Origin: Clostridia bacterium
GTDB lineage: Bacteria > Bacillota > Clostridia > Christensenellales > Aristaeellaceae
Assembly (NCBI GenBank): GCA_017429695.1
Contig: JAFROK010000038.1
Span: 1 to 55,029 of the forward strand
Direction: 5' to 3'
Length of the DNA: 55,029 nt
Of this stretch, positions 1 to 55,029 are shown one piece after another. The position numbers and the translations under genes are program-made. The notes under the pieces were generated by a model. The model worked only from the letters and a program-made list of their open reading frames with translations, made no database searches and was not told the DNA's origin. The stretch's first letter is position 1. Each line of letters starts with the position of its first letter.

Positions 1-1
1 A

Positions 2-82
2 AGCATTCGCAGAAAAGCAAGACGGGTTGCGCTACTCAATGATTATGCAGAAAAAGTTCTGATGCTTGGCGATCAACTGTAA
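2..82 (+). CDS. C-terminal tail of an unidentified CDS (partial)
   Basis: The reading frame is open from the window edge to a TAA at 80-82 and gives 26 residues ending in EKVLMLGDQL. The peptide is basic and then amphipathic, and the frame is compatible with the 3' end of a plus-strand gene that begins outside the window. Nothing in this short stretch identifies a family. It may also be a chance open frame. Confidence 0.3.
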   Translation, partial: SIRRKARRVALLNDYAEKVLMLGDQL

Positions 83-159
83 TTTCAAAAAATGATGGCT
101 GTTCTTGTTTGCCTACCCCGTTTTCAAATGAGACCGCCCTGGCGCCGGCGCAAGATAAC

Positions 160-188
160 TTGCAAACGGCGGCTTTTCGGCATAGAAT
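160..188 (+). promoter_or_regulatory. Predicted sigma-70-type promoter of the kinase/regulator operon
   Basis: TTGCAA (160-165) and TAGAAT (183-188) are separated by 17 bp and lie about 30 bp before the kinase start at 219. An AGGAG-like ribosome site (AAAGGAGATGAG) precedes that start. Inferred from consensus only. Confidence 0.5.
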
Positions 189-218
189 ATAAGGGATCGA
201 TGATTAAAGGCAAAGGAG

Positions 219-1505
219 ATGAGGACAGTGGAACAGATGATGGTCCAGTTTGGTTATCTGATACTGCTTCTGCTGGCCGGGCTGACATTTACCGTGATAT
301 ACGATACGTATATCATTCCGAAACACCGGCGCATTATGCTGGCGATTATCGGCCTGTGCTTTGCCCTGATTATCCAGAACTACCTGGAGGACTGGCTTTC
401 GTCCGGGGAAGCCCGCATCCTGGCCCGGACGATGACCTCCATGCTGGGATATATCCTTCGCCCGATGGTGATCGTGATGTTCCTGCACATTGTTGAACCC
501 AAATGGCGGCACCGGCCCGCGTGGGCGCTGATCGGCGTGAATACAGCCCTGTACCTGACGCCGCTGTTTTCCAGCATTGTATTCAAAATCACCGAGGACA
601 ACCATTACATGGGCGGGCCGCTGCGGTATACGTGCCTGATGATCAGCTGCACGCTGATGGTGTATCTTTTCTGGCTGACGGTTCATGTATACGGCCGGAC
701 ATCCGTGAAGGAAATCGTTATCCCCGTGCTGATCATTCTGATTGTAGCCGTTTCCATCTACCTGGACGGTACGGTCGGCGGCAACCGGCAGCCGGTGACT
801 TTCCTGACCGTGGGCATGGTGATCGGCTGCGTGCTCTACTATATCTGGCTGCATATGCAGTTTGTGCGGGAGCACGAAGAGGACCTGAAAGCGCGGCAGC
901 GGATTCAGATTATGATGAGCCAGATCCGGCCGCATTTCCTGTACAATTCCCTGTCGGCGATCCAGGTGCTGTGTCATTCCGACCCGGAAAAGGCGGCGGA
1001 AGTGACCAACCAGTTCAGCCTGTATCTGCGGGAAAACCTGGACTTTATGGAACAGCCCGGGCTGATTCCTTTCTGGAAGGAACTGGACCATACCAAAACA
1101 TATGTCAAGATTGAGGAAACCCGATTCCCGAATATCCGGGTGGAATACGGGATTAACGACGCCGCGTTTTCCGTGCCGCCGCTGAGCCTGCAGCCGATGG
1201 TGGAAAACGCCATCCGGCACGGCGTACGGATCCGGCAGGAAGGCATAGTGCAGGTGCTTACGCAGCGGAAAGAGGATATGCATGAGATCATTGTTCGGGA
1301 CAACGGGACCGGGTTTGATCCGGAAGGCATATGGGAAAAGAAGAGCGATCATATCGGCCTGCGCAACGTGAAGGAACGGATCGAGAGCATGTGCGGCGGA
1401 ACGCTGACGATTGACAGCCGCATCGGCGAGGGGACGACGATTACGATCCGGATTCCGGTGCGGGATGACGACATTCAGGAGACAGGGAGTGAGAGACGGG
1501 CATGA
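219..1505 (+). CDS. LytS/YesM-type membrane sensor histidine kinase
   Basis: This is a 428-aa sensor kinase. The first ~215 residues hold about seven hydrophobic segments (roughly 10-30, 38-58, 75-92, 102-122, 138-158, 166-183, 195-212). The His_kinase domain follows with the phospho-acceptor in SQIRPHFLYNSL (His239). The HATPase_c domain has its N-box in VENAIRHG (Asn330) and the G1 box DNGTGF (361-366). The stop overlaps the next gene's start by four bases (ATGA), so kinase and regulator are translationally coupled and almost certainly a pair. The ligand is unknown. The many-helix N-terminus suggests a membrane-embedded signal rather than a large extracellular sensor. Family assignment is firm; function is open. 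Confidence 0.9.
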   Translation: MRTVEQMMVQFGYLILLLLAGLTFTVIYDTYIIPKHRRIMLAIIGLCFALIIQNYLEDWLSSGEARILARTMTSMLGYILRPMVIVMFLHIVEPKWRHRPAWALIGVNTALYLTPLFSSIVFKITEDNHYMGGPLRYTCLMISCTLMVYLFWLTVHVYGRTSVKEIVIPVLIILIVAVSIYLDGTVGGNRQPVTFLTVGMVIGCVLYYIWLHMQFVREHEEDLKARQRIQIMMSQIRPHFLYNSLSAIQVLCHSDPEKAAEVTNQFSLYLRENLDFMEQPGLIPFWKELDHTKTYVKIEETRFPNIRVEYGINDAAFSVPPLSLQPMVENAIRHGVRIRQEGIVQVLTQRKEDMHEIIVRDNGTGFDPEGIWEKKSDHIGLRNVKERIESMCGGTLTIDSRIGEGTTITIRIPVRDDDIQETGSERRA

Positions 1506-2305
1506 GAGCAATCTGTGTGGATGACGAATCCCTGCTGACCGATTACCTGGTTTCCATGTGCCGGGACCTGCCGCCGCTGACGGACGCGGTGGGGTTTACC
1601 CGCGCGAAGGACGCGCTTCACTGGCTGAAGGAGAATGACGCCGACCTGGCGCTGCTGGATATCGATATGCCGGATATGAACGGGATTGTGCTGGCGGCGG
1701 AAATCAAGAAGCTGTATCCGGAAATGGTGATTATTTTCCTGACCGGGTTTTCCGAATACGCGGTGGACGCTTTCGGGCTGCATGTGGCGGGATACCTGCT
1801 GAAACCGATTACCAAAGACAGGCTGGCCAAAGAGATTGAGTATGCGCTGAGCGGAAAACAGAAAGATCCGCCTGCCCATATCCGGGTGCAGACCTTTGGA
1901 AGCTTTGACCTGTTTGTGGACGGGAAAATGGTGACTTTCAAACAGGCAAAATGCAAGGAGCTGCTGGCGTATCTGATTGACCGGCAGGGCGGCAGCGTCA
2001 CGCGGGCGGAGGCTTTTTCGATTCTGTGGGAAGACCGGCTGTATGACCGGCCGATGCAGAAGCAGTTTGATGTGATTATACGCAGTTTGCGGGATACGCT
2101 GGAAGAGAACGGAATCGGTGAGATCCTGGAGATCAGGAAAGGGGCCCTGAGGGTAAAACCGGAAGAGATTTCGTGTGACGCTTGGCGGTTTTTCAGCGGG
2201 GATATCAATGCGATCAATGCTTACCGGGGAGAATATATGAGCGCTTATTCGTGGGGGTCTTATACGGAGAGCTTTATGAACCGGAAGTGTGGGTTCAATG
2301 AATAA
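1502..2305 (+). CDS. Response regulator, REC + SARP-like winged helix
   Basis: The protein has 267 aa. The receiver domain (about 1-115) has the acidic pair DD at residues 7-8, the phospho-acceptor in LLDIDMPDMNG (Asp53), the conserved Thr in FLTGF and the Lys in LLKP. The C-terminal part (about 125-230) is a winged-helix DNA-binding domain of the OmpR/SARP type (RVQTFGSFDLFVDGK, then KELLAYLIDRQGG), as in two-component SAPR-family regulators, without a long BTAD domain. It is coupled to the kinase at 219-1505. A clear paralogue lies at 3217-4035. Targets are not evident from sequence. Confidence 0.88.
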   Translation: MRAICVDDESLLTDYLVSMCRDLPPLTDAVGFTRAKDALHWLKENDADLALLDIDMPDMNGIVLAAEIKKLYPEMVIIFLTGFSEYAVDAFGLHVAGYLLKPITKDRLAKEIEYALSGKQKDPPAHIRVQTFGSFDLFVDGKMVTFKQAKCKELLAYLIDRQGGSVTRAEAFSILWEDRLYDRPMQKQFDVIIRSLRDTLEENGIGEILEIRKGALRVKPEEISCDAWRFFSGDINAINAYRGEYMSAYSWGSYTESFMNRKCGFNE

Positions 2306-2334
2306 AAAAATGGGGGGCTTTCTGATTGCCTCCC
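2304..2334 (-). terminator. Rho-independent terminator of the sigma-factor operon
   Basis: On the minus strand a 7-bp stem with one G-U pair (GGGAGGC/GCCCCCC, plus-strand arms 2312-2318 and 2328-2334) is followed by a T7 run (plus-strand A run 2304-2310). It also lies just past the stop of the plus-strand regulator at 2305, so it marks a convergent gene end. Confidence 0.6.
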
Positions 2335-2359
2335 ATACCCCTCTTCGGGGATAAAATTA

Positions 2360-2842
2360 TTATGTGGCCAGGGATTGTTTCAGGAGCATGATGGCGTTCT
2401 GGTGGCGGAGCTTGACGGCTCCGTAGCTCAGGTTCATCATCCGGGCGATTTCTGTGAGCGGTTTTCCGTCGTAATAACGGAGAACCACAATATCCATTAA
2501 CTGCTGCGGGAGCTTCCGGAGCGCCGTGGCGAGCTCGGTGAGCGATTCTGTGTTCAGCAGGTCTTCGTCCAGCTCGGTATCATCGGACAGGTTTTCGTCC
2601 AGTTCTTCCGACGGCCTGGAGCGGCGGAAGTGATCGATGACCGTGTTCCGCGTGACGGTGAAAATCCAGGTGCTGAGGGAGGCTTTTTCAGGATCAAACC
2701 CATCCAGCTTCCGGATGATTTTTTCGAACACATCTGAAAGCAGGTCTTCCGCGTCCGCTTTATTCCGCACACGGGCACGGATATATCCCATGACCTTGCC
2801 GCTGTATTCCGCGTAAATCTGCTCAGGACTTACGGTTGGCAT
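2360..2842 (-). CDS. RNA polymerase sigma-70 family (ECF-like) factor
   Basis: The 160-aa protein has sigma region 2 at about residues 8-75 (AEYSGKVMGYIRARV, DAEDLLSDVFEKII, LSTWIFTVTRNTVIDHFRR). Region 4 lies at about 105-158 (LRKLPQQLMDIVVLRYYDGKPL, LTEIARMMNLSYGAVKLR), with an acidic linker between them. The length is usual for ECF factors. It would direct RNA polymerase to a small regulon. No anti-sigma gene with a membrane segment is adjacent; instead its start overlaps by 20 bp the upstream 68-aa gene, a tight two-gene operon. It sits between two paralogous response-regulator genes, which may regulate it. Confidence 0.9.
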   Translation of the reverse strand: MPTVSPEQIYAEYSGKVMGYIRARVRNKADAEDLLSDVFEKIIRKLDGFDPEKASLSTWIFTVTRNTVIDHFRRSRPSEELDENLSDDTELDEDLLNTESLTELATALRKLPQQLMDIVVLRYYDGKPLTEIARMMNLSYGAVKLRHQNAIMLLKQSLAT

Positions 2843-3029
2843 CCCGGTCCAATTCCCCGGATTTTATGGGACGAATATCAGGAGTTCCGGCAGCGTTGAC
2901 AAATTCCATTTCATCCATGCTGAGCTCCTTGACGGACCAGCGGGAATGAACGGAATCAATCACCGACTGAAGGGCCGGATTGCTTTCAAACTTCTGATAA
3001 TCGAACATGGTACGCAGTGCGTTTTCCAT
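2823..3029 (-). CDS. 68-aa small protein with leader-peptide-like motif, sigma-factor partner
   Basis: The gene starts at ATG 3029, preceded on the minus strand by AGGAG nine bases away. It overlaps the downstream sigma gene by 20 bp, so the two are co-translated. The N-terminus has FDYQKFESNPALQSVI. The middle carries SVKELSMDEMEFVNAAGTPD, which from memory resembles small proteins found beside sigma factors in Clostridia. The ELS-DEME-VNAAG stretch also looks like the end of a class II bacteriocin or lanthipeptide leader (L-S-x-E-E-L-x-V-x-GG type). The 20 residues after it are polar, without Cys. It could be a sigma regulator, a precursor-like peptide or neither; no function is assigned. 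Confidence 0.65.
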   Translation of the reverse strand: MENALRTMFDYQKFESNPALQSVIDSVHSRWSVKELSMDEMEFVNAAGTPDIRPIKSGELDRDANRKS

Positions 3030-3046
3030 CGATCATCACTCCTTTC

Positions 3047-3065
3047 CAACTGAATTCATCAGTTG
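3047..3065. promoter_or_regulatory. Palindrome upstream of the sigma operon
   Basis: CAACTGA (3047-3053), a 5-bp spacer and TCAGTTG (3059-3065) form a perfect 7-bp inverted repeat just before the ribosome-binding site of the 68-aa gene on the minus strand. Position and symmetry suit an operator or a 5' mRNA hairpin. The binding protein is unknown. Confidence 0.35.
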
Positions 3066-3137
3066 ATACGGATTCACAGGGCAAGGTGGCAGGTAATTTG
3101 CGGAATTATTTTTTTTATAACAGGAAATGCGCCAAAA

Positions 3138-3181
3138 GTCCAGTGATTTTCCCGGAAATTGTACTGGACATTTACTGGACA
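3138..3181. promoter_or_regulatory. Repeated TACTGGACA motifs between divergent operons
   Basis: TACTGGACA occurs twice in direct orientation (3162-3170 and 3173-3181), 11 bp start to start, about one helical turn. A third, inverted copy GTCCAGTGA lies at 3138-3146. A weak -10-like TAAGAT is at 3190-3195 ahead of the regulator start at 3217. Tandem repeats at 10-11 bp are typical of OmpR/SARP-type binding sites, so the paralogous response regulators are obvious candidates. This is inference. Confidence 0.4.
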
Positions 3182-3216
3182 ATGAATGGTAAGATCTGCG
3201 CAGGAGGTGCGGAAAC

Positions 3217-4035
3217 GTGCTGAAAGTAATATGCGTGGATGACGAAAAACCGGTTCTTCAGCAGATTGTTTCCCTGTGCGGGGAAGTAGCTGGAATATCG
3301 GACATCCAGGCTTTTTCCGGAGCGAAAGAAGCGCTTGCATGGGTGAAGGGTCATCCATGCGATCTGGCGTTGCTGGATGTGAACATGCCCGGGATGGACG
3401 GCATCCTGTTGGCCAGAGAAATAAAGGAAATACAGCCGGAAACGGAAGTTGTGTTTATTACCGGCCATGCCCGGTATGCTGTGGACGCATGGGCGGTTCA
3501 TGCCCGGGGCTATCTGCTGAAGCCCGTGACGGCAGAACAGCTGAAAAAGGAAACCGATTATATCATGTCCATCCGGAAACATCCGGCGGCGGAACATCCG
3601 GGCGCCCATATTGAAATAAAGACATTCGGCGGATTTGATATCCTGGTGGACGGGGAGCCGGTTCATTTCAAACGGTCCAAGGCCAAGGAACTGCTGGCCT
3701 GCCTGGTGGAAAAGCAGGGCGACAGCATTACGCGGGAACAGGCATATTGCATGATCTGGGAGAATACCCATTATGACCGCTCCGCGCAGAAGCAGCTGGA
3801 TGTTGTGATCCGCAGCCTCCGCACAACGCTGGAGGAATATGGAATCAGCGAAATTCTGAGCATGCAGCGGGGCATGCTCCGCATTGAACCCAGGATGTTT
3901 TCCTGCGATATGTACCGGATGCTGCTCGGAGATGCGGAGGCTATCGGCGAATACCGGGGCGAATATATGAATGCATACTCCTGGGCCAGCCTGGAGGAGG
4001 CCTACCTGGAGCGGCGGATTGAGAATATCAGCTGA
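3217..4035 (+). CDS. Second response regulator, REC + SARP-like winged helix (paralogue)
   Basis: The 272-aa protein starts at GTG 3217 behind a strong AGGAGGTG site. The receiver domain has DD at 8-9, Asp54 in ALLDVNMPGMDG, FITGHARYAVDAW and LLKPV. The winged helix starts near residue 130 (IKTFGGFDILVDGEPVHFKRSKAKELLACLVEKQG). It is co-linear with the regulator at 1502-2305 through the last helix (YRGEYMNAYSWASLEEAYLERR), so the two arose by duplication. No kinase adjoins this copy; the GGDEF gene follows 20 bp later. It may share the kinase at 219 or use an unlinked one. Confidence 0.87.
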   Translation: MLKVICVDDEKPVLQQIVSLCGEVAGISDIQAFSGAKEALAWVKGHPCDLALLDVNMPGMDGILLAREIKEIQPETEVVFITGHARYAVDAWAVHARGYLLKPVTAEQLKKETDYIMSIRKHPAAEHPGAHIEIKTFGGFDILVDGEPVHFKRSKAKELLACLVEKQGDSITREQAYCMIWENTHYDRSAQKQLDVVIRSLRTTLEEYGISEILSMQRGMLRIEPRMFSCDMYRMLLGDAEAIGEYRGEYMNAYSWASLEEAYLERRIENIS

Positions 4036-4055
4036 TTGCAGAAAGGGTTGAATGT

Positions 4056-4874
4056 ATGAAGACAGACGATATCATTCTGCGGTTTTTCCGGGACGATATC
4101 GCCGGGAATGTGATTCTGGATACGGACGGCAGCATCCTTTACGAGGATGAAAAGGCGGCTGCCATCCTGAAGGGGAAGACCAACTGGCAGGCGGCCTGCC
4201 CCCCGGTCCGCGAGGGCCAGAAAGACGAAACGTGGGACCTGATATGCCACGGGAGCGGCAAAAGCTACATGGTGGCTACTTCCACCTTCACAGAGGACGG
4301 CAGGATGCTGCAGATTCACCATCTGACAGACACCAGCATGTATACGGGCCTGTACCGGGAAATCAGCAATTATTCCCAGGAGCTGAAAACCGAGAAGGAA
4401 CGGGATGAGATGACCGGGCTGTATAACAAGGGCAAGCTCATGGAGATGAAGCGGGGCCTTTTCAGCAAGCAGAAACCCATCGCCGTTTTCTATATGGACA
4501 TCAACAACCTGAAAATTACGAACGACACATACGGGCATGAGGCCGGGGACGCACTGATTAAAAAAGCCGCGGACAGCCTGAAAAAGATTGAAGCCCGGAA
4601 TGTGATGCCATTCCGCGTAGGCGGGGATGAATTCGTGACGGTTGCGATTCATGTGAACCGGGAGGAAGCGGAAAAAATCAAGGGAAAATGGGAAGCCGCC
4701 CTGGCAGAGCTGAATCAGCAGGATGACGGCATTGAGTGCGTGATTGCCTGCGGATTTGCCTTCGGCGAGGAGAATTTTGTGCCGGAGGAATTGTTTGCCG
4801 AAGCAGACAGGCGGATGTATGATGACAAAAAAAGCAAGAAACAGACGGAGAAAAGCCGGGAAGAACTGACATAA
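4056..4874 (+). CDS. GGDEF-domain protein (diguanylate cyclase), soluble
   Basis: The 272-aa protein has an N-terminal region of about 110 residues that looks PAS-like (VILDTDGSILYEDEKAAAILKG). A short coiled segment follows (NYSQELKTEKERDEMTGLYNK), then a GGDEF domain (about 120-255) with MDINNLKITNDTYGHEAGD and an intact FRVGGDEF signature. An active diguanylate cyclase is therefore expected. The usual upstream RxxD inhibitory site is not seen. No membrane segment is present. It sits 20 bp after the second response regulator, so they are probably one transcript, suggesting that signalling here links to cyclic-di-GMP or a related dinucleotide. Confidence 0.85.
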   Translation: MKTDDIILRFFRDDIAGNVILDTDGSILYEDEKAAAILKGKTNWQAACPPVREGQKDETWDLICHGSGKSYMVATSTFTEDGRMLQIHHLTDTSMYTGLYREISNYSQELKTEKERDEMTGLYNKGKLMEMKRGLFSKQKPIAVFYMDINNLKITNDTYGHEAGDALIKKAADSLKKIEARNVMPFRVGGDEFVTVAIHVNREEAEKIKGKWEAALAELNQQDDGIECVIACGFAFGEENFVPEELFAEADRRMYDDKKSKKQTEKSREELT

Positions 4875-4892
4875 CCCAAAGGAGGAACGACC

Positions 4893-6401
4893 GTGATTCA
4901 GCAAACGCCGATGATCAGCCGGGCGGACATGATCCGCTGCACCCTTTGCGCAGACGCGCCGTGCGACGCGGCATGCGACAGGGTCAGGCCGGCCGCCTTG
5001 CTGCGGAGCATCTGGTTTCAGAACGAACAGACGGCTGCCCAGCGCCTGCCCGCGGAGAATCCCTGCATTGTCTGCGCTGCCCCGTGCGAACAGAAATGCG
5101 TACGGGCAGGCGAAGTAAGCATCCGGGACCTGATAAACCGGCTGTATTACCAGGTGCAGCCGGAGTGTGAAACCGCCATTCCGGACAGCGAAGAGCGGCT
5201 GAAATGCGACCTGTGCGGCATTCCGCTGGAAAACCCCTTCCTGCTGAGCTCCTCGGTTGTGGCCAGCACATATGATATGTGCGCCGCAGCTTTTGAAGCG
5301 GGATGGGCCGGGATCTGTTTCAAGACCGTATGCTCGCTGGATATCCGGGAGGCATCCCCGCGGTTTTCCGCGGTGACGGGCAGTGACGGGAGCATCATCG
5401 GGTTTAAGAACATTGAACAGCTTTCGGACCACAGCGTGGCGGAAAACATGGCAATATTCCGCCGGCTGAAGGCGAAGTATCCGACCAAATTCATCCTGGC
5501 ATCCATCATGGGGCAGAATGAAGCGGAATGGGGCGAACTGGCCCGGCTATGCGAAGAAAACGGCGCGGACGCGGTTGAACTGAATTTTTCCTGCCCCAAC
5601 ATGGCGGAAGGCGGCCTGGGAAGCGATATCGGCCAGGTGCCGGAGCTGGTGGAACGGTTTACCCGGGCGGCCAAACAGGCGTGCCATATTCCGGTGATCG
5701 CCAAACTGACCCCCAACGTGGCCGAGATGAGCCCGGCGGCGGAAGCGGCAAAACGGGGGGGCGCGGACGGAATTGCGGCCATCAATACCATTAAATCCGT
5801 GACGGGACTGAACCTGCACACCTATGTGGCATCGCCGGCGGTTCATGGACAGAGCGCGGTGGGCGGCTACAGCGGAAACGCTGTGAAACCGATTGCACTG
5901 CGGTTTATTGCCGAAATGGGGCACAACCCGGAACTGAAGGGGCTGCACCTGAGCGCCATGGGCGGCGTCGAAACCTGGACGGACGCGCTGGAATTCATGC
6001 TGCTGGGCGGCGGATCGATTCAGGTGACCACCGCGGTGATGCAATACGGATACCGGATTATTGACGACCTGAAGGCCGGGCTGAACCTTTACCTGGCGGA
6101 GAAGGGATTCCGGAACGTGCGGCAGGTGATCGGCCTGGGACTGGACGCGCTCAGCGGAACGACGGACACGCTGGAGCGGAACACTGTGATATTCCCCGCA
6201 TTTGAGAAAGAACGCTGCATTGGGTGCGGACGCTGTATGATCTCCTGCAGCGACGGCGGGCACCAGGCGATCCGGCTGGATGAAAACAGGAGGCCGGTGC
6301 TGGACGGGAAAAAGTGCGTCGGATGCCATCTGTGCGTGCTGGTATGCCCGCAGCGGGCGATTAAGCCAGGCAAAAAACGGATTGTCAGAGAGAAGGGCTG
6401 A
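4893..6401 (+). CDS. preA: PreA-type dihydropyrimidine dehydrogenase with extra N-terminal Fe-S region
   Basis: The 502-aa protein starts at GTG 4893 behind AGGAGG. Residues ~100-420 match the FMN-binding barrel of PreA (NFSCPNMAEGGLGSDIGQ, AKLTPNV, GGADGIAAINTIKSVTG, GGYSGNAVKPIALRF, QVTTAVMQYGYRI). The C-terminus carries two 4Fe-4S motifs (CIGCGRCMISC and CVGCHLCVLVCP). The first ~95 residues have a Cys-rich pattern (CTLCADAPCDAAC, then CIVCAAPCEQKC) like the Fe-S domain that normally belongs to the partner PreT/GltD subunit. E. coli PreA is about 411 aa, so this is an N-terminal addition. It would reduce pyrimidine bases. No preT is adjacent, so the NAD(P)H-side subunit is missing locally. 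Confidence 0.88.
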   Translation: MIQQTPMISRADMIRCTLCADAPCDAACDRVRPAALLRSIWFQNEQTAAQRLPAENPCIVCAAPCEQKCVRAGEVSIRDLINRLYYQVQPECETAIPDSEERLKCDLCGIPLENPFLLSSSVVASTYDMCAAAFEAGWAGICFKTVCSLDIREASPRFSAVTGSDGSIIGFKNIEQLSDHSVAENMAIFRRLKAKYPTKFILASIMGQNEAEWGELARLCEENGADAVELNFSCPNMAEGGLGSDIGQVPELVERFTRAAKQACHIPVIAKLTPNVAEMSPAAEAAKRGGADGIAAINTIKSVTGLNLHTYVASPAVHGQSAVGGYSGNAVKPIALRFIAEMGHNPELKGLHLSAMGGVETWTDALEFMLLGGGSIQVTTAVMQYGYRIIDDLKAGLNLYLAEKGFRNVRQVIGLGLDALSGTTDTLERNTVIFPAFEKERCIGCGRCMISCSDGGHQAIRLDENRRPVLDGKKCVGCHLCVLVCPQRAIKPGKKRIVREKG

Positions 6402-6403
6402 AG

Positions 6404-6616
6404 ATGACAGGCAATGCGTATCAGCAGGGAAAATTCCGGGAAGAAGCACTGGAATTCATGCGGAAAAAGCTGGGGGAGCGCCAGTATGCCCAGATTATGG
6501 CAAACGCGGACAGCCGTGAGCGCCCTTATGTGGCTGCGCGCGTGTTTCTTTCGCCGGAGGACTGGGAAAAATACGTATGGATTGAACAGCATGGCAGCCT
6601 GGAAGGGTTTATGTAA
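6404..6616 (+). CDS. 70-aa protein of unknown function
   Basis: The gene begins two bases after the preA stop, so it is translationally coupled. The product is soluble, helical and charged (GKFREEALEFMRKKLGERQYAQIMANADSRE, with the second half containing ARVFLSPEDWEKYVWIEQ). There are no cysteines and no signal peptide. I do not recognise a family. Context suggests an accessory of PreA or simply operon membership. The coupled start and neighbour-like codon choice make it a likely real gene. Confidence 0.55.
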   Translation: MTGNAYQQGKFREEALEFMRKKLGERQYAQIMANADSRERPYVAARVFLSPEDWEKYVWIEQHGSLEGFM

Positions 6617-6635
6617 CAGGAAAAACAATGTTTTC

Positions 6636-6664
6636 TGGACATTTGGGCGACAAGGATGTACAAT
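6636..6664 (+). promoter_or_regulatory. Predicted promoter of the partner-switching module
   Basis: TGGACA (6636-6641) and TACAAT (6659-6664) have a 17-bp spacer and lie about 58 bp before the STAS gene start at 6722, which has AGAGGAGG ahead of it. Consensus match only. Confidence 0.45.
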
Positions 6665-6721
6665 AAACAGTATAGTGCAGCCGACCCCCGGCTGTAACGA
6701 TATCAGAGGAGGACAAAATCA

Positions 6722-7021
6722 ATGACGATTAACAAAACGCAGAACGGGAACGAACTGATCCTGGCAGTGGAAGGCCGCCTGGACACCATGACCGCTCCTG
6801 AACTGGAAGCGGAGCTGAACAAATCCCTGAGCGGCGCGGAGAGCCTGGTGCTGGATTTCAGCAAACTGGAATACATCTCTTCTGCCGGCCTGCGGGTGTT
6901 GCTTTCTGCCCATAAGACCATGAGCAGCAAGGGCGGCATGAAAGTGACGAAGGTCAACGAGATCGTTCAGGAAGTGTTCGACGTCACCGGATTTGCCGAC
7001 ATTCTGACGATTGAGGCATAA
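6722..7021 (+). CDS. STAS-domain anti-sigma-factor antagonist (SpoIIAA/RsbV-like)
   Basis: The 99-aa protein consists of a single STAS domain: VEGRLDTMTAPELEAEL, LDFSKLEYISSAGLRVLLSAHK, and a C-terminal VFDVTGFADILTI. The conserved Ser in the YISSAGLR loop (near residue 57) is the expected phosphorylation site. In partner-switching systems the unphosphorylated form binds the kinase/anti-sigma protein. Here the candidates are the HATPase at 9333-9734 as kinase and the PP2C protein at 7706-9340 as phosphatase. It is the first gene of the four-gene module. Confidence 0.9.
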   Translation: MTINKTQNGNELILAVEGRLDTMTAPELEAELNKSLSGAESLVLDFSKLEYISSAGLRVLLSAHKTMSSKGGMKVTKVNEIVQEVFDVTGFADILTIEA

Positions 7022-7026
7022 AGCGG

Positions 7027-7632
7027 ATGAAAACAGATGTGATCAGGGTTTCCAGCAAAGGGAACCAGATTGAGAAAGCGCTGGGCCAGATTGAAAAAAT
7101 CGCGGCGTACAAGGAGCTTACCCCGAAAAACACACTGCATCTGCGCCTGCTGACAGAAGAAATGATGGGCATGATGCGTTCCATCACCGGGGAAACGGAA
7201 GGCGAGTTCTGGGTTGAAGACCAGGACGGCGAATATCAGCTTCACCTTCGGGTACGGACCCGGCTGAACGCGGATGAACGGGAACAGCTGCTCGCCGCAT
7301 CCAGCAGCGGCCGGAACGAATCGGCCAAGGGACTGATGGGCCGCATCCGGGATTTCTTTGACTGGGGTTCCGATGAGGACCTGGGGACTATGACCAGTTC
7401 GCTGATGCTTCCGGACATGTATGTACATTCCAGCTCGCCCGCACTGGACATAGAATGGTCGATGGTGCGCTATGAAAGCGCGCTGTCCGGCCGGATCGCG
7501 CAGAACGACGCCGCCGCCAAAGAAGCCTGGGACGAACTGGAAAAATCCGTCGTCAAGCATGTGGCGGACGATGTAAAGGTGTCGATCCGCAACGGCGTGG
7601 TGGAAATGACCATCCTGAAGAAACTGGCATAA
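7027..7632 (+). CDS. 201-aa protein of a partner-switching module, degenerate HATPase-like
   Basis: The gene starts 5 bp after the STAS gene. The N-terminus (about 35-75) has LHLRLLTEEMMGMMRSI followed by EGEFWVEDQDGEYQLHLRV, which recalls the N-box helix and next strand of RsbW-type ATPases. The Asn of the N-box is absent. The C-terminus ends in a strand pair (DDVKVSIRNGVVEMTILKKL). The middle (about 90-150) is polar, with a Ser-rich segment. My recollection, which I cannot verify here, is that similar genes accompany STAS and SpoIIE-domain genes in other Clostridia. It may be a non-catalytic binding partner. No enzymatic role is claimed. Confidence 0.7.
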   Translation: MKTDVIRVSSKGNQIEKALGQIEKIAAYKELTPKNTLHLRLLTEEMMGMMRSITGETEGEFWVEDQDGEYQLHLRVRTRLNADEREQLLAASSSGRNESAKGLMGRIRDFFDWGSDEDLGTMTSSLMLPDMYVHSSSPALDIEWSMVRYESALSGRIAQNDAAAKEAWDELEKSVVKHVADDVKVSIRNGVVEMTILKKLA

Positions 7633-7647
7633 ATTTTTCAGCGATAT

Positions 7648-7682
7648 TGTACCGCCTGCATGTGATTCATGCAGGCGGTACA
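7648..7682. repeat. Perfect 15-bp inverted repeat inside the module
   Basis: TGTACCGCCTGCATG (7648-7662) and its exact complement (7668-7682) flank a 5-nt loop TGATT. It lies between the 201-aa gene and the phosphatase gene, with no T run, so it is not a classical terminator. In mRNA it would be a very stable hairpin that could separate expression of the two halves of the operon or protect a processed end. Confidence 0.7.
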
Positions 7683-7705
7683 TCCAAACAAAGGTGGATG
7701 TATCC

Positions 7706-9340
7706 GTGAAAAAACTGAGGAGTCATGCCGCAGTCAAATGCATCGGCGGGATTATCCTGTCGCTGATCGTTTTTTTTGCGGTTGTGAGCGTCATCGGCTT
7801 TAACAGCTTCACGGAAGCGCTTCTGGCCCAGTATTCCGACGGCGCCTTCCTGACGGCCAGGACGGCGGGGGATTACGTGGACGCGGATAAACTGGCGGAA
7901 TATATCCGGAACGGCGACTCCGGGGATGATTACCGGGAAACCTGGAACCAGCTGGACCGGCTCTGCAATGCCTCCGGGGCCACGTTTGTCTATGTGATCC
8001 AGCCGGACCTGAGCGATTACGGGCATATCACGTTCCTGTTTTCCACGATCAACCATGACAGCACATACACGAAATATGATTTCGGGTATTACAGGGAAAC
8101 GACGAACGACGAATACCGGGAAAAGTACCGCGCACTGTATGAACAGGAAGCGGAACAGGAACTGGTGATCCGGGACCGGGGATATATTGAAACGGACCCG
8201 CACATCACCGCGATGATCGGACTGAAGGGCGCGGACGGGCAGGTGAAGGCGATCCTGTGCGTGCAGCGCCAGATGGATGTGCTGCAGAACGCCAGGAAGA
8301 CCTATCTCGGAAAGATTATCCTTGCGCTGGTGATCCTGATTATCCTGGTCATCGTATGGCAGAGCCTGTTCCTGCACAGGGTGCTGCTGCAGCCCATGAA
8401 GCAGATTACGGATGAGGCGGAACGCTTTTCCCGGGAGAACGTGGCGGCCAGCCCCAGACTGGCGGAAACCATACGGAATACGGATGAAATCGGCTATCTG
8501 GCATCTTCCATTGACCATATGGAGGAACAGATTACGGATTACATTGATTCCATTACGAAGATTACGGCGGAGAAGGAACGGATCAGCGCGGAGCTTTCGC
8601 TGGCCACGCAGATTCAGGCTTCCGTGCTGCCGCATATCTTTCCGCCGTTCCCGGACCGGAAGGAATTCGACATCTACGCCAGCATGGATCCGGCCAAGGA
8701 AGTGGGCGGAGACTTTTACGACTTTTTCCTGATTGACAGCGACCACCTGGGACTGGTGATTGCCGACGTCAGCGGAAAGGGCATTCCGGCGGCACTGTTC
8801 ATGATGTCGAGCAAGATTATCATCCAGAGCATTGCCATGCTGGGGAAAACGCCGGGAGAGGTGCTGACCAAGACGAACGACGCGATCTGCTCCGGCAACC
8901 AGGCGGGCATGTTTGTGACCGTATGGATGGGCATTCTGGAGATATCCACCGGCAAGATGACCTGTGCCAACGCCGGGCATGAATACCCGGTGCTGAAACG
9001 CGCGGACGGCGATTTTGAACTGTTCCGGGACAAACACGGATTCGTGATCGGCGGCATGGAAGGGATCCGGTACAAGGAATACGAGCTGCAGATGAACCCC
9101 GGCGACAAGCTGTTTGTATACACGGACGGCGTGCCGGAGGCGACCGACGCGGACAACGAACTGTTCGGAACGGAGCGGATGACGGACGCGCTGAATACCG
9201 TTAAAGACGCCGATCCTGAACATGTGCTGAGCGGCGTGCGCCGGGCGGTGGACGCGTTTGTGAAAGATGCAGAACAGTTTGACGACCTGACGATGCTGTG
9301 CATTGAATACCGGAGACAAAAGGAGAAAGCCGATGCGTGA
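7706..9340 (+). CDS. Membrane PP2C (SpoIIE/RsbU-type) serine phosphatase with HAMP domain
   Basis: I place the start at GTG 7706 because AAAGGTGG (7690-7697) sits 8 bases ahead. An in-frame GTG at 7694 would overlap that site. The 544-aa protein has a first membrane helix at about 12-35 (IILSLIVFFAVVSVIGF), an extracellular sensor region of ~160 residues, a second helix near 200-222 (IILALVILIILVIVW), a HAMP-like linker and a PP2C domain from about 305 (DPAKEVGGDFYDFF, VIADVSGKGIPAALFM, YTDGVPEATDADNELFG, DDLTMLCI). The metal-binding Asp residues are present. It should dephosphorylate the STAS protein in response to an external signal. It overlaps the next gene by 8 bp. Confidence 0.9.
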   Translation: MKKLRSHAAVKCIGGIILSLIVFFAVVSVIGFNSFTEALLAQYSDGAFLTARTAGDYVDADKLAEYIRNGDSGDDYRETWNQLDRLCNASGATFVYVIQPDLSDYGHITFLFSTINHDSTYTKYDFGYYRETTNDEYREKYRALYEQEAEQELVIRDRGYIETDPHITAMIGLKGADGQVKAILCVQRQMDVLQNARKTYLGKIILALVILIILVIVWQSLFLHRVLLQPMKQITDEAERFSRENVAASPRLAETIRNTDEIGYLASSIDHMEEQITDYIDSITKITAEKERISAELSLATQIQASVLPHIFPPFPDRKEFDIYASMDPAKEVGGDFYDFFLIDSDHLGLVIADVSGKGIPAALFMMSSKIIIQSIAMLGKTPGEVLTKTNDAICSGNQAGMFVTVWMGILEISTGKMTCANAGHEYPVLKRADGDFELFRDKHGFVIGGMEGIRYKEYELQMNPGDKLFVYTDGVPEATDADNELFGTERMTDALNTVKDADPEHVLSGVRRAVDAFVKDAEQFDDLTMLCIEYRRQKEKADA

Positions 9341-9734
9341 AATCAGATTACAGGCCCGCAGGGAAGCCATTGCAGAGCTGACCGCATGGATTGACGCGGA
9401 GCTGGAGCAGGCGGAATGTTCACCGAAGGCGCAGATGCAGATTGACGTGGCCATTGACGAGATTATGGCCAATATTGCCATGTATGCGTATCCGGACCGG
9501 GAGGGAAGCGTTACGGTGCGGTATGACTGCAGGGACAGAACCGCGGAAATGACGTTTATTGACGAAGGCATTCCCTACAATCCCCTGGACAATCCGGAAC
9601 CGGACGTGACGCTGAGCGCGCAGGAACGGAAAATCGGCGGGCTGGGAATCTTCCTGGTGAAAAAGATGGCCGATGAGGTCAGCTACCGGTATGAGAACGG
9701 AAAAAACATCCTGACCATCCGGAAACATATATAA
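9333..9734 (+). CDS. RsbW/SpoIIAB-like HATPase (serine kinase, anti-sigma type)
   Basis: The start is ATG 9333 with AGGAG eight bases upstream; an upstream TTG at 9303 is rejected because the phosphatase frame covers it. The 133-aa protein is a lone HATPase_c domain with the N-box DVAIDEIMANIAMYAYP, the G1 box FIDEGIPYNP and the G2 region GGLGIFLVKKMAD. In the family such proteins phosphorylate the STAS antagonist and sequester a sigma factor. No sigma gene is next to it; the closest is the ECF-like factor at 2360-2842. It could instead control another target. It overlaps the phosphatase gene. Confidence 0.88.
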   Translation: MREIRLQARREAIAELTAWIDAELEQAECSPKAQMQIDVAIDEIMANIAMYAYPDREGSVTVRYDCRDRTAEMTFIDEGIPYNPLDNPEPDVTLSAQERKIGGLGIFLVKKMADEVSYRYENGKNILTIRKHI

Positions 9735-9759
9735 AGAGAACACGCAAGCGAGGTGCAGC

Positions 9760-10677
9760 ATGGAGTACATTCTGGAAACACAGAAACTGACCAAGATTTA
9801 CGGCCAGAAGGAAGCAGCGGTCGATGTGGACCTGCATATCCGGGAAGGGGAAATCTATGGCCTGATCGGCCGGAACGGCGCCGGAAAAACGACGATTATG
9901 CGCATGATCAGCGGCCTTTCCAAGCCGACCCGGGGCAGCTATTCCATTTGCGGGAAGACAGGGTTCGCACTGGGAAAAGAATTGCGGAACGTGGGTGTGC
10001 TGATTGAGCATCCCGGCCTGTATCCCAAACTGTCCGCCTATGAAAACCTGAAGATCAAGTGCATCGGCGTCGGCATCAATCCGAAGGGATATGTGGAGGA
10101 AATGCTGAAGCTGGTGGGCCTGGAAAACGTGGACCGGAAGAAGGGCGCCGGCTCTTTCTCCCTGGGTATGCGGCAGCGGCTGGGGATTGCGCTGGCCATG
10201 GTCGGCGACCCGAAGATGCTGGTGCTGGACGAACCGATCAACGGCCTGGATCCCCAGGGCATTGTGGAGGTTCGGGAAATGCTGGCAAAGCTGCGGGATG
10301 AGAAGGGGATCACGATTATGGTTTCCAGCCATATCCTGGACGAGCTGGCCAAGGTGGCGGATTCCTACGGTATTATCCACGAGGGACGGCTGCTGGACGA
10401 ATTCAGCGCGGACGAACTGCATAAGCGCAGCGGCCAGTATGTGATGATCCGCACGGGGGATAATGAAGCGGCGGTCCGGGTGCTGAAAGAAATGAATGTG
10501 ACGGAGATCACCCCGGAATCCGACGGGTTTATCCGGGTGGACCGGATGAACGACGAAACCGGGGCCATGGCCAAAGCCATTGTGAACGCCGGCATTGAAC
10601 TGAATGAAATCTGCCTGCAGAGCGTATCGCTGGAAGATTATTATCTTGGCGTGACGGGAGGGAATCACAATGGGTAA
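9760..10677 (+). CDS. ABC transporter ATP-binding protein
   Basis: The 305-aa ATPase has Walker A GRNGAGKTT (about residues 38-46), signature SLGMRQRLG, Walker B MLVLDEPINGLD and an H-loop His in SSHILDELAK. The C-terminal ~80 residues are typical of the DrrA/CcmA-like exporter subfamily (bacitracin/lantibiotic-resistance or Na+ type). Its stop overlaps the start of the membrane partner at 10670 by 8 bp. The substrate cannot be read from sequence. It lies 25 bp after the HATPase gene and may be co-transcribed with the partner-switching module. Confidence 0.9.
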   Translation: MEYILETQKLTKIYGQKEAAVDVDLHIREGEIYGLIGRNGAGKTTIMRMISGLSKPTRGSYSICGKTGFALGKELRNVGVLIEHPGLYPKLSAYENLKIKCIGVGINPKGYVEEMLKLVGLENVDRKKGAGSFSLGMRQRLGIALAMVGDPKMLVLDEPINGLDPQGIVEVREMLAKLRDEKGITIMVSSHILDELAKVADSYGIIHEGRLLDEFSADELHKRSGQYVMIRTGDNEAAVRVLKEMNVTEITPESDGFIRVDRMNDETGAMAKAIVNAGIELNEICLQSVSLEDYYLGVTGGNHNG

Positions 10678-11518
10678 TCTGCTGAGAATGGACACCTACC
10701 GGATTTTCCGGAGCAAAACATTTTTTGTGTGCCTGATTCTTGCCTTCGCGCTGGCTGTGGCAAGCGCCCCGGTTGATAAACTGCTGTCCTCGCTGGGACA
10801 GATGTTTGCCACCGAAGTGACGGAAACCGCCAAAACATCGGATGAGTTTTCGGATGAAGATGTGCTGGCGCTGGAAACAGCCAAGGACGCCATCCGATTC
10901 AGAACGGAGGAAAAACTTTCCAACCTGATTAAAAATCCATTCACATTCCTGGCGACCCTGCTGATGCTAATCTCCGTATGCTCCTTTTACTATGCGGACG
11001 CGGAAGGCGGCTATATCAAGAATATCGCCGGACAGATGCCCATGAAGGGATTTACGATCCTGTCGAAGTTCCTGGCGTCTGTTTCGCACAATTTCATCTT
11101 TATGGCGTTGTGCGTGGTGGGCAACATCATCGGTACCCTGACCGTGAGGCATTTTGTGCCGGATGACGCGATTCTCAGCAGCATCGGGATCTTTTTCCTG
11201 AAGCTGCTGCTGATCCAGAGCATCTGTGCGCTGCTGGTGCTGTTTGTTTCCACGATGCAGAACAAGTCCCTGGGGATTGTGATGGCGGTCCTTTTCGGGC
11301 TGGGATTTGTGATGCCGTTGATTTACGAACTGATTGACGTTCAGCTGATCAACCGGCTGTTTAAGGATGCGGGCGCTGTTTTTGCCAAATACATGCCGGA
11401 CGTACTGCTGGGCGAAACTTCCCCGGATCCGGTGACGGCGATCCTGGTATCGGTGATATTCGGCGGGTTCTTCCTGCTGCTGGCCATCCGGGCCTTCGAC
11501 CGGAAAGATGTGAAGTAA
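10670..11518 (+). CDS. ABC-2 type membrane permease
   Basis: The 282-aa protein has about six hydrophobic segments: near residues 18-36, a long soluble loop (45-85), then 92-108, 125-150, 160-185, 195-215 and a final helix at about 252-272 ending FDRKDVK. This is the layout of ABC-2 permeases. It is translationally coupled to the ATPase at 9760-10677, so the two form one exporter. The extracytoplasmic loop rich in Asp, Glu and Ser after helix one may contact the substrate. Function is inferred from the pair only. Confidence 0.85.
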   Translation: MGNLLRMDTYRIFRSKTFFVCLILAFALAVASAPVDKLLSSLGQMFATEVTETAKTSDEFSDEDVLALETAKDAIRFRTEEKLSNLIKNPFTFLATLLMLISVCSFYYADAEGGYIKNIAGQMPMKGFTILSKFLASVSHNFIFMALCVVGNIIGTLTVRHFVPDDAILSSIGIFFLKLLLIQSICALLVLFVSTMQNKSLGIVMAVLFGLGFVMPLIYELIDVQLINRLFKDAGAVFAKYMPDVLLGETSPDPVTAILVSVIFGGFFLLLAIRAFDRKDVK

Positions 11519-11573
11519 GACGCTGCGGCGTTTGCTTATATCCCAAATCATCATTTATGGAGGAAATGGAAAG

Positions 11574-12212
11574 ATGAATATTGCAGGTGTAATTATTGGG
11601 GTTCTCGGTATCATCATCGGCTTTTTCGGCGGACTGCTCTTTGGCTGGGTCGGCGGCGGCATTGCGATCGGCCTGGGCGCAATCGGCATTCTGTTTGGGT
11701 TCCTGGCCCGGAAAAAAACGGAAGGCCAGAAGGGTACGGGCGCTATTATTGTCGGTGCACTGGCTGTTCTGCTGTCGTTTTTCCTTACCAACAGCAGTGT
11801 GAACACGCTGAAGGACGCGCTGAAAAAAGCCAAGGATAATACGGATGTCGCCCCGACGATTACAGAATTCGCGGATAAGATTAACCCGTCCCTGGGCCTT
11901 GTCGGCGGCCTGGTGAATATCAAAGACGCGACCGAAGACGAGATCAAGAAGATTACGGATGAACTGCTGCTTGTGATCGATGACGCGAAAGTGAAGGAGA
12001 AGCGGGAAGAACTCCAGAAAAAGGTGGAAGAGACAAAGGAAGATATCCAGGAGAAGGTGGACGAGGCCGGCCAGGCGCTTGAGAATGCCGGGGTGGCTGT
12101 GAGCGACGCGGTGGAAGGAGCCGGAGAAGCCATCGGAGATGCCACTGAAGATGCCGGACAGGCTGTGAGCGACGCGGTGGAAGGCGTTCAGAATGCCGTG
12201 ACCAATCCGTAA
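11574..12212 (+). CDS. Membrane-anchored LEA-like repeat protein
   Basis: The start is ATG 11574, with GGAGGAAATGG ten bases upstream, rather than the in-frame TTG at 11532. The 212-aa protein starts with two glycine-rich hydrophobic hairpins (about 3-45 and 58-76). A linker follows, and then a long helical tail from about 135. The tail contains imperfect 11-residue repeats (KVEETKEDIQEKVDEAG, ALENAGVAVSDAVEGAG, AIGDATEDAGQAVSDAVEG) like late-embryogenesis-abundant/YtxH-type stress proteins. The EDAGQAVSDAVEG type unit recurs almost exactly. It follows the ABC pair and ends in its own terminator. A role in envelope stress is plausible and would fit a partner-switching neighbourhood. Confidence 0.65.
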   Translation: MNIAGVIIGVLGIIIGFFGGLLFGWVGGGIAIGLGAIGILFGFLARKKTEGQKGTGAIIVGALAVLLSFFLTNSSVNTLKDALKKAKDNTDVAPTITEFADKINPSLGLVGGLVNIKDATEDEIKKITDELLLVIDDAKVKEKREELQKKVEETKEDIQEKVDEAGQALENAGVAVSDAVEGAGEAIGDATEDAGQAVSDAVEGVQNAVTNP

Positions 12213-12244
12213 GGCGCATTTTTCACTGAATTGTGATTTTATAA

Positions 12245-12275
12245 AGAGCTGAAGGTTGACCTTCCGGCTCTTTTT
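12245..12275 (+). terminator. Rho-independent terminator after the LEA-like gene
   Basis: AGAGC/GCTCT closes an inner AAGG/CCTT stem with small mismatches, followed by T4-5. It separates the ABC/LEA genes from the NHLM export operon. Confidence 0.65.
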
Positions 12276-12300
12276 CATATGTGAAAAACCGCAATTATAC

Positions 12301-12330
12301 TTGACAACCACCGGAACTCAGAAGGATAAT
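12301..12330 (+). promoter_or_regulatory. Strong predicted promoter of the NHLM export operon
   Basis: A perfect TTGACA (12301-12306) and GATAAT (12325-12330) with an 18-bp spacer lie about 45 bp before the HlyD-like gene. This suggests the exporter is transcribed independently at a substantial level. Confidence 0.65.
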
Positions 12331-12373
12331 GAAAAATAAACAAATGCCGGTTACCGCTCAATACTGAAAGGAT

Positions 12374-13165
12374 ATGTTGCCTGTGGAAAATCAGCTGTTT
12401 CGCCAGAAAAGCCTGGACCATATTTCATCCCCGGAAGAACTGCATGACTATATGCGGGTGACCAATCCCCGGCTGTGGGCAGTGCTGATTGCCATTGTGC
12501 TGCTGCTGGGCGGATTCCTGGTATACGCCGCGACCACCCGGATGGAAAGCACGGAAACGGTGACTTTCCGGGTTTCCAGCGGCTATATTTATCACGGGAG
12601 CATTCCGGAAAACCGGATGGATGTGATCAAAGTCGGCATGCCGGTGCGGATTGCCGGGGAGACGGGAACCATCGATAATTTTGATACCAGCATCCAGTAC
12701 CGGCTGAATATTACCTTTGACGGCGAGGCGCCGGAAAAGGGCAGAAGCTATATGATTACCCTGGGGGAAGAATGGAGCGGACCGCAGGTTGAAGCATATG
12801 AAAACCGGGACTTTTCAAAAGACGGAGATGAGGCGCAGGCTGAAGGGGAGAACGGGAAAATTCCCCATGTGATTACATCATACGATGACTATGGGTTTAC
12901 GGTATCATCCTATGTGGATCCCCAGGTGCTGAAAAAACTGGACGGCACATATTCCCGGGTCCGTGTATGGAAATATGACTATCTGGAAAACGACGACCTG
13001 AGCCTGACGGAAGGCCGCCTGGCGACCGTGGACGGATATGAGCCGATTACGACGGTGTATGCCGCCGTCAGCCTTGACAATCCGGAAGCTGTGATACCGG
13101 ACGGGAACTATGAGGGTGAAATTGTGACGGAATCGACCACGCCGATCAGCTTCCTGTGGAATTAG
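12374..13165 (+). CDS. NHLM/NHLP bacteriocin-system secretion protein (HlyD-like)
   Basis: The protein has 263 aa from ATG 12374. AAAGGA ends only three bases before this ATG, so the next in-frame starts, TTG 12377 or GTG 12383, are more likely. The N-terminus FRQKSLDHISSPEELHDYMRVTNP is diagnostic of NHLM secretion proteins. It is followed by one membrane helix (about 38-57) and an extracytoplasmic domain with a biotinyl/barrel-like half (IKVGMPVRIAGETGTIDNF). It would bridge the two ABC subunits downstream to the outside. The order HlyD-like, C39-ABC, second ABC is the canonical NHLM export cassette. Confidence 0.85.
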   Translation: MLPVENQLFRQKSLDHISSPEELHDYMRVTNPRLWAVLIAIVLLLGGFLVYAATTRMESTETVTFRVSSGYIYHGSIPENRMDVIKVGMPVRIAGETGTIDNFDTSIQYRLNITFDGEAPEKGRSYMITLGEEWSGPQVEAYENRDFSKDGDEAQAEGENGKIPHVITSYDDYGFTVSSYVDPQVLKKLDGTYSRVRVWKYDYLENDDLSLTEGRLATVDGYEPITTVYAAVSLDNPEAVIPDGNYEGEIVTESTTPISFLWN

Positions 13166-13212
13166 CTGTCAGTTATCAGTTATCAGCTCACTGTGGTTTT
13201 GGAGACTGAAGG

Positions 13213-15396
13213 ATGAAGAGAAAGAGCCTAATGAAAGCACCGGTGAAATCCGGAGTGGCGAAAGTGCCAGTGATTATGCAGATGGAAGCGCTGGAGTGCG
13301 GCGCGGCCTGCCTGGCCATGATCCTGGCATATTACCGGAAATGGATCCCCCTTGAACAGGTGCGCCTGGACTGCGGCGTAAGCCGGGACGGATCCAACAT
13401 GAAAAACGTTTACCTGGCAGCCCAGCATTACGGGCTGGAGGTTCACGGCTATCGCATGGAAATGGATGTGCTGAAAAAGGAAGCGACATTTCCGTGCATC
13501 ATTCACTGGAATTTCAACCATTTTGTGGTGCTGAACGGCTTCCGGGGCAACAAGGCTGTGCTGAACGATCCGGCCCGGGGCGTTGTCCAGGTGCCGATGG
13601 AACAGTTTGACGAAGCGTTTACGGGGCTGGTGATGACATTTGCCCCGGGAGCGGATTTTGTACCATCCGGCCGGCGGAAAAGCATGCTGGGATATGCGCG
13701 GAAACGCCTGAAAGGCGCTGCCCCGGCGGTGGTGTTTGTTGTGCTGACATCGATCATTTCCTATCTGTTCGGCATTATCAATCCGGTGATGTCCCGGATT
13801 TTCCTGGACCGGCTGCTGACCGGGAGAGCGCCGGAATGGCTGTATCCGTTCATTACGGTGATGATTATCCTGGCCGTGTTCCAGATTATTGTTCAATGGG
13901 CCCAGACGGTTTACAACCTGAAAATCAACGGGAGGATGGCCATTGAGGGCAATGCCTCTTTCATGTGGAAAGTGCTGCGGCTGCCGATGTCGTTTTTCTC
14001 CCAGCGGCTGAGCGGGGATATCCTCCAGCGGCAGGGAAGCAACGCTACCATTGCAGGAACCCTTGTGCAGACTGTTGCGCCGCTGGCGCTGAACACGATC
14101 ATGATGCTGTTTTACCTGGTGATTATGCTGCGGTACAGCGTGGTGATGACAATGGTCGGCCTGGCCTCGCTGATCCTGAATATCGCGGTGGCCAATTACA
14201 TGAGCGCCAAACGGGTGAATATGACCCGGGTTCAGATGCGGGACACGGGAAAACTGGCTTCCGCCACGCTGGCCGGCATCAGCCTGACGGAAACCATTAA
14301 ATCGTCCGGCGCGGAAGGCGGATTTTTCCGCAAATGGAGCGGATACCAGGCTTCGGTGAACACCCAGAACGTGCGGTATGCTTCGCTGAATGCCCGGGTG
14401 GGACTGATTCCCCAGTTTATCAGCACCCTCAGCAACTATGCGGTGCTGTTTCTCGGCGTGGTGCTGGCTATGGACGGGAAATTTACGCTGGGTATGATCA
14501 CCACGTTCCAGAGCCTGCTGACTTCCTTTATGGGACCCGCGGAAACGCTGGTTACAGCGGGACAGACGGTGATGGAAATGCGGACCGATATGGAACGGAT
14601 TGAGGATGTGATGGAATATCCGGATGATCCGGCGCTGAGGTATGGAGAAAATGCGGGGGAAGAAAGCTATGCGAAACTGAAAGGCGAAGTGGAACTGAGG
14701 AATGTTACCTTCGGATATTCCCCGCTGAGCAATCCGACCGTGAGCCATTTTTCCATGCATATCAGGCCCGGGGAACGGGTGGCGATTGTCGGGGCCAGCG
14801 GATGCGGCAAATCCACCATCAGCAAAATGGTTACCGGCCTCTACCAGCCCTGGGAGGGTGAAATCCTCTTTGACGGAAAACCGATCAACAGCATTCCGCG
14901 CAACGTGTTTACCGGGTCTGTGGCCATGGTGGACCAGGATATTGTACTGTTTGAAGACACGATTGCGAATAACATCCGGATGTGGGATAAGACGATTGAG
15001 GATTTTGAAGTCATCCTGGCCGCCCGGGACGCCCAGATTCACGACGATATCATGGAACGTCCGGGAGGATACCAGGGGAAACTGACGGAGAACGGCATGG
15101 ACCTGTCGGGCGGACAGCGGCAGCGGCTGGAAATTGCCCGGGTACTGGCGCAGGATCCGTCGGTGATCATTCTGGACGAGGCAACCAGCGCCCTGGACGC
15201 CAAGACGGAATATGAGCTTGTGAAGGCGATCAAAGACCGCGGTATTTCATGTATCGTGGTGGCCCACCGCCTTTCAACGATCCGCGACTGTGACGAAATC
15301 ATTGTTCTGGAAAAAGGCAAAGTGATCGAGCGCGGCACGCATGATGAACTGTATGCCCGGGGCGGCGCATACGCTGAGCTGGTAACTTCTGAGTAA
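13213..15396 (+). CDS. NHLM exporter ABC subunit with C39 leader peptidase
   Basis: The 727-aa protein begins with a peptidase C39 domain (about 18-145): oxyanion Gln23 and catalytic Cys29 in MQMEALECGAACL, His103 in NFNHFVVL, Asp119 in LNDPARG. All catalytic residues are present, so it should cleave leader peptides during export. Six membrane helices follow (about 165-450). The ATPase domain has Walker A GASGCGKST, signature LSGGQRQR, Walker B VIILDEATSALD and VAHRLST. It is the first of two ABC subunits in the NHLM cassette. A functional leader peptidase implies a cargo with a cleavable leader somewhere in the genome. Confidence 0.93.
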   Translation: MKRKSLMKAPVKSGVAKVPVIMQMEALECGAACLAMILAYYRKWIPLEQVRLDCGVSRDGSNMKNVYLAAQHYGLEVHGYRMEMDVLKKEATFPCIIHWNFNHFVVLNGFRGNKAVLNDPARGVVQVPMEQFDEAFTGLVMTFAPGADFVPSGRRKSMLGYARKRLKGAAPAVVFVVLTSIISYLFGIINPVMSRIFLDRLLTGRAPEWLYPFITVMIILAVFQIIVQWAQTVYNLKINGRMAIEGNASFMWKVLRLPMSFFSQRLSGDILQRQGSNATIAGTLVQTVAPLALNTIMMLFYLVIMLRYSVVMTMVGLASLILNIAVANYMSAKRVNMTRVQMRDTGKLASATLAGISLTETIKSSGAEGGFFRKWSGYQASVNTQNVRYASLNARVGLIPQFISTLSNYAVLFLGVVLAMDGKFTLGMITTFQSLLTSFMGPAETLVTAGQTVMEMRTDMERIEDVMEYPDDPALRYGENAGEESYAKLKGEVELRNVTFGYSPLSNPTVSHFSMHIRPGERVAIVGASGCGKSTISKMVTGLYQPWEGEILFDGKPINSIPRNVFTGSVAMVDQDIVLFEDTIANNIRMWDKTIEDFEVILAARDAQIHDDIMERPGGYQGKLTENGMDLSGGQRQRLEIARVLAQDPSVIILDEATSALDAKTEYELVKAIKDRGISCIVVAHRLSTIRDCDEIIVLEKGKVIERGTHDELYARGGAYAELVTSE

Positions 15397-15411
15397 AGGA
15401 GGCGGGGAAAA

Positions 15412-17595
15412 GTGGGCTGGTTCAACGATCAGATCAGAGAGCGCATGGACAATGACCAGAATGTGCTGGAAGACTCTTTTTTCCGCATGGCCAGCGTGGT
15501 GATGGACCGGTGGGACGCCGAACGGCTGGCAGATGAACGGATGATTGTTAAAGAAGCGATTGACGACATTCTGAAATACTACCATGAGAAACCGGGCGAT
15601 ATACCGGAAAGCATAAAGAATGTTTCCGATCAGCTGGAATACGCGCTTCGTCCCGCCGGGCTGATGGTTCGGGATGTGGAACTGGAAGGAAACTGGCAGC
15701 ATGACGCCTTCGGCCCGATGCTGGGATACATGAAGGAAACCGGAACCACCGTGGCGCTGCTGCCCGGGGCCGTTTTCGGATACTATTACAGGGATCCGGC
15801 AACCGGAAAAAGAACCCGGGTGACCCGGAAAACCGCGAAGCTTTTTTCCAGGGACGCGCTGTGCTTTTACCAGCCGCTGCCCATGAAGAAGCTGGGAATC
15901 GGGGATCTGCTGCTGTATATGTGGAAGTGCATTACGCACGGTGACCTGCTGCTGATTCTGCTGGCTTCGCTGGCGATGGTGCTGGTAGGGATGATTGAAC
16001 CGCGGATCATCAGCCTGGTAACCGGGAAGGTGCTGAAAACCAAAAACGTGAACCTGCTGAACGGACTGATGATTTTCCTGGTGAGCAGTACTTTTGCCGG
16101 ACAGCTGATCGGATTGGTCAAAACCCTGCTGATGTCGCGGATCAGCACAAAAACGTCGATGACGGTGGAAGCTTCCGTCATGATGCGCATCCTGAGCCTG
16201 CCGGTGAGCTTTTTCCGGAAGTTTTCCTCCGGTGAGCTGAGCAGCCGGGCCGGCAGCGTTAATTCCCTTTGCAGTATGATGGTGGACAGCATTCTGTCGG
16301 TCGGACTGAGCAGCCTGATGTCCCTTTTGTACATCACCCAGATTTTCCGGTACGCACCGGCTCTGGTGTGGCCGTCGATTCTGATTATCCTGGCGACAGT
16401 GGTGGTGAGCGTAACGGCATCGTTTGTGCAGATCGGGGTTTCCCGGAAAAAGATGAAACTGGCGGCCGAAGAGGCCGGCATGAGCTACGCGATGATGAAC
16501 GGCATGCAGAAAATCCGCATGTCCGGATCGGAAAAGCGCATGTTTGCCCGGTGGGGAAGGCTGTTTGCCAGGAATGCCCGGCTGGAATACAACCCGCCGC
16601 TTTTCCTGAAACTGAACGGCGTGATTACGACGGCCGTTTCCCTGGGCGGAACGATTCTGCTGTATTACCTGGCGGTAAAAACCGGCGTGGCGGGAAGCGA
16701 GTACTTTGCGTTCAACGCGGCATACGGCCGGGTGATGGGCGCTTTCTCCGCGCTGGCAGGGATCGCGATTTCCGCCGCGTCCATCCGGCCGGTGCTCGAA
16801 ATGGCGGAACCGATCCTGAAGGCAGAGCCGGAAGTGAGTGCCGAACGGGAAGCGGTTACATCCGTCAGCGGCAGTATTGAAATGAGCCACGTCACTTTCC
16901 GGTATGAGGAGAATACGCCGTATGTGCTGCAGGACCTGTCGCTGAAAATCCGGGCGGGAGAATATGTGGCCATTGTGGGCCGCACCGGATGCGGAAAATC
17001 CACGATTGTCCGGCTGCTGCTGGGGTTTGAAACGCCGGAGCGGGGCGCGGTTTATTATGACCGGCACGACCTGAGCAAGATTGACCCGCGCTCCCTGCGC
17101 AGGCAGATCGGCGTTGTAATCCAGAACGGACAGCTGTTTCACGGGGACATTTATTCCAACATCACCATTTCGGCGCCCCACCTGACGCTGGCGGAAGCAT
17201 GGGAGGCTGCAGAAATCGCCGGGCTGGCCCAGGATATCCGGGAAATGCCGATGGGGATGCAGACCATTATCACCGAAGGCCAGGGCGGTATATCCGGCGG
17301 ACAGAAGCAGCGGCTGATGATTGCCCGGGCGGTTGCGCCGAAACCCAGAATCCTGATTTTTGACGAGGCGACATCCGCGTTGGACAATAAAACCCAGAAA
17401 CAGGTTTCAGAGGCGCTGGACGGGCTGAAGTGCACCCGGATTGTGATTGCGCACCGGCTGAGCACAATCCAGAACTGCGACCGGATCCTGGTGATGGACC
17501 AGGGAGCGATTGTGGAAGAAGGGAAGTATGAGGAGCTGATTGCAAAGAACGGCTATTTTGCGGAACTGGTGGCACGGCAGCGCCTGGATACCTAA
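15412..17595 (+). CDS. NHLM exporter second ABC subunit (no C39 domain)
   Basis: The 727-aa protein starts at GTG 15412 behind AAAGGAGG. The first ~165 residues are soluble, lack peptidase residues and hold a cyclic-nucleotide-domain-sized region seen in this subunit family. Six membrane helices follow (about 180-450). The NBD has Walker A GRTGCGKST, a slightly altered signature ISGGQKQR, Walker B ILIFDEATSALD and IAHRLST. With the preceding C39-ABC subunit it likely forms a heterodimer. Its length equals its partner's, but sequence outside the NBD differs. A terminator follows at 17615. Confidence 0.92.
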   Translation: MGWFNDQIRERMDNDQNVLEDSFFRMASVVMDRWDAERLADERMIVKEAIDDILKYYHEKPGDIPESIKNVSDQLEYALRPAGLMVRDVELEGNWQHDAFGPMLGYMKETGTTVALLPGAVFGYYYRDPATGKRTRVTRKTAKLFSRDALCFYQPLPMKKLGIGDLLLYMWKCITHGDLLLILLASLAMVLVGMIEPRIISLVTGKVLKTKNVNLLNGLMIFLVSSTFAGQLIGLVKTLLMSRISTKTSMTVEASVMMRILSLPVSFFRKFSSGELSSRAGSVNSLCSMMVDSILSVGLSSLMSLLYITQIFRYAPALVWPSILIILATVVVSVTASFVQIGVSRKKMKLAAEEAGMSYAMMNGMQKIRMSGSEKRMFARWGRLFARNARLEYNPPLFLKLNGVITTAVSLGGTILLYYLAVKTGVAGSEYFAFNAAYGRVMGAFSALAGIAISAASIRPVLEMAEPILKAEPEVSAEREAVTSVSGSIEMSHVTFRYEENTPYVLQDLSLKIRAGEYVAIVGRTGCGKSTIVRLLLGFETPERGAVYYDRHDLSKIDPRSLRRQIGVVIQNGQLFHGDIYSNITISAPHLTLAEAWEAAEIAGLAQDIREMPMGMQTIITEGQGGISGGQKQRLMIARAVAPKPRILIFDEATSALDNKTQKQVSEALDGLKCTRIVIAHRLSTIQNCDRILVMDQGAIVEEGKYEELIAKNGYFAELVARQRLDT

Positions 17596-17614
17596 ACCGA
17601 TATCCTGAAAATAT

Positions 17615-17645
17615 ACAATCCGGACCCGTTACTGGTCCGGATTGT
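17615..17645. terminator. Bidirectional terminator between exporter and capA
   Basis: A 12-bp perfect stem (ACAATCCGGACC and its complement at 17634-17645) has a 7-nt loop. It lies 20 bp past the exporter stop, and the plus-strand right arm runs into the 3' end of the convergent capA gene. T runs are poor, but the position supports mutual termination. Confidence 0.6.
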
Positions 17646-18747
17646 TCATTTCAACGGTGACAACGGCGCCGGTTTCCTCGTTCCACGGGCCGGGATCCTG
17701 GCCCGTGGATTTTTTCATTTTATCCAGGACACGCTTTGCATCGCTGCCGGAGAGGAAGCAGGGCTGATAATTGTTATAGCGTGAATCGCTGGTGATGGAG
17801 ATGGGGTAAAAATGCAGTGCCATTCCGGTCAGGACGCCTTCCCGGAAAGACAGGACGGCCTGCAGCGCCAGCGCGTCTGAATCCTTTGCATGGGTGGTGC
17901 CGCCGAAGGAACAGTTGCCGAGGCTGTACACCACCGGGACGCCGTCCATGATGTCATATCCCTGCACAACATGCGGATGGTGGCCGACGATGAGGCATGA
18001 ACCGCACTCCGCCGCGCGGGCGGCAATCTGCGCCTGATAGGTGTCCGGAGCGGTATAGCTGTATTCCGTGCCGGCGTGCATGACGGTGATGATGGCGGAA
18101 CAGCCGTATTGCTTCAAGGCCTCCACCTGGCGCCGGTAGCGGTCGTAGCGGTTGCCGGAAAGGGAAGTGCTGACGCCGATGAAACCGATCTGCAGGCCGT
18201 CATCGCTTTGCCAGACGGCCGGCGCGTCCGTTCCGAACCAGCAGACGCCGGCGGATTCCAGGGCGGCTTTTGTATCGGCATATCCGGGCTCGCCGTAATC
18301 ATGGGAATGGTTGTTCGCAATGGTGACGCATTCCACGCCGGCGGAGGTCAGGATTTCCGTGTAGGCCGTCGGGCCACTGAAATTATACTCTTTTTCCACT
18401 CTTTCGAGGGTGCGGTCCGTGAGTACGCCTTCCAGGTTTGCCACGGTCAGGTCATCATGCAGCGTCAGGCGGGTCATCTCCCGCAGGGGGAAATCAAGAC
18501 CATTATCCTCCACCCGGCGGAAAAAACCAAGGGAGCTGTTCCGGCTTTTCTTTTCGCCGCCGAGGGTGCAGTCTCCCAGGAAGGTGACGGTCACATCCCC
18601 GGTGAACTCGTCATCGGGAAGCACCAGGTAATCTTCCGCCACGTCCGCTGTGAGGGTCAGCCAGCGGCCCGAAGCATCACCGGCGGCAGGGAAAAACAGC
18701 AGCGCGGCCATGGATAAGACGGCAAAACAGGCAATCAGTCGTTTCAA
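17629..18747 (-). CDS. CapA-family secreted metallophosphatase-like protein
   Basis: The 372-aa protein has a signal peptide (about 1-26, cleavage near AAGDASG) and a PGA_cap/CapA fold: VTFLGDCTLGGE (first metal motif), LTVANLEGVLTD, TIANNHSHDYGEPGY, and GHHPHVVQGYDIMDGVPVVYSLGNCSFGG. Metal-binding Asp, Asn and His residues are all visible. The family is named for poly-gamma-glutamate capsule synthesis, but many members are cell-surface phosphoesterases of unknown substrate; no capBC genes are nearby. It is coupled by a four-base overlap with the upstream NUDIX gene. Confidence 0.85.
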   Translation of the reverse strand: MKRLIACFAVLSMAALLFFPAAGDASGRWLTLTADVAEDYLVLPDDEFTGDVTVTFLGDCTLGGEKKSRNSSLGFFRRVEDNGLDFPLREMTRLTLHDDLTVANLEGVLTDRTLERVEKEYNFSGPTAYTEILTSAGVECVTIANNHSHDYGEPGYADTKAALESAGVCWFGTDAPAVWQSDDGLQIGFIGVSTSLSGNRYDRYRRQVEALKQYGCSAIITVMHAGTEYSYTAPDTYQAQIAARAAECGSCLIVGHHPHVVQGYDIMDGVPVVYSLGNCSFGGTTHAKDSDALALQAVLSFREGVLTGMALHFYPISITSDSRYNNYQPCFLSGSDAKRVLDKMKKSTGQDPGPWNEETGAVVTVEMNNPDQ

Positions 18748-19217
18748 AGCGAATCCTCCAGCCGGGACGCGATCAGCCGACCGCCCGGCGCATAAATCAG
18801 TTTGACCGAAAAACAGTCGTTCCGGCTGCGGAGCAGGGGAAGGAACACGCGGTCGCCTTCCCAGAGAGAAAGGGACATGACATCATCCACAGGGATCCAT
18901 TTCAGTTCGCCCTCGGGACATTCCGGGAGAGCTTCCGTGTCGGTATGTGCGGTGTAGAGGAAGGTCAGTTCATCGCCCCAGTCGGGCAGGATAAAGGTGA
19001 TGATGCCGCGCAGCCGCAGGCCTGTAATGGGCACGCCGGCCTCCTCCTCGATTTCCCGCCGGACGCATTCATCCGGGGATTCACCGGGCTCGAGATGGCC
19101 GCCCAGGCCGATCCATTTGCCGGCATTTTCATCCTGGCCTTTTTTGGTGCGGTGCATCATCAGCCAGGAGCCGTTCCGCTCCACATAACACAATGTTGTC
19201 AGACGCATCTGGCTCAT
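18744..19217 (-). CDS. NUDIX hydrolase (MutT/YvcI-like)
   Basis: The 157-aa protein carries an intact NUDIX box GGHLEPGESPDECVRREIEEEAGV at about residues 38-61, with the Mg2+-binding REIEEE core. It begins MSQMRLTTLCYVERNGSWLMM, as in 8-oxo-dGTP diphosphatase-like YvcI/MutT proteins. In Bacillus yvcI lies directly upstream of rapZ (yvcJ) in the same orientation; here the NUDIX gene is divergent from murB-rapZ-whiA, so the neighbourhood is partly retained. The alternative start Met4 is possible because ribosome-site spacing is poor for Met1. Confidence 0.85.
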   Translation of the reverse strand: MSQMRLTTLCYVERNGSWLMMHRTKKGQDENAGKWIGLGGHLEPGESPDECVRREIEEEAGVPITGLRLRGIITFILPDWGDELTFLYTAHTDTEALPECPEGELKWIPVDDVMSLSLWEGDRVFLPLLRSRNDCFSVKLIYAPGGRLIASRLEDSL

Positions 19218-19389
19218 ACGGATTCCATCCCATTCCTTCCTGAAAACAGTTGATCCGTAAACCGGCCGCCAGCCATTCCGGAGGAACGGCCCGGCATGCG
19301 GGAATTATAGCGTAGCGGAGGCCCGGATGTCAATCGGCGCAAAGGGTCCGGCTGCTTTGCGCGCGGCCGGAAACAAGGCGCAGGATTTC

Positions 19390-19418
19390 TTGACAAAGCG
19401 GGGAAATTTGGTCATACT
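19390..19418 (+). promoter_or_regulatory. Predicted promoter of murB-rapZ-whiA
   Basis: TTGACA (19390-19395) and CATACT (19413-19418) with a 17-bp spacer lie 55 bp before the murB start at 19473, which has AAAGGAT upstream. The rest of the 255-bp divergent region shows no clear further signal. Confidence 0.6.
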
Positions 19419-19472
19419 TAACATGAGGGGAAATCGGCCCCTGACAAGCACGACACAAAGGATGAAGCATGC

Positions 19473-20357
19473 ATGTTTGAACAGTTCGAAGTGATTCCGG
19501 ACGCGGATATGAGCCAATATACCACACTGAAGCTGGGCGGGCCGGCGGACTGGCTGGCATTTCCCCGCAGCGGAGCGGAGATTGCCGCCATGTTCAGCGA
19601 AGCCGGTGCAAAGGGCATTCCCGTGACAGTGATCGGCCACGGAAGCAACCTGCTGGTGCTGGACGGCGGAATCCGGGGGCTGGTGATCCGGGTTGAAAAG
19701 AATATGCGGGCAATCCGGCGGGAAGGCTGCCGGATCATCGCCCAGGCAGGCGCCATGCTGGGTTCGGTGGCGTTGTTTGCCGCGGACGCAGGGCTGACCG
19801 GCCTGGAATTTGCTTCCGGCATTCCGGGAACGGTCGGCGGCGGGGTGACCATGAATGCCGGCGCCTATGACGGGGAAATGGCCCAGGTGGTTGTACAGGT
19901 GGACGGCATTTATCCGGACGGGAAAACGGTGTCGCTGACGAAGGAAGAAATGGGCTTCGGATACCGGAGGAGCGTGGTGAAGGAACTGAACTTTGTCGTG
20001 ACCGAAGTCACTTTTGAGCTGCAGGAAGGCGATCCGGCGGCCATCCGCGTGCGGATGAGCGAACTGAACGCGAAACGGGCGGAGAAGCAGCCGCTGGACG
20101 TTCCCAGCGCCGGCAGCACCTTCAAGCGGCCGGAAGGCTACTACGCCGCCGCGCTGATTGACCAGTGCGGCCTGAAAGGATACAGCGTCGGCGACGCGAT
20201 GGTGAGCATGAAACACGCGGGATTCCTGGTGAATACCGGGAAGAGCAGCGCTGATTTCAAAACGCTGATGGATAAGGTGCAGTCGATTGTGGAACAGCGG
20301 GCCGGTGTGAAGCTGGAGCCGGAGATCCGGATACTGGGTGAGGAGGAAAGGGCATGA
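19473..20357 (+). CDS. murB: UDP-N-acetylenolpyruvoylglucosamine reductase
   Basis: MurB reduces UDP-GlcNAc-enolpyruvate to UDP-MurNAc with NADPH and FAD in cytoplasmic peptidoglycan synthesis. The 294-aa protein shows the FAD-binding motifs TLKLGGPADWLAFP, VIGHGSNLLV and LEFASGIPGTVGGGVTMNAGAYDGE. It also has the catalytic Arg region GFGYRRS, the proton-donor Ser in PSAGSTFKRPEG and the terminal Glu in LEPEIRILG. The length is normal for the short (type II) MurB class. It overlaps rapZ by four bases. Confidence 0.96.
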   Translation: MFEQFEVIPDADMSQYTTLKLGGPADWLAFPRSGAEIAAMFSEAGAKGIPVTVIGHGSNLLVLDGGIRGLVIRVEKNMRAIRREGCRIIAQAGAMLGSVALFAADAGLTGLEFASGIPGTVGGGVTMNAGAYDGEMAQVVVQVDGIYPDGKTVSLTKEEMGFGYRRSVVKELNFVVTEVTFELQEGDPAAIRVRMSELNAKRAEKQPLDVPSAGSTFKRPEGYYAAALIDQCGLKGYSVGDAMVSMKHAGFLVNTGKSSADFKTLMDKVQSIVEQRAGVKLEPEIRILGEEERA

Positions 20358-21262
20358 AGTACCTGATTGTTACCGGTCAGAGCGGAGCGGGAAAATCGGC
20401 CTGCGTCCGTTTTCTGGAAGATAAGGGCAGTTTCTGCATGGACAATATCCCGCCGATGATGGTGCCGAAGCTGATTGAGGCGTTCGACACCACCCATACC
20501 CGGTATCAGACGGCGACGATCGCGGTGGATGTCCGGAGCGGCGAATTCTTTGACGCGGCTGCCGTGGCGCGGATGATCCGGGAACTGGTCCAGATGGGCC
20601 ACCTGATTGAAACCATCTTTATGGAAGCCAGCGATGAAACCATCCTGAACCGCTACAAGGAAACGCGGCGGGAGCATCCCCTGTGCCAGGAGGGATTGAC
20701 GCTGGGGCAGGCCATTGTGGAGGAACGGGTACGGCTGCAGCCGCTGCGGGAAATCGCGAACCACGTGATCGATACCACCAACATTTCTTCCAGGACAATG
20801 AACAAGCTGCTGGAGAAGCACCTGAGCAACCTGACGGCTGAGGAACCGTCCATGCGGGCGGAAGTGATGAGCTTCGGCTTCAAGCGCGGCCTTCCGCGGC
20901 AGGCGGATCTGGTGGTGGACGTTCGGTTCCTGCCCAATCCGTTCTATATTGAAACGCTATGCCGCCACAGCGGGCTGGATGACGACGTAAGGACGTTTGT
21001 GATGGAACATCCGGTGACAAAGGAATTCATGGTTAAATGGAAGGACCTGCTGACCTTCCTGATTCCGCACTACAAGGAGGAAGGAAAGCACCGGGTGGTG
21101 ATCGCGGTCGGATGCACCGGCGGCGCGCACCGCAGCGTGGCGATTGCCGAAGCGATCGGACAATTCCTGCGCGAACAGGGAATGCCCACTGAAATCAATC
21201 ACCGGGACCTGATTCTGGAACAGGCCCGGTGGAACACCCCGGTTGAGGAAGGCGAATCATGA
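20354..21262 (+). CDS. rapZ: RNase adapter protein / nucleotide-binding protein RapZ
   Basis: The 302-aa protein has Walker A GQSGAGKS (about 8-15), CMDNIPPMM, VDVRSGEFF, RRPL-like REHPLC and a C-terminal domain with VDVRFLPNPFY and GCTGGAHRSVAIAEAI. In Bacillus the orthologue is YvcJ; in E. coli it delivers the sRNA GlmZ to RNase E. Its role in Clostridia is less clear but tied to cell-wall precursor control, which suits the murB linkage. ATGA overlaps occur at both ends (murB and whiA). Confidence 0.95.
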   Translation: MKYLIVTGQSGAGKSACVRFLEDKGSFCMDNIPPMMVPKLIEAFDTTHTRYQTATIAVDVRSGEFFDAAAVARMIRELVQMGHLIETIFMEASDETILNRYKETRREHPLCQEGLTLGQAIVEERVRLQPLREIANHVIDTTNISSRTMNKLLEKHLSNLTAEEPSMRAEVMSFGFKRGLPRQADLVVDVRFLPNPFYIETLCRHSGLDDDVRTFVMEHPVTKEFMVKWKDLLTFLIPHYKEEGKHRVVIAVGCTGGAHRSVAIAEAIGQFLREQGMPTEINHRDLILEQARWNTPVEEGES

Positions 21263-22227
21263 AAAAAGACAACCGGCAGAGCTTTTCCGCCCGGGTGAAA
21301 GCGGAGCTGATCCGGCTTCCGGCGGGAAAGAGCTGCTGTATGCTCAGCGAAATATCCGCGCTGACGATGACATCCGGCCACCTGGCTTTCCGGGGCGGCG
21401 GATGGCTGTCGGTCAGCTACCGCCTGGAGGACGCAGGAACCGCCCGGCGGCTTTTTCTGCTGCTGAAAAAGCGGCTGGATGTGAATCCGACGCTTCATTT
21501 TACCCAGACATCCCGGCTGGGCGGCCGGCGGACCTGCGTGCTGACCCTGAACGGGGAGGACGCGCGGACACTGCTGGACGCGCTGCATATGACCGAAACG
21601 GATGAAAACGGACAGATCCACCTGAAACGGACCGTGCCGCGGCATCCCATGACCCGGCAGTGCTGCCGGAAAGCGTTTCTGCGCGGCGCGTTTCTCGGCG
21701 CGGGCACGGTGACCAACCCGGAAAAGGGATATCATTTCGAATGGAAGGCGGATGATGACCATCTGCCCAGGATGCTGGAAAAACTGCTGGAAAAATGCGA
21801 GCTGCCGTTCCATACCTATATGCGGAAAGGACAGCAGGTGGTTTACCTGAAAGGCGCGCAGCAGATTGCGGATATGCTGGCGCTGACCGGCGCCGGGCAG
21901 AGCGTGCTGGAAATGGAAACAATCCGCGTCGGGAAGCAGGTGAAAGCCGCCGCGGTGCGGGCGGCCAACTGCGACGAGCACAACGGCGAGAAAATGCTGG
22001 ACGCCGCCCAGAAACAGGCTGAGACCATCCGGCAGATTTCCCTGAAACAGGGGCTGTTTACCCTGCCGCCCGGACTGCAGGCGATTGCACGCCTGCGGCT
22101 GGAGCATCCTGAACTGAGCCTCCGGGAGCTCGGGGAACTGATGGATCCGCCGGTCGGAAAAAGCGGGATCAACCACAGAATGAGGCGCCTGATGGAAATC
22201 GGGGAAAACCTGAACGCGGGAGGGTAA
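21259..22227 (+). CDS. whiA: DNA-binding protein WhiA
   Basis: The 322-aa protein has a LAGLIDADG-like N-terminal domain (FSARVKAELIRLPAGKSCCMLSEISAL, FLRGAFLGAGTVTNPEKGYHFEW). The C-terminal helix-turn-helix is LRLEHPELSLRELGELMDPPVGKSGINHRMRRL. WhiA affects division and sporulation in actinomycetes and chromosome segregation in Bacillus. The usual order rapZ-yvcK-whiA is broken here: rapZ and whiA overlap by four bases with no yvcK between. Length and domains are complete. Confidence 0.95.
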   Translation: MKKDNRQSFSARVKAELIRLPAGKSCCMLSEISALTMTSGHLAFRGGGWLSVSYRLEDAGTARRLFLLLKKRLDVNPTLHFTQTSRLGGRRTCVLTLNGEDARTLLDALHMTETDENGQIHLKRTVPRHPMTRQCCRKAFLRGAFLGAGTVTNPEKGYHFEWKADDDHLPRMLEKLLEKCELPFHTYMRKGQQVVYLKGAQQIADMLALTGAGQSVLEMETIRVGKQVKAAAVRAANCDEHNGEKMLDAAQKQAETIRQISLKQGLFTLPPGLQAIARLRLEHPELSLRELGELMDPPVGKSGINHRMRRLMEIGENLNAGG

Positions 22228-22230
22228 ACA

Positions 22231-24243
22231 GTGCTGATTGCCATTGCCTATACGCTGATGTATCTGCTGTCCGGTGTGATGGCGGTATGTTTCCTGCTGC
22301 CGCGGCATAAGCCGCTGAACCGCATCTGGCTGGGGCTGAGCTTCGGCCTGCTGGAAGAAATGTGGCTGCCGGCTTTGTGCGCATTCTTCCTGAAATTTTC
22401 CGTGGAAGCCCATATCGCCGCAGCCGGTCTCCTGATCCTGATCACGTTCATATGCTGGCTTTGCCGGGATCGCCGGGAGGCGGCCCGGTGGGACGAGCAG
22501 GAAAACAGGCTAACCCGCCAGCTGCTGATGGTGGCGCTGCCGCTGACGATGCTGAGCGCGTGCCTGCAGTATACGCATGTAATGCGTATTGACATGAACG
22601 GCAACTGGCATGTCGGGCAGAGCACATACGGCGACCTGCCGATGCACCTGAGCTTTATTGCCAACCTGAGCGGGAAACAGTTTCCGGCGGATTACCCGTT
22701 CTATCCGGGTACGCGGCTGAGCTATCCCTTCCTGACCGATTCCCTGAGCTCCACCTGGTATCTGATGGGATCCAGCCTGCAGGCGGCTACCGTTGTGCCG
22801 GCCGTTCTGATGATGGCGCTGTGCTATGGCGGCGTAATGATCCTGGCGCGGGAAATGACCGCGGGCAAAAAGACGGTTGTGCTGGCAGCGCTCCTGTTTT
22901 TCCTGAACGGCGGGCTGGGATTCCTGTATAATTTTGACCTGGTCGGCGAAAACATGACGGAAGGCCTGGTGACCCAGCCGGTCGGCGGAAGCGGGATCGG
23001 TGAACGGATCCGGTATATCCTGGAAGAATACTACAAAGCGCCGACCAACCGGCCGGAAGATATGAACCTGCGCTGGAGCAATGTGATCTGCGACCTGATG
23101 GTTCCGCAGCGGACCCTGCTGGGAGGCTGGTGTATGGTGATTCCGTGCTTCTACCTGATGGACGCGGCACTCCGGGGCCGGAAGGTCCCGGAGGACCGGG
23201 GCGGAAGGGCGCTGGGCTTGCTGGCGGTATGGGGCGGGCTGCTGCCGCTGATTCATACCCACAGTTTCCTGGCCCTGGGGCTGATGTCCGTCGGCGCCAT
23301 GGGATACGACCTGATTCACGGCGATCCGAAGGACATTGAAAACCCACGGCCCAGGGGGAAAATCCTGCTGCGGTACCTGATCTACGGTGGAATTGCGGCA
23401 GCCATTGCCCTGCCCCAGTTAATTTGCTTTACCTTCAGCCAGGTGCAGAACGACGCTTCGGCGGACGGCTTCCTCCGGTTCCAGTTCAACTGGGCCAACA
23501 ATCCGTCCGGCCAGGGCATGCGGGATATGTACCTGTGGTTCTATATCAAGAACATCGGGCTGCCGTTTATCGCCCTGATCCTGGCACTGTTTGAGAAAAA
23601 CCCGAAGCACCGGCGGATTTTCGCGATGATGCTGCCGGTGATCCTGGCGGCGGAACTGATCCGGTTTCAGCCGAACGAATACGACAACAACAAACTGCTC
23701 TACCTGGCCTGGCTGATGGGCTGCATGATCGTGGCGGACTGGTTTGCCATGATATGGCGGAAACTGAAAGGCGTCCGGGGCCGGAGCGCGCTGGCCGTGC
23801 TGACCTCGGTGGTGTTGTTCCTGAGCGCCGGGCTTACGATCTGGCGCAAATGCGTATCGGATTATACGGCGTTCAGTCACTACGAGGTGGAGGCCGGGGA
23901 ATTTGCCCGGAACGAGACGCCGGCGGAAGCCGTATACCTGACCGGGACCCAGCACATGAACGCCGTGATGGTCATCGGCGGGAAGACCGTGGTGCTGAGC
24001 GGCCCCGGACTGTGGCTGCACTGGCACGGCATTGACGCAACGGAAAGGGAGCGGGAGGTCCGGAGTTTCTTTGCGGACCCGGAAAACCATGCGGATATCC
24101 TGCAGAAATACGGCGTATCCTACATCTATGTTTCCTCCTACGAGCGGAATTCCTATCCCGTGGACGAGGAAGCGCTGCGCCGGAATTACCAGGTTGTTTT
24201 TGACAACGCGGCCGCAACCATCTATTACGTACCGGAAGGGTAA
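22231..24243 (+). CDS. Polytopic membrane protein, possible GT-C glycosyltransferase
   Basis: The 670-aa protein starts at GTG 22231, three bases after whiA, behind GGGAGG. It has roughly 13-14 hydrophobic segments spread through residues 1-550 and a soluble C-terminal domain of ~110 residues (ETPAEAVYLTGTQHMNAVMVIGGK, ILQKYGVSYIYVSSYER). The first outer loop contains THVMRIDMNGNWHVGQSTYGDLPMH; acidic residues in that loop are typical of GT-C enzymes, and the overall plan resembles YfhO/PMT-like lipid-sugar transferases. I cannot name a specific family. Coupling to whiA suggests an envelope-related role. Confidence 0.6.
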   Translation: MLIAIAYTLMYLLSGVMAVCFLLPRHKPLNRIWLGLSFGLLEEMWLPALCAFFLKFSVEAHIAAAGLLILITFICWLCRDRREAARWDEQENRLTRQLLMVALPLTMLSACLQYTHVMRIDMNGNWHVGQSTYGDLPMHLSFIANLSGKQFPADYPFYPGTRLSYPFLTDSLSSTWYLMGSSLQAATVVPAVLMMALCYGGVMILAREMTAGKKTVVLAALLFFLNGGLGFLYNFDLVGENMTEGLVTQPVGGSGIGERIRYILEEYYKAPTNRPEDMNLRWSNVICDLMVPQRTLLGGWCMVIPCFYLMDAALRGRKVPEDRGGRALGLLAVWGGLLPLIHTHSFLALGLMSVGAMGYDLIHGDPKDIENPRPRGKILLRYLIYGGIAAAIALPQLICFTFSQVQNDASADGFLRFQFNWANNPSGQGMRDMYLWFYIKNIGLPFIALILALFEKNPKHRRIFAMMLPVILAAELIRFQPNEYDNNKLLYLAWLMGCMIVADWFAMIWRKLKGVRGRSALAVLTSVVLFLSAGLTIWRKCVSDYTAFSHYEVEAGEFARNETPAEAVYLTGTQHMNAVMVIGGKTVVLSGPGLWLHWHGIDATEREREVRSFFADPENHADILQKYGVSYIYVSSYERNSYPVDEEALRRNYQVVFDNAAATIYYVPEG

Positions 24244-24323
24244 AAAAATATTTTCATATTCCGGAAGAAAAGAAGCGCGTCGGACGTTAGTATGATTGGA
24301 AGATCACACCGGGAACCGGTGCG

Positions 24324-25085
24324 ATGATAAAAACCACCAGAAAAGGGAGCGTGTCATTCTTTATGAAAAAGGCCTTTGTTCTTCTCCTTGTCTGCATGAT
24401 GACCGTGGCGGCGGTCCTGGTTCCCTGCGCCGGAAGCGCTTCCGGAGAATACTATGAAGAAGAACCGCTGCTGATTTCTATGACGCATAACTGCAAAAAC
24501 ACCGGGAGAATGCTGCCGGAGTTTTTCGATCCCTATACGACCTCCTATATCTTCACGGTGGCTTCCTGGGTGAGCAACCCGAAGTTTACGCTGACCGCTT
24601 CCGATCCGAGCTACACGATCACAGTGGACGGGCAGTATGTGCAGCAGGGCGTTGAGTACCAGGTGGCCAAGATGGACAACAATCCGAAGCAGGTTGTGAT
24701 CCGGGTGACGGCTCCCAGCGGCGCATACAAGGAATACACATTCTTCCTGCAGCGGCGTCCCAGCGAAAGACGGACCCGCGTATCCGCCGGCTACATCAAC
24801 AGCGTATATTACCAGGACAACAAATGGTGGATCGACGCGGACCTGGTGAGCGTGACCTACCAGAACGGCGGGGGCAATATTTCCACCTTCTCGAACAAGG
24901 CACAGGAACACTACAAATATGCCTGCACGGCTGACTGCTTTATCTACTACGGCAGCATGAGCAATCCGGTCCGGATGACGAACATGGATGACTTCAACAA
25001 CTACGCGGACAAAACGACGCTGTACCGCTTTGTGTACATCGAGGATGAAATCGTCGGCATCCTGCCGTATGAACCGGACTACTGA
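24324..25085 (+). CDS. Secreted cadherin-like beta-sandwich protein
   Basis: The 253-aa protein begins at ATG 24324, or at ATG 24363, which gives the more classical signal peptide (MKKAFVLLLVCMMTVAAVLV, cleavage near GSASG). Residues ~50-150 match the cadherin-like domain (LISMTHNCKNTGRMLPEFFDPYTTSYIFTV, NNPKQVVIRVTAPSGAYKEYTFFLQR). The C-terminal ~100 residues are Tyr/Asp-rich without a recognised domain (VYYQDNKWWIDADLV, TTLYRFVYIEDEIVGILPY). There is no LPXTG or transmembrane anchor, so it is probably released or bound through other proteins. A terminator follows. Confidence 0.75.
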   Translation: MIKTTRKGSVSFFMKKAFVLLLVCMMTVAAVLVPCAGSASGEYYEEEPLLISMTHNCKNTGRMLPEFFDPYTTSYIFTVASWVSNPKFTLTASDPSYTITVDGQYVQQGVEYQVAKMDNNPKQVVIRVTAPSGAYKEYTFFLQRRPSERRTRVSAGYINSVYYQDNKWWIDADLVSVTYQNGGGNISTFSNKAQEHYKYACTADCFIYYGSMSNPVRMTNMDDFNNYADKTTLYRFVYIEDEIVGILPYEPDY

Positions 25086-25106
25086 TCCGGCATCCATCCA
25101 TGCTGA

Positions 25107-25135
25107 GAAGCCCGGGCCGGGTCCCGGGCTCTTTT
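25107..25135 (+). terminator. Rho-independent terminator
   Basis: AGCCCGGG (25109-25116) pairs with CCCGGGCT (25123-25130) around a CCGGGT loop, followed by CTTTTC. It ends the cadherin-like gene. Confidence 0.75.
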
Positions 25136-25145
25136 CGTTTCCTGG

Positions 25146-25174
25146 TTGCTTTTTCGGGGGATATGGGATAAAAT
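25146..25174 (+). promoter_or_regulatory. Predicted promoter of the YybS-rplI-dnaB operon
   Basis: TTGCTT (25146-25151) and TAAAAT (25169-25174) with a 17-bp spacer lie 33 bp before the ATG at 25207. Confidence 0.5.
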
Positions 25175-25206
25175 ATAGTGATATGTTATGCGATGGAGGT
25201 GACGGA

Positions 25207-26226
25207 ATGGCTGAGAAGAAACAGGAACTGAGGCTGCTGGTGCCGGCGGTGCTGATGCTTTTGATTGCAGTCGCGGGTATGACAGGCATTCCGTTCCTGC
25301 TGGAAGCGATGATCCTGATGCCGGTGGCGGCCGCATTGCTGACCTACTACTGCGGATGGATCGGGGCTGCCGGTGTATGCGCGGCGGCTGCGGTAGCCAG
25401 CGCTTTTGTGCTGCCCGGGATCATGCTGCCGGCTGCTTTTACCTGGTGCGCGGGCACCTTTGCGGCGGCCTGCGTTCCGGTGAAGAAACCGCTGATGCGG
25501 CCGGTGCTCTGGTGTGTGACATGCCTGGTCACCTGGGGCGTTGCGCTGATTACGCTGGCCGGAACGATGAACGGGCCGGTATCCGTGAACATGGCGCAGA
25601 CGATCTGCGACCTGATTGACGCCAGCCCGGAACGCGACACGATTCTGGTGAACGCATACAACATGGGCTGGTGCCGGACGGACGCACTGGTTCCGACCTC
25701 ACGGGCGCTCGGCAGTATCCGGCTGGCGGAAGCCGACCGGATGCAGCTGCTGTTCAGCCTGAGGGTCAGCCTGGAGGAAATGCTTCCGACATTCCTGTGC
25801 GACGCGCTGGTATACCATACGGCGCTGACCGCACTGCTGTGCACCCTGCTGCCGGACTGGCGGCGGAGAAGGAAAGGGGAGGAAGGACTGCTTCCTTCGC
25901 TGGACAAGTGGTATATGCCGCGCCGGATGGGACGGGCGGTGAGTGCCCTGATGATCGGCTGGCTGATTTCACTTCTTTCCAAAGATGGGGTCAGCGGATA
26001 CCTGGGTACGCTGTGCTCGGATATTTTCCGGATCGCGTTTATGCTGCAGGGCATCTGTTTCCTGCAGTGGCTGGGAAAACGGATGGGCATCAAAAGCACC
26101 ATGCGGAACATCTGGTCGGTGGTCCTGTCCGTGCTGGCGCCTATTGTACCGATTATCGTCGGAATGATTGATCAGAGAAGGGACGCCCGTCATCTGCGTC
26201 CGAACAAGGAGGCTGAGCAGGAATGA
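25207..26226 (+). CDS. YybS-like (DUF2232) integral membrane protein
   Basis: I choose ATG 25207 because GGAGGTGACGG lies just upstream; the longer open frame runs back into the preceding gene and terminator. The 339-aa protein has about eight hydrophobic segments, including [32 protein letters not shown], and a C-terminal [17 protein letters not shown] followed by a charged tail. Position immediately before rplI and dnaB matches Bacillus yybS; there gdpP (yybT) lies between yybS and rplI and it is absent here. The stop overlaps rplI by four bases. Function of the family is unknown. Confidence 0.75.
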
Positions 26227-26678
26227 AAGTAGTATTGCTGAAAGATGTCCGGAACATCGGAAAACGGGACGATATTGTCAACGTGAGCGACGGATATGCC
26301 CGGAATTTTCTGTTTCCGCAGAAGCTGGCCGCGGAGGCAACTCCCGGCGCGCTGAAGGAAATTTCCCGCAAGCGCGCGGCACAGGACGCCCGGGAGGCGG
26401 AAATGCGGGCGGAAGCCCAGGCCAAGGCGGAACTGCTGAAGAACAAGGTGATTACGCTGGCGGTCAAGTGCGGCGAAAAGGGCCGGCTGTACGGCAGCGT
26501 CACATCGGCGGAAGTGGCCGAAGCGCTGGAACAGCAGCACGGCATTAAAGCAGATAAGCGCAAGCTTGACATCGGGGATCCGATCCGTGAGGTCGGCGTG
26601 CGGGAAATTTCCATCTGGCTTTACAGCGGAATTACCACGCCGATGAAGCTGAACGTGGTGCCGATGGAGAAAAAGTAA
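26223..26678 (+). CDS. rplI: 50S ribosomal protein L9
   Basis: The 151-aa protein shows the L9 N-terminal signature [34 protein letters not shown], a long central helix rich in Lys, Ala and Glu, and the C-terminal domain (GKLYGSV-like [16 protein letters not shown]). It binds 23S rRNA at the base of the L1 stalk. Length is normal. It is coupled to the YybS-like gene upstream and lies 17 bp before dnaB, the conserved Bacillota order. Confidence 0.97.
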
Positions 26679-26695
26679 GTGAAGGGATCAGGTCG

Positions 26696-28063
26696 ATGGC
26701 GAATCCGGGAGAGTTCAGGGGAGCGGTACCGCCCAACAGCGTGGAGGCGGAGATCAGTGTTCTGGGCGCAATGCTGCAGGACAGCGAAGCTGTACTCAAT
26801 GCGACAGAACAGCTGAAGCCGGATGACTTCTACCAGCCGGAGCACAAGGTGATTTTCACCGCCATTTGCGACCTGTACAAGGCGCATTCGCCGATTGACC
26901 TGGTGACCGTGCATACAGAACTGGCCAGGAAAGGCGCGCTGGAGGGCATCGGCGGAGATCCGTACCTGATGAAGATTATGAACAGCGTTCCGACATCCGC
27001 CAACGTGAAAGCGTATATCAACATTGTGCTCCAGAAAAGCACCATGCGGCGGATGATCCAGGCGTGCCAGAACATCTCGTCCGAGTGCTACAGCCAGCAG
27101 AATCCGGTGGAAGACATCCTGGCCGGTGCGGAAAAAGCGGTTTTTGATATTGTGATGAACCGGGCAAGCAACGAGACGCTGGTTCCGCTGGGCGACGTAC
27201 TGATCAAAACATACGACCAGATGGATGAACTGGCCAAGCTGCACGGGGCAATCAGCGGCGTTCCGACCGGATTCTACGACCTGGACAACCTGCTGACCGG
27301 CCTGCACGGCGGTGAGCTGATTATTGTCGGCGCACGGCCTTCCATGGGAAAAACATCCTTTGCCATGAACATTGCCCAGTATGCCAGCCTGAACAAGGGA
27401 AAAACGACGGCGGTGTTCACCCTGGAAATGCCGCGGGAACAGATTGCGATGCGGATGCTGTGTTCCGACGCCAAGGTGGATATGCAGCGGGTCCGCAAAG
27501 GAACGCTGACGGACCAGGACTGGCTGAAGCTGAGCAAATCCTTTGAAACCATGGCCAGGGCGCCGATGTATATCGATGACACGGCCGGCATTACCCCGAC
27601 GCAGCTTCGCTCCAGGTGCCGGCGCCTGATGATGGATAAGGGCCTGGACATGATTGTGGTCGATTACCTGGGCCTGATGCATGGGGACGGGCGGACGGAA
27701 AGCCGCCAGCTGGAGGTCAGCGAAATCAGCCGGCAGCTGAAGGCCATCGCACTGGAACTGAAGGTGCCGCTGGTGGCATGCGCCCAGCTGAGCCGTGCCA
27801 ACAAGGACCGGCAGGACAAGCGTCCTGTGCTGAGTGACCTGCGTGATTCGGGATCGATTGAGCAGGACGCGGACGTGGTCATGTTCCTGCACCGGGAAGA
27901 ATACTATAACAAAGAGACCGAGGATAAGAACATCGGCGAGGTCAACATCGCAAAACAGCGCAGCGGCCCCCTGGGGACGGTGAAACTGGCCTGGCTGAGC
28001 GAGTTTACCACATTTGCCAATCTGGCAAGGGACGAAGGGAAACAGGGAGACGCACCGTTCTGA
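26696..28063 (+). CDS. dnaB: Replicative DNA helicase DnaB
   Basis: The 455-aa helicase has the N-terminal DnaB domain (VPPNSVEAEISVLGAMLQD) and the RecA-like motor with Walker A GARPSMGKTSFAMNIA. The Walker B region is LDMIVVDYLGLM, with the arginine finger region near HREEYYNKET. It unwinds DNA at the replication fork and recruits primase. Length and motifs are complete; no intein is present, although dnaB is a common intein site. It continues the rplI operon. Confidence 0.97.
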   Translation: MANPGEFRGAVPPNSVEAEISVLGAMLQDSEAVLNATEQLKPDDFYQPEHKVIFTAICDLYKAHSPIDLVTVHTELARKGALEGIGGDPYLMKIMNSVPTSANVKAYINIVLQKSTMRRMIQACQNISSECYSQQNPVEDILAGAEKAVFDIVMNRASNETLVPLGDVLIKTYDQMDELAKLHGAISGVPTGFYDLDNLLTGLHGGELIIVGARPSMGKTSFAMNIAQYASLNKGKTTAVFTLEMPREQIAMRMLCSDAKVDMQRVRKGTLTDQDWLKLSKSFETMARAPMYIDDTAGITPTQLRSRCRRLMMDKGLDMIVVDYLGLMHGDGRTESRQLEVSEISRQLKAIALELKVPLVACAQLSRANKDRQDKRPVLSDLRDSGSIEQDADVVMFLHREEYYNKETEDKNIGEVNIAKQRSGPLGTVKLAWLSEFTTFANLARDEGKQGDAPF

Positions 28064-28084
28064 GCCAACAACGGAGGACACTGA

Positions 28085-29044
28085 ATGGAGAACTACACCG
28101 TATGCCAGCTGCAGAAGGATATGCGGTTTGAAGGATTCCTGCTGATCCGCTCGGCGGACAGGCGGAAAGACAGCAAAGGCAACGATTATGTGGACATGAA
28201 CCTGGCCGACCGGACCGGGGAGATCAACTGCAAGATCTGGAACTGGGACCCGGCCATGGAAACCCCGGAAAGCGGAAACGCCATCAAGGTGCGGGGCACG
28301 GTTCAGGAGTACAACGGGCGGCTTCAGCTGCGCGTGGAAAGATGGCGCGAATCGACGGAAGCGGACCAGGTGGATATGAACAGCCTGGTGGCTGCCGCAC
28401 CCCGGATGCCGGCGGACATGATGGCGGAAATTCGGGATACACTGGCCGGCTTCCGGAACGAAAAACTCAGGCAGCTGGTGACCGGCATGCTGGAAACCGC
28501 CGGAAAAGACCTGGAATGGTTCCCGGCGGCGCAGCGGATGCATCACGCGGAACGAAGCGGCCTATTGCACCACACAACCGACATGCTCCGCATGGCCAAG
28601 GCAGTGCTGGAAATATATCCCTGGCTGGACCGGGACCTGCTGCTGGCCGGCGTCATCATTCACGACCTCGGGAAGATGGAGGAACTGAAAAGCGACAGGT
28701 CCGGCAATGTGTCCGACTATACGCGGGACGGCCAGCTGCTGGGCCATCTTGTCCGCGGTATTACCAACCTGAACCGAACAGCTGACCGGCTGGGGATTCA
28801 CGGCGAGTGCGTGGTGCTGCTGGAGCATATGCTGCTGAGCCATCACGGGGAAGCCGAATACGGCAGCCCGAAGGCACCGATGTTTCCGGAGGCGGAAGCG
28901 CTGCACTGGATTGACATGATGGACGCCCGGATGAATACCATGAAAGGCGCGACGGACAAAACACCCGAAGGCGCTTTCAGCGAAAAGATCTACAGCCTCG
29001 ACCGGAGAGTATATCATCCGAAATACTCCGAAGACGCGGAGTGA
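28085..29044 (+). CDS. yhaM: YhaM-type OB-fold/HD-domain 3'-5' exoribonuclease
   Basis: The 319-aa protein has an OB-fold nucleic-acid-binding domain at about 12-95 (FEGFLLIRSADRRKDSKGNDYVDMNLADRTGEI) and an HD domain from about 155. The HD domain carries HHAERSGLLHHTTDM, VIIHDLGKMEEL and HMLLSHHGEAEYGSP, so all metal-binding His and Asp motifs are kept. YhaM trims single-stranded RNA and DNA in Bacillus. The gene is 21 bp after dnaB with its own Shine-Dalgarno (CGGAGG). Length matches the family (~314 aa). Confidence 0.9.
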   Translation: MENYTVCQLQKDMRFEGFLLIRSADRRKDSKGNDYVDMNLADRTGEINCKIWNWDPAMETPESGNAIKVRGTVQEYNGRLQLRVERWRESTEADQVDMNSLVAAAPRMPADMMAEIRDTLAGFRNEKLRQLVTGMLETAGKDLEWFPAAQRMHHAERSGLLHHTTDMLRMAKAVLEIYPWLDRDLLLAGVIIHDLGKMEELKSDRSGNVSDYTRDGQLLGHLVRGITNLNRTADRLGIHGECVVLLEHMLLSHHGEAEYGSPKAPMFPEAEALHWIDMMDARMNTMKGATDKTPEGAFSEKIYSLDRRVYHPKYSEDAE

Positions 29045-29100
29045 CAAGCAGCCGGAAGTGACCGGAAGGATGCGGACGGCTGAAAAACGGGAGGAACAGA

Positions 29101-30060
29101 ATGATGAAAAAGCGGATTCTTTGCCTGGTGCTGGTGATCTGTGCCGCGGCGCTGCTGACGGCCTGCCAGCAGAGAGAACAGGAAATATATCCTGATACGC
29201 AGCCGACTTTTACACCGGTTCCCACGGCAAAGCCGGTGGAAAACGTACCGGAAACAGTCAGCCAGGATCCGGCCAGCATGAACCTGCCGGATACGAACAC
29301 GACGGATACATCCGACAGCTTTTCACTGAACTATAACGGTCTCGGATACAATCCGGAGGACGAAGAGGACGGGCAGACCGAGGAACTGATCATCAATGTT
29401 TCCGCCCAGCCGGAAACGGTGACGCCCGCGCCGGTCATCAGCAGTATCTATGCAGGCGCGACGCCCGTGCTGATTGACCCTATTGATAAGCCGACGCCGA
29501 CGCCGGTGCCGAAGATTGAATACAAGGATAACGACTATGTCACGTATGAAGCCAGTGAGCTGCATCTGACATTCATGGGCCCGGCCGGATGGCGGCTGGA
29601 AGGCCCGACCGGATGGGGACAGGGAAGCGACGCCCTGGATACCTACACCCTGACCAATCCGGATGAAGCCCTTGACTATGCCGCGCAGGTCAAGATCCGC
29701 GTGGTGCCGGTGAACAAAGAGTACACCACGAATGAGCTGAGCAAGGAAGTGATCGCCACACGGGACTCCGTGCGCAGCGAACTGGGATTTGCGACTTTTG
29801 ACAAGTACGACACCGCTTCCTACCACTTCATCAAGACGGTCGGAGCGAACGGCAAAGCGGAATTCATCAAGAACAAGGGCGTTTATACACGCTTTAAGGG
29901 TACGCTGAAGGAAAACGGCGCAAAGGTTGCCGGCCGCATCATTGTCAACTGCCATAATAAGACGCTCTACATCCTGAGCTGCACATATCCGGGCGGTGAG
30001 CTGCAGGAAGCGTTTGAAAATGTATACCGTAAAGTGCGGGATACGCTGACGCTTCAGTAA
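29101..30060 (+). CDS. Surface lipoprotein of unknown function
   Basis: The 319-aa protein has a lipoprotein signal (CLVLVICAAALLTAC, lipobox LTAC with Cys near residue 22). A Pro/Thr-rich spacer follows, with repeats such as PTFTPVPTAKP and KPTPTPVPK. The C-terminal domain (about 145-319) contains LTFMGPAGWRLEGPTGW and ends in AFENVYRKVRDTLTL. That domain resembles PsbP/DcrB-like folds seen in many clostridial lipoproteins, a tentative match. It would be anchored outside the membrane. It follows yhaM by 56 bp, and a hairpin terminator separates it from the next gene. Confidence 0.75.
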   Translation: MMKKRILCLVLVICAAALLTACQQREQEIYPDTQPTFTPVPTAKPVENVPETVSQDPASMNLPDTNTTDTSDSFSLNYNGLGYNPEDEEDGQTEELIINVSAQPETVTPAPVISSIYAGATPVLIDPIDKPTPTPVPKIEYKDNDYVTYEASELHLTFMGPAGWRLEGPTGWGQGSDALDTYTLTNPDEALDYAAQVKIRVVPVNKEYTTNELSKEVIATRDSVRSELGFATFDKYDTASYHFIKTVGANGKAEFIKNKGVYTRFKGTLKENGAKVAGRIIVNCHNKTLYILSCTYPGGELQEAFENVYRKVRDTLTLQ

Positions 30061-30090
30061 CCTGACCGTCTTCCGCGCATGTCCCGGTCA

Positions 30091-30133
30091 GCGCGCTCTT
30101 CCGCTTTTGCGGAAAGGCGCGCTATCATCTTTT
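30091..30133 (+). terminator. Stem-loop terminator between lipoprotein and SdrD-B repeat gene
   Basis: GCGCGC/GCGCGC and TTCCGC/GCGGAA form a long stem (30091-30122) around a TTTT loop with one mismatch and one wobble. It is followed by TATCATCTTTTA. Confidence 0.5.
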
Positions 30134-30153
30134 ATTCGGAGGCTTGGAAAACC

Positions 30154-33100
30154 ATGAAGAAAAAGAACAGACTCCTCTCAATGATTCTGTGTGTGCTGCT
30201 GGCCTGCTGCATGACCGCGGCTGTGGCGGAAAGCACCGTCCTGCCGGGACTGGCGGGCATTGCACCGCTGGAAGCACGCGCCAATACCGGAAGCCTCCGG
30301 GTGTTTGTTTTCAACGATAAAAACGGAAACGGATTCCAGGGAAGAAACGAGGACGGAATCCAGGGCGTTACGATTTATCTTCTCCAGGGAGATGAGATCA
30401 TTGCCGGCGCTGAATCCGGAAACGACGGCATGGCGCTGATCGCCAATATTCCGGAAGGCACGTATACCGCCTGTTTCTGTCCGCCGACTGACTGGGCCCT
30501 GACCAGCTTCGGCGCAATGGACCAGCTGGACGCCAACGCATTTGAGCTGACCCCGATGGGAGATTACGCCGTGAGCGGTGAATTTACCGTATCCGCGGGC
30601 AGGGAAACCATGGAAGGCGCCGGGATTCAGGCGGGCTGCCATGTGGGCGGATTCTGCTGGCAGGAAACCGGCGAGGTCGACGGCGTGTACAAAAAGGATG
30701 ATGAGCTGCTGGGCGGCGTGCGGATTACGCTGGACGGGCAGAAGAACGGCCTGCACTATGAAACGGTGACCGGCCCCGACGGCACATGGCGGATTGACAA
30801 TGTGCGCAAGGCGTTCTATACACTGACGGCCTATGCGCCGGAAGGCCTGATGTTTACCAAAACATCAACGGCTTCAGGCGTGAAATCCGTGATTACCCGG
30901 GCGGGCAGTTCCCAGGGATCCAGGACGATTGACCTGAACGATAAAGTCAGCAAGGAAAACGAAAACATCGGATTTACCCGGGCGGCCGAAGTGAAGGGCA
31001 TCTGCTATCTGGATGCCAATTACAATGGCTATTATGACGAAGGCGAGCTGCCCCTGGCCGGCGTGAAAATGGTCGCGATCAATCCGGTTTCCGAAGAGGC
31101 GGTTTCAACCGCATGGTCCGGGGAGGACGGACGGTTCACCATTACCGCGCTGCGGGGGAATACTTACAAGATCAAAGCGCTGCTGCCGGACGACGGGAGC
31201 GACTTTACCAGAACCGCGGAAGGCGATCTGGGCAACCATTATGCCAGCCGTCCGGACCGGCGGGAGAATTTCTGGAACAATTTTGAAATCAAGGACCAGG
31301 AGACCCGGGAGATCGCCGTCGGCGCGATTTATCCGGCGACGGTCAAGGGAACAGTTTACATGGATGATGACTTTTCCGCGACCCTGAACGGAAAGGAAAA
31401 GATTGTGACCAATTACCTGGTTTCGCTGGCGGATGAGGACGGAAACATCATTACCGCCGATAAAACCAACATCAAGGGCGTATATGAACTGATCGGCGTT
31501 CCTCCGGGACAGTACCGGCTGATCGTTCAGGCGGTGAAAAAGTATGCCTTTACCAAACTGGGCGAAGGCAATGTGATTCTGAACAAAACCAGCGGGGAAG
31601 GCTATTCCGAACTGTTCCCCGTTCAGATCGGCGATCTGATTACCGGAATGGATATCGGTATGATCAAGCCCGGCACGGTGGAAGGCGACGTGTTTGCCGA
31701 CCGGAACGACAACGGCCTCCGGGATGCCGGAGAAAACGGCCTGTCGGGCGTGACGGTACGCCTGGTATCCGAAGATGGGGAGGAAGCGTTCCGGGCGGAA
31801 ATCGGCGAGGACGGCCACTATATCTTTGACGCGGTCATGCCCGGCCGGTACTACGTGGACTACATCCTGCCGGAAAATACACTGATTGCGAAGACGGCCG
31901 AAGGCGGCAACCGGATTGAAGGAGAAGGCACCACCGGACGGACGGAACCATTTGAATTCAAAACGGGCGGCTACCAGAACGCGCCGTTGTGCGGCGTGCT
32001 GACGCTGGGCCGGATCGACGGCACCGCCTATCAGGATCATAACGGCAACGGCATCCGGGACGCGGGCGAGGAAGCGCTCAGCGGATTGACCGTAAAGCTG
32101 ATTCCGGGCCGGGCCGACCTGGAAGAAATAACGGCGGTGACCGGAGCGGACGGAACTTATGTGCTGGATGCGATCCGGCCGGATTCCTATACGCTGCAGG
32201 TCACCTGCCCGGATGGCTTTGCGCTGAGCCGGACGGATTATATGGAACTGCCGCTGGCCGCCGGAAAGATTGATCAGCGCGTGACGCTGGAAGTGCCGAT
32301 GGGCTACACCTGCCCGGGGCAGATGACCGGCGCCGTGATTCCCGCCGCCATCCGCGGAAGGGTCTGGATGGATGAAAACAGCAACGGCCTGTTTGATGAT
32401 GGCGAGAGGACGCCGGAAGGCTTGGTGCTGACCGTGATTGACGAATCCACCGGAAACGTGTTTGACACCCCGGCAACCGATCGGGACGGATATTTCAATG
32501 CCGCCGGGATGATTCCCGGAAGCTTCTCCGTTACTTATGCGCTGGATGAATATACCATCGCCCCGGCCGCGGGGGATAACCAGTTTGCCGAAAAAGACGG
32601 CAGGCTGGAAATGACCGGGATTCAGCTTCAGGAAAACGAAACGCGGGACAACCTGCTGATGGGTATTGTCCGCTATACGCGGATCAGCGGGAAGGTATGG
32701 ATTGACCGGGGGAGTGAAACGGAACCGCTGCCCGGAACCGCGATTACGGTGACGACAGAAGACGGAACAGCCGTCGATACCGCCGTCAGCGATGAAGAAG
32801 GCGAATACAGTTTTGCCTATCTGCTGCCGGGCACCTATATCCTGCATGCAGGCGCACCGGCCGGATACGTGATCATTGAACCGGATGACAGCCGGCTTTC
32901 CGGCAGCCTGCGCTCCGTGATGACGGAAACCGTGAACCGGAATGGCGCTTCAGATCCGATTGAGCTGAAGATGGCGGAGGACCTGGACCGGATGGATATC
33001 GGATGTGTCCTTCCCGGCGCGCTGGGCGACGTATGTTGGCTGGACCTGGACAGGGACGGATTGCAGGGAGCCGGTGAAGGCGGTATCGCCGGCGTGCGCA

Positions 33101-33420
33101 TTGAAGCCCAGCGGAACGGCATAACCGTTGCGGAAACCGTTACAGACCAGTACGGCTTCTACCGGATTCCGGACCTGTATCCGGCTGAATACACCCTGAA
33201 GGTGACGGCCCCGGCCGAAGTGGAGCCGACCATCCGCCGAACGGATATTCCGATCATTGCTTCCGTGTTGGAAGAAACCGACGGCGGTGCCTGCTACGCG
33301 TATCATGTGGCGGTGGAAAGCGACCGGGCTAACTACAACGCCGACCTGGGCTTTGTGACGGTGCGGGAGGGCGTGTTTCCGGCGGGATACGGTGAAGGCG
33401 CGACCCAGAAGTGGCAGTGA
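30154..33420 (+). CDS. Large secreted SdrD-B/Cna-B repeat surface protein
   Basis: The start is ATG 30154, twelve bases after CGGAGG; an upstream in-frame ATG at 30079 would place the signal peptide 25 residues in and overlap the terminator. The 1088-aa protein has a signal peptide (RLLSMILCVLLACCMTAAVA) and about nine or ten tandem Ig-like SdrD-B modules. Calcium-type loops recur: DKNGNGFQGRNEDGIQG, DANYNGYYDEGELPLAG, DRNDNGLRDAGENGLSG, DHNGNGIRDAGEEALSG, DENSNGLFDDGERTPEG and DLDRDGLQGAGEGGIAG. The protein ends YGEGATQKWQ with no LPXTG, membrane helix or dockerin, so its attachment is unexplained. Ca2+-stiffened stalk is the family role. Confidence 0.85.
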   Translation: MKKKNRLLSMILCVLLACCMTAAVAESTVLPGLAGIAPLEARANTGSLRVFVFNDKNGNGFQGRNEDGIQGVTIYLLQGDEIIAGAESGNDGMALIANIPEGTYTACFCPPTDWALTSFGAMDQLDANAFELTPMGDYAVSGEFTVSAGRETMEGAGIQAGCHVGGFCWQETGEVDGVYKKDDELLGGVRITLDGQKNGLHYETVTGPDGTWRIDNVRKAFYTLTAYAPEGLMFTKTSTASGVKSVITRAGSSQGSRTIDLNDKVSKENENIGFTRAAEVKGICYLDANYNGYYDEGELPLAGVKMVAINPVSEEAVSTAWSGEDGRFTITALRGNTYKIKALLPDDGSDFTRTAEGDLGNHYASRPDRRENFWNNFEIKDQETREIAVGAIYPATVKGTVYMDDDFSATLNGKEKIVTNYLVSLADEDGNIITADKTNIKGVYELIGVPPGQYRLIVQAVKKYAFTKLGEGNVILNKTSGEGYSELFPVQIGDLITGMDIGMIKPGTVEGDVFADRNDNGLRDAGENGLSGVTVRLVSEDGEEAFRAEIGEDGHYIFDAVMPGRYYVDYILPENTLIAKTAEGGNRIEGEGTTGRTEPFEFKTGGYQNAPLCGVLTLGRIDGTAYQDHNGNGIRDAGEEALSGLTVKLIPGRADLEEITAVTGADGTYVLDAIRPDSYTLQVTCPDGFALSRTDYMELPLAAGKIDQRVTLEVPMGYTCPGQMTGAVIPAAIRGRVWMDENSNGLFDDGERTPEGLVLTVIDESTGNVFDTPATDRDGYFNAAGMIPGSFSVTYALDEYTIAPAAGDNQFAEKDGRLEMTGIQLQENETRDNLLMGIVRYTRISGKVWIDRGSETEPLPGTAITVTTEDGTAVDTAVSDEEGEYSFAYLLPGTYILHAGAPAGYVIIEPDDSRLSGSLRSVMTETVNRNGASDPIELKMAEDLDRMDIGCVLPGALGDVCWLDLDRDGLQGAGEGGIAGVRIEAQRNGITVAETVTDQYGFYRIPDLYPAEYTLKVTAPAEVEPTIRRTDIPIIASVLEETDGGACYAYHVAVESDRANYNADLGFVTVREGVFPAGYGEGATQKWQ

Positions 33421-33453
33421 TCAAAAGATGCAACAATAAGGAGTATTGACTGA

Positions 33454-35184
33454 ATGCGGCGGTTATTGTGTGTATTGTTATCGGCTGTGATGCTGACCGG
33501 GGTGCTGCTGATCGCCCTGGCGGAGGAAGAGGAAGACGATTCCGTAATCATCCCGGTGGATATTGAGGAACCGGCGGAGGCTGAAACGGAATCGCAGCCT
33601 GCGAGGGAATTAAAGCAGGGTGACAGCGGGGACGATGTGCTGTTCCTGCAGACGCGGCTGAAATACCTGAAATACTATAACGGTGAACTGAGCGGAAATT
33701 ACGGAAAGGGAACCAAGGAAGCCGTCAGTTCCTTCCAGAAGGATTTTGACCTGGAAGCCACCGGCGAGGCTGATCTGCAGACACAGATGGTGATCTATAC
33801 GACGAATTACCGCCCGCTGAAATACGGCGCCACCGGGGACGATGTACGGGAACTGCAGACCCAGCTGGCCAACCTGGGATATTACAAAGCCCAGATCAAG
33901 GGAAACTACCTGGAAGCAACGCAGAAGGCTGTGGAGGTTTTCCAACAGAACAACAGCCTGAAGGTGACCGGCATCGCGGATCCAGACACCCAGGAGGTGC
34001 TTTTTTCCGGAAGGGCTATCGGACGGTACGACGACGATGCTCCGACATCTTCTCCTGTGCCCAATCTTGACTATTACCTGGTGGACGAGGACGAGCGCAG
34101 CGTTGTGATGCCGGAGGAACCGGTGACGTTTACCAAGAAACTGAAAAACGGCGCGACCGGGCCGGAAGTCAAGGAACTGCAGCAGCGCCTGTTTGAACTG
34201 GGATACCTGGACGAAAGCAAAGTCAGCGGCAATTTCCTGAAGTATACCACCCGGGCCGTGAAGCTTTTCCAGACGCAGAACGGCCTGCCGTCCAACGGGA
34301 TTGTGGACGAGGAAACGTGGAACCTGATTTTCAATACCGCGCGGGTGGTGCTGCCGGACATGACGCCCAAACCCACACCGACGCCGACCCCGGTTCCGTT
34401 CTATATCTTTGTGGATGTGCGGAATCAGATCACATCGGTATACGGGCGGGATGAATACGGCGAGTATACGGTGCCCGTACGTCAGATGCTGTGCTCCACC
34501 GGCAAGGAAGGCACGGACAGCGATCCCGGCGACTGGGTGCTGAACGGCCGGAAAGCCAACTGGTGCTATTTCCCGAAATGGGGCGGATATGCCCGGTACT
34601 GGACGCGGATCAACGGCTCCATTGCCTTCCATTCCATTATCTATCGCTCGGTGAGCCTTTCGGACCCGAAGGTGTCCAGCTATAATATGCTGGGCCAGAA
34701 GGCCAGCCACGGCTGTATCCGGCTGACGGTTGCCGACGCCAAATGGATATTTGACAACTGCGGCGAAGGCACGGTTGTTCATATTACGCGGCGAAATGAG
34801 ACAGAAACGGACCAGGAACTGAAGACTGCCCTGAAACTGGCGCCGTGGAGCAAGAGTGCCAACATGCCCGCCGCCACGCCGGAACCGACACCGGAACCGG
34901 AATACCGCAGCGATGTAAAGCCCGAGCTGAACGGCCGCATCCTGAAAGAAAAGAGCAAAGGCGAAGACGTATACTGGCTGCAGCGGCGCCTGAAGGAACT
35001 GGGATATTACAACACCAAGTGTACCGGCCAGATGCTGAACAGGACCGTGGCCGCCCTGAAGGCGTTCCAGAAGGATCACGGCCTGTACCAGAGCGGCACG
35101 GCTGACCAGAAAGTCATTGACGCGCTGTATGAAGCACCGACGCCGACACCGCGGCCGACGCCCACACCCTATATTAGTGAATAG
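33454..35184 (+). CDS. L,D-transpeptidase (YkuD) with peptidoglycan-binding repeats
   Basis: The 576-aa protein has a signal peptide or anchor (LLCVLLSAVMLTGVLLIALA). Three PG_binding_1 modules lie at about 50-110, 125-185 and 230-290 (each with a GDDVLFLQTRLKYLKYYNG-like start). A Pro/Thr linker leads into a YkuD domain (about 315-450) with HSIIY and SHGCIRL (catalytic Cys421). A fourth PG-binding module follows another PEPTPEPE linker. It would form 3-3 crosslinks in the wall or attach surface proteins. It starts 33 bp after the SdrD-B gene, so it might act on it, and a 10-bp-stem terminator follows. Confidence 0.9.
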   Translation: MRRLLCVLLSAVMLTGVLLIALAEEEEDDSVIIPVDIEEPAEAETESQPARELKQGDSGDDVLFLQTRLKYLKYYNGELSGNYGKGTKEAVSSFQKDFDLEATGEADLQTQMVIYTTNYRPLKYGATGDDVRELQTQLANLGYYKAQIKGNYLEATQKAVEVFQQNNSLKVTGIADPDTQEVLFSGRAIGRYDDDAPTSSPVPNLDYYLVDEDERSVVMPEEPVTFTKKLKNGATGPEVKELQQRLFELGYLDESKVSGNFLKYTTRAVKLFQTQNGLPSNGIVDEETWNLIFNTARVVLPDMTPKPTPTPTPVPFYIFVDVRNQITSVYGRDEYGEYTVPVRQMLCSTGKEGTDSDPGDWVLNGRKANWCYFPKWGGYARYWTRINGSIAFHSIIYRSVSLSDPKVSSYNMLGQKASHGCIRLTVADAKWIFDNCGEGTVVHITRRNETETDQELKTALKLAPWSKSANMPAATPEPTPEPEYRSDVKPELNGRILKEKSKGEDVYWLQRRLKELGYYNTKCTGQMLNRTVAALKAFQKDHGLYQSGTADQKVIDALYEAPTPTPRPTPTPYISE

Positions 35185-35207
35185 TTTTCAGTTGACAGAT
35201 ATGGAAC

Positions 35208-35231
35208 GGCGTCCGGATTATTCCGGACGCC
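35208..35231. terminator. Strong hairpin terminating between convergent genes
   Basis: GGCGTCCGGA and its exact complement form a 10-bp stem around TTAT between the L,D-transpeptidase (plus) and trpS (minus). T runs are short, but its place 24 bp past each gene end suits bidirectional termination. Confidence 0.6.
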
Positions 35232-35253
35232 GGTTATGGTTTATTGAATTTTT

Positions 35254-36264
35254 TTACAGGGAACGGGGGGCAAAGCCGATCTTTTTCTGTACTTTGCGGA
35301 GGGTTCTGGAGGCCAGATAGGCAGCACGCTCCGCATTGCCGTTCAGGACTTTCAGCAGGTATTCCTTATCTGCAATGATCCGCTTGAATTCCGCCTGCAG
35401 GGGCTCCAGCGCGGCGATGACGCAGTCAGCGGTGCGGGCTTTCAGCGCGCCGTATCCCTGGCCGTCCAGGGAGGCTGCGACCGCTTCGGGCGTTTCATCC
35501 GTCAGGGCGGAAATGATGCTTAGCAGGTTGCTGACGCCGGGCTTGTTTTCCGGGTCATAGCGGATTTCGGTTTCTGAATCGGTGACAGCGCGTTTGATTT
35601 TGCGGCGGATTGTATCAGCGTCATCCAGCAGGGAAACGTAAGTATCCTCCGGATCGCTCTTGCTCATTTTGCGCTCCGGGTCCTGCAGGCTCATGACCCG
35701 GCCGCCGGTTTTGGTGATCAGCGGTTCCGGCACGGTGAAAACATCGCCGTATACGCCGTTGAAGCGCTGGGCGATATCCCGGGAAAGCTCCAGGTGCTGT
35801 TTCTGGTCTGCGCCGACCGGGACGAAGGACGTCTGGTACAGCAGGATATCCGCGGCCATCAGGACCGGATAGGTGAACAGGCCGGCATTGATGTTATCCG
35901 CATGTTTGGCGGACTTGTCCTTGAACTGGGTCATGCGGTTCAGCTCGCCCATGTAGGTGAAGCAGTTCAGCACCCAGGCCAGTTCGGCATGGGCGCTGAC
36001 ATGGCTCTGGCAGTAGATGATACTTTTCTCGGGATCGATGCCGCTGGCCAGGTAGAGCGCGGCCAGCTCCAGGCAGCGGCGTCGCAGGTCCGCCGGATTC
36101 TGCCGGACAGTGATGGCATGCTCGTCCACAATACAATAGATACAGTCGTACTGATCCTGCAGGTCGGCAAAGCGGCGAAGCGCGCCGATATAGTTTCCGA
36201 TCGTCAGCACGCCGCTGGGCTGAATACCGGAGAAAATCACTTTTTTACGGGCCTGTTCTTCCAT
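35254..36264 (-). CDS. trpS: Tryptophan-tRNA ligase
   Basis: The 336-aa class I synthetase charges tRNA-Trp. Motifs: [13 protein letters not shown] (HIGH-equivalent, about 16-29), [25 protein letters not shown], and [11 protein letters not shown] with KMSKS at 199-203. Length is normal. The start at ATG 36264 has AAGGAG upstream on the minus strand and a near-consensus promoter at 36298-36326. The leader is too short for a T-box, so tryptophan control by that route is not evident. Confidence 0.97.
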
Positions 36265-36297
36265 GGCAAAAACTCCTTCATGATCAAATATGCGCCT

Positions 36298-36326
36298 ATT
36301 ATACCCTGTGAAACGCGGATAGGCAA
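36298..36326 (-). promoter_or_regulatory. Predicted trpS promoter
   Basis: On the minus strand TTGCCT (36326-36321), a 17-bp spacer and a perfect TATAAT (36303-36298) lie 34 bp before the trpS ATG. Confidence 0.7.
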
Positions 36327-36356
36327 GGGCGGAGATTTTTTATTTTGTTTTCAGTA

Positions 36357-36385
36357 TTGACTTTTACAGACGGGGGTGGTATTGT
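36357..36385 (+). promoter_or_regulatory. Predicted promoter of the pot operon regulator
   Basis: TTGACT (36357-36362), 17 bp, TATTGT (36380-36385). Downstream GTTTAGTGTTAA and GTGTTTAGAATTAC look like partial repeats (GTTTAG at two places) that could be an operator for the encoded XRE-cupin protein. Confidence 0.5.
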
Positions 36386-36464
36386 TGCAAAAGTTTAGTG
36401 TTAATGGATTCCGTGTTTAGAATTACACGTACATCCGGCAGGAAGGAGAGACGGGTAACAGGCC

Positions 36465-37022
36465 ATGGATGCGGAAACGGTTATGACGCAGGTGGGGACC
36501 CGGCTCCGGGACCTGCGCAAGCAGAACGGACTGACCCAGCAGGAGCTGGCAGACCGGGCGGAACTGACAAAGGGCTTTATTTCCCAGCTGGAGCAAGGGC
36601 AGGTCACCCCGTCCCTGGTTACATTGCTGGACCTGATCGAATGCCTGGGTACCACACCGTCCGATTTTTTCAAGTCCAACGGTGCGGAAAAAATCGTGTA
36701 TGGTGAAAAAGACTATTTTGAAAAGATTGACGAGGAAGGCAACAAGACCGAATGGCTGGTGCCTTCTGCCCAGAGCAACCAGATGGAACCTGTGCTGGTC
36801 ACTATCCAGCCGCACGCCGCACTGCCCCAGGACGATCCCCATAACGGGGAGGAATTCGGCTATGTGCTGAGCGGGCGGATCGCCCTTTACCGGCAGGAGA
36901 CCAGGTATGATATCCGGGCCGGGGAAAGCTTCTATTATGAAGCAGACAGGCCGCACCGGATCGAAAATCCGGGCAGCCGGCCGGCCAGGCTGGTATGGGT
37001 CAGCACACCGCCGAGCTTTTAA
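36465..37022 (+). CDS. XRE-type HTH + cupin regulator of polyamine uptake (PuuR-like)
   Basis: The 185-aa protein has an N-terminal HTH (about 10-65: GTRLRDLRKQNGLTQQELADRAELTKGFISQLEQGQ). The C-terminal cupin (about 110-182) has HNGEEFGYVLSGRIALYRQETRYDIRAGESFYYEADRPHR. This is the standard layout of the repressor that precedes potABCD in many Bacillota. The cupin probably senses polyamine. It lies 62 bp before potA and probably regulates the operon, including itself. Assignment to the architecture is firm; ligand is inferred from context. Confidence 0.88.
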   Translation: MDAETVMTQVGTRLRDLRKQNGLTQQELADRAELTKGFISQLEQGQVTPSLVTLLDLIECLGTTPSDFFKSNGAEKIVYGEKDYFEKIDEEGNKTEWLVPSAQSNQMEPVLVTIQPHAALPQDDPHNGEEFGYVLSGRIALYRQETRYDIRAGESFYYEADRPHRIENPGSRPARLVWVSTPPSF

Positions 37023-37084
37023 GCAATCCGCACCCCGAAAAGGGTGATGATATACAATCAACTACAAGATGAGGAGCTTCAGCC

Positions 37085-38530
37085 ATGCAGAACAATGAAA
37101 ACATCATCGAGCTCAAGCATATTTCCAGGACCTTTGAAGACGGCTTTAAGGCCGTTGAAGATTTCAACCTGGAAGTCAGGCGGGGAGAATTTGTGACCTT
37201 CCTCGGGCCCTCCGGCTGTGGGAAGACCACCACGCTGCGGATGATCGCAGGCTTTGATATGCCCACGGAAGGAGATATTCTCCTGAACGGACGGGATATT
37301 TCCAAGCTGCCGCCGAATGAACGGCCGATCAATACCGTGTTCCAGCGTTATGCCCTGTTTCCTCATATGAATATTTTTGAGAACATCGCTTTCGGCCTGA
37401 AGCTGAAGAAGATGCCGAAGGACGAAATCCGCAAAAAGGTGAAAAAGGTGCTGGAACTGGTGGACCTGGAAGGCTTTGAAAAGCGTTCCGTTTCCACGCT
37501 TTCCGGCGGACAGCAGCAGCGCGTGGCGATTGCCCGCGCCCTGGTGAATGAGCCTGAAATCCTGCTGCTGGATGAACCGCTGGGCGCGCTGGACCTGAAG
37601 ATGCGCAAGGAAATGCAGATCGAACTGAAGGCGATGCATGATGAACTGGGTATTACCTTCATTTATGTGACGCACGACCAGGAAGAAGCCCTGACCATGA
37701 GCGATAAGATTGTGGTTATGTCCGAGGGCAAAATCCAGCAGATCGGCACGCCGGAAGATATCTACAACGAGCCGCAGAATGCGTTTGTTGCGGACTTTAT
37801 CGGCGAGAGCAACATCTTCAACGGCATTATGACCGGCAGCATGAAAGCCCGTTTTGCCGGCGGCCAGTTCCAGTGCGTGGACGACGTGCCGGAAGGCACA
37901 CAGATTACCGCGGTGGTTCGCCCGGAAGATATTGAGATTACGGATCCCGCTGAGGGACAGATCCGCGGCAAGGTGATTTCCGTCATTTTCAAGGGCATCC
38001 ATTATGAAATTACGGTACAGTCCGGTCGGTATGAAGTGGTGATCCAGAGCACAAAGTCCGCAGCGGTGGGGGATACCGTCGGCATGAAGGTGGCGCCGGA
38101 CGGTATCCATATCATGATCGCCGAGGACCATACGAACGTGTTCCCGGTTGATATGAACCGGAACCACCGGCTGGAGTTCAACGGAACCGAGCTGGATACC
38201 AGCCTGACGCAGCTGATCAAGGGCAGCCGGCGGAACGAGAACCATGAACTGCTGGATGAAAACGGCGAAGTGATCGATCCGGAAAAGATCCATATTTCCG
38301 CCGCCATCGAACCGCAGGATATCCGCATGACAGATGACGTGGACGATGAACAGGTGCTGATTGAAGGGGTGATCAGCAACCTGATTTACAAGGGCGACCA
38401 TTACAGCTACGTGATCAACACAGAACTGGGGCAGGACTTCATCGTCGATGATGAATACCTGTGGAACATGGAAGACCGGGTCGGCCTGATCCTGCCCATC
38501 GACAAAATGCGCTTTATTGTCAAAAAGTAA
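37085..38530 (+). CDS. potA: Spermidine/putrescine ABC importer ATPase, long form
   Basis: The 481-aa ATPase has Walker A GPSGCGKTT, Q-loop NTVFQRYALFPHM, signature LSGGQQQRVAIARAL, Walker B LLLLDEPLGALD and HDQEEALTMSD. E. coli PotA is ~378 aa. The extra ~100 residues are C-terminal: after a first TOBE half (EDIEITDPAEGQIRGKVISVIFKG) comes an insert with HTNVFPVDMNRNHRLEFNGTELD and NENHELLDENGEVIDPEKIH. A second TOBE-like half follows (PQDIRMTDD through LIYKGDHYSY). A TOBE insertion or duplication could add regulation. It starts the potABCD set. Confidence 0.93.
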   Translation: MQNNENIIELKHISRTFEDGFKAVEDFNLEVRRGEFVTFLGPSGCGKTTTLRMIAGFDMPTEGDILLNGRDISKLPPNERPINTVFQRYALFPHMNIFENIAFGLKLKKMPKDEIRKKVKKVLELVDLEGFEKRSVSTLSGGQQQRVAIARALVNEPEILLLDEPLGALDLKMRKEMQIELKAMHDELGITFIYVTHDQEEALTMSDKIVVMSEGKIQQIGTPEDIYNEPQNAFVADFIGESNIFNGIMTGSMKARFAGGQFQCVDDVPEGTQITAVVRPEDIEITDPAEGQIRGKVISVIFKGIHYEITVQSGRYEVVIQSTKSAAVGDTVGMKVAPDGIHIMIAEDHTNVFPVDMNRNHRLEFNGTELDTSLTQLIKGSRRNENHELLDENGEVIDPEKIHISAAIEPQDIRMTDDVDDEQVLIEGVISNLIYKGDHYSYVINTELGQDFIVDDEYLWNMEDRVGLILPIDKMRFIVKK

Positions 38531-38542
38531 GGAGGCGGCCCG

Positions 38543-39331
38543 ATGAAGTTTTCCAGAAAGACGCTGGGAATTCCCTATGCGGTGTTCCTGCTGCTCTTTG
38601 TCGTTGCGCCGCTTGTAGTGCTGTTCTATTACGCATTTACTAACGGCACGGGAGAGTTTTCGCTGAAGAACCTGACGGATTTCTTTTCGGATCCGAACAC
38701 CCTGGGTACGCTGTTCTACAGCCTGCTGCTTGCGATGACCACCACGCTGGTGTGCCTGCTGATTGCCTATCCGGTGGCCTATATCCTGGCAACGAGCAAA
38801 ATGAAGTCCAAGCCGGTCATCATCATGATTTTTGTGATGCCGATGTGGATCAACTTCTCCCTGCGCATTACGGCGCTGAAGGAAATCCTGACGCTGATTG
38901 AAGGCAACCTGGCGTTTTATCCGTTCCTGAATTCGGTAATCGGTATGACGTACGACTTCCTGCCGTTCATGATCCTCCCGATCTACAACACGATCGTCAA
39001 GCTGGACGGATCGCTGACGGAAGCGGCCCGGGACCTTGGCGCCAATGAACGGCGGGCCTTCATGCGGGTGACGCTGCCCCTGTCCATGCCCGGAATTATC
39101 AGCGGCATTTCGATGGTATTCCTGCCGGCCATGACCAACTACGTCGTGCTTGACATGCTGAACAACAGCACGTTTATCATGGGCAGCCTGATCGGCAGCT
39201 ACTTCTCCGCCCACAACTGGCACAACGGATCCATGATCGCGCTGGTGCTGCTGGGGATTATCTGTGTGTTCACGCTGCTGACAGACCGCGGCGATGAAAA
39301 AGATGCCCGGACGGGAGGTGCGCTGCTGTGA
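38543..39331 (+). CDS. potB: Spermidine/putrescine ABC importer permease PotB
   Basis: The 262-aa permease has six membrane segments, starting YAVFLLLFVVAPLVVLFYYAF. The EAA loop (LTEAARDLGANERRAFMRVTLPLSMPGI) that docks on PotA is intact. It is 12 bp after potA with AGGAGG and overlaps potC by four bases. The C-terminal tail (TDRGDEKDARTGGALL) is short. Family length is usual. Confidence 0.93.
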   Translation: MKFSRKTLGIPYAVFLLLFVVAPLVVLFYYAFTNGTGEFSLKNLTDFFSDPNTLGTLFYSLLLAMTTTLVCLLIAYPVAYILATSKMKSKPVIIMIFVMPMWINFSLRITALKEILTLIEGNLAFYPFLNSVIGMTYDFLPFMILPIYNTIVKLDGSLTEAARDLGANERRAFMRVTLPLSMPGIISGISMVFLPAMTNYVVLDMLNNSTFIMGSLIGSYFSAHNWHNGSMIALVLLGIICVFTLLTDRGDEKDARTGGALL

Positions 39332-40137
39332 GAAAAATCATACGCTGCCTGGTGCCCTGCCTGGTACTGCTTTTCCTGTATGTGCCGATCCTGATCCTGG
39401 CTGTTTACAGCTTTACGGAATCCACCCAGATCGGCGACATCAAAGCGTTTACCCTGAAGAATTATGTGACCCTGTTTACACGGGAGGATCTCCGAAGCAT
39501 GATCGTCGGAACGGTGCTGCTGGCGCTGGGATCCGCTGTGCTGGCCACACTGCTCGGTACGCTGGGCGCCATCGGATCCTTCTATTCCAAAAAACGGATT
39601 TCTTCCGCAATGGCGACCGTGAACCAGATTCCGGTCATCAATGCCGATGTGGTGACGGGCTTCTCTCTGTGCATCCTGCTGGTGGTTGTTTTCGGCATCG
39701 GCAAGGATACCTACATTCCGCTGGTGCTGGGCCATGTGACCCTGTGCGCGCCGTTTGTCTACCTGTCGGTGATTCCGAAGCTGAAGCAGATGGACTCCAG
39801 CCTGTATGAGGCGGCGCTGGACCTCGGCGCGCGTCCGCGGACGGCCCTGCTTCGTGTGGTGATTCCCCAGATCCTGTCCGGCATGATTTCCGGATTCTCC
39901 CTGGCGATCACCCTTTCCCTGGATGACTACTTTATTGCCACCTATACCAAGCCAGCCACCTTCAATACGATCAGCACCTATGTTGTGAATGCGACCAGAG
40001 GCTCCCAGACGGAAGTCAAGACCGCCCTGTGGGCACTGTCCACCGTGATTTTCGTGCTGGTGATCCTGATCGTGCTGGTGATGAACCTCAACGCCGGCGC
40101 AGCGGAAAACCGGAACCGGAAGGAGGCAAAGGCATAA
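39328..40137 (+). CDS. potC: Spermidine/putrescine ABC importer permease PotC
   Basis: The 269-aa permease starts at GTG 39328 within the end of potB. Six membrane segments are seen (CLVPCLVLLFLYVPILILAVYSF first). The EAA loop is YEAALDLGARPRTALLRVVIPQILSGM. Motif LDDYFIATYTK is typical of PotC. The start of potD follows directly after the stop, so all three transport genes are coupled. Confidence 0.93.
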   Translation: MRKIIRCLVPCLVLLFLYVPILILAVYSFTESTQIGDIKAFTLKNYVTLFTREDLRSMIVGTVLLALGSAVLATLLGTLGAIGSFYSKKRISSAMATVNQIPVINADVVTGFSLCILLVVVFGIGKDTYIPLVLGHVTLCAPFVYLSVIPKLKQMDSSLYEAALDLGARPRTALLRVVIPQILSGMISGFSLAITLSLDDYFIATYTKPATFNTISTYVVNATRGSQTEVKTALWALSTVIFVLVILIVLVMNLNAGAAENRNRKEAKA

Positions 40138-41868
40138 ATGAAAGCAAAGCATTTGCTGGCCATAGCCCTGACGGCTGCCCTGCTCATGACAGCCTGCTGG
40201 ATTCTGCCTGCTTCTGCCGGCGCCGACGGGGAAGTGGTTCTCCGGGTGTGCAACTGGGAAGAGTATATCGACCTGGGAGACTGGGATGCGGAAGAGGATA
40301 TCATTGATCTGGATATCGACCTGGAAGCACTGGATGAGGATGAAAAAGCGGCCCTGATTGACAACTGGGACGACAGCGAGATCCTGGACGGGGATCAGCG
40401 CATGGTATTCGGCAAGAATCCCATGATTGAGGACTTTGAGGAATGGTACTTCCGGACCACCGGTAAAAAGGTCCGGGTGGAGTATTCCACTTTCGGCACC
40501 AATGAAGACTTGTACAATATGCTCACCATCGGGGACGTTTATGACCTGGTGTGCCCTTCCGACTACATGATCATGAAACTGATGGCGGAAGACCAGCTGG
40601 TCCCCCTTTCCGAATCGTTCAAGGACCAGGAGAAGGAAACCAACTATTACGAACGCGGCCTGTCTCCCTATATCCGGGATATCTTTGATTCGCATCAGAT
40701 CAACGGGGAATCCTGGAGCGACTACGCAGCCGGATATATGTGGGGCGTCACTGGATTCCTGTACAACCCCGATAAGGTTGACGAAGCGGACGCATCCACC
40801 TGGAACCTGCTGGAAAACCGGAAATACAACCGGCTGATTACCATCAAGGACAATGTCCGGGACGCCTGTTTTGCGGCCATCGGCGCTGTAAAATCGGAGA
40901 TGCTGACATCGGAGAAATTCCGCAGCAGGGAAGACTATGCTGCCGCGCTGGAAGCAGAGATGAACGACGTCTCCCCGGACAGCATTGAAAAAGTGCAGGG
41001 CTACCTGCAGAAGGTACGGGAGAACGTATACTCCTTCGAGACGGACTCCGGCAAAGCGGATATCATTACCGGAAAGATCGTGGCCAGCTACCAGTGGTCC
41101 GGCGACGCCGTGTATGCCATGAACGTGGCGGAGGGAGAAGAGGAAGACGACGACGTTGAAGTCAATGACGAAAACAGGAAATACCTGAACTTCTCCGTTC
41201 CGGAAGAAGGCACCAACATTTATTTTGACGGATGGGTCATGCTGAAGTGCGGTATCGGAAACGATACGGAGAAACAGCAGGCTGCGGAAGCGTTTATCAA
41301 TTTTCTTTCCAGGCCGGACAATGCAATCCGTAACATGTACTATATCGGCTATACGTCCGCAATTTCCGGCGGGGATGACGGCCGGATCCTGGCTTATCTC
41401 GACTGGAATTACGGTGCGGAAACCGAAGAGGAAGAAACCGGAACGGAAGACGGCACGGAAGCCGAAACGGCTGAAGCGGAAGCGGAAGAATCCGAAGCCG
41501 CGGAAGCAGAGGAAGACGCCGGTGAAGACGCCGAAGAGGAAGAACCGACGGTTGAATACGACCTGAGCTACTTCTTCCTGGGCATGGGACAGCACAGTGA
41601 TGATTATGTGCTGACAGTGCCGGAATCCCAGCTGAAGAGGCAGTTGTCCGCCCAGTATCCGTCGGAGGAAGTCATTGAACGGGCTTCGATCATGATCTAC
41701 TTTAACGAAGAACAGAACGAACAGATCAACAGGATGTGGACCAATGTCCGCTGCTTCAACATCAACCAGGTGCCGGTCTGGATCTGGATCCTGCTGGCCG
41801 CCCTGATTGTCGGCGGCGTGGCTTTCTGGCTCTGGAGAAGAGCGGTCAGAAACAGGCAGTATGAATAA
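40138..41868 (+). CDS. potD: PotD-like polyamine-binding protein with acidic insert and C-terminal anchor
   Basis: The 576-aa protein is far longer than PotD (~350 aa). The N-terminus is a signal with LLMTAC, a weak lipobox, or alternatively an ASAGA cleavage site. The first binding-domain strand (VVLRVCNWEEYIDLGDWD) is followed by a ~45-residue acidic insertion (about 50-95) before YSTFGTNEDLYNML. Conserved PotD segments are YDLVCPSDYMIMKLM, YMWGVTGFLYNPDKV and KADIITGKIVASYQWSGDAVYAM. Residues ~427-471 are a low-complexity Glu/Ala tract. The C-terminus has a membrane helix (WIWILLAALIVGGVAFWLW) with a basic tail, so the protein is likely tethered at that end. An identity as polyamine receptor rests on the operon. 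Confidence 0.88.
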   Translation: MKAKHLLAIALTAALLMTACWILPASAGADGEVVLRVCNWEEYIDLGDWDAEEDIIDLDIDLEALDEDEKAALIDNWDDSEILDGDQRMVFGKNPMIEDFEEWYFRTTGKKVRVEYSTFGTNEDLYNMLTIGDVYDLVCPSDYMIMKLMAEDQLVPLSESFKDQEKETNYYERGLSPYIRDIFDSHQINGESWSDYAAGYMWGVTGFLYNPDKVDEADASTWNLLENRKYNRLITIKDNVRDACFAAIGAVKSEMLTSEKFRSREDYAAALEAEMNDVSPDSIEKVQGYLQKVRENVYSFETDSGKADIITGKIVASYQWSGDAVYAMNVAEGEEEDDDVEVNDENRKYLNFSVPEEGTNIYFDGWVMLKCGIGNDTEKQQAAEAFINFLSRPDNAIRNMYYIGYTSAISGGDDGRILAYLDWNYGAETEEEETGTEDGTEAETAEAEAEESEAAEAEEDAGEDAEEEEPTVEYDLSYFFLGMGQHSDDYVLTVPESQLKRQLSAQYPSEEVIERASIMIYFNEEQNEQINRMWTNVRCFNINQVPVWIWILLAALIVGGVAFWLWRRAVRNRQYE

Positions 41869-41896
41869 AGCGGTCCGGGACACCTGAACAATCATT

Positions 41897-41939
41897 TCCG
41901 CGATGATCACCATTTTAAGGAATTCATCGCGGATTTTTT
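41897..41939 (+). terminator. Rho-independent terminator of the pot operon
   Basis: TCCGCGATGA (41897-41906) pairs with TCATCGCGGA (41924-41933) across a 17-nt loop and is followed by T6. Clear intrinsic terminator 30 bp past the potD stop. Confidence 0.85.
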
Positions 41940-41949
41940 ATGTTTGTGC

Positions 41950-41978
41950 TTGCATATCGCTTTTGTTTGCGGTATAAA
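41950..41978 (+). promoter_or_regulatory. Predicted promoter of the rhodanese-HTH operon
   Basis: TTGCAT (41950-41955), 17-bp spacer, TATAAA (41973-41978). The remaining ~120 bp before the gene hold a CCTG-AAAA-CAGG hairpin and ACAGAA/TTTCTGT inverted halves that could be an operator for its own HTH domains. Confidence 0.45.
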
Positions 41979-42104
41979 TCATATATACAGGATAAAAGTA
42001 TCGAACAACCCGACAGAAGTATGAAACAAACCTGAAAACAGGATATTTCTGTATCTGGATAATGCCCCGGCCAATTACCGGATATCAGGCGGAAGGGTGA
42101 AACT

Positions 42105-42878
42105 ATGGACCATGAACAGATGAACATCGAACTGGACGCGATCCCGGAGAACGCGATCCTGATCGACCTGCGGGAAGAGGAAGACTATGCGGCAGGGCAT
42201 ATTCCCGGCGCACGGAATTTTCCCATGGGATCCCTGCGGGAGGAAATCCGCCGGATCGCCCGATTCAATACGCCGATTCTGCTGTATTGCTATACCGGAA
42301 AGAAAAGCGCGCAGGCGGCGGAACTGCTGCAGTCCAGGGGATACGTCAATGCCCGGAATATCGGCGGAATTGACGCCTATTCCGGCCGGCTGGAGCCGGA
42401 ACTGACAATCCGGGAACTCCGGGAGATGAAAGGCCTGTCCCAGAGCGCACTGGCCCGGATTATCGGCGTCAGGCAGCCGACGGTTGCCGCCTATGAATCC
42501 GGCAAGGCCAATCCAGGACCGGCCATCTGCGACGCGGTCAGGCGGTTGCTGACGGTGACCGTCAGCCCGGCAAACCGGGGAAAAACAGAATCCGGCAGGA
42601 CACCGGGAAGCAAAACACAGCAGCAGGCCGCGCAGAACCAGATCCGGCACGGACGGAAAATGACGGTCAGGGAGCTCCGGAAAGCCAGCGGACTCACCCA
42701 GGCAGCATTTGCGGAATCCCTCGGAATCTGCACGGGCAGCGTTGCGGCATATGAAAAGGGCAGAACCCGGCCCGGACCGAAGGTGAAGGCAAAGGTTCTG
42801 GAAGTATACCAGGTAACGCTGGCGGATTCCGTCTCCGGAATGAAAGCCGGGCAGAAACGCGGCCGGGGGAAGAAATGA
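42105..42878 (+). CDS. Rhodanese domain fused to two XRE-type HTH domains
   Basis: Residues ~1-98 form a rhodanese domain (AILIDLREEEDYAAGHIPGARNFPMG) with the active-site loop LLYCYTGKKSAQ, so the persulfide Cys (near residue 64) is kept. Residues ~103-150 are an XRE HTH (LTIRELREMKGLSQSALARIIGVRQPTVAAYESGK). A Gln/Lys-rich linker follows, then a second HTH at ~185-235 (MTVRELRKASGLTQAAFAESLGICTGSVAAYEKGR). It overlaps the next gene by four bases. The arrangement suggests a transcription factor that senses sulfane sulfur by its Cys. I do not know a named family with this order. Confidence 0.85.
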   Translation: MDHEQMNIELDAIPENAILIDLREEEDYAAGHIPGARNFPMGSLREEIRRIARFNTPILLYCYTGKKSAQAAELLQSRGYVNARNIGGIDAYSGRLEPELTIRELREMKGLSQSALARIIGVRQPTVAAYESGKANPGPAICDAVRRLLTVTVSPANRGKTESGRTPGSKTQQQAAQNQIRHGRKMTVRELRKASGLTQAAFAESLGICTGSVAAYEKGRTRPGPKVKAKVLEVYQVTLADSVSGMKAGQKRGRGKK

Positions 42879-43453
42879 GCAGTACAGCTGATGCGTCCCG
42901 GCTGGTTATCCGGATTGTCCGCAGCAACCGGAAGACGGTCAGTATTCAGATCTCTTCGCCGGAGGAAGTGACTGTCCGGGCGCCGCTTCGCATGCCGGAA
43001 CGGGAAATCCGGCGGATCCTTGAAGAGAAGCAATCGTGGATTATCACCCATCTTGAAAAAGCTGCCCGGCAGGCAGAAGAAAGGAACACTTTGCCGGCGC
43101 TTTCCGCACAGGAACTGAACAACCTGGCAGACGCCGCGCTGAAGCGGATTCCGCCGCTCGTGCAGCAGCGCGCGGTTCAGATCGGCGTACGTTACGGAAG
43201 GATCACAATCCGGAACCAGCGAACCCGCTGGGGAAGCTGCTCATCCGCGGGCAACCTGAACTTTAACTGCCTGCTGATGCTCTGCCCGGATCATGTGCTG
43301 GATTATGTGGTTGTGCATGAACTTTGCCACCGGAAAGAGATGAACCATTCCGCCCGCTTCTGGGCGCTGGTTGCTTCCGTTCTGCCGGATTACAAGGCAT
43401 CCCGGAAGTGGCTGAAGGATTACGGGCCGGGTATCCTGTCCCGGATGCGTTAA
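42875..43453 (+). CDS. YgjP-type (DUF45, SprT-like) zinc metallopeptidase
   Basis: The 192-aa protein has RTRWGSCSSAGNLNFNCLLMLCP and the zinc-binding VVHELCHRKEMNHSARFW (HExxH-like HELCH with a third His in MNHS), then VLPDYKASRKWLKDYG. These are the full signatures of the M48-related YgjP family. Length is slightly below the usual ~230 aa because the N-terminal strand region is short. Cytoplasmic; substrate unknown. Coupled to the rhodanese-HTH gene and 29 bp before a zinc-ribbon gene. Confidence 0.88.
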   Translation: MSSTADASRLVIRIVRSNRKTVSIQISSPEEVTVRAPLRMPEREIRRILEEKQSWIITHLEKAARQAEERNTLPALSAQELNNLADAALKRIPPLVQQRAVQIGVRYGRITIRNQRTRWGSCSSAGNLNFNCLLMLCPDHVLDYVVVHELCHRKEMNHSARFWALVASVLPDYKASRKWLKDYGPGILSRMR

Positions 43454-43482
43454 ACAGATATGAACATCAGGAGGAAATACGG

Positions 43483-43869
43483 ATGGGTTTGCTGGAACGG
43501 ATGAAAGCTTTATTCGGAAAACGGCAGAAGGAACCGGAGAAGAAGGAAGAACAGGCGCCTGCCGCGGCTCAGGGCACCCGGATGAAGAAAGCGTGCAAAA
43601 AGTGCGGCAAAATGTTCACCTATGACACAACCTGGGACTTCATTCCGAATTACTGCAAGGACTGCAAGAAACAGTTCGCGCAGGAAAAGGAAGAGAAGCA
43701 GCGGGCCGGCGCGCCGCGGAAGATCAGGCGGAAATGTAAGGAATGCGGAAACTTTTTCACGTTTCCCAATACAATCGCCCACTATCCGAACTATTGTCCG
43801 AACTGCCGGAAACGCCATCAGGCAGCCATGAAGGAAAAGTATTCCGGCATGGGAAAGAAGAAAAACTGA
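43483..43869 (+). CDS. Protein with two tandem zinc ribbons
   Basis: ATG 43483 has AGGAGG seven bases upstream; the longer open frame overlaps the metallopeptidase and is rejected. The 128-aa product has a Lys/Glu-rich N-terminal helix (KALFGKRQKEPEKKEEQ). Two Cys4 modules follow: CKKCGKMFTYDTTWDFIPNYCKDC (about 39-62) and CKECGNFFTFPNTIAHYPNYCPNC (about 85-108). The modules are near copies of each other, so one domain duplicated. Similar zf-trcl-type ribbons occur in small clostridial proteins; nucleic-acid or protein binding is possible, unproven. Confidence 0.75.
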   Translation: MGLLERMKALFGKRQKEPEKKEEQAPAAAQGTRMKKACKKCGKMFTYDTTWDFIPNYCKDCKKQFAQEKEEKQRAGAPRKIRRKCKECGNFFTFPNTIAHYPNYCPNCRKRHQAAMKEKYSGMGKKKN

Positions 43870-43927
43870 TCATATTTCCGCAGAACAGGAATGGCGGCGT
43901 TCGCCGCCTGTGCAGGGGAGAAGAAAG

Positions 43928-46111
43928 ATGCTGATACAGAACGCATCCTGGATCGAGAAAAAGAATGCAGAATCCACCGTGGTACCGGTTTTCCGCAGGA
44001 CATTTTCCTGCGCTTCACCGGTCCGGAACGCGTGCCTGGAGGTTACCTGCGACGGCGTATATGAGGCGGTACTGAACGACAGGCGGGTCGGACGATTTAT
44101 CCTGGCCCCGGGATGGACGGAATACCGGAAACGGCTGCAGGTACAGTCCTATGACGTTACCGAACTGCTGCAGGAAGACAATACGCTGGATATCACCGTT
44201 GCCAACGGCTGGTACCGCCGGACAAACGCGCCGTGGACCGGCACCCGGAACCCGGATGAATTCCTGCCGGCTATGGCGATTGCCGCCCTGCGGCTGAGCT
44301 ATGCAGACGGCCGGGAAGAGGTGATCCTGACGGATGAAAGATGGCAGGTTTCTGAAAGCAATGTGACGCTCAGTGGCATTTTCATCGGCGAGGATGCCGA
44401 TATGACCCGTTCCCTGGATTTTGAACCGGCAAAAACCTGCGATTATCCAAAGGCGATGCTGATTCCCCAGGAAGGACCGGAGGTGCATGAGCAGGAAACC
44501 GTATATCCCGGCCGGTCGTTCCACACGCCCAAGGGGGAATGGGTCATCGATTTTGGCCAGAACCTGACCGGCTATATGGCTTTTGAGCTGACGGCCCGTG
44601 CCGGGGAACGCCTCTCAATTTCGACTGCGGAAGTCCTGGACCGGGACGGCAATTTCTATACGGCCAATTACCGTTCCGCCCGGAGCCAGCTGCATTATAT
44701 ATGCAAAGACGGACATCAGGCCTATCGTCCACGGTTTACTTTTTTCGGCTTCCGCTATCTGCGGATCGATGAAGCCCCGGAAGGTTTTACAGCGGATCAG
44801 ATCCATGCGGTGGTGCTACACTCCGAAATGACACGTACCGGATGGCTGGAAAGCACGGATCCGATGCTGAACCAGCTGTTCAGCAATACCATCTGGAGCC
44901 AGAAGGGCAATTACCTGGATATTCCGACGGACTGCCCGCAGCGGGATGAACGGTACGGCTGGACGGGCGACGGACAGATTTTCTGCAGGGCAGCGACATA
45001 TCAGTATGACGTGCGGCAGTTCTTCCGGAAATGGCTGGCGGATATGCGGGCGGCCCAGCACGACAACGGATGGGTGCCGGATGTGGTGCCGAGCCTGACG
45101 GCTTACAAGCCCGGCGGCGCCGGCTGGTCGGACTCGGTGACGATAATTCCATGGCAGCTGTATGAGACATACGGCGACATTTCTTTCCTGGCGGATATGT
45201 ATCCGGCCATGGAAAAATGGATCGCATATATTCCCACGGTATCGACCACGCCGGACCTGTGGACAGGCTGCTGGACATATGGGGACTGGCTGGCGCTGGA
45301 TCAGCCGGATGACTGGGTTCCGGCGGATATGGAACAGGCGAAGCGCGGATACAGCGATGACGACCTGGTCTGCAGCGCATTCTATGCCAATTCAGTCAGT
45401 ATTGTCATCCGTGCCGGGGAAATCCTGGGCCGCGATGTCAGCCGGTATGAAGACCTTTACAGCAGGATCACCGCAAAGTTCAAAGCAACCTTCGGCGGGA
45501 AACTGAATACCCAGACCGAAAAAGTGCTGGCGCTGCATTTCGGCCTGGCGGACGATCCGCAGGCGCTGGCCGACGTATTGGCGGAGCAGATCGTGGCCTG
45601 CGGAACACACCTGCAGACCGGGCTGCTTGGAACGCCATACCTGCTTCATGAACTGAGCCGGTACGGGCATGCGAACCTCGCCTGGTCGCTGCTGTTGCGA
45701 AAGGAATATCCGGGCTGGCTGTATTCTGTTTCCAGGAGTGCTACCACGACATGGGAACATTGGGACGGAATCAAGCCGGACGGCACGTTCTGGTCAGATG
45801 ACATGAACAGCTACAATCATTATGCTTATGCTTCCGTGGCAGACTGGGTATTCGGCGTTGCATGCGGCATTCAGCCGGCTGCTCCGGGGTTCGCCCGCGC
45901 TGTGATCGCGCCGAAGCCGGATGCGCGCCTGAACGGGCTCAGCGCCATCCTGGATACCGTTCACGGACGGATCCGTTCGGCATGGAAGCATATGGCTGAC
46001 GGCATACGTTATGAGATCGATGTGCCGGTGGCGGCGGAAATCATCCTGAACGGGGAAAGCAGGAAGGTTTCTCCCGGAAAGTATGTGATCCTGGTTCCGG
46101 ATGAATCCTGA
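43928..46111 (+). CDS. GH78 alpha-L-rhamnosidase-like glycoside hydrolase
   Basis: ATG 43928 follows GGGGAG. The 727-aa enzyme has an N-terminal beta-sandwich (LEVTCDGVYEAVLNDRRVGRFILAPGWTEYRKR), a second sandwich (GEWVIDFGQNLTGYMAFEL) and an (alpha/alpha)6 barrel. The barrel carries the GH78 core DIPTDCPQRDERYGWTGDGQIFCRAATY (acidic catalytic residues) and further motifs EHWDGIKPDGTFWSDDMNSYNHYAYASVADW. The C-terminal domain is the usual small sandwich. No signal peptide is seen, so it acts in the cytoplasm on imported oligosaccharides. It is followed 23 bp later by a sugar kinase, a plausible catabolic pair, though no rhamnose genes adjoin. Confidence 0.9.
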   Translation: MLIQNASWIEKKNAESTVVPVFRRTFSCASPVRNACLEVTCDGVYEAVLNDRRVGRFILAPGWTEYRKRLQVQSYDVTELLQEDNTLDITVANGWYRRTNAPWTGTRNPDEFLPAMAIAALRLSYADGREEVILTDERWQVSESNVTLSGIFIGEDADMTRSLDFEPAKTCDYPKAMLIPQEGPEVHEQETVYPGRSFHTPKGEWVIDFGQNLTGYMAFELTARAGERLSISTAEVLDRDGNFYTANYRSARSQLHYICKDGHQAYRPRFTFFGFRYLRIDEAPEGFTADQIHAVVLHSEMTRTGWLESTDPMLNQLFSNTIWSQKGNYLDIPTDCPQRDERYGWTGDGQIFCRAATYQYDVRQFFRKWLADMRAAQHDNGWVPDVVPSLTAYKPGGAGWSDSVTIIPWQLYETYGDISFLADMYPAMEKWIAYIPTVSTTPDLWTGCWTYGDWLALDQPDDWVPADMEQAKRGYSDDDLVCSAFYANSVSIVIRAGEILGRDVSRYEDLYSRITAKFKATFGGKLNTQTEKVLALHFGLADDPQALADVLAEQIVACGTHLQTGLLGTPYLLHELSRYGHANLAWSLLLRKEYPGWLYSVSRSATTTWEHWDGIKPDGTFWSDDMNSYNHYAYASVADWVFGVACGIQPAAPGFARAVIAPKPDARLNGLSAILDTVHGRIRSAWKHMADGIRYEIDVPVAAEIILNGESRKVSPGKYVILVPDES

Positions 46112-46134
46112 ACAGCAGAAAAAGGAGAATCAGA

Positions 46135-47019
46135 TTGCGCGTACTCAATTTCGGATCCCTGAATCTTGACTATGTCTATGCAGTGGATCACTTTGTGCAG
46201 CCGGGGGAAACGATCGCATCCCGGTCAAGGACCGTCAAGTGCGGCGGGAAAGGCCTGAATCAGTCGATTGCGCTGGCCAGGGCCGGCGCAGCGGTCCTCC
46301 ATGCCGGGTGTATCGGCAGCGGAGGAGAGCCGCTGCGGGAGATGCTCATCCGCAACGGTGTGGATGTAGCCGCACTGAAAACGACAGGCGAAATGCAGGG
46401 GCATACCGTGATTCAGGTGAATCCGGAAGGGGAAAACAGCATCATCCTCTTCGGCGGTTCCAATCTTTGCGTGACTGAGAAGCAGGTTGACGACGCACTG
46501 AACATCATGTCGGAAGGAGACTGGCTGGTTCTGCAGAACGAGATCAATCTCCTCCCGTATATTGTACATCAGGCCAATAAAAAGGGAATGCGGATTGCAC
46601 TGAATCCGTCCCCGTTCAATGACCAGATCAAAAAAGTGGACCTGAATCAGCTTTCCTGGCTGCTGGTGAACGAAGTGGAAGCTGAACAGATGACCGGATC
46701 CGCGAATCCTGATACGGCATGGGAAAAACTGCATACAGACTATCCGGCCCTGTCTGTGCTGATTACGCTTGGCAGTAAGGGCAGCGTTGCCTGGATGCAG
46801 GAAGGCGATCAGACGACAGTCATCCGGCAGGAAGCAATTTCTGTCCGGGCCGTGGATACTACCGCGGCAGGCGATACGTTCACCGGATATTTTATTGCCG
46901 GACTGATGAACCATATGCCCCTGGAAAAGTGTATGGAACGTGCCGCAAAGGCGGCAGCCATCAGCGTTACAAGACCCGGCGCTGCGGATTCCATTCCGCA
47001 GGCTGACGAAATCGACTGA
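46135..47019 (+). CDS. PfkB-family sugar kinase (ribokinase-like)
   Basis: The start is TTG 46135, preceded by AAAGGAG. The 294-aa kinase has NFGSLNLDYVYAVDHFVQPGETI, GGKGLNQSIALARAGA, the ATP/catalytic motif TTAAGDTFTGYFIAGL with catalytic Asp, and LGSKGSVAWM. These fit the ribokinase subgroup. Substrate may be ribose or a product of the GH78 enzyme 23 bp upstream. The stop is 8 bp from a convergent gene with no visible terminator between them. Confidence 0.88.
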   Translation: MRVLNFGSLNLDYVYAVDHFVQPGETIASRSRTVKCGGKGLNQSIALARAGAAVLHAGCIGSGGEPLREMLIRNGVDVAALKTTGEMQGHTVIQVNPEGENSIILFGGSNLCVTEKQVDDALNIMSEGDWLVLQNEINLLPYIVHQANKKGMRIALNPSPFNDQIKKVDLNQLSWLLVNEVEAEQMTGSANPDTAWEKLHTDYPALSVLITLGSKGSVAWMQEGDQTTVIRQEAISVRAVDTTAAGDTFTGYFIAGLMNHMPLEKCMERAAKAAAISVTRPGAADSIPQADEID

Positions 47020-47027
47020 GACCGGTA

Positions 47028-47933
47028 TCAGCCGTTCAATATCGCTTCTATACAGCTTTCAATGGTATCCGCCCTTCGCAGGAGCCTTTTTTTCGTGATG
47101 CTGTCCTGGGACGGCCATTCCATCAGCTTTTTGATTCTTCCCAGGGCAATCGTCGGATGGAACCGGTCCGCCCAGCCTTCGTAGAGCATGGTATACCAGC
47201 GCAGCAGTTCTTCCGCGGTTGCCTTTTCCCCGCCGCGGATCCGGCGCGCAAGGGAAGGATCCGCCAGCAGGCCGCGGCCGATCATCACTGCTTCTGTCGC
47301 GGGACAGCGTTCTGTCAGGCTGCTGACATCTTCGATGGTGCGGAGGTCGCCGTTGTAAACCGGATGGGGTAAGCCTTCCCGAACCGCAAGATTAAACGCT
47401 TCCGGATGGATCCCTCCGGTATACTGTTCCCGCATGGTCCGCACATGGACCGTCACATGGGCGAAGGGGTAGGCGGCCAGCAGGGACAGGATGGCCGGCC
47501 ATTCATCGGCGCTTTCATATCCGATCCGGGTTTTAACGGACATGGATACGGGAAGGGTGTTCGAAAACAGCCGGTCAAAGAATGACTTCAGGTAATCCGG
47601 GTCCCGGAGCATACCGCTGCCCCGGCCGCGTTTGGTGACCGTGGGTGAGGGACACCCGATATTCAGATCTGCACAGGAATAACCGCATTCGCTTACATAG
47701 TACAGCCAGGCGGACAGCTGCTCCGGATCCCGTGTCAACGCCTGGGGCAGGACATTCAGGCCGATGTTTTCGTCCGGATCGATATCCCGGATTTCACGGG
47801 TCAGCAGTGACAGCGACTGCGTCAGTTTATGAAAGGGAAGGCAGTAAACATCCACGCCGCCAAAAATCCGGTGATGGGTTTGCCGCAGGATGCCGTCCGT
47901 AATGCCTTCCATCGGCGCAAAATAGATTTTCAA
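47028..47933 (-). CDS. tRNA-dihydrouridine synthase (Dus family)
   Basis: The 301-aa flavoprotein starts KIYFAPMEGITDGILRQTHH and has the Dus signature ADLNIGCPSPTVTKRGRGSGMLRDP with catalytic Cys, SVKTRIGY, VHVRTMREQYTG, NGDLRTIEDV and MIGRGLLADPSL. It reduces U to dihydrouridine in tRNA D-loops. Length is a little short compared with DusB (~320). It overlaps the DMT transporter gene by four bases as last gene of a minus-strand operon. Confidence 0.92.
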   Translation of the reverse strand: MKIYFAPMEGITDGILRQTHHRIFGGVDVYCLPFHKLTQSLSLLTREIRDIDPDENIGLNVLPQALTRDPEQLSAWLYYVSECGYSCADLNIGCPSPTVTKRGRGSGMLRDPDYLKSFFDRLFSNTLPVSMSVKTRIGYESADEWPAILSLLAAYPFAHVTVHVRTMREQYTGGIHPEAFNLAVREGLPHPVYNGDLRTIEDVSSLTERCPATEAVMIGRGLLADPSLARRIRGGEKATAEELLRWYTMLYEGWADRFHPTIALGRIKKLMEWPSQDSITKKRLLRRADTIESCIEAILNG

Positions 47934-48829
47934 TCCGCCGCCTCCTCGGGACAGGCATCAGGATCCTGCCCGTTTGTTTCCTGCTTCCTGCGGCTCAGGT
48001 GAATATTGTAAACCAATATGGCACACAGGACGACGACTGCGCCGGCCAGCGCCGTGCCGGAAATTGTTTCCCCGTAAAAGAGCATGACCCATGCGGGGTT
48101 CATGATCGGCTCCAGGCCGGTGATCAGGCTTGCGGAAACAGCGGGTGTGTTTCGGATCCCTTCGGATAAAAGGATGTATGCGCCGCCGACCTGTACAATG
48201 CCCAGCGCTGCCACCGAAGCCAATACCGGAAAGGAAAAATCTGTTTCTCCCGCGCACAGCGGTGTCAAAATAATTCCTGCAGCCAGCTGGCCCAGGAAAC
48301 AGGAAGACAGCGCATCCGCCTTTTTCCCGGTGTTCATCATGAAAACACCGGCATAGCAGATACCGGAAACCAGCGCCAGCAGGTTTCCCAGCCAGTTTCC
48401 GGCCTGAATGCCGTCCACGAAGAAAAGGCAGACTCCCGCCAGCACAGCCATGCAGGTGATGACATCAAAACGGTTGGGCCGCACATGGTAGATGACTGCC
48501 ATCAGCAGGATAACAAACACCGGTGCGGTGAACTGCAGCACAATCGTGTTGGCAGCGGTGGTCAGCTTGTTGGCCAGGGCAAACAGTGTTGTGACGCCGA
48601 TCAGGGAAAGCGCGCCGATAATGACCTGCCGGCTGATGACGATTCGGTGCCGGCGGATCAGCATATAGATACCGATCACCATGGCACCGATCAGATTCCG
48701 TGCGCCGTTGATGGCCAGCGCCGACCAGGGAATCATTTTGATCAGCAGTCCGCCGGTGCTGAAGGCAACAGAGGCCAGGAAAACACACAGCACCGACCCC
48801 CAATGCGCTTTCTGTCTGCTTTCCGTCAC
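47930..48829 (-). CDS. DMT-superfamily (EamA) transporter
   Basis: The 299-aa protein starts at GTG 48829 with GAGGAGG upstream on the minus strand. It has about ten hydrophobic helices in two EamA halves (first: VLCVFLASVAFSTGGLLIK and ARNLIGAMVIGIYMLI; second begins near NLLALVSGICYAGVFMM). The short polar C-terminus is RRKQETNGQDPDA. Likely a small-metabolite exporter. It lies between the aldo/keto reductase and dus genes, in one operon. Confidence 0.88.
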   Translation of the reverse strand: MTESRQKAHWGSVLCVFLASVAFSTGGLLIKMIPWSALAINGARNLIGAMVIGIYMLIRRHRIVISRQVIIGALSLIGVTTLFALANKLTTAANTIVLQFTAPVFVILLMAVIYHVRPNRFDVITCMAVLAGVCLFFVDGIQAGNWLGNLLALVSGICYAGVFMMNTGKKADALSSCFLGQLAAGIILTPLCAGETDFSFPVLASVAALGIVQVGGAYILLSEGIRNTPAVSASLITGLEPIMNPAWVMLFYGETISGTALAGAVVVLCAILVYNIHLSRRKQETNGQDPDACPEEAAD

Positions 48830-48877
48830 AGGTTCCTATCCTCCTCAAAAGAATACCGTCCGGCAAATCATATCCGT

Positions 48878-50026
48878 TCAGCAGCCAAACAGTACGGCCG
48901 TCTTTTCCATGCGCTTCGCAACCGACACCGAGAATGGGCAGCGACTTTCACAACCCCGGCAGCCGATGCATTCGTCCGCGTGATGCGGCAGCGAAAGATA
49001 ATGCTCGCGCAGGGAAGCGGGAACTTCCGGCTGCATAATGGCCAGGTCGTAAAGCTTGTTGACCATGGCGATATCGATATCCGCCGGACAGGGTTTACAG
49101 TGGCCACAATAAGTGCATTCTCCGCCTGCAAACCGGTGCATCGGCGCTTCGGCGAGGACGCTGGCATAATCCTTATCGGCATCTGTTGCCGTTTCATACG
49201 CAACGGCGGCATCCACCTGCTCTTTTGTATCGTATCCGCACAGGGCGGAAGCCACTGCCGGCTTGGTCAGGCAGTAATGGATGCACTGCACCGGCGTCAG
49301 CGCGACGCCGAAGGGGGAACGCTTGGCATCGAGCAGGCGGCTGCCCGCATAGGGCTTCATACAGGTGATGCCCACGTCAAGCTGCTCGCAAAGCTTATAC
49401 ATCTCCACTCGGACCGGATCCACTCCGTTCAGGTGATCCGCATACTGCGCCGCGAAATAATTTTCGATTTCATCCGTCGGCGGCATCAGGTCAAACGCGG
49501 GATTTACGCTGAACAGAATCATTTCCACGAAACAGCTTTCTGCCGCCTTTTTCGCAATCACCGGATTGTGGGTGGACAGGCCGATATGGCGGATGATTCC
49601 CTGGTCCTTCAGTTCCTTCACGTAATCCAGGTAATCACCCGGAACGGACTTTTCCCAGTCCTCCTCCCGGTCGACATAGTGGATCATGCCCAGGTCAATA
49701 TAATCCGTCCGGAGACGTTTCAGCAGATCCTCAAAGGCAATCCGGCACTGTGCCACATCCCGGGTACGGGTATACTGTCCGTTCTGGTATGTGGAGCCGA
49801 TATGTCCCTGGACAATCCACTCCTGCCGGCAGCCTTCCATAGCCTTTCCGATGATATCCCGGGATTTCGGGTCGGGCATCCAGCAGTCAACGATGTTGAT
49901 GCCATGGTTATGCGCATAACGAAGGAGTTCCACGGATTCCTCCTCCGGATGGCGCTCCAGCCACTCTCCGCCGAATCCGATTTCACTGACCATCAGGCCC
50001 GTTTGGCCAAGACGTCTGTACTGCAT
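48878..50026 (-). CDS. Aldo/keto reductase with C-terminal 4Fe-4S domain
   Basis: The start is placed at ATG 50026 (MQYRRLGQTGLMVSEIGFGG), eight bases after GGAGGGG; the longer frame adds an unrelated 18 residues inside the upstream gene. The 382-aa protein has the AKR barrel (NHGINIVDCWMPDPKSRD, TDYIDLGMIHYVDREEDW, HIGLSTHNP). A ferredoxin-like tail has CTYCGHCKPCP and CIGCRGCESRCPF. These Fe-S AKRs are common in anaerobes and poorly assigned. The gene begins one base after the hydrolase stop. Confidence 0.9.
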   Translation of the reverse strand: MQYRRLGQTGLMVSEIGFGGEWLERHPEEESVELLRYAHNHGINIVDCWMPDPKSRDIIGKAMEGCRQEWIVQGHIGSTYQNGQYTRTRDVAQCRIAFEDLLKRLRTDYIDLGMIHYVDREEDWEKSVPGDYLDYVKELKDQGIIRHIGLSTHNPVIAKKAAESCFVEMILFSVNPAFDLMPPTDEIENYFAAQYADHLNGVDPVRVEMYKLCEQLDVGITCMKPYAGSRLLDAKRSPFGVALTPVQCIHYCLTKPAVASALCGYDTKEQVDAAVAYETATDADKDYASVLAEAPMHRFAGGECTYCGHCKPCPADIDIAMVNKLYDLAIMQPEVPASLREHYLSLPHHADECIGCRGCESRCPFSVSVAKRMEKTAVLFGC

Positions 50027-50027
50027 A

Positions 50028-50873
50028 TTAATTCCCCTCCGATTCGCCCAGTATTTTCTGCACAAAGGCAATGGATTCATTTTCTGAATCGGTCAGATCC
50101 TTTCCGAAGAAACCGTGGTTGGCCCCCTCGTACCGGATCAATTCGGCATCCGGGAAAACCTCAGCAGCGCGCTCAGAATAGGAGATCGGAACAACGGCAT
50201 CCACGGTTCCGTGGATGATCAGCACCTTTCCGGGATAATTCCGGATCACATCATAAATGTCAAAGGACATGGCGTCGCGGTTGTAGATCCCGCCCAGCTG
50301 GACACCCATCAGGCTGATGGTGTCCGGAATGTTTTCCGGATCCGGCGTCTGCTTCCATGCATTATCCTGCAGGACATAGGCGGGATAAAGCGCAATCAGG
50401 CCGGCCACGTCATCCGGCCGCATACCGGCGATATAGGAGGAAACAAAACCGCCCTGGCTGGCGCCCAGCAGGAAAACCTGATCCGGATTGACGAAGGGCT
50501 GCTCCTTCATATAATCCAGTACGGCGTCCAGATCCGCTGCTTCTGTCAGCACGGACATTTCCTTCATGGTTCCGGAACTTTTGCTTCCGTATCCGCCGCC
50601 CACAAAATCAAACGCATATGCAGCGATTCCGTTCCGGGCAAAAGCTTCCGCATACGCTTTGACATGTTCATAATTTCCGCCGAATCCATGGCAGCAGATC
50701 ACAAACGGGAGTGGATCTTCCGCTTCCGGCAGATACAGCTTTCCCCAGATGGTCAGCCCATCCCGTTCAATCGTAACTTCCGTTTCCGAAAAGCTTCCCT
50801 CCGCGCCGGCAGGAGCGCAGGAAAGAACCATCAACAAAACAGCCAGAAAGACCAGCACAGCATAACGGCGCAT
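50028..50873 (-). CDS. Secreted or membrane-bound alpha/beta hydrolase
   Basis: The 281-aa protein has an N-terminal signal (YAVLVFLAVLLMVLSCAPAGA), which could be a lipobox (VLSC) or a type I site (AGA). The hydrolase domain has the oxyanion region HGFGGNYEHV, nucleophile Ser in LLGASQGGFV, Asp in IIHGTVDAVVPI and His in EGANHGFFG. All triad residues are present. The family includes acyl esterases and peptidases; substrate is unknown. First gene of the four-gene minus operon, with a good promoter upstream. Confidence 0.88.
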   Translation of the reverse strand: MRRYAVLVFLAVLLMVLSCAPAGAEGSFSETEVTIERDGLTIWGKLYLPEAEDPLPFVICCHGFGGNYEHVKAYAEAFARNGIAAYAFDFVGGGYGSKSSGTMKEMSVLTEAADLDAVLDYMKEQPFVNPDQVFLLGASQGGFVSSYIAGMRPDDVAGLIALYPAYVLQDNAWKQTPDPENIPDTISLMGVQLGGIYNRDAMSFDIYDVIRNYPGKVLIIHGTVDAVVPISYSERAAEVFPDAELIRYEGANHGFFGKDLTDSENESIAFVQKILGESEGN

Positions 50874-50907
50874 ACAAAAATCCTCCCCAAATGATCAATC
50901 TGATACC

Positions 50908-50936
50908 AGAATACCATCGCAAAGCAACATGTGCAA
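50908..50936 (-). promoter_or_regulatory. Predicted promoter of the hydrolase-AKR-DMT-dus operon
   Basis: On the minus strand TTGCAC (50936-50931), 17 bp, TATTCT (50913-50908), 35 bp before the hydrolase ATG at 50873. Confidence 0.55.
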
Positions 50937-50952
50937 GATGTGCAACTGTGAA

Positions 50953-50983
50953 GAAAAAAGCCGGCTGTACTTCCAGCCGGCTT
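50953..50983 (-). terminator. Rho-independent terminator after the 72-aa gene
   Basis: AGCCGGCTG and CAGCCGGCT (50959-50967, 50974-50982) form a 9-bp perfect stem with TACTTC loop; on the minus strand it is followed by T6. Confidence 0.8.
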
Positions 50984-50999
50984 CATCTGGTTATTTCAC

Positions 51000-51218
51000 T
51001 CATTTAACAGTATCCACATAGTATTTCCCGTTCGGTGCTCTTTTAATCACACCCATATCGGCCAGTTGTTTTGTGTAGTCCGGAAAGGAGTCCGGATTCA
51101 TGATGTCTGTTTCTGCCAGGGATTTTGCTGTTTCCGGGGAATTCGCTCCAGCTTTCCGGAGCGCTTCAATGATCAGCTTCTTTCTCATTGAAAGAACTGC
51201 TGATGTATATACAGCCAT
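51000..51218 (-). CDS. 72-aa small protein, possible winged-helix
   Basis: The gene has a good AGGAAGGAGA site and its own terminator. The product contains MRKKLIIEALRKAGANSPETAKSLAE followed by DYTKQLADMGVIKRAPNGKYYVD. This is the helix, recognition-like helix and beta-hairpin wing order seen in small winged-helix proteins. No metal-binding or catalytic residues. It is monocistronic and lies directly downstream, on the same strand, of the tRNA-like elements at 51339-51585. Function unknown; DNA-binding is an inference. Confidence 0.6.
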   Translation of the reverse strand: MAVYTSAVLSMRKKLIIEALRKAGANSPETAKSLAETDIMNPDSFPDYTKQLADMGVIKRAPNGKYYVDTVK

Positions 51219-51338
51219 ATATCTTCTCCTTCCTGCCGGTTGATAGCGCTTCTTTTCTTTATTCGCCTTGTCTCAGCCTGAATCCTGCCGATCATTTTCC
51301 AAAGAAAGACTGCCGCATGGCCTGCAATGTTTTTTTCT

Positions 51339-51416
51339 TGTGGGATCAGCAAGACTCGAACATATGATCTCCCACGGTCGTGGGGCTCCAGATCCGTGCC
51401 ACAGATCCATACCAAC
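51339..51416 (-). ncRNA. Degenerate tRNA-like element (short form)
   Basis: Reading the minus strand, a ~78-nt segment starts GTTGGTATGGATC and ends with TTCGAGTC then GATCCCACA. The T-arm-like part is imperfect (ATATG against CTTGC). The anticodon position is replaced by a CCCAC-GACC-GTGGG hairpin with only a 4-nt loop. It resembles the neighbour at 51448-51585 but lacks the extra hairpins and a terminator. It is more likely a decayed copy than a working tRNA. Confidence 0.3.
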
Positions 51417-51417
51417 G

Positions 51418-51440
51418 AAAAAAGCACCCATGAAGGGTGC
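51418..51440 (-). terminator. Terminator of the longer tRNA-like element
   Basis: GCACCC (51424-51429) and GGGTGC (51435-51440) around ATGAA, followed on the minus strand by T6 (51423-51418). It lies just after the 3' end of the element at 51448-51585. Confidence 0.75.
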
Positions 51441-51447
51441 CTTTTCC

Positions 51448-51585
51448 GTTGGTGGGATTAGTAGGACTCGAACCTATGGTCGCACGGCTCTTCGTGCCGT
51501 TTGGTCGTTTAACGAAGGCGCCACTGGCGCCTTCGCCCCCACGATCGTGGGTGTCATAGAACCGAACCTCACTATATCCACCAAC
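51448..51585 (-). ncRNA. tRNA-like RNA with two hairpins replacing the variable loop
   Basis: On the minus strand GTTGGTGG (51585-51578) pairs perfectly with CCACCAAC (51455-51448). Next come a D-arm-like ATAG...CTAT, a CCCAC-GATC-GTGGG hairpin, a perfect 9-bp hairpin (GAAGGCGCC, loop AGT, 51534-51514) and a second hairpin (GCACG/CGTGC, 51497-51482). A T-arm follows (ATAGG, TTCGAGT, CCTAC) and then TAATCCCACC. The T-arm is convincing; the anticodon arm is not that of a functional tRNA. A terminator follows directly. The plan resembles the element at 54438-54613. It ends about 10 bp from a truncated LRR gene. Confidence 0.45.
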
Positions 51586-51595
51586 AGAAAAAGGA

Positions 51596-51856
51596 CCATT
51601 CTCTTATTGTGAATCCTTGGAATCCATAGTGATCCCAGACAGTGTGATCAGCATAGGAAATTACGCGTTCTCTTATTGTGCCTCCATGAAATCTGTCACG
51701 ATCCCAGATAGTGTAACCAGCATTGGATATAACGCTTTGAATAAGTGTGATTCCTTGACAGCCACGGTTCCCCGCGATTCATATGCGAAGCAGTACTGCG
51801 AGGACAATGGAATCAAATACATCTATCCTGATTCACTTGACTGGCTGTACAACTGA
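51596..51856 (+). pseudogene. 3' fragment of a BspA-like leucine-rich-repeat protein
   Basis: The frame encodes about 87 residues made of two LRR_5 units (SYCESLESIVIPDSVISIG, SYCASMKSVTIPDSVTSIG) and the usual BspA-type ending (LTATVPRDSYAKQYCEDNGIKYIYP). Signal peptide and most repeats are missing. The open frame continues upstream only into tRNA-like sequence. The nominal TTG at 51617 has no good ribosome site. It is the remnant of a large surface-protein gene cut at the border of the tRNA-like element. Its native terminator survives at 51875. Confidence 0.7.
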
Positions 51857-51874
51857 TACCATTCCGCCCATCCC

Positions 51875-51901
51875 GCTCCGGCAATTCACCGGAGCTTTTT
51901 T
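51875..51901 (+). terminator. Rho-independent terminator after the LRR fragment
   Basis: GCTCCGG and CCGGAGC form a 7-bp stem around CAATTCA, followed by T6. Confidence 0.85.
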
Positions 51902-51907
51902 CATACA

Positions 51908-52570
51908 ATGAACTTGACATTTTCAGATGATCCTATCTGGCAGAAACGTATCGCCGCGCTAAAAAAGATTGCGGAGTCCCAGGTTGATGTGGGACTGACG
52001 TCTTCCGCCTCCGGCCGAAGCCGTTTCCTCCTGGCGATCCATGAGAATGGCTGTCCAATCATGCGGATCCCGGCACGGCCGGTGATCCAGCCGGCGCTGA
52101 ATTCCGGTCAGGCTCGGGAAGAAATGACCGCAGCGATGGTGTGCCCTGCCTGCGGAAACAGGATTTATCCCCGGATCAATCCGGCAGTGATCGTCGGAGT
52201 CATCAATGGAAGCAGGATCCTGATCACAAAGTATAAGAGCGGCTTCCGGCACAACGCGCTGGTTGCGGGCTTTACGGAAATCGGCGAAACGGTCGAGGAA
52301 ACTGTCCGCAGGGAAGTCATGGAGGAAACCGGGCTTCGGGTGAAGAATATCCAATATTACAAATCCCAGCCCTGGGGAATTGCCTCGGACATCCTGATGG
52401 GCTTTTACTGCGACGTGGACGGTTCCACAGAGATCCACCGGGATGACAGGGAGCTTGGATATGCGGAATGGGTGGAAAGAAAGGATATCATCCTGCAGCC
52501 AACCGATCACAGCCTGACCAATGAGATGATGCGGAAATTCAGGGACGGTTACCCGGAAAAAGATCCTTGA
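51908..52570 (+). CDS. NudC-like NUDIX hydrolase
   Basis: The 220-aa protein has a half zinc-ribbon (CPACGNRIYPRINPAVIVGV) directly before a NUDIX domain, as in NADH pyrophosphatase NudC. The NUDIX box runs GFTEIGETVEETVRREVMEETGL (about 120-142). SQPWGIASDILMGFYC matches the NudC motif SQPWPFPxS-L-MgF only in part (IASD for FPSS). The first Cys pair of the ribbon is not obvious, and the N-terminal domain is short (~75 aa). It likely hydrolyses NAD(H) or a related nucleotide, possibly RNA caps. A terminator overlaps the stop. Confidence 0.82.
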   Translation: MNLTFSDDPIWQKRIAALKKIAESQVDVGLTSSASGRSRFLLAIHENGCPIMRIPARPVIQPALNSGQAREEMTAAMVCPACGNRIYPRINPAVIVGVINGSRILITKYKSGFRHNALVAGFTEIGETVEETVRREVMEETGLRVKNIQYYKSQPWGIASDILMGFYCDVDGSTEIHRDDRELGYAEWVERKDIILQPTDHSLTNEMMRKFRDGYPEKDP

Positions 52571-52598
52571 GACTGGGGACGGTTCCGGGTCTCGTTTT
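52569..52598 (+). terminator. Terminator of the NudC-like gene
   Basis: GAGAC/GTCTC with an inner GGGA/TTCC stem, followed by CGTTTTC. The stem includes the stop codon TGA. Confidence 0.5.
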
Positions 52599-52649
52599 CG
52601 GATTGGTGAGATCGAAATGGCCGACCGCGTTCGGAAGAGGGGAAAGACG

Positions 52650-53966
52650 ATGAAGTATCTGGAAAAGCGTTTTAAGCTCCGGGAAGCCGGAACAAGCATC
52701 CGGACGGAAATTGTTGCCGGGATGACGACCTTCATGACCATGGCCTATATTCTGGTGGTCAATCCCATGATTCTTGCCAGCGCCGGGATGGAATTCACAA
52801 AGGTGTTTACGGCGACGGCCATTGCCTCCGTGCTGGCCACGCTGGTGATGGGACTTCTGGCGAACCTGCCGATCGGGCTTTCGGCGGGGATGGGACTGAA
52901 TGCTTTCTTTGCCTATACGGTCTGTATGCGGATGGGCTATTCCTGGCAGTGGGCGATCACCGCCATATTTATTGAAGGGATCATTTTCCTGCTGCTGACA
53001 TTTTTCAACATCCGGGAGGCCATCGTAAACAGTATTCCAGCCACGCTTAAAAAAGCCATCGGCGCGGGCATCGGACTGTATATCGCCTTCATCGGGCTGC
53101 AGAACGCAGGAATCATCACCGGCGGGTCAACGCTGGTGGAACTGAGTCCGGACTGGTATCGGGGCCCTTCCGGACTTGCCATGCTCGGACTTCTGATCAC
53201 AGCCATTCTGATGATCCGAAAAATCCCCGGAGCCATCCTGATCGGGATGATCGTGACCACCCTGATTGGGATTCCGCTCGGCCTGACTTCCTTTGGCGGC
53301 GGAAGCTTTCTGCCCTCGGCTCCGTATTTCTTTCCCTTCGCGTTTGACGAGATCTTTTCCAGTGGAAAATCCGTCTTTGATTTTGTTGTCGTGCTCTTCA
53401 CATTTCTGTTTGTGGATATGTTTGATACCGTCGGCACGCTGATAGCCTGCGCAGGGAAGTCCGGCATCATCCGGCAGGACGGATCGATCCCGAACTGCAA
53501 GCAAGCGCTGCTGGCGGATGCCATCGGGACAACCAGCGGAGCGATGCTGGGCACCTCGACGGTGACATCGTTTGTGGAGAGCGCGGCAGGGGTGGCTGCC
53601 GGAGGCAGAACCGGACTGACGGCGGTTACGACAGCGGTCATGTTCCTGTTTGCGCTGTTCCTGGGGCCGCTGTTTGCATCGATTCCGGGAGCAGCCACCG
53701 CTCCTGCACTGATCCTCGTCGGCGCGATGATGATCTCACCCGTCAGGGAGATTGATTTCAACGACCTGACGGAAGGAATCCCGGCCTTTTTATGCGTGCT
53801 GTTCATGATCTGCGCATACAGCATATCAGACGGAATCATGTTCGGTATCATGTCCTATGTGCTGATCAACCTGCTTGCAGGCAAAAGCCGAAAGATCAAT
53901 CATATGGCCTGGGTCATCTGCGCGATGTTTCTGCTCAGAATTGTGGTGGGAACGGTCATCAAATGA
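52650..53966 (+). CDS. NCS2-family purine permease (AzgA-like)
   Basis: ATG 52650 has GAGGGGAAAG upstream and is preferred to the in-frame ATG at 52617. The 438-aa protein has about 12-14 membrane helices. AzgA-type signatures: TEIVAGMTTFMTMAYILVVNP, GLSAGMGLNAFFAYTV, FVDMFDTVGTLIA, GTTSGAMLGTSTVTSFVESAAGVAAGGRTGLTA. It should import adenine, guanine or hypoxanthine by proton symport. The short upstream leader shows no purine riboswitch. Confidence 0.92.
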   Translation: MKYLEKRFKLREAGTSIRTEIVAGMTTFMTMAYILVVNPMILASAGMEFTKVFTATAIASVLATLVMGLLANLPIGLSAGMGLNAFFAYTVCMRMGYSWQWAITAIFIEGIIFLLLTFFNIREAIVNSIPATLKKAIGAGIGLYIAFIGLQNAGIITGGSTLVELSPDWYRGPSGLAMLGLLITAILMIRKIPGAILIGMIVTTLIGIPLGLTSFGGGSFLPSAPYFFPFAFDEIFSSGKSVFDFVVVLFTFLFVDMFDTVGTLIACAGKSGIIRQDGSIPNCKQALLADAIGTTSGAMLGTSTVTSFVESAAGVAAGGRTGLTAVTTAVMFLFALFLGPLFASIPGAATAPALILVGAMMISPVREIDFNDLTEGIPAFLCVLFMICAYSISDGIMFGIMSYVLINLLAGKSRKINHMAWVICAMFLLRIVVGTVIK

Positions 53967-53973
53967 CCATTGC

Positions 53974-54003
53974 GAGACTGGGGGACTGCTCCCAGTCTCT
54001 TTT
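53974..54003 (+). terminator. Rho-independent terminator of the purine permease
   Basis: GAGACTGGG (53974-53982) and CCCAGTCTC (53991-53999) form a perfect 9-bp stem followed by TTTTC. Confidence 0.85.
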
Positions 54004-54437
54004 CAGATTGAACGGCTATGATATGATCCTAAAAACCGCACCGTATATGATCCGGAATGCTGACAACCGATACGGAGTGAAAATAAACCTCCCTATGTGG
54101 TAGGAACTACAAACTGTTGGGTACAGGGGTGTTATGAGCTAGTTCCTTATTTTACAAGGGTTCCGGCGATTCTGCCCTGCCGTTCAGCCGTACCCAAATA
54201 CTGTAAGCGCTTCTTCCAGACACACCATACATAAATGCGCAGTAAAATGCTCACATCACTCATCGATGTGAGCACAGACTGTAGACAAAGTCCGAGGCTA
54301 AGGTCTCGGATTTTGTCATATAAAAGTGCTGGAAAATCAATAAAATCAAAATACAGCGGGCGATTGTGGTATAAAAATGGCAGGACGAACTGTTCCAAAT
54401 GTCCAACTGGACTGGTAGGCCGAAGGTACGAAATTGT
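54004..54437. other. Gene-free stretch with several hairpins
   Basis: No credible intact gene. AGGAACTA/TAGTTCCT (54102-54109, 54140-54147) brackets 30 nt. GCTCACATC/GATGTGAGC (54249-54257, 54265-54273) is a perfect 9-bp hairpin. GACAAA-TCCGAG/CTCGGA-TTTGTC (54284-54317) is a longer stem. A minus-strand open frame ending at 54147 has a plausible C-terminal end (KKRLQYLGTAERQGRIAGTLVK) that I do not recognise; the rest of it is antisense of the tRNA-like gene. Codon usage and AT content differ from the rest of the window, suggesting mobile-element debris. Confidence 0.45.
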
Positions 54438-54613
54438 GGTGGCATGGCTCAGTCGGTAGAGCACATCGTTCACATCGATGGGGGAAAGCCGCCGAGGACC
54501 GCCGGTGACGGAAATCTCGTCGGCGGCTTTCTCATGCGAAACAAGCGATCTGCCCGGTGGGCAGTCGCGCCGATTGAGCATGCGGATCGTTGGTTCGAGT
54601 CCAACTGTCACCA
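54438..54613 (+). tRNA. tRNA-Val(CAC)-like gene with ~108-nt structured insertion in the variable region
   Basis: Acceptor GGTGGCA (54438-54444) pairs with TGTCACC (54606-54612) with one G-U. The D-arm is GCTC-AGTCGGTA-GAGC (54447-54462). The anticodon arm is CATCG-TTCACAT-CGATG (54464-54480) with U33, anticodon CAC and A37. The T-arm is GTTGG-TTCGAGT-CCAAC (54589-54605). The variable region, normally about 5 nt, spans 54481-54588. It contains an 11-bp perfect stem (54485-54495 with 54520-54530) and a GCGA-CTGCCC/GGGCAG-TCGC hairpin (54545-54568) enclosed by CATGC/GCATG (54533-54537, 54578-54582). Discriminator is A54613; CCA is not encoded. A terminator follows at once. It could be an active tRNA-like RNA or a tRNA carrying an unknown insertion. 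Confidence 0.6.
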
Positions 54614-54617
54614 CTTC

Positions 54618-54642
54618 CCTCCCAGATCGGGAGGTTTTTTTT
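54618..54642 (+). terminator. Rho-independent terminator of the tRNA-like gene
   Basis: CCTCCC (54618-54623), loop AGATC, GGGAGG (54629-54634), then T8. A clear intrinsic terminator only four bases after the discriminator base. Confidence 0.9.
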
Positions 54643-54705
54643 GTATAATCTGGTTTGTGTGATTGTGTAGGTTCCCGTCATACGACGGTTCGCCTGGATC
54701 ATAAA

Positions 54706-54735
54706 TCAACTCAATGTAAGATGCTTCTTTTCCAT
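54706..54735 (-). pseudogene. Very short ORF with strong ribosome site, probably gene remnant
   Basis: On the minus strand AAGGAGG (54749-54743) is seven bases before ATG 54735, which encodes only nine residues (MEKKHLTLS) to TGA at 54706. A one-base shift continues IELIYDPGEPSYDG, so this is probably the start of a frameshifted gene. It lies inside nested inverted repeats (AAGATGC/GCATCTT 54718-54770 and CATCTC/GAGATG 54733-54761). Confidence 0.25.
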
Positions 54736-54782
54736 CTCAGTTCCTCCTTATAACCGAGATGCAGCATCTTGACAATAACATG

Positions 54783-55029
54783 TTTGCCTGAGTGAATGCT
54801 ACTTTTTGTTTCGCCAGAGTTATTGCAACAGGATGATTCCATTTAGTTTGGCAAATAAAGCCTTAAAGTATTTAAAATATTTTAAAATATTGGTCACTTG
54901 ACAGACTAAATGCAACTTTGCCAGGTTAAGTGCAACCGAAGAGCAAAGCGTTGTGGAAAGCGTGGAAAAATCGAAGATTTTCCCACCCTTACCACAACAG
55001 ACGACGATGGCGACGACGAGGAGAGACGG
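54783..55029. mobile_element. Probable insertion-sequence end (IS21-like) running off the window
   Basis: Three imperfect direct repeats of the form TTTGCC-G-GT-A-TGCAAC occur at 54783-54802, 54808-54829 and 54918-54937, separated by AT-rich DNA that includes an AAAATATTTTAAAATATT palindrome. After them GTTGTGG-AAAG-CGTGG-AAAAATC and its near complement (about 54950-54999) form a long imperfect inverted repeat. Multiple terminal repeats ending in TGCAAC are typical of IS21-family ends. No transposase gene is within the window, so the call is tentative. Confidence 0.4.

Follow-up and report, generated by a model that had tools for sequence, protein, structure and literature searches.

A tRNA-Val(CAC) gene interrupted by a dispersed hairpin repeat at an apparent integration hotspot in a genus of Clostridia

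Close to one end of a 55,029-nt contig from a Clostridia bacterium (assembly GCA_017429695.1, contig JAFROK010000038.1; this whole stretch is called the window), a gene for tRNA-Val(CAC) carries in its variable region one copy of a ~107-bp dispersed non-coding repeat that is built from two compound hairpin modules, H1 and H2. We consider it likely that this gene is a supernumerary tRNA-Val(CAC) copy at an integration hotspot, with a hairpin-repeat copy that would have moved in between its variable loop and T-stem. Copies of the repeat are scattered across the genus and frequently stop at this same point of tRNA sequences, so small mobile DNA most likely produced the split tRNA as a by-product, and a new regulatory RNA is the less probable reading. 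The interrupted gene itself is probably a relic.

The interrupted tRNA-Val(CAC) gene

The original prediction for this locus, a tRNA-Val(CAC) with all four arms and extra sequence in its variable region, agrees with a covariance-model search. Using cmscan, positions 54438-54613 of the forward strand match the tRNA family RF00005 with 47 bits, above the family cut-off of 29, and the acceptor, D, anticodon (CAC) and T arms all align to the family model, leaving the surplus sequence in the variable region. The variable region of a tRNA is normally ~4-24 nt long; in the RF00005 alignment of this gene it exceeds 100 nt and so lies outside the range of functional tRNAs. Because the interrupted gene measures 176 nt and intact copies measure 73 nt, the net insert is 103 nt. 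The insert is thus long, as proposed, and slightly shorter than the ~108 nt first given.

The 5′ part of the tRNA (54438-54480, forward strand) comprises the acceptor 5′ strand, the D arm and the anticodon arm, and a segment covering it (54437-54483) shows 100% identity with intact genes such as the tRNA-Val(CAC) gene on contig 52 of the same genome (L035; the source genome is termed G000). The 3′ part (54587-54613, forward strand) supplies the end of the variable loop, the T arm, the acceptor 3′ strand and A73, with no CCA following; here positions 54584-54614 are 96.8% identical to the contig-52 gene. Since both tRNA parts match that gene and homologues of the insert occur in every genus genome searched, the locus is not a product of chance.

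ARAGORN called no tRNA in the unspliced window, and it called tRNA-Val(CAC) in 62 of 63 spliced versions of the gene from which the insert had been cut out. An earlier splice test with narrower trims missed the gene and yielded one chance-like tRNA-Gln in L152; apart from the gene in the window, the wider test gave an antisense tRNA-Thr in L021 (1 of 63 variants). For genome annotation, it is a warning that a gene missed by ARAGORN still scores as a tRNA with a covariance model.

A segment immediately upstream (54379-54437, forward strand) is a leader that, by flank comparison, recurs 5′ of tRNA-Val(CAC) copies and in some genomes is arrayed with tRNA 5′ ends. Together with the tRNA 5′ part (54379-54483) it is 99% identical to L012, a locus of relative G033, and 90% identical to L017, and positions 54378-54483 are 92% identical to L015. 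Downstream, a terminator-like hairpin with a T run occupies 54618-54642 on the forward strand (the terminator scan places the site at 54618-54634), in accord with the adjacent terminator that had been reported. A diverged form of this site stands 3′ of an intact tRNA-Val(CAC) gene in relative G012. The contig ends 387 bases past the T run.

We also considered two known kinds of enlarged tRNA gene, both of which the original prediction had already set aside. The insert is far too long for a class II tRNA, and an Rfam search at E values up to 1 returned the tRNA and a sub-threshold CRISPR repeat match alone, with no group I or group II intron.

The insert is a member of a dispersed repeat family

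The repeat copy extends from 54481 to 54586 on the forward strand, with ends that are uncertain by a few nucleotides owing to G runs; our covariance model of the repeat, R1, matches 54478-54586 with 124.2 bits. Folding and covariation define its two modules, both on the forward strand. H1 (54482-54533) has a 14-bp outer stem, an internal loop and an inner stem, and H2 (54534-54585) has an outer stem ATGC/GCAT, an inner hairpin and the terminal sequence GCGG. The internal loop of H2 holds the conserved segments GAAAC and GATTGAG, and the core pattern of the repeat matches at 54538-54578. A two-hairpin insert had been foreseen, although with an outer stem of 11 bp in the first hairpin. Its predicted folding energy is -55.3 kcal/mol (z -4.6), which none of 200 shuffled sequences equalled.

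When the locus was used to search 61 genomes (its own and 60 relatives), the insert was found to recur away from tRNA genes. Twenty-six copies were aligned with MAFFT and used to build R1, and in this alignment 22 of the 30 predicted pairs show two-sided changes in at least one sequence. In an alignment of 107 distinct copies, standard pairs fill 98.2% of the pair cells and 28 of 30 pairs have two-sided changes, values as high being reached in 0 of 500 shuffles; as this larger alignment was fitted to the model, its pair counts lean toward the model. The stems of RNA families normally drift through G-U pairs. Such pairs make up 24 of 3024 standard pairs (0.8%) in the repeat stems, versus 69 of 1029 (6.7%) in a comparison set of 48 distinct tRNAs from the fetched loci. 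The low frequency suggests that the hairpins may be maintained at the DNA level, although young copies could also show few G-U pairs.

A covariance-model search, a check put forward with the original prediction, detected the repeat in all 41 genus genomes searched, including G000, with 2-57 matches each at E values up to 0.01. The genome of the window contains 11 matches, and nine of these exceed 90 bits. We also drew 151 genomes from across the order and searched them with strict filters, scoring few candidates per genome; five had matches at E values up to 1e-5; three belong to the same genus and two, with weak matches, to the same family. A pattern scan of named genomes recovered 58 stretches, all titled Clostridia or Clostridiales bacterium and many of ruminant gut origin. 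The genus might perhaps be Aristaeella or one close to it.

Where tested, no Rfam family besides tRNA covers the repeat. The family was found nowhere in the parts of the surveyed literature that were accessible to us, and those parts likewise describe no hairpin repeats in the variable loops of bacterial tRNAs. We rejected an origin in known phage or plasmid DNA, since the 176-nt gene matched no phage record and the insert no plasmid record; three IMG/VR contigs (L281, L282 and L283) do contain the core pattern.

Several arrangements of copies were seen in passing. Tandem arrays of three to four copies occur at L079 (2123-2537), L107 (1-444) and L142 (1195-1609). Copies in L052, L053 and L144 are flanked by direct repeats of local hairpin sequence, and in L052 and L053 5S rRNA genes adjoin the repeat copies.

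Repeat copies and tRNA genes

The query that yielded the first copies included the tRNA, so the 114 distinct copies collected contain disproportionately many that are linked to tRNAs. We therefore counted separately the 70 full-length matches from the pattern-scan loci. Five of these follow an intact same-strand tRNA at a distance of 77-101 nt, two lie near a tRNA in some other way, and for the remaining 63 no tRNA was called within 300 nt. Counting copies above ~60 bits in two one-contig genomes, we found a tRNA no more than 300 nt away for 3 of 26 in one and 5 of 28 in the other, where ~0.2 would be expected in each; one of the five overlaps a weak tRNA match. The preference of the repeat for tRNA genes is real but concerns a minority of its copies.

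A pattern joining the repeat end to the T-loop, with 2-14 nt allowed between GCGG and GTTCGA, found 19 sites in 14 of 45 genus genomes, and a reversed control pattern found none. The gap is 7 nt at 13 sites, 6 nt at four and 5 nt at two, so the 3′ end of the repeat lies 1-3 nt before the T-stem at all 19 pattern-found sites. A full repeat (80-128 bits) is present at 15 of them. At the other four (L160, L162, L165 and the second site of L161) the match is weak, 24-31 bits, and the first part seems to be different. ARAGORN finds a tRNA in the 400 nt upstream of 10 of the 19 sites, and the tRNAs involved include Val, Ala, Met and Pro species.

By reading, many tRNA-linked copies share one layout: an intact tRNA and its terminator are followed by an antisense piece of the 3′ half of that tRNA and a small palindrome, after which come the repeat and, in sense orientation, a T arm of that tRNA again. 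Inverted duplications of 3′ tRNA halves, in which an antisense arm precedes a sense arm that holds the repeat, stand 3′ of intact tRNAs in L010, L011, L014, L038, L040, L042 and others. Among all 114 distinct copies, the one in the window is alone in restoring a complete same-strand tRNA on removal.

We found no consistent target duplication at the repeat ends. Direct duplications of at least 14 nt and of variable length flank 18 of 102 copies, compared with 3 of 300 mismatched pairs, and four of the 18 cases are accounted for by tandem repeat copies. As read, the consensus shows no terminal inverted repeats, which together with a fixed-length target duplication would be expected of a MITE.

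Interrupted tRNA genes in related genomes

Relatives carry both homologous inserts and other interrupted tRNA-Val(CAC) genes, so the insert is not the isolated case that would have spoken against the original prediction. Relative G062 has a 5′-truncated tRNA-Val(CAC) with the same type of insert as the window, differing at five positions and by one gap over ~152 bases; this near-identical interrupted 3′ part in a separate assembly led us to reject a one-off assembly error. Further 5′-truncated interrupted copies occur in G035 and G022. A full-length interrupted gene was found in three genomes, with a different insert in each (G000, G022 and G035 were scanned whole for tRNAs). The gene in G022 is 192 nt long (35.1 bits), holds a different insert in the same place, and has 5′ and 3′ halves that, by reading, look like two tRNA subtypes. 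The gene in G033 is 201 nt long (39.2 bits), with a third type of insert and, again by reading, changes in the T-loop and acceptor. R1 matched neither of these two inserts at E values up to 0.1, so their likeness to the repeat lies in place and hairpin nature, and kinship is unproven.

Other elements and one other tRNA are worth recording here. In L280 (contig C1 of G035, ~2381094-2381256, reverse strand) a tRNA-like gene with the apparent anticodon TAT has the repeat in its D-loop and adjoins a tRNA-Arg(TCT). A further element type, with a similar 3′ core (CCATTGA or CGATTGA ... CGG) and a different first hairpin, was seen in L238 (3511-3702), L028, L026 and L013. In G010, L277 holds a repeat-like 3′ end and, at 651-698, a match to the Rfam DUF3800-XI RNA (58.2 bits).

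Recombination at the tRNA-Val(CAC) locus

Of 38 tRNA-Val(CAC) anticodon arms surveyed, in a set that includes several stretches chosen for holding an insert, 30 are uninterrupted, five have an insert, two diverge and one runs off its contig. The locus looks like a hotspot. In G020 and G022, tRNA-Val(CAC) copies are separated by a few kb that contain small gene sets; among the proteins tested from such sets are a MatE-family transporter and a protein that has a colicin-type nuclease domain. Partial tRNA duplicates lie beside intact copies in relatives, as expected of a tRNA attachment site, and halves of two tRNA subtypes appear, by reading, to be joined in G022 and L274. The left flank of the interrupted gene resembles G033 (99% over 105 nt) and the right flank G012 (85% over 126 nt). 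That the two flanks match different genomes supports recombination at the tRNA. Accordingly, instead of having received a direct insertion, the interrupted gene may join the 5′ part of a tRNA to a 3′ part that had been interrupted before.

In L238 and L242, tRNA copies border genes for a MatE transporter, an SH3-domain protein, a nuclease-domain protein and a deaminase-like protein below the cut-off, an arrangement that suggests a tRNA-based cassette array. L241 holds two tRNA matches 1.5 kb apart. In L012, L017, L019, L024 and the window (54379-54437), tRNA-Val(CAC) 5′ ends that break off behind the GGTAG of the D-loop are interspersed with short variable segments 5′ of the real gene, and these repeated 5′ ends resemble leftovers of repeated integration.

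Predicted folding and status of the gene

In an unmodified RNA model at 37°C, the 176-nt transcript has a free-fold energy of -90.5 kcal/mol, versus -82.9 kcal/mol with the cloverleaf enforced. This penalty of 7.6 kcal/mol stems from pairing between the 5′ half of the tRNA and the insert, in a predicted duplex of -39.0 kcal/mol. Thus, the best predicted fold destroys the cloverleaf, and we infer that the RNA, if transcribed, would mostly misfold and would not work as a tRNA.

A count of other tRNA-Val genes, also proposed at the outset, showed that G000 possesses the intact tRNA-Val(CAC) on contig 52, preceded by the promoter-like sequence TTGACC-17-TATAAT, as well as a tRNA-Val(TAC). With an intact copy and a good promoter elsewhere, and a best predicted fold that breaks its cloverleaf, the interrupted gene looks spare. 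There is no promoter match in the 410 nt before it, the sole forward-strand match in 54000-54700 being at 54000-54027. This makes a weak argument for spare status, since the stretch scanned at the intact tRNA-Val(CAC) of G012 likewise yields no promoter match on the strand of that gene. Both tRNA halves in the window are unmutated, which a decaying relic need not be; recent formation through recombination would explain this.

Discussion

We propose that the repeat is mobilized in DNA form, perhaps while single-stranded and folded into a hairpin, and that the boundary immediately 5′ of the T-arm hairpin is either a preferred target or a place where copies persist. The full-length interrupted gene would then be the outcome either of a direct insertion or of a recombination event joining the 5′ part of a tRNA to a 3′ part that was interrupted beforehand. 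Several results weigh against this reading: the promoter argument is weak, no mobilizing enzyme was identified, the repeat ends show no consistent target duplication, the tRNA halves are unmutated, most copies lie away from tRNAs, and splicing restored a complete same-strand tRNA for just 1 of 114 distinct copies. In addition, the uniform spacing at 19 of 19 sites, and the presence of unrelated inserts at one site, could reflect selection for a function there.

Such a function might reside in a two-piece tRNA. The insert could be tolerated, or excised in the manner of the intervening sequences of 23S rRNA, with RNase III-like trimming leaving a nicked yet working molecule. H1 offers a long stem, both tRNA halves in the window are intact, and the same site is occupied by three different inserts. 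The variable loop and D-loop are tRNA positions that tolerate extra sequence, and it is in the variable loop, and once in the D-loop (L280, G035), that inserts are found. We nonetheless regard a two-piece tRNA as unlikely: with an intact gene present it is unnecessary, the 5′ half would pair strongly with the insert, a promoter match close by is absent (as it also is for the intact G012 copy), and the G033 gene has changes in its T-loop and acceptor. Alternatively, tRNA and hairpin might together form a composite attachment site into which small gene cassettes integrate, in principle like the structured sites of integrons. The tRNA-Val(CAC) copies that flank small gene sets in G020 and G022, the partial and joined tRNA halves, the excess of flank duplications around the repeat (18 of 102 versus 3 of 300) and the scarcity of G-U pairs are all consistent with this idea, which is made quite improbable by the 63 of 70 copies that have no tRNA within 300 nt and by the occurrence of an insert in just 5 of the 38 anticodon arms; no recombinase was tied to the repeat.

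The original prediction had offered three explanations, of which the sequence comparisons favour the small mobile insert, given a repeat that is dispersed throughout the genus. For the other two, a novel tRNA-like regulatory RNA and a tRNA with an appended functional domain, we found no positive support, in view of the intact copy, a cloverleaf that is not the best fold and the few G-U pairs. The terminator-like site, the strong predicted fold (z -6.1) and the conserved unpaired positions of the repeat would fit a new tRNA-like regulatory RNA to which a structured domain is appended; yet the repeat is found at many places without a tRNA, its stems have few G-U pairs, and the full-length interrupted form, seen in three genomes with G000, G022 and G035 scanned whole for tRNAs, has a differing insert each time. 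We judge such an RNA highly improbable. A more general proposal, which we hold to be doubtful, is that hairpin elements alike in structure and diverse in sequence specifically colonize the junction of variable loop and T-stem, either as a component of a tRNA-based site for cassette recombination or as intervening sequences whose removal would leave the tRNA in two pieces. If true, either would link mobile hairpin DNA and bacterial tRNA genes in a new way.

The family is of interest as a strongly covarying repeat that is absent from Rfam, inhabits a genus of gut Clostridia and repeatedly ends at one exact tRNA position. It gives a natural setting in which to study how hairpin DNA moves when no enzyme is obvious, and what amount of additional structure can be accommodated in a tRNA gene of a bacterium.

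The nearest known kind of element is the REP-type palindromic repeat, from which the characteristic tag, the size and a neighbouring transposase are missing here. REP-type palindromes are described as short non-coding sequences with many copies per genome and covarying hairpins, sometimes inside genes (PMC3733652). Like them, the present repeat is dispersed and palindromic with covarying stems, but at ~107 bp with two compound hairpins it exceeds their 20-40 bp. As read, its consensus has neither GTAG nor CGTC at either end (CGTC occurs inside H1), and, unlike REP sequences, it is enriched at tRNA 3′ halves. Linkage to a Y1 (RAYT) transposase was rejected. Such genes do occur in these genomes, two of them in G000, but in the whole genomes of G022 and G035 none is bordered by the repeat, the closest of the copies listed being ~4 kb away in G022 and farther in G035, and the palindromes around one of the two G000 genes differ from the repeat. 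At a Y1 transposase locus of G000 (L054), positions 1040-1097 and 1961-2016 hold unrelated long palindromes (AGGGGACGGTTC...).

Three other systems share features with this locus. Rickettsia palindromic elements are ~100-bp palindromic repeats that insert into protein-coding genes; compared by description, they resemble the present repeat in length, palindromic nature and location within genes, and differ in being known from protein-coding genes of Rickettsia. The intervening sequences of bacterial 23S rRNA are ~100-nt hairpin inserts in a loop that are excised by RNase III. They share with our insert the form of a ~100-nt hairpin in a loop of a stable RNA, but the host there is rRNA rather than tRNA. 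Finally, integrative elements that target tRNA genes leave partial tRNA duplicates, joined halves and several tRNA copies bordering small gene sets. Each of these traces is seen at tRNA-Val(CAC), where the locus differs by adding to them a hairpin repeat at the tRNA.
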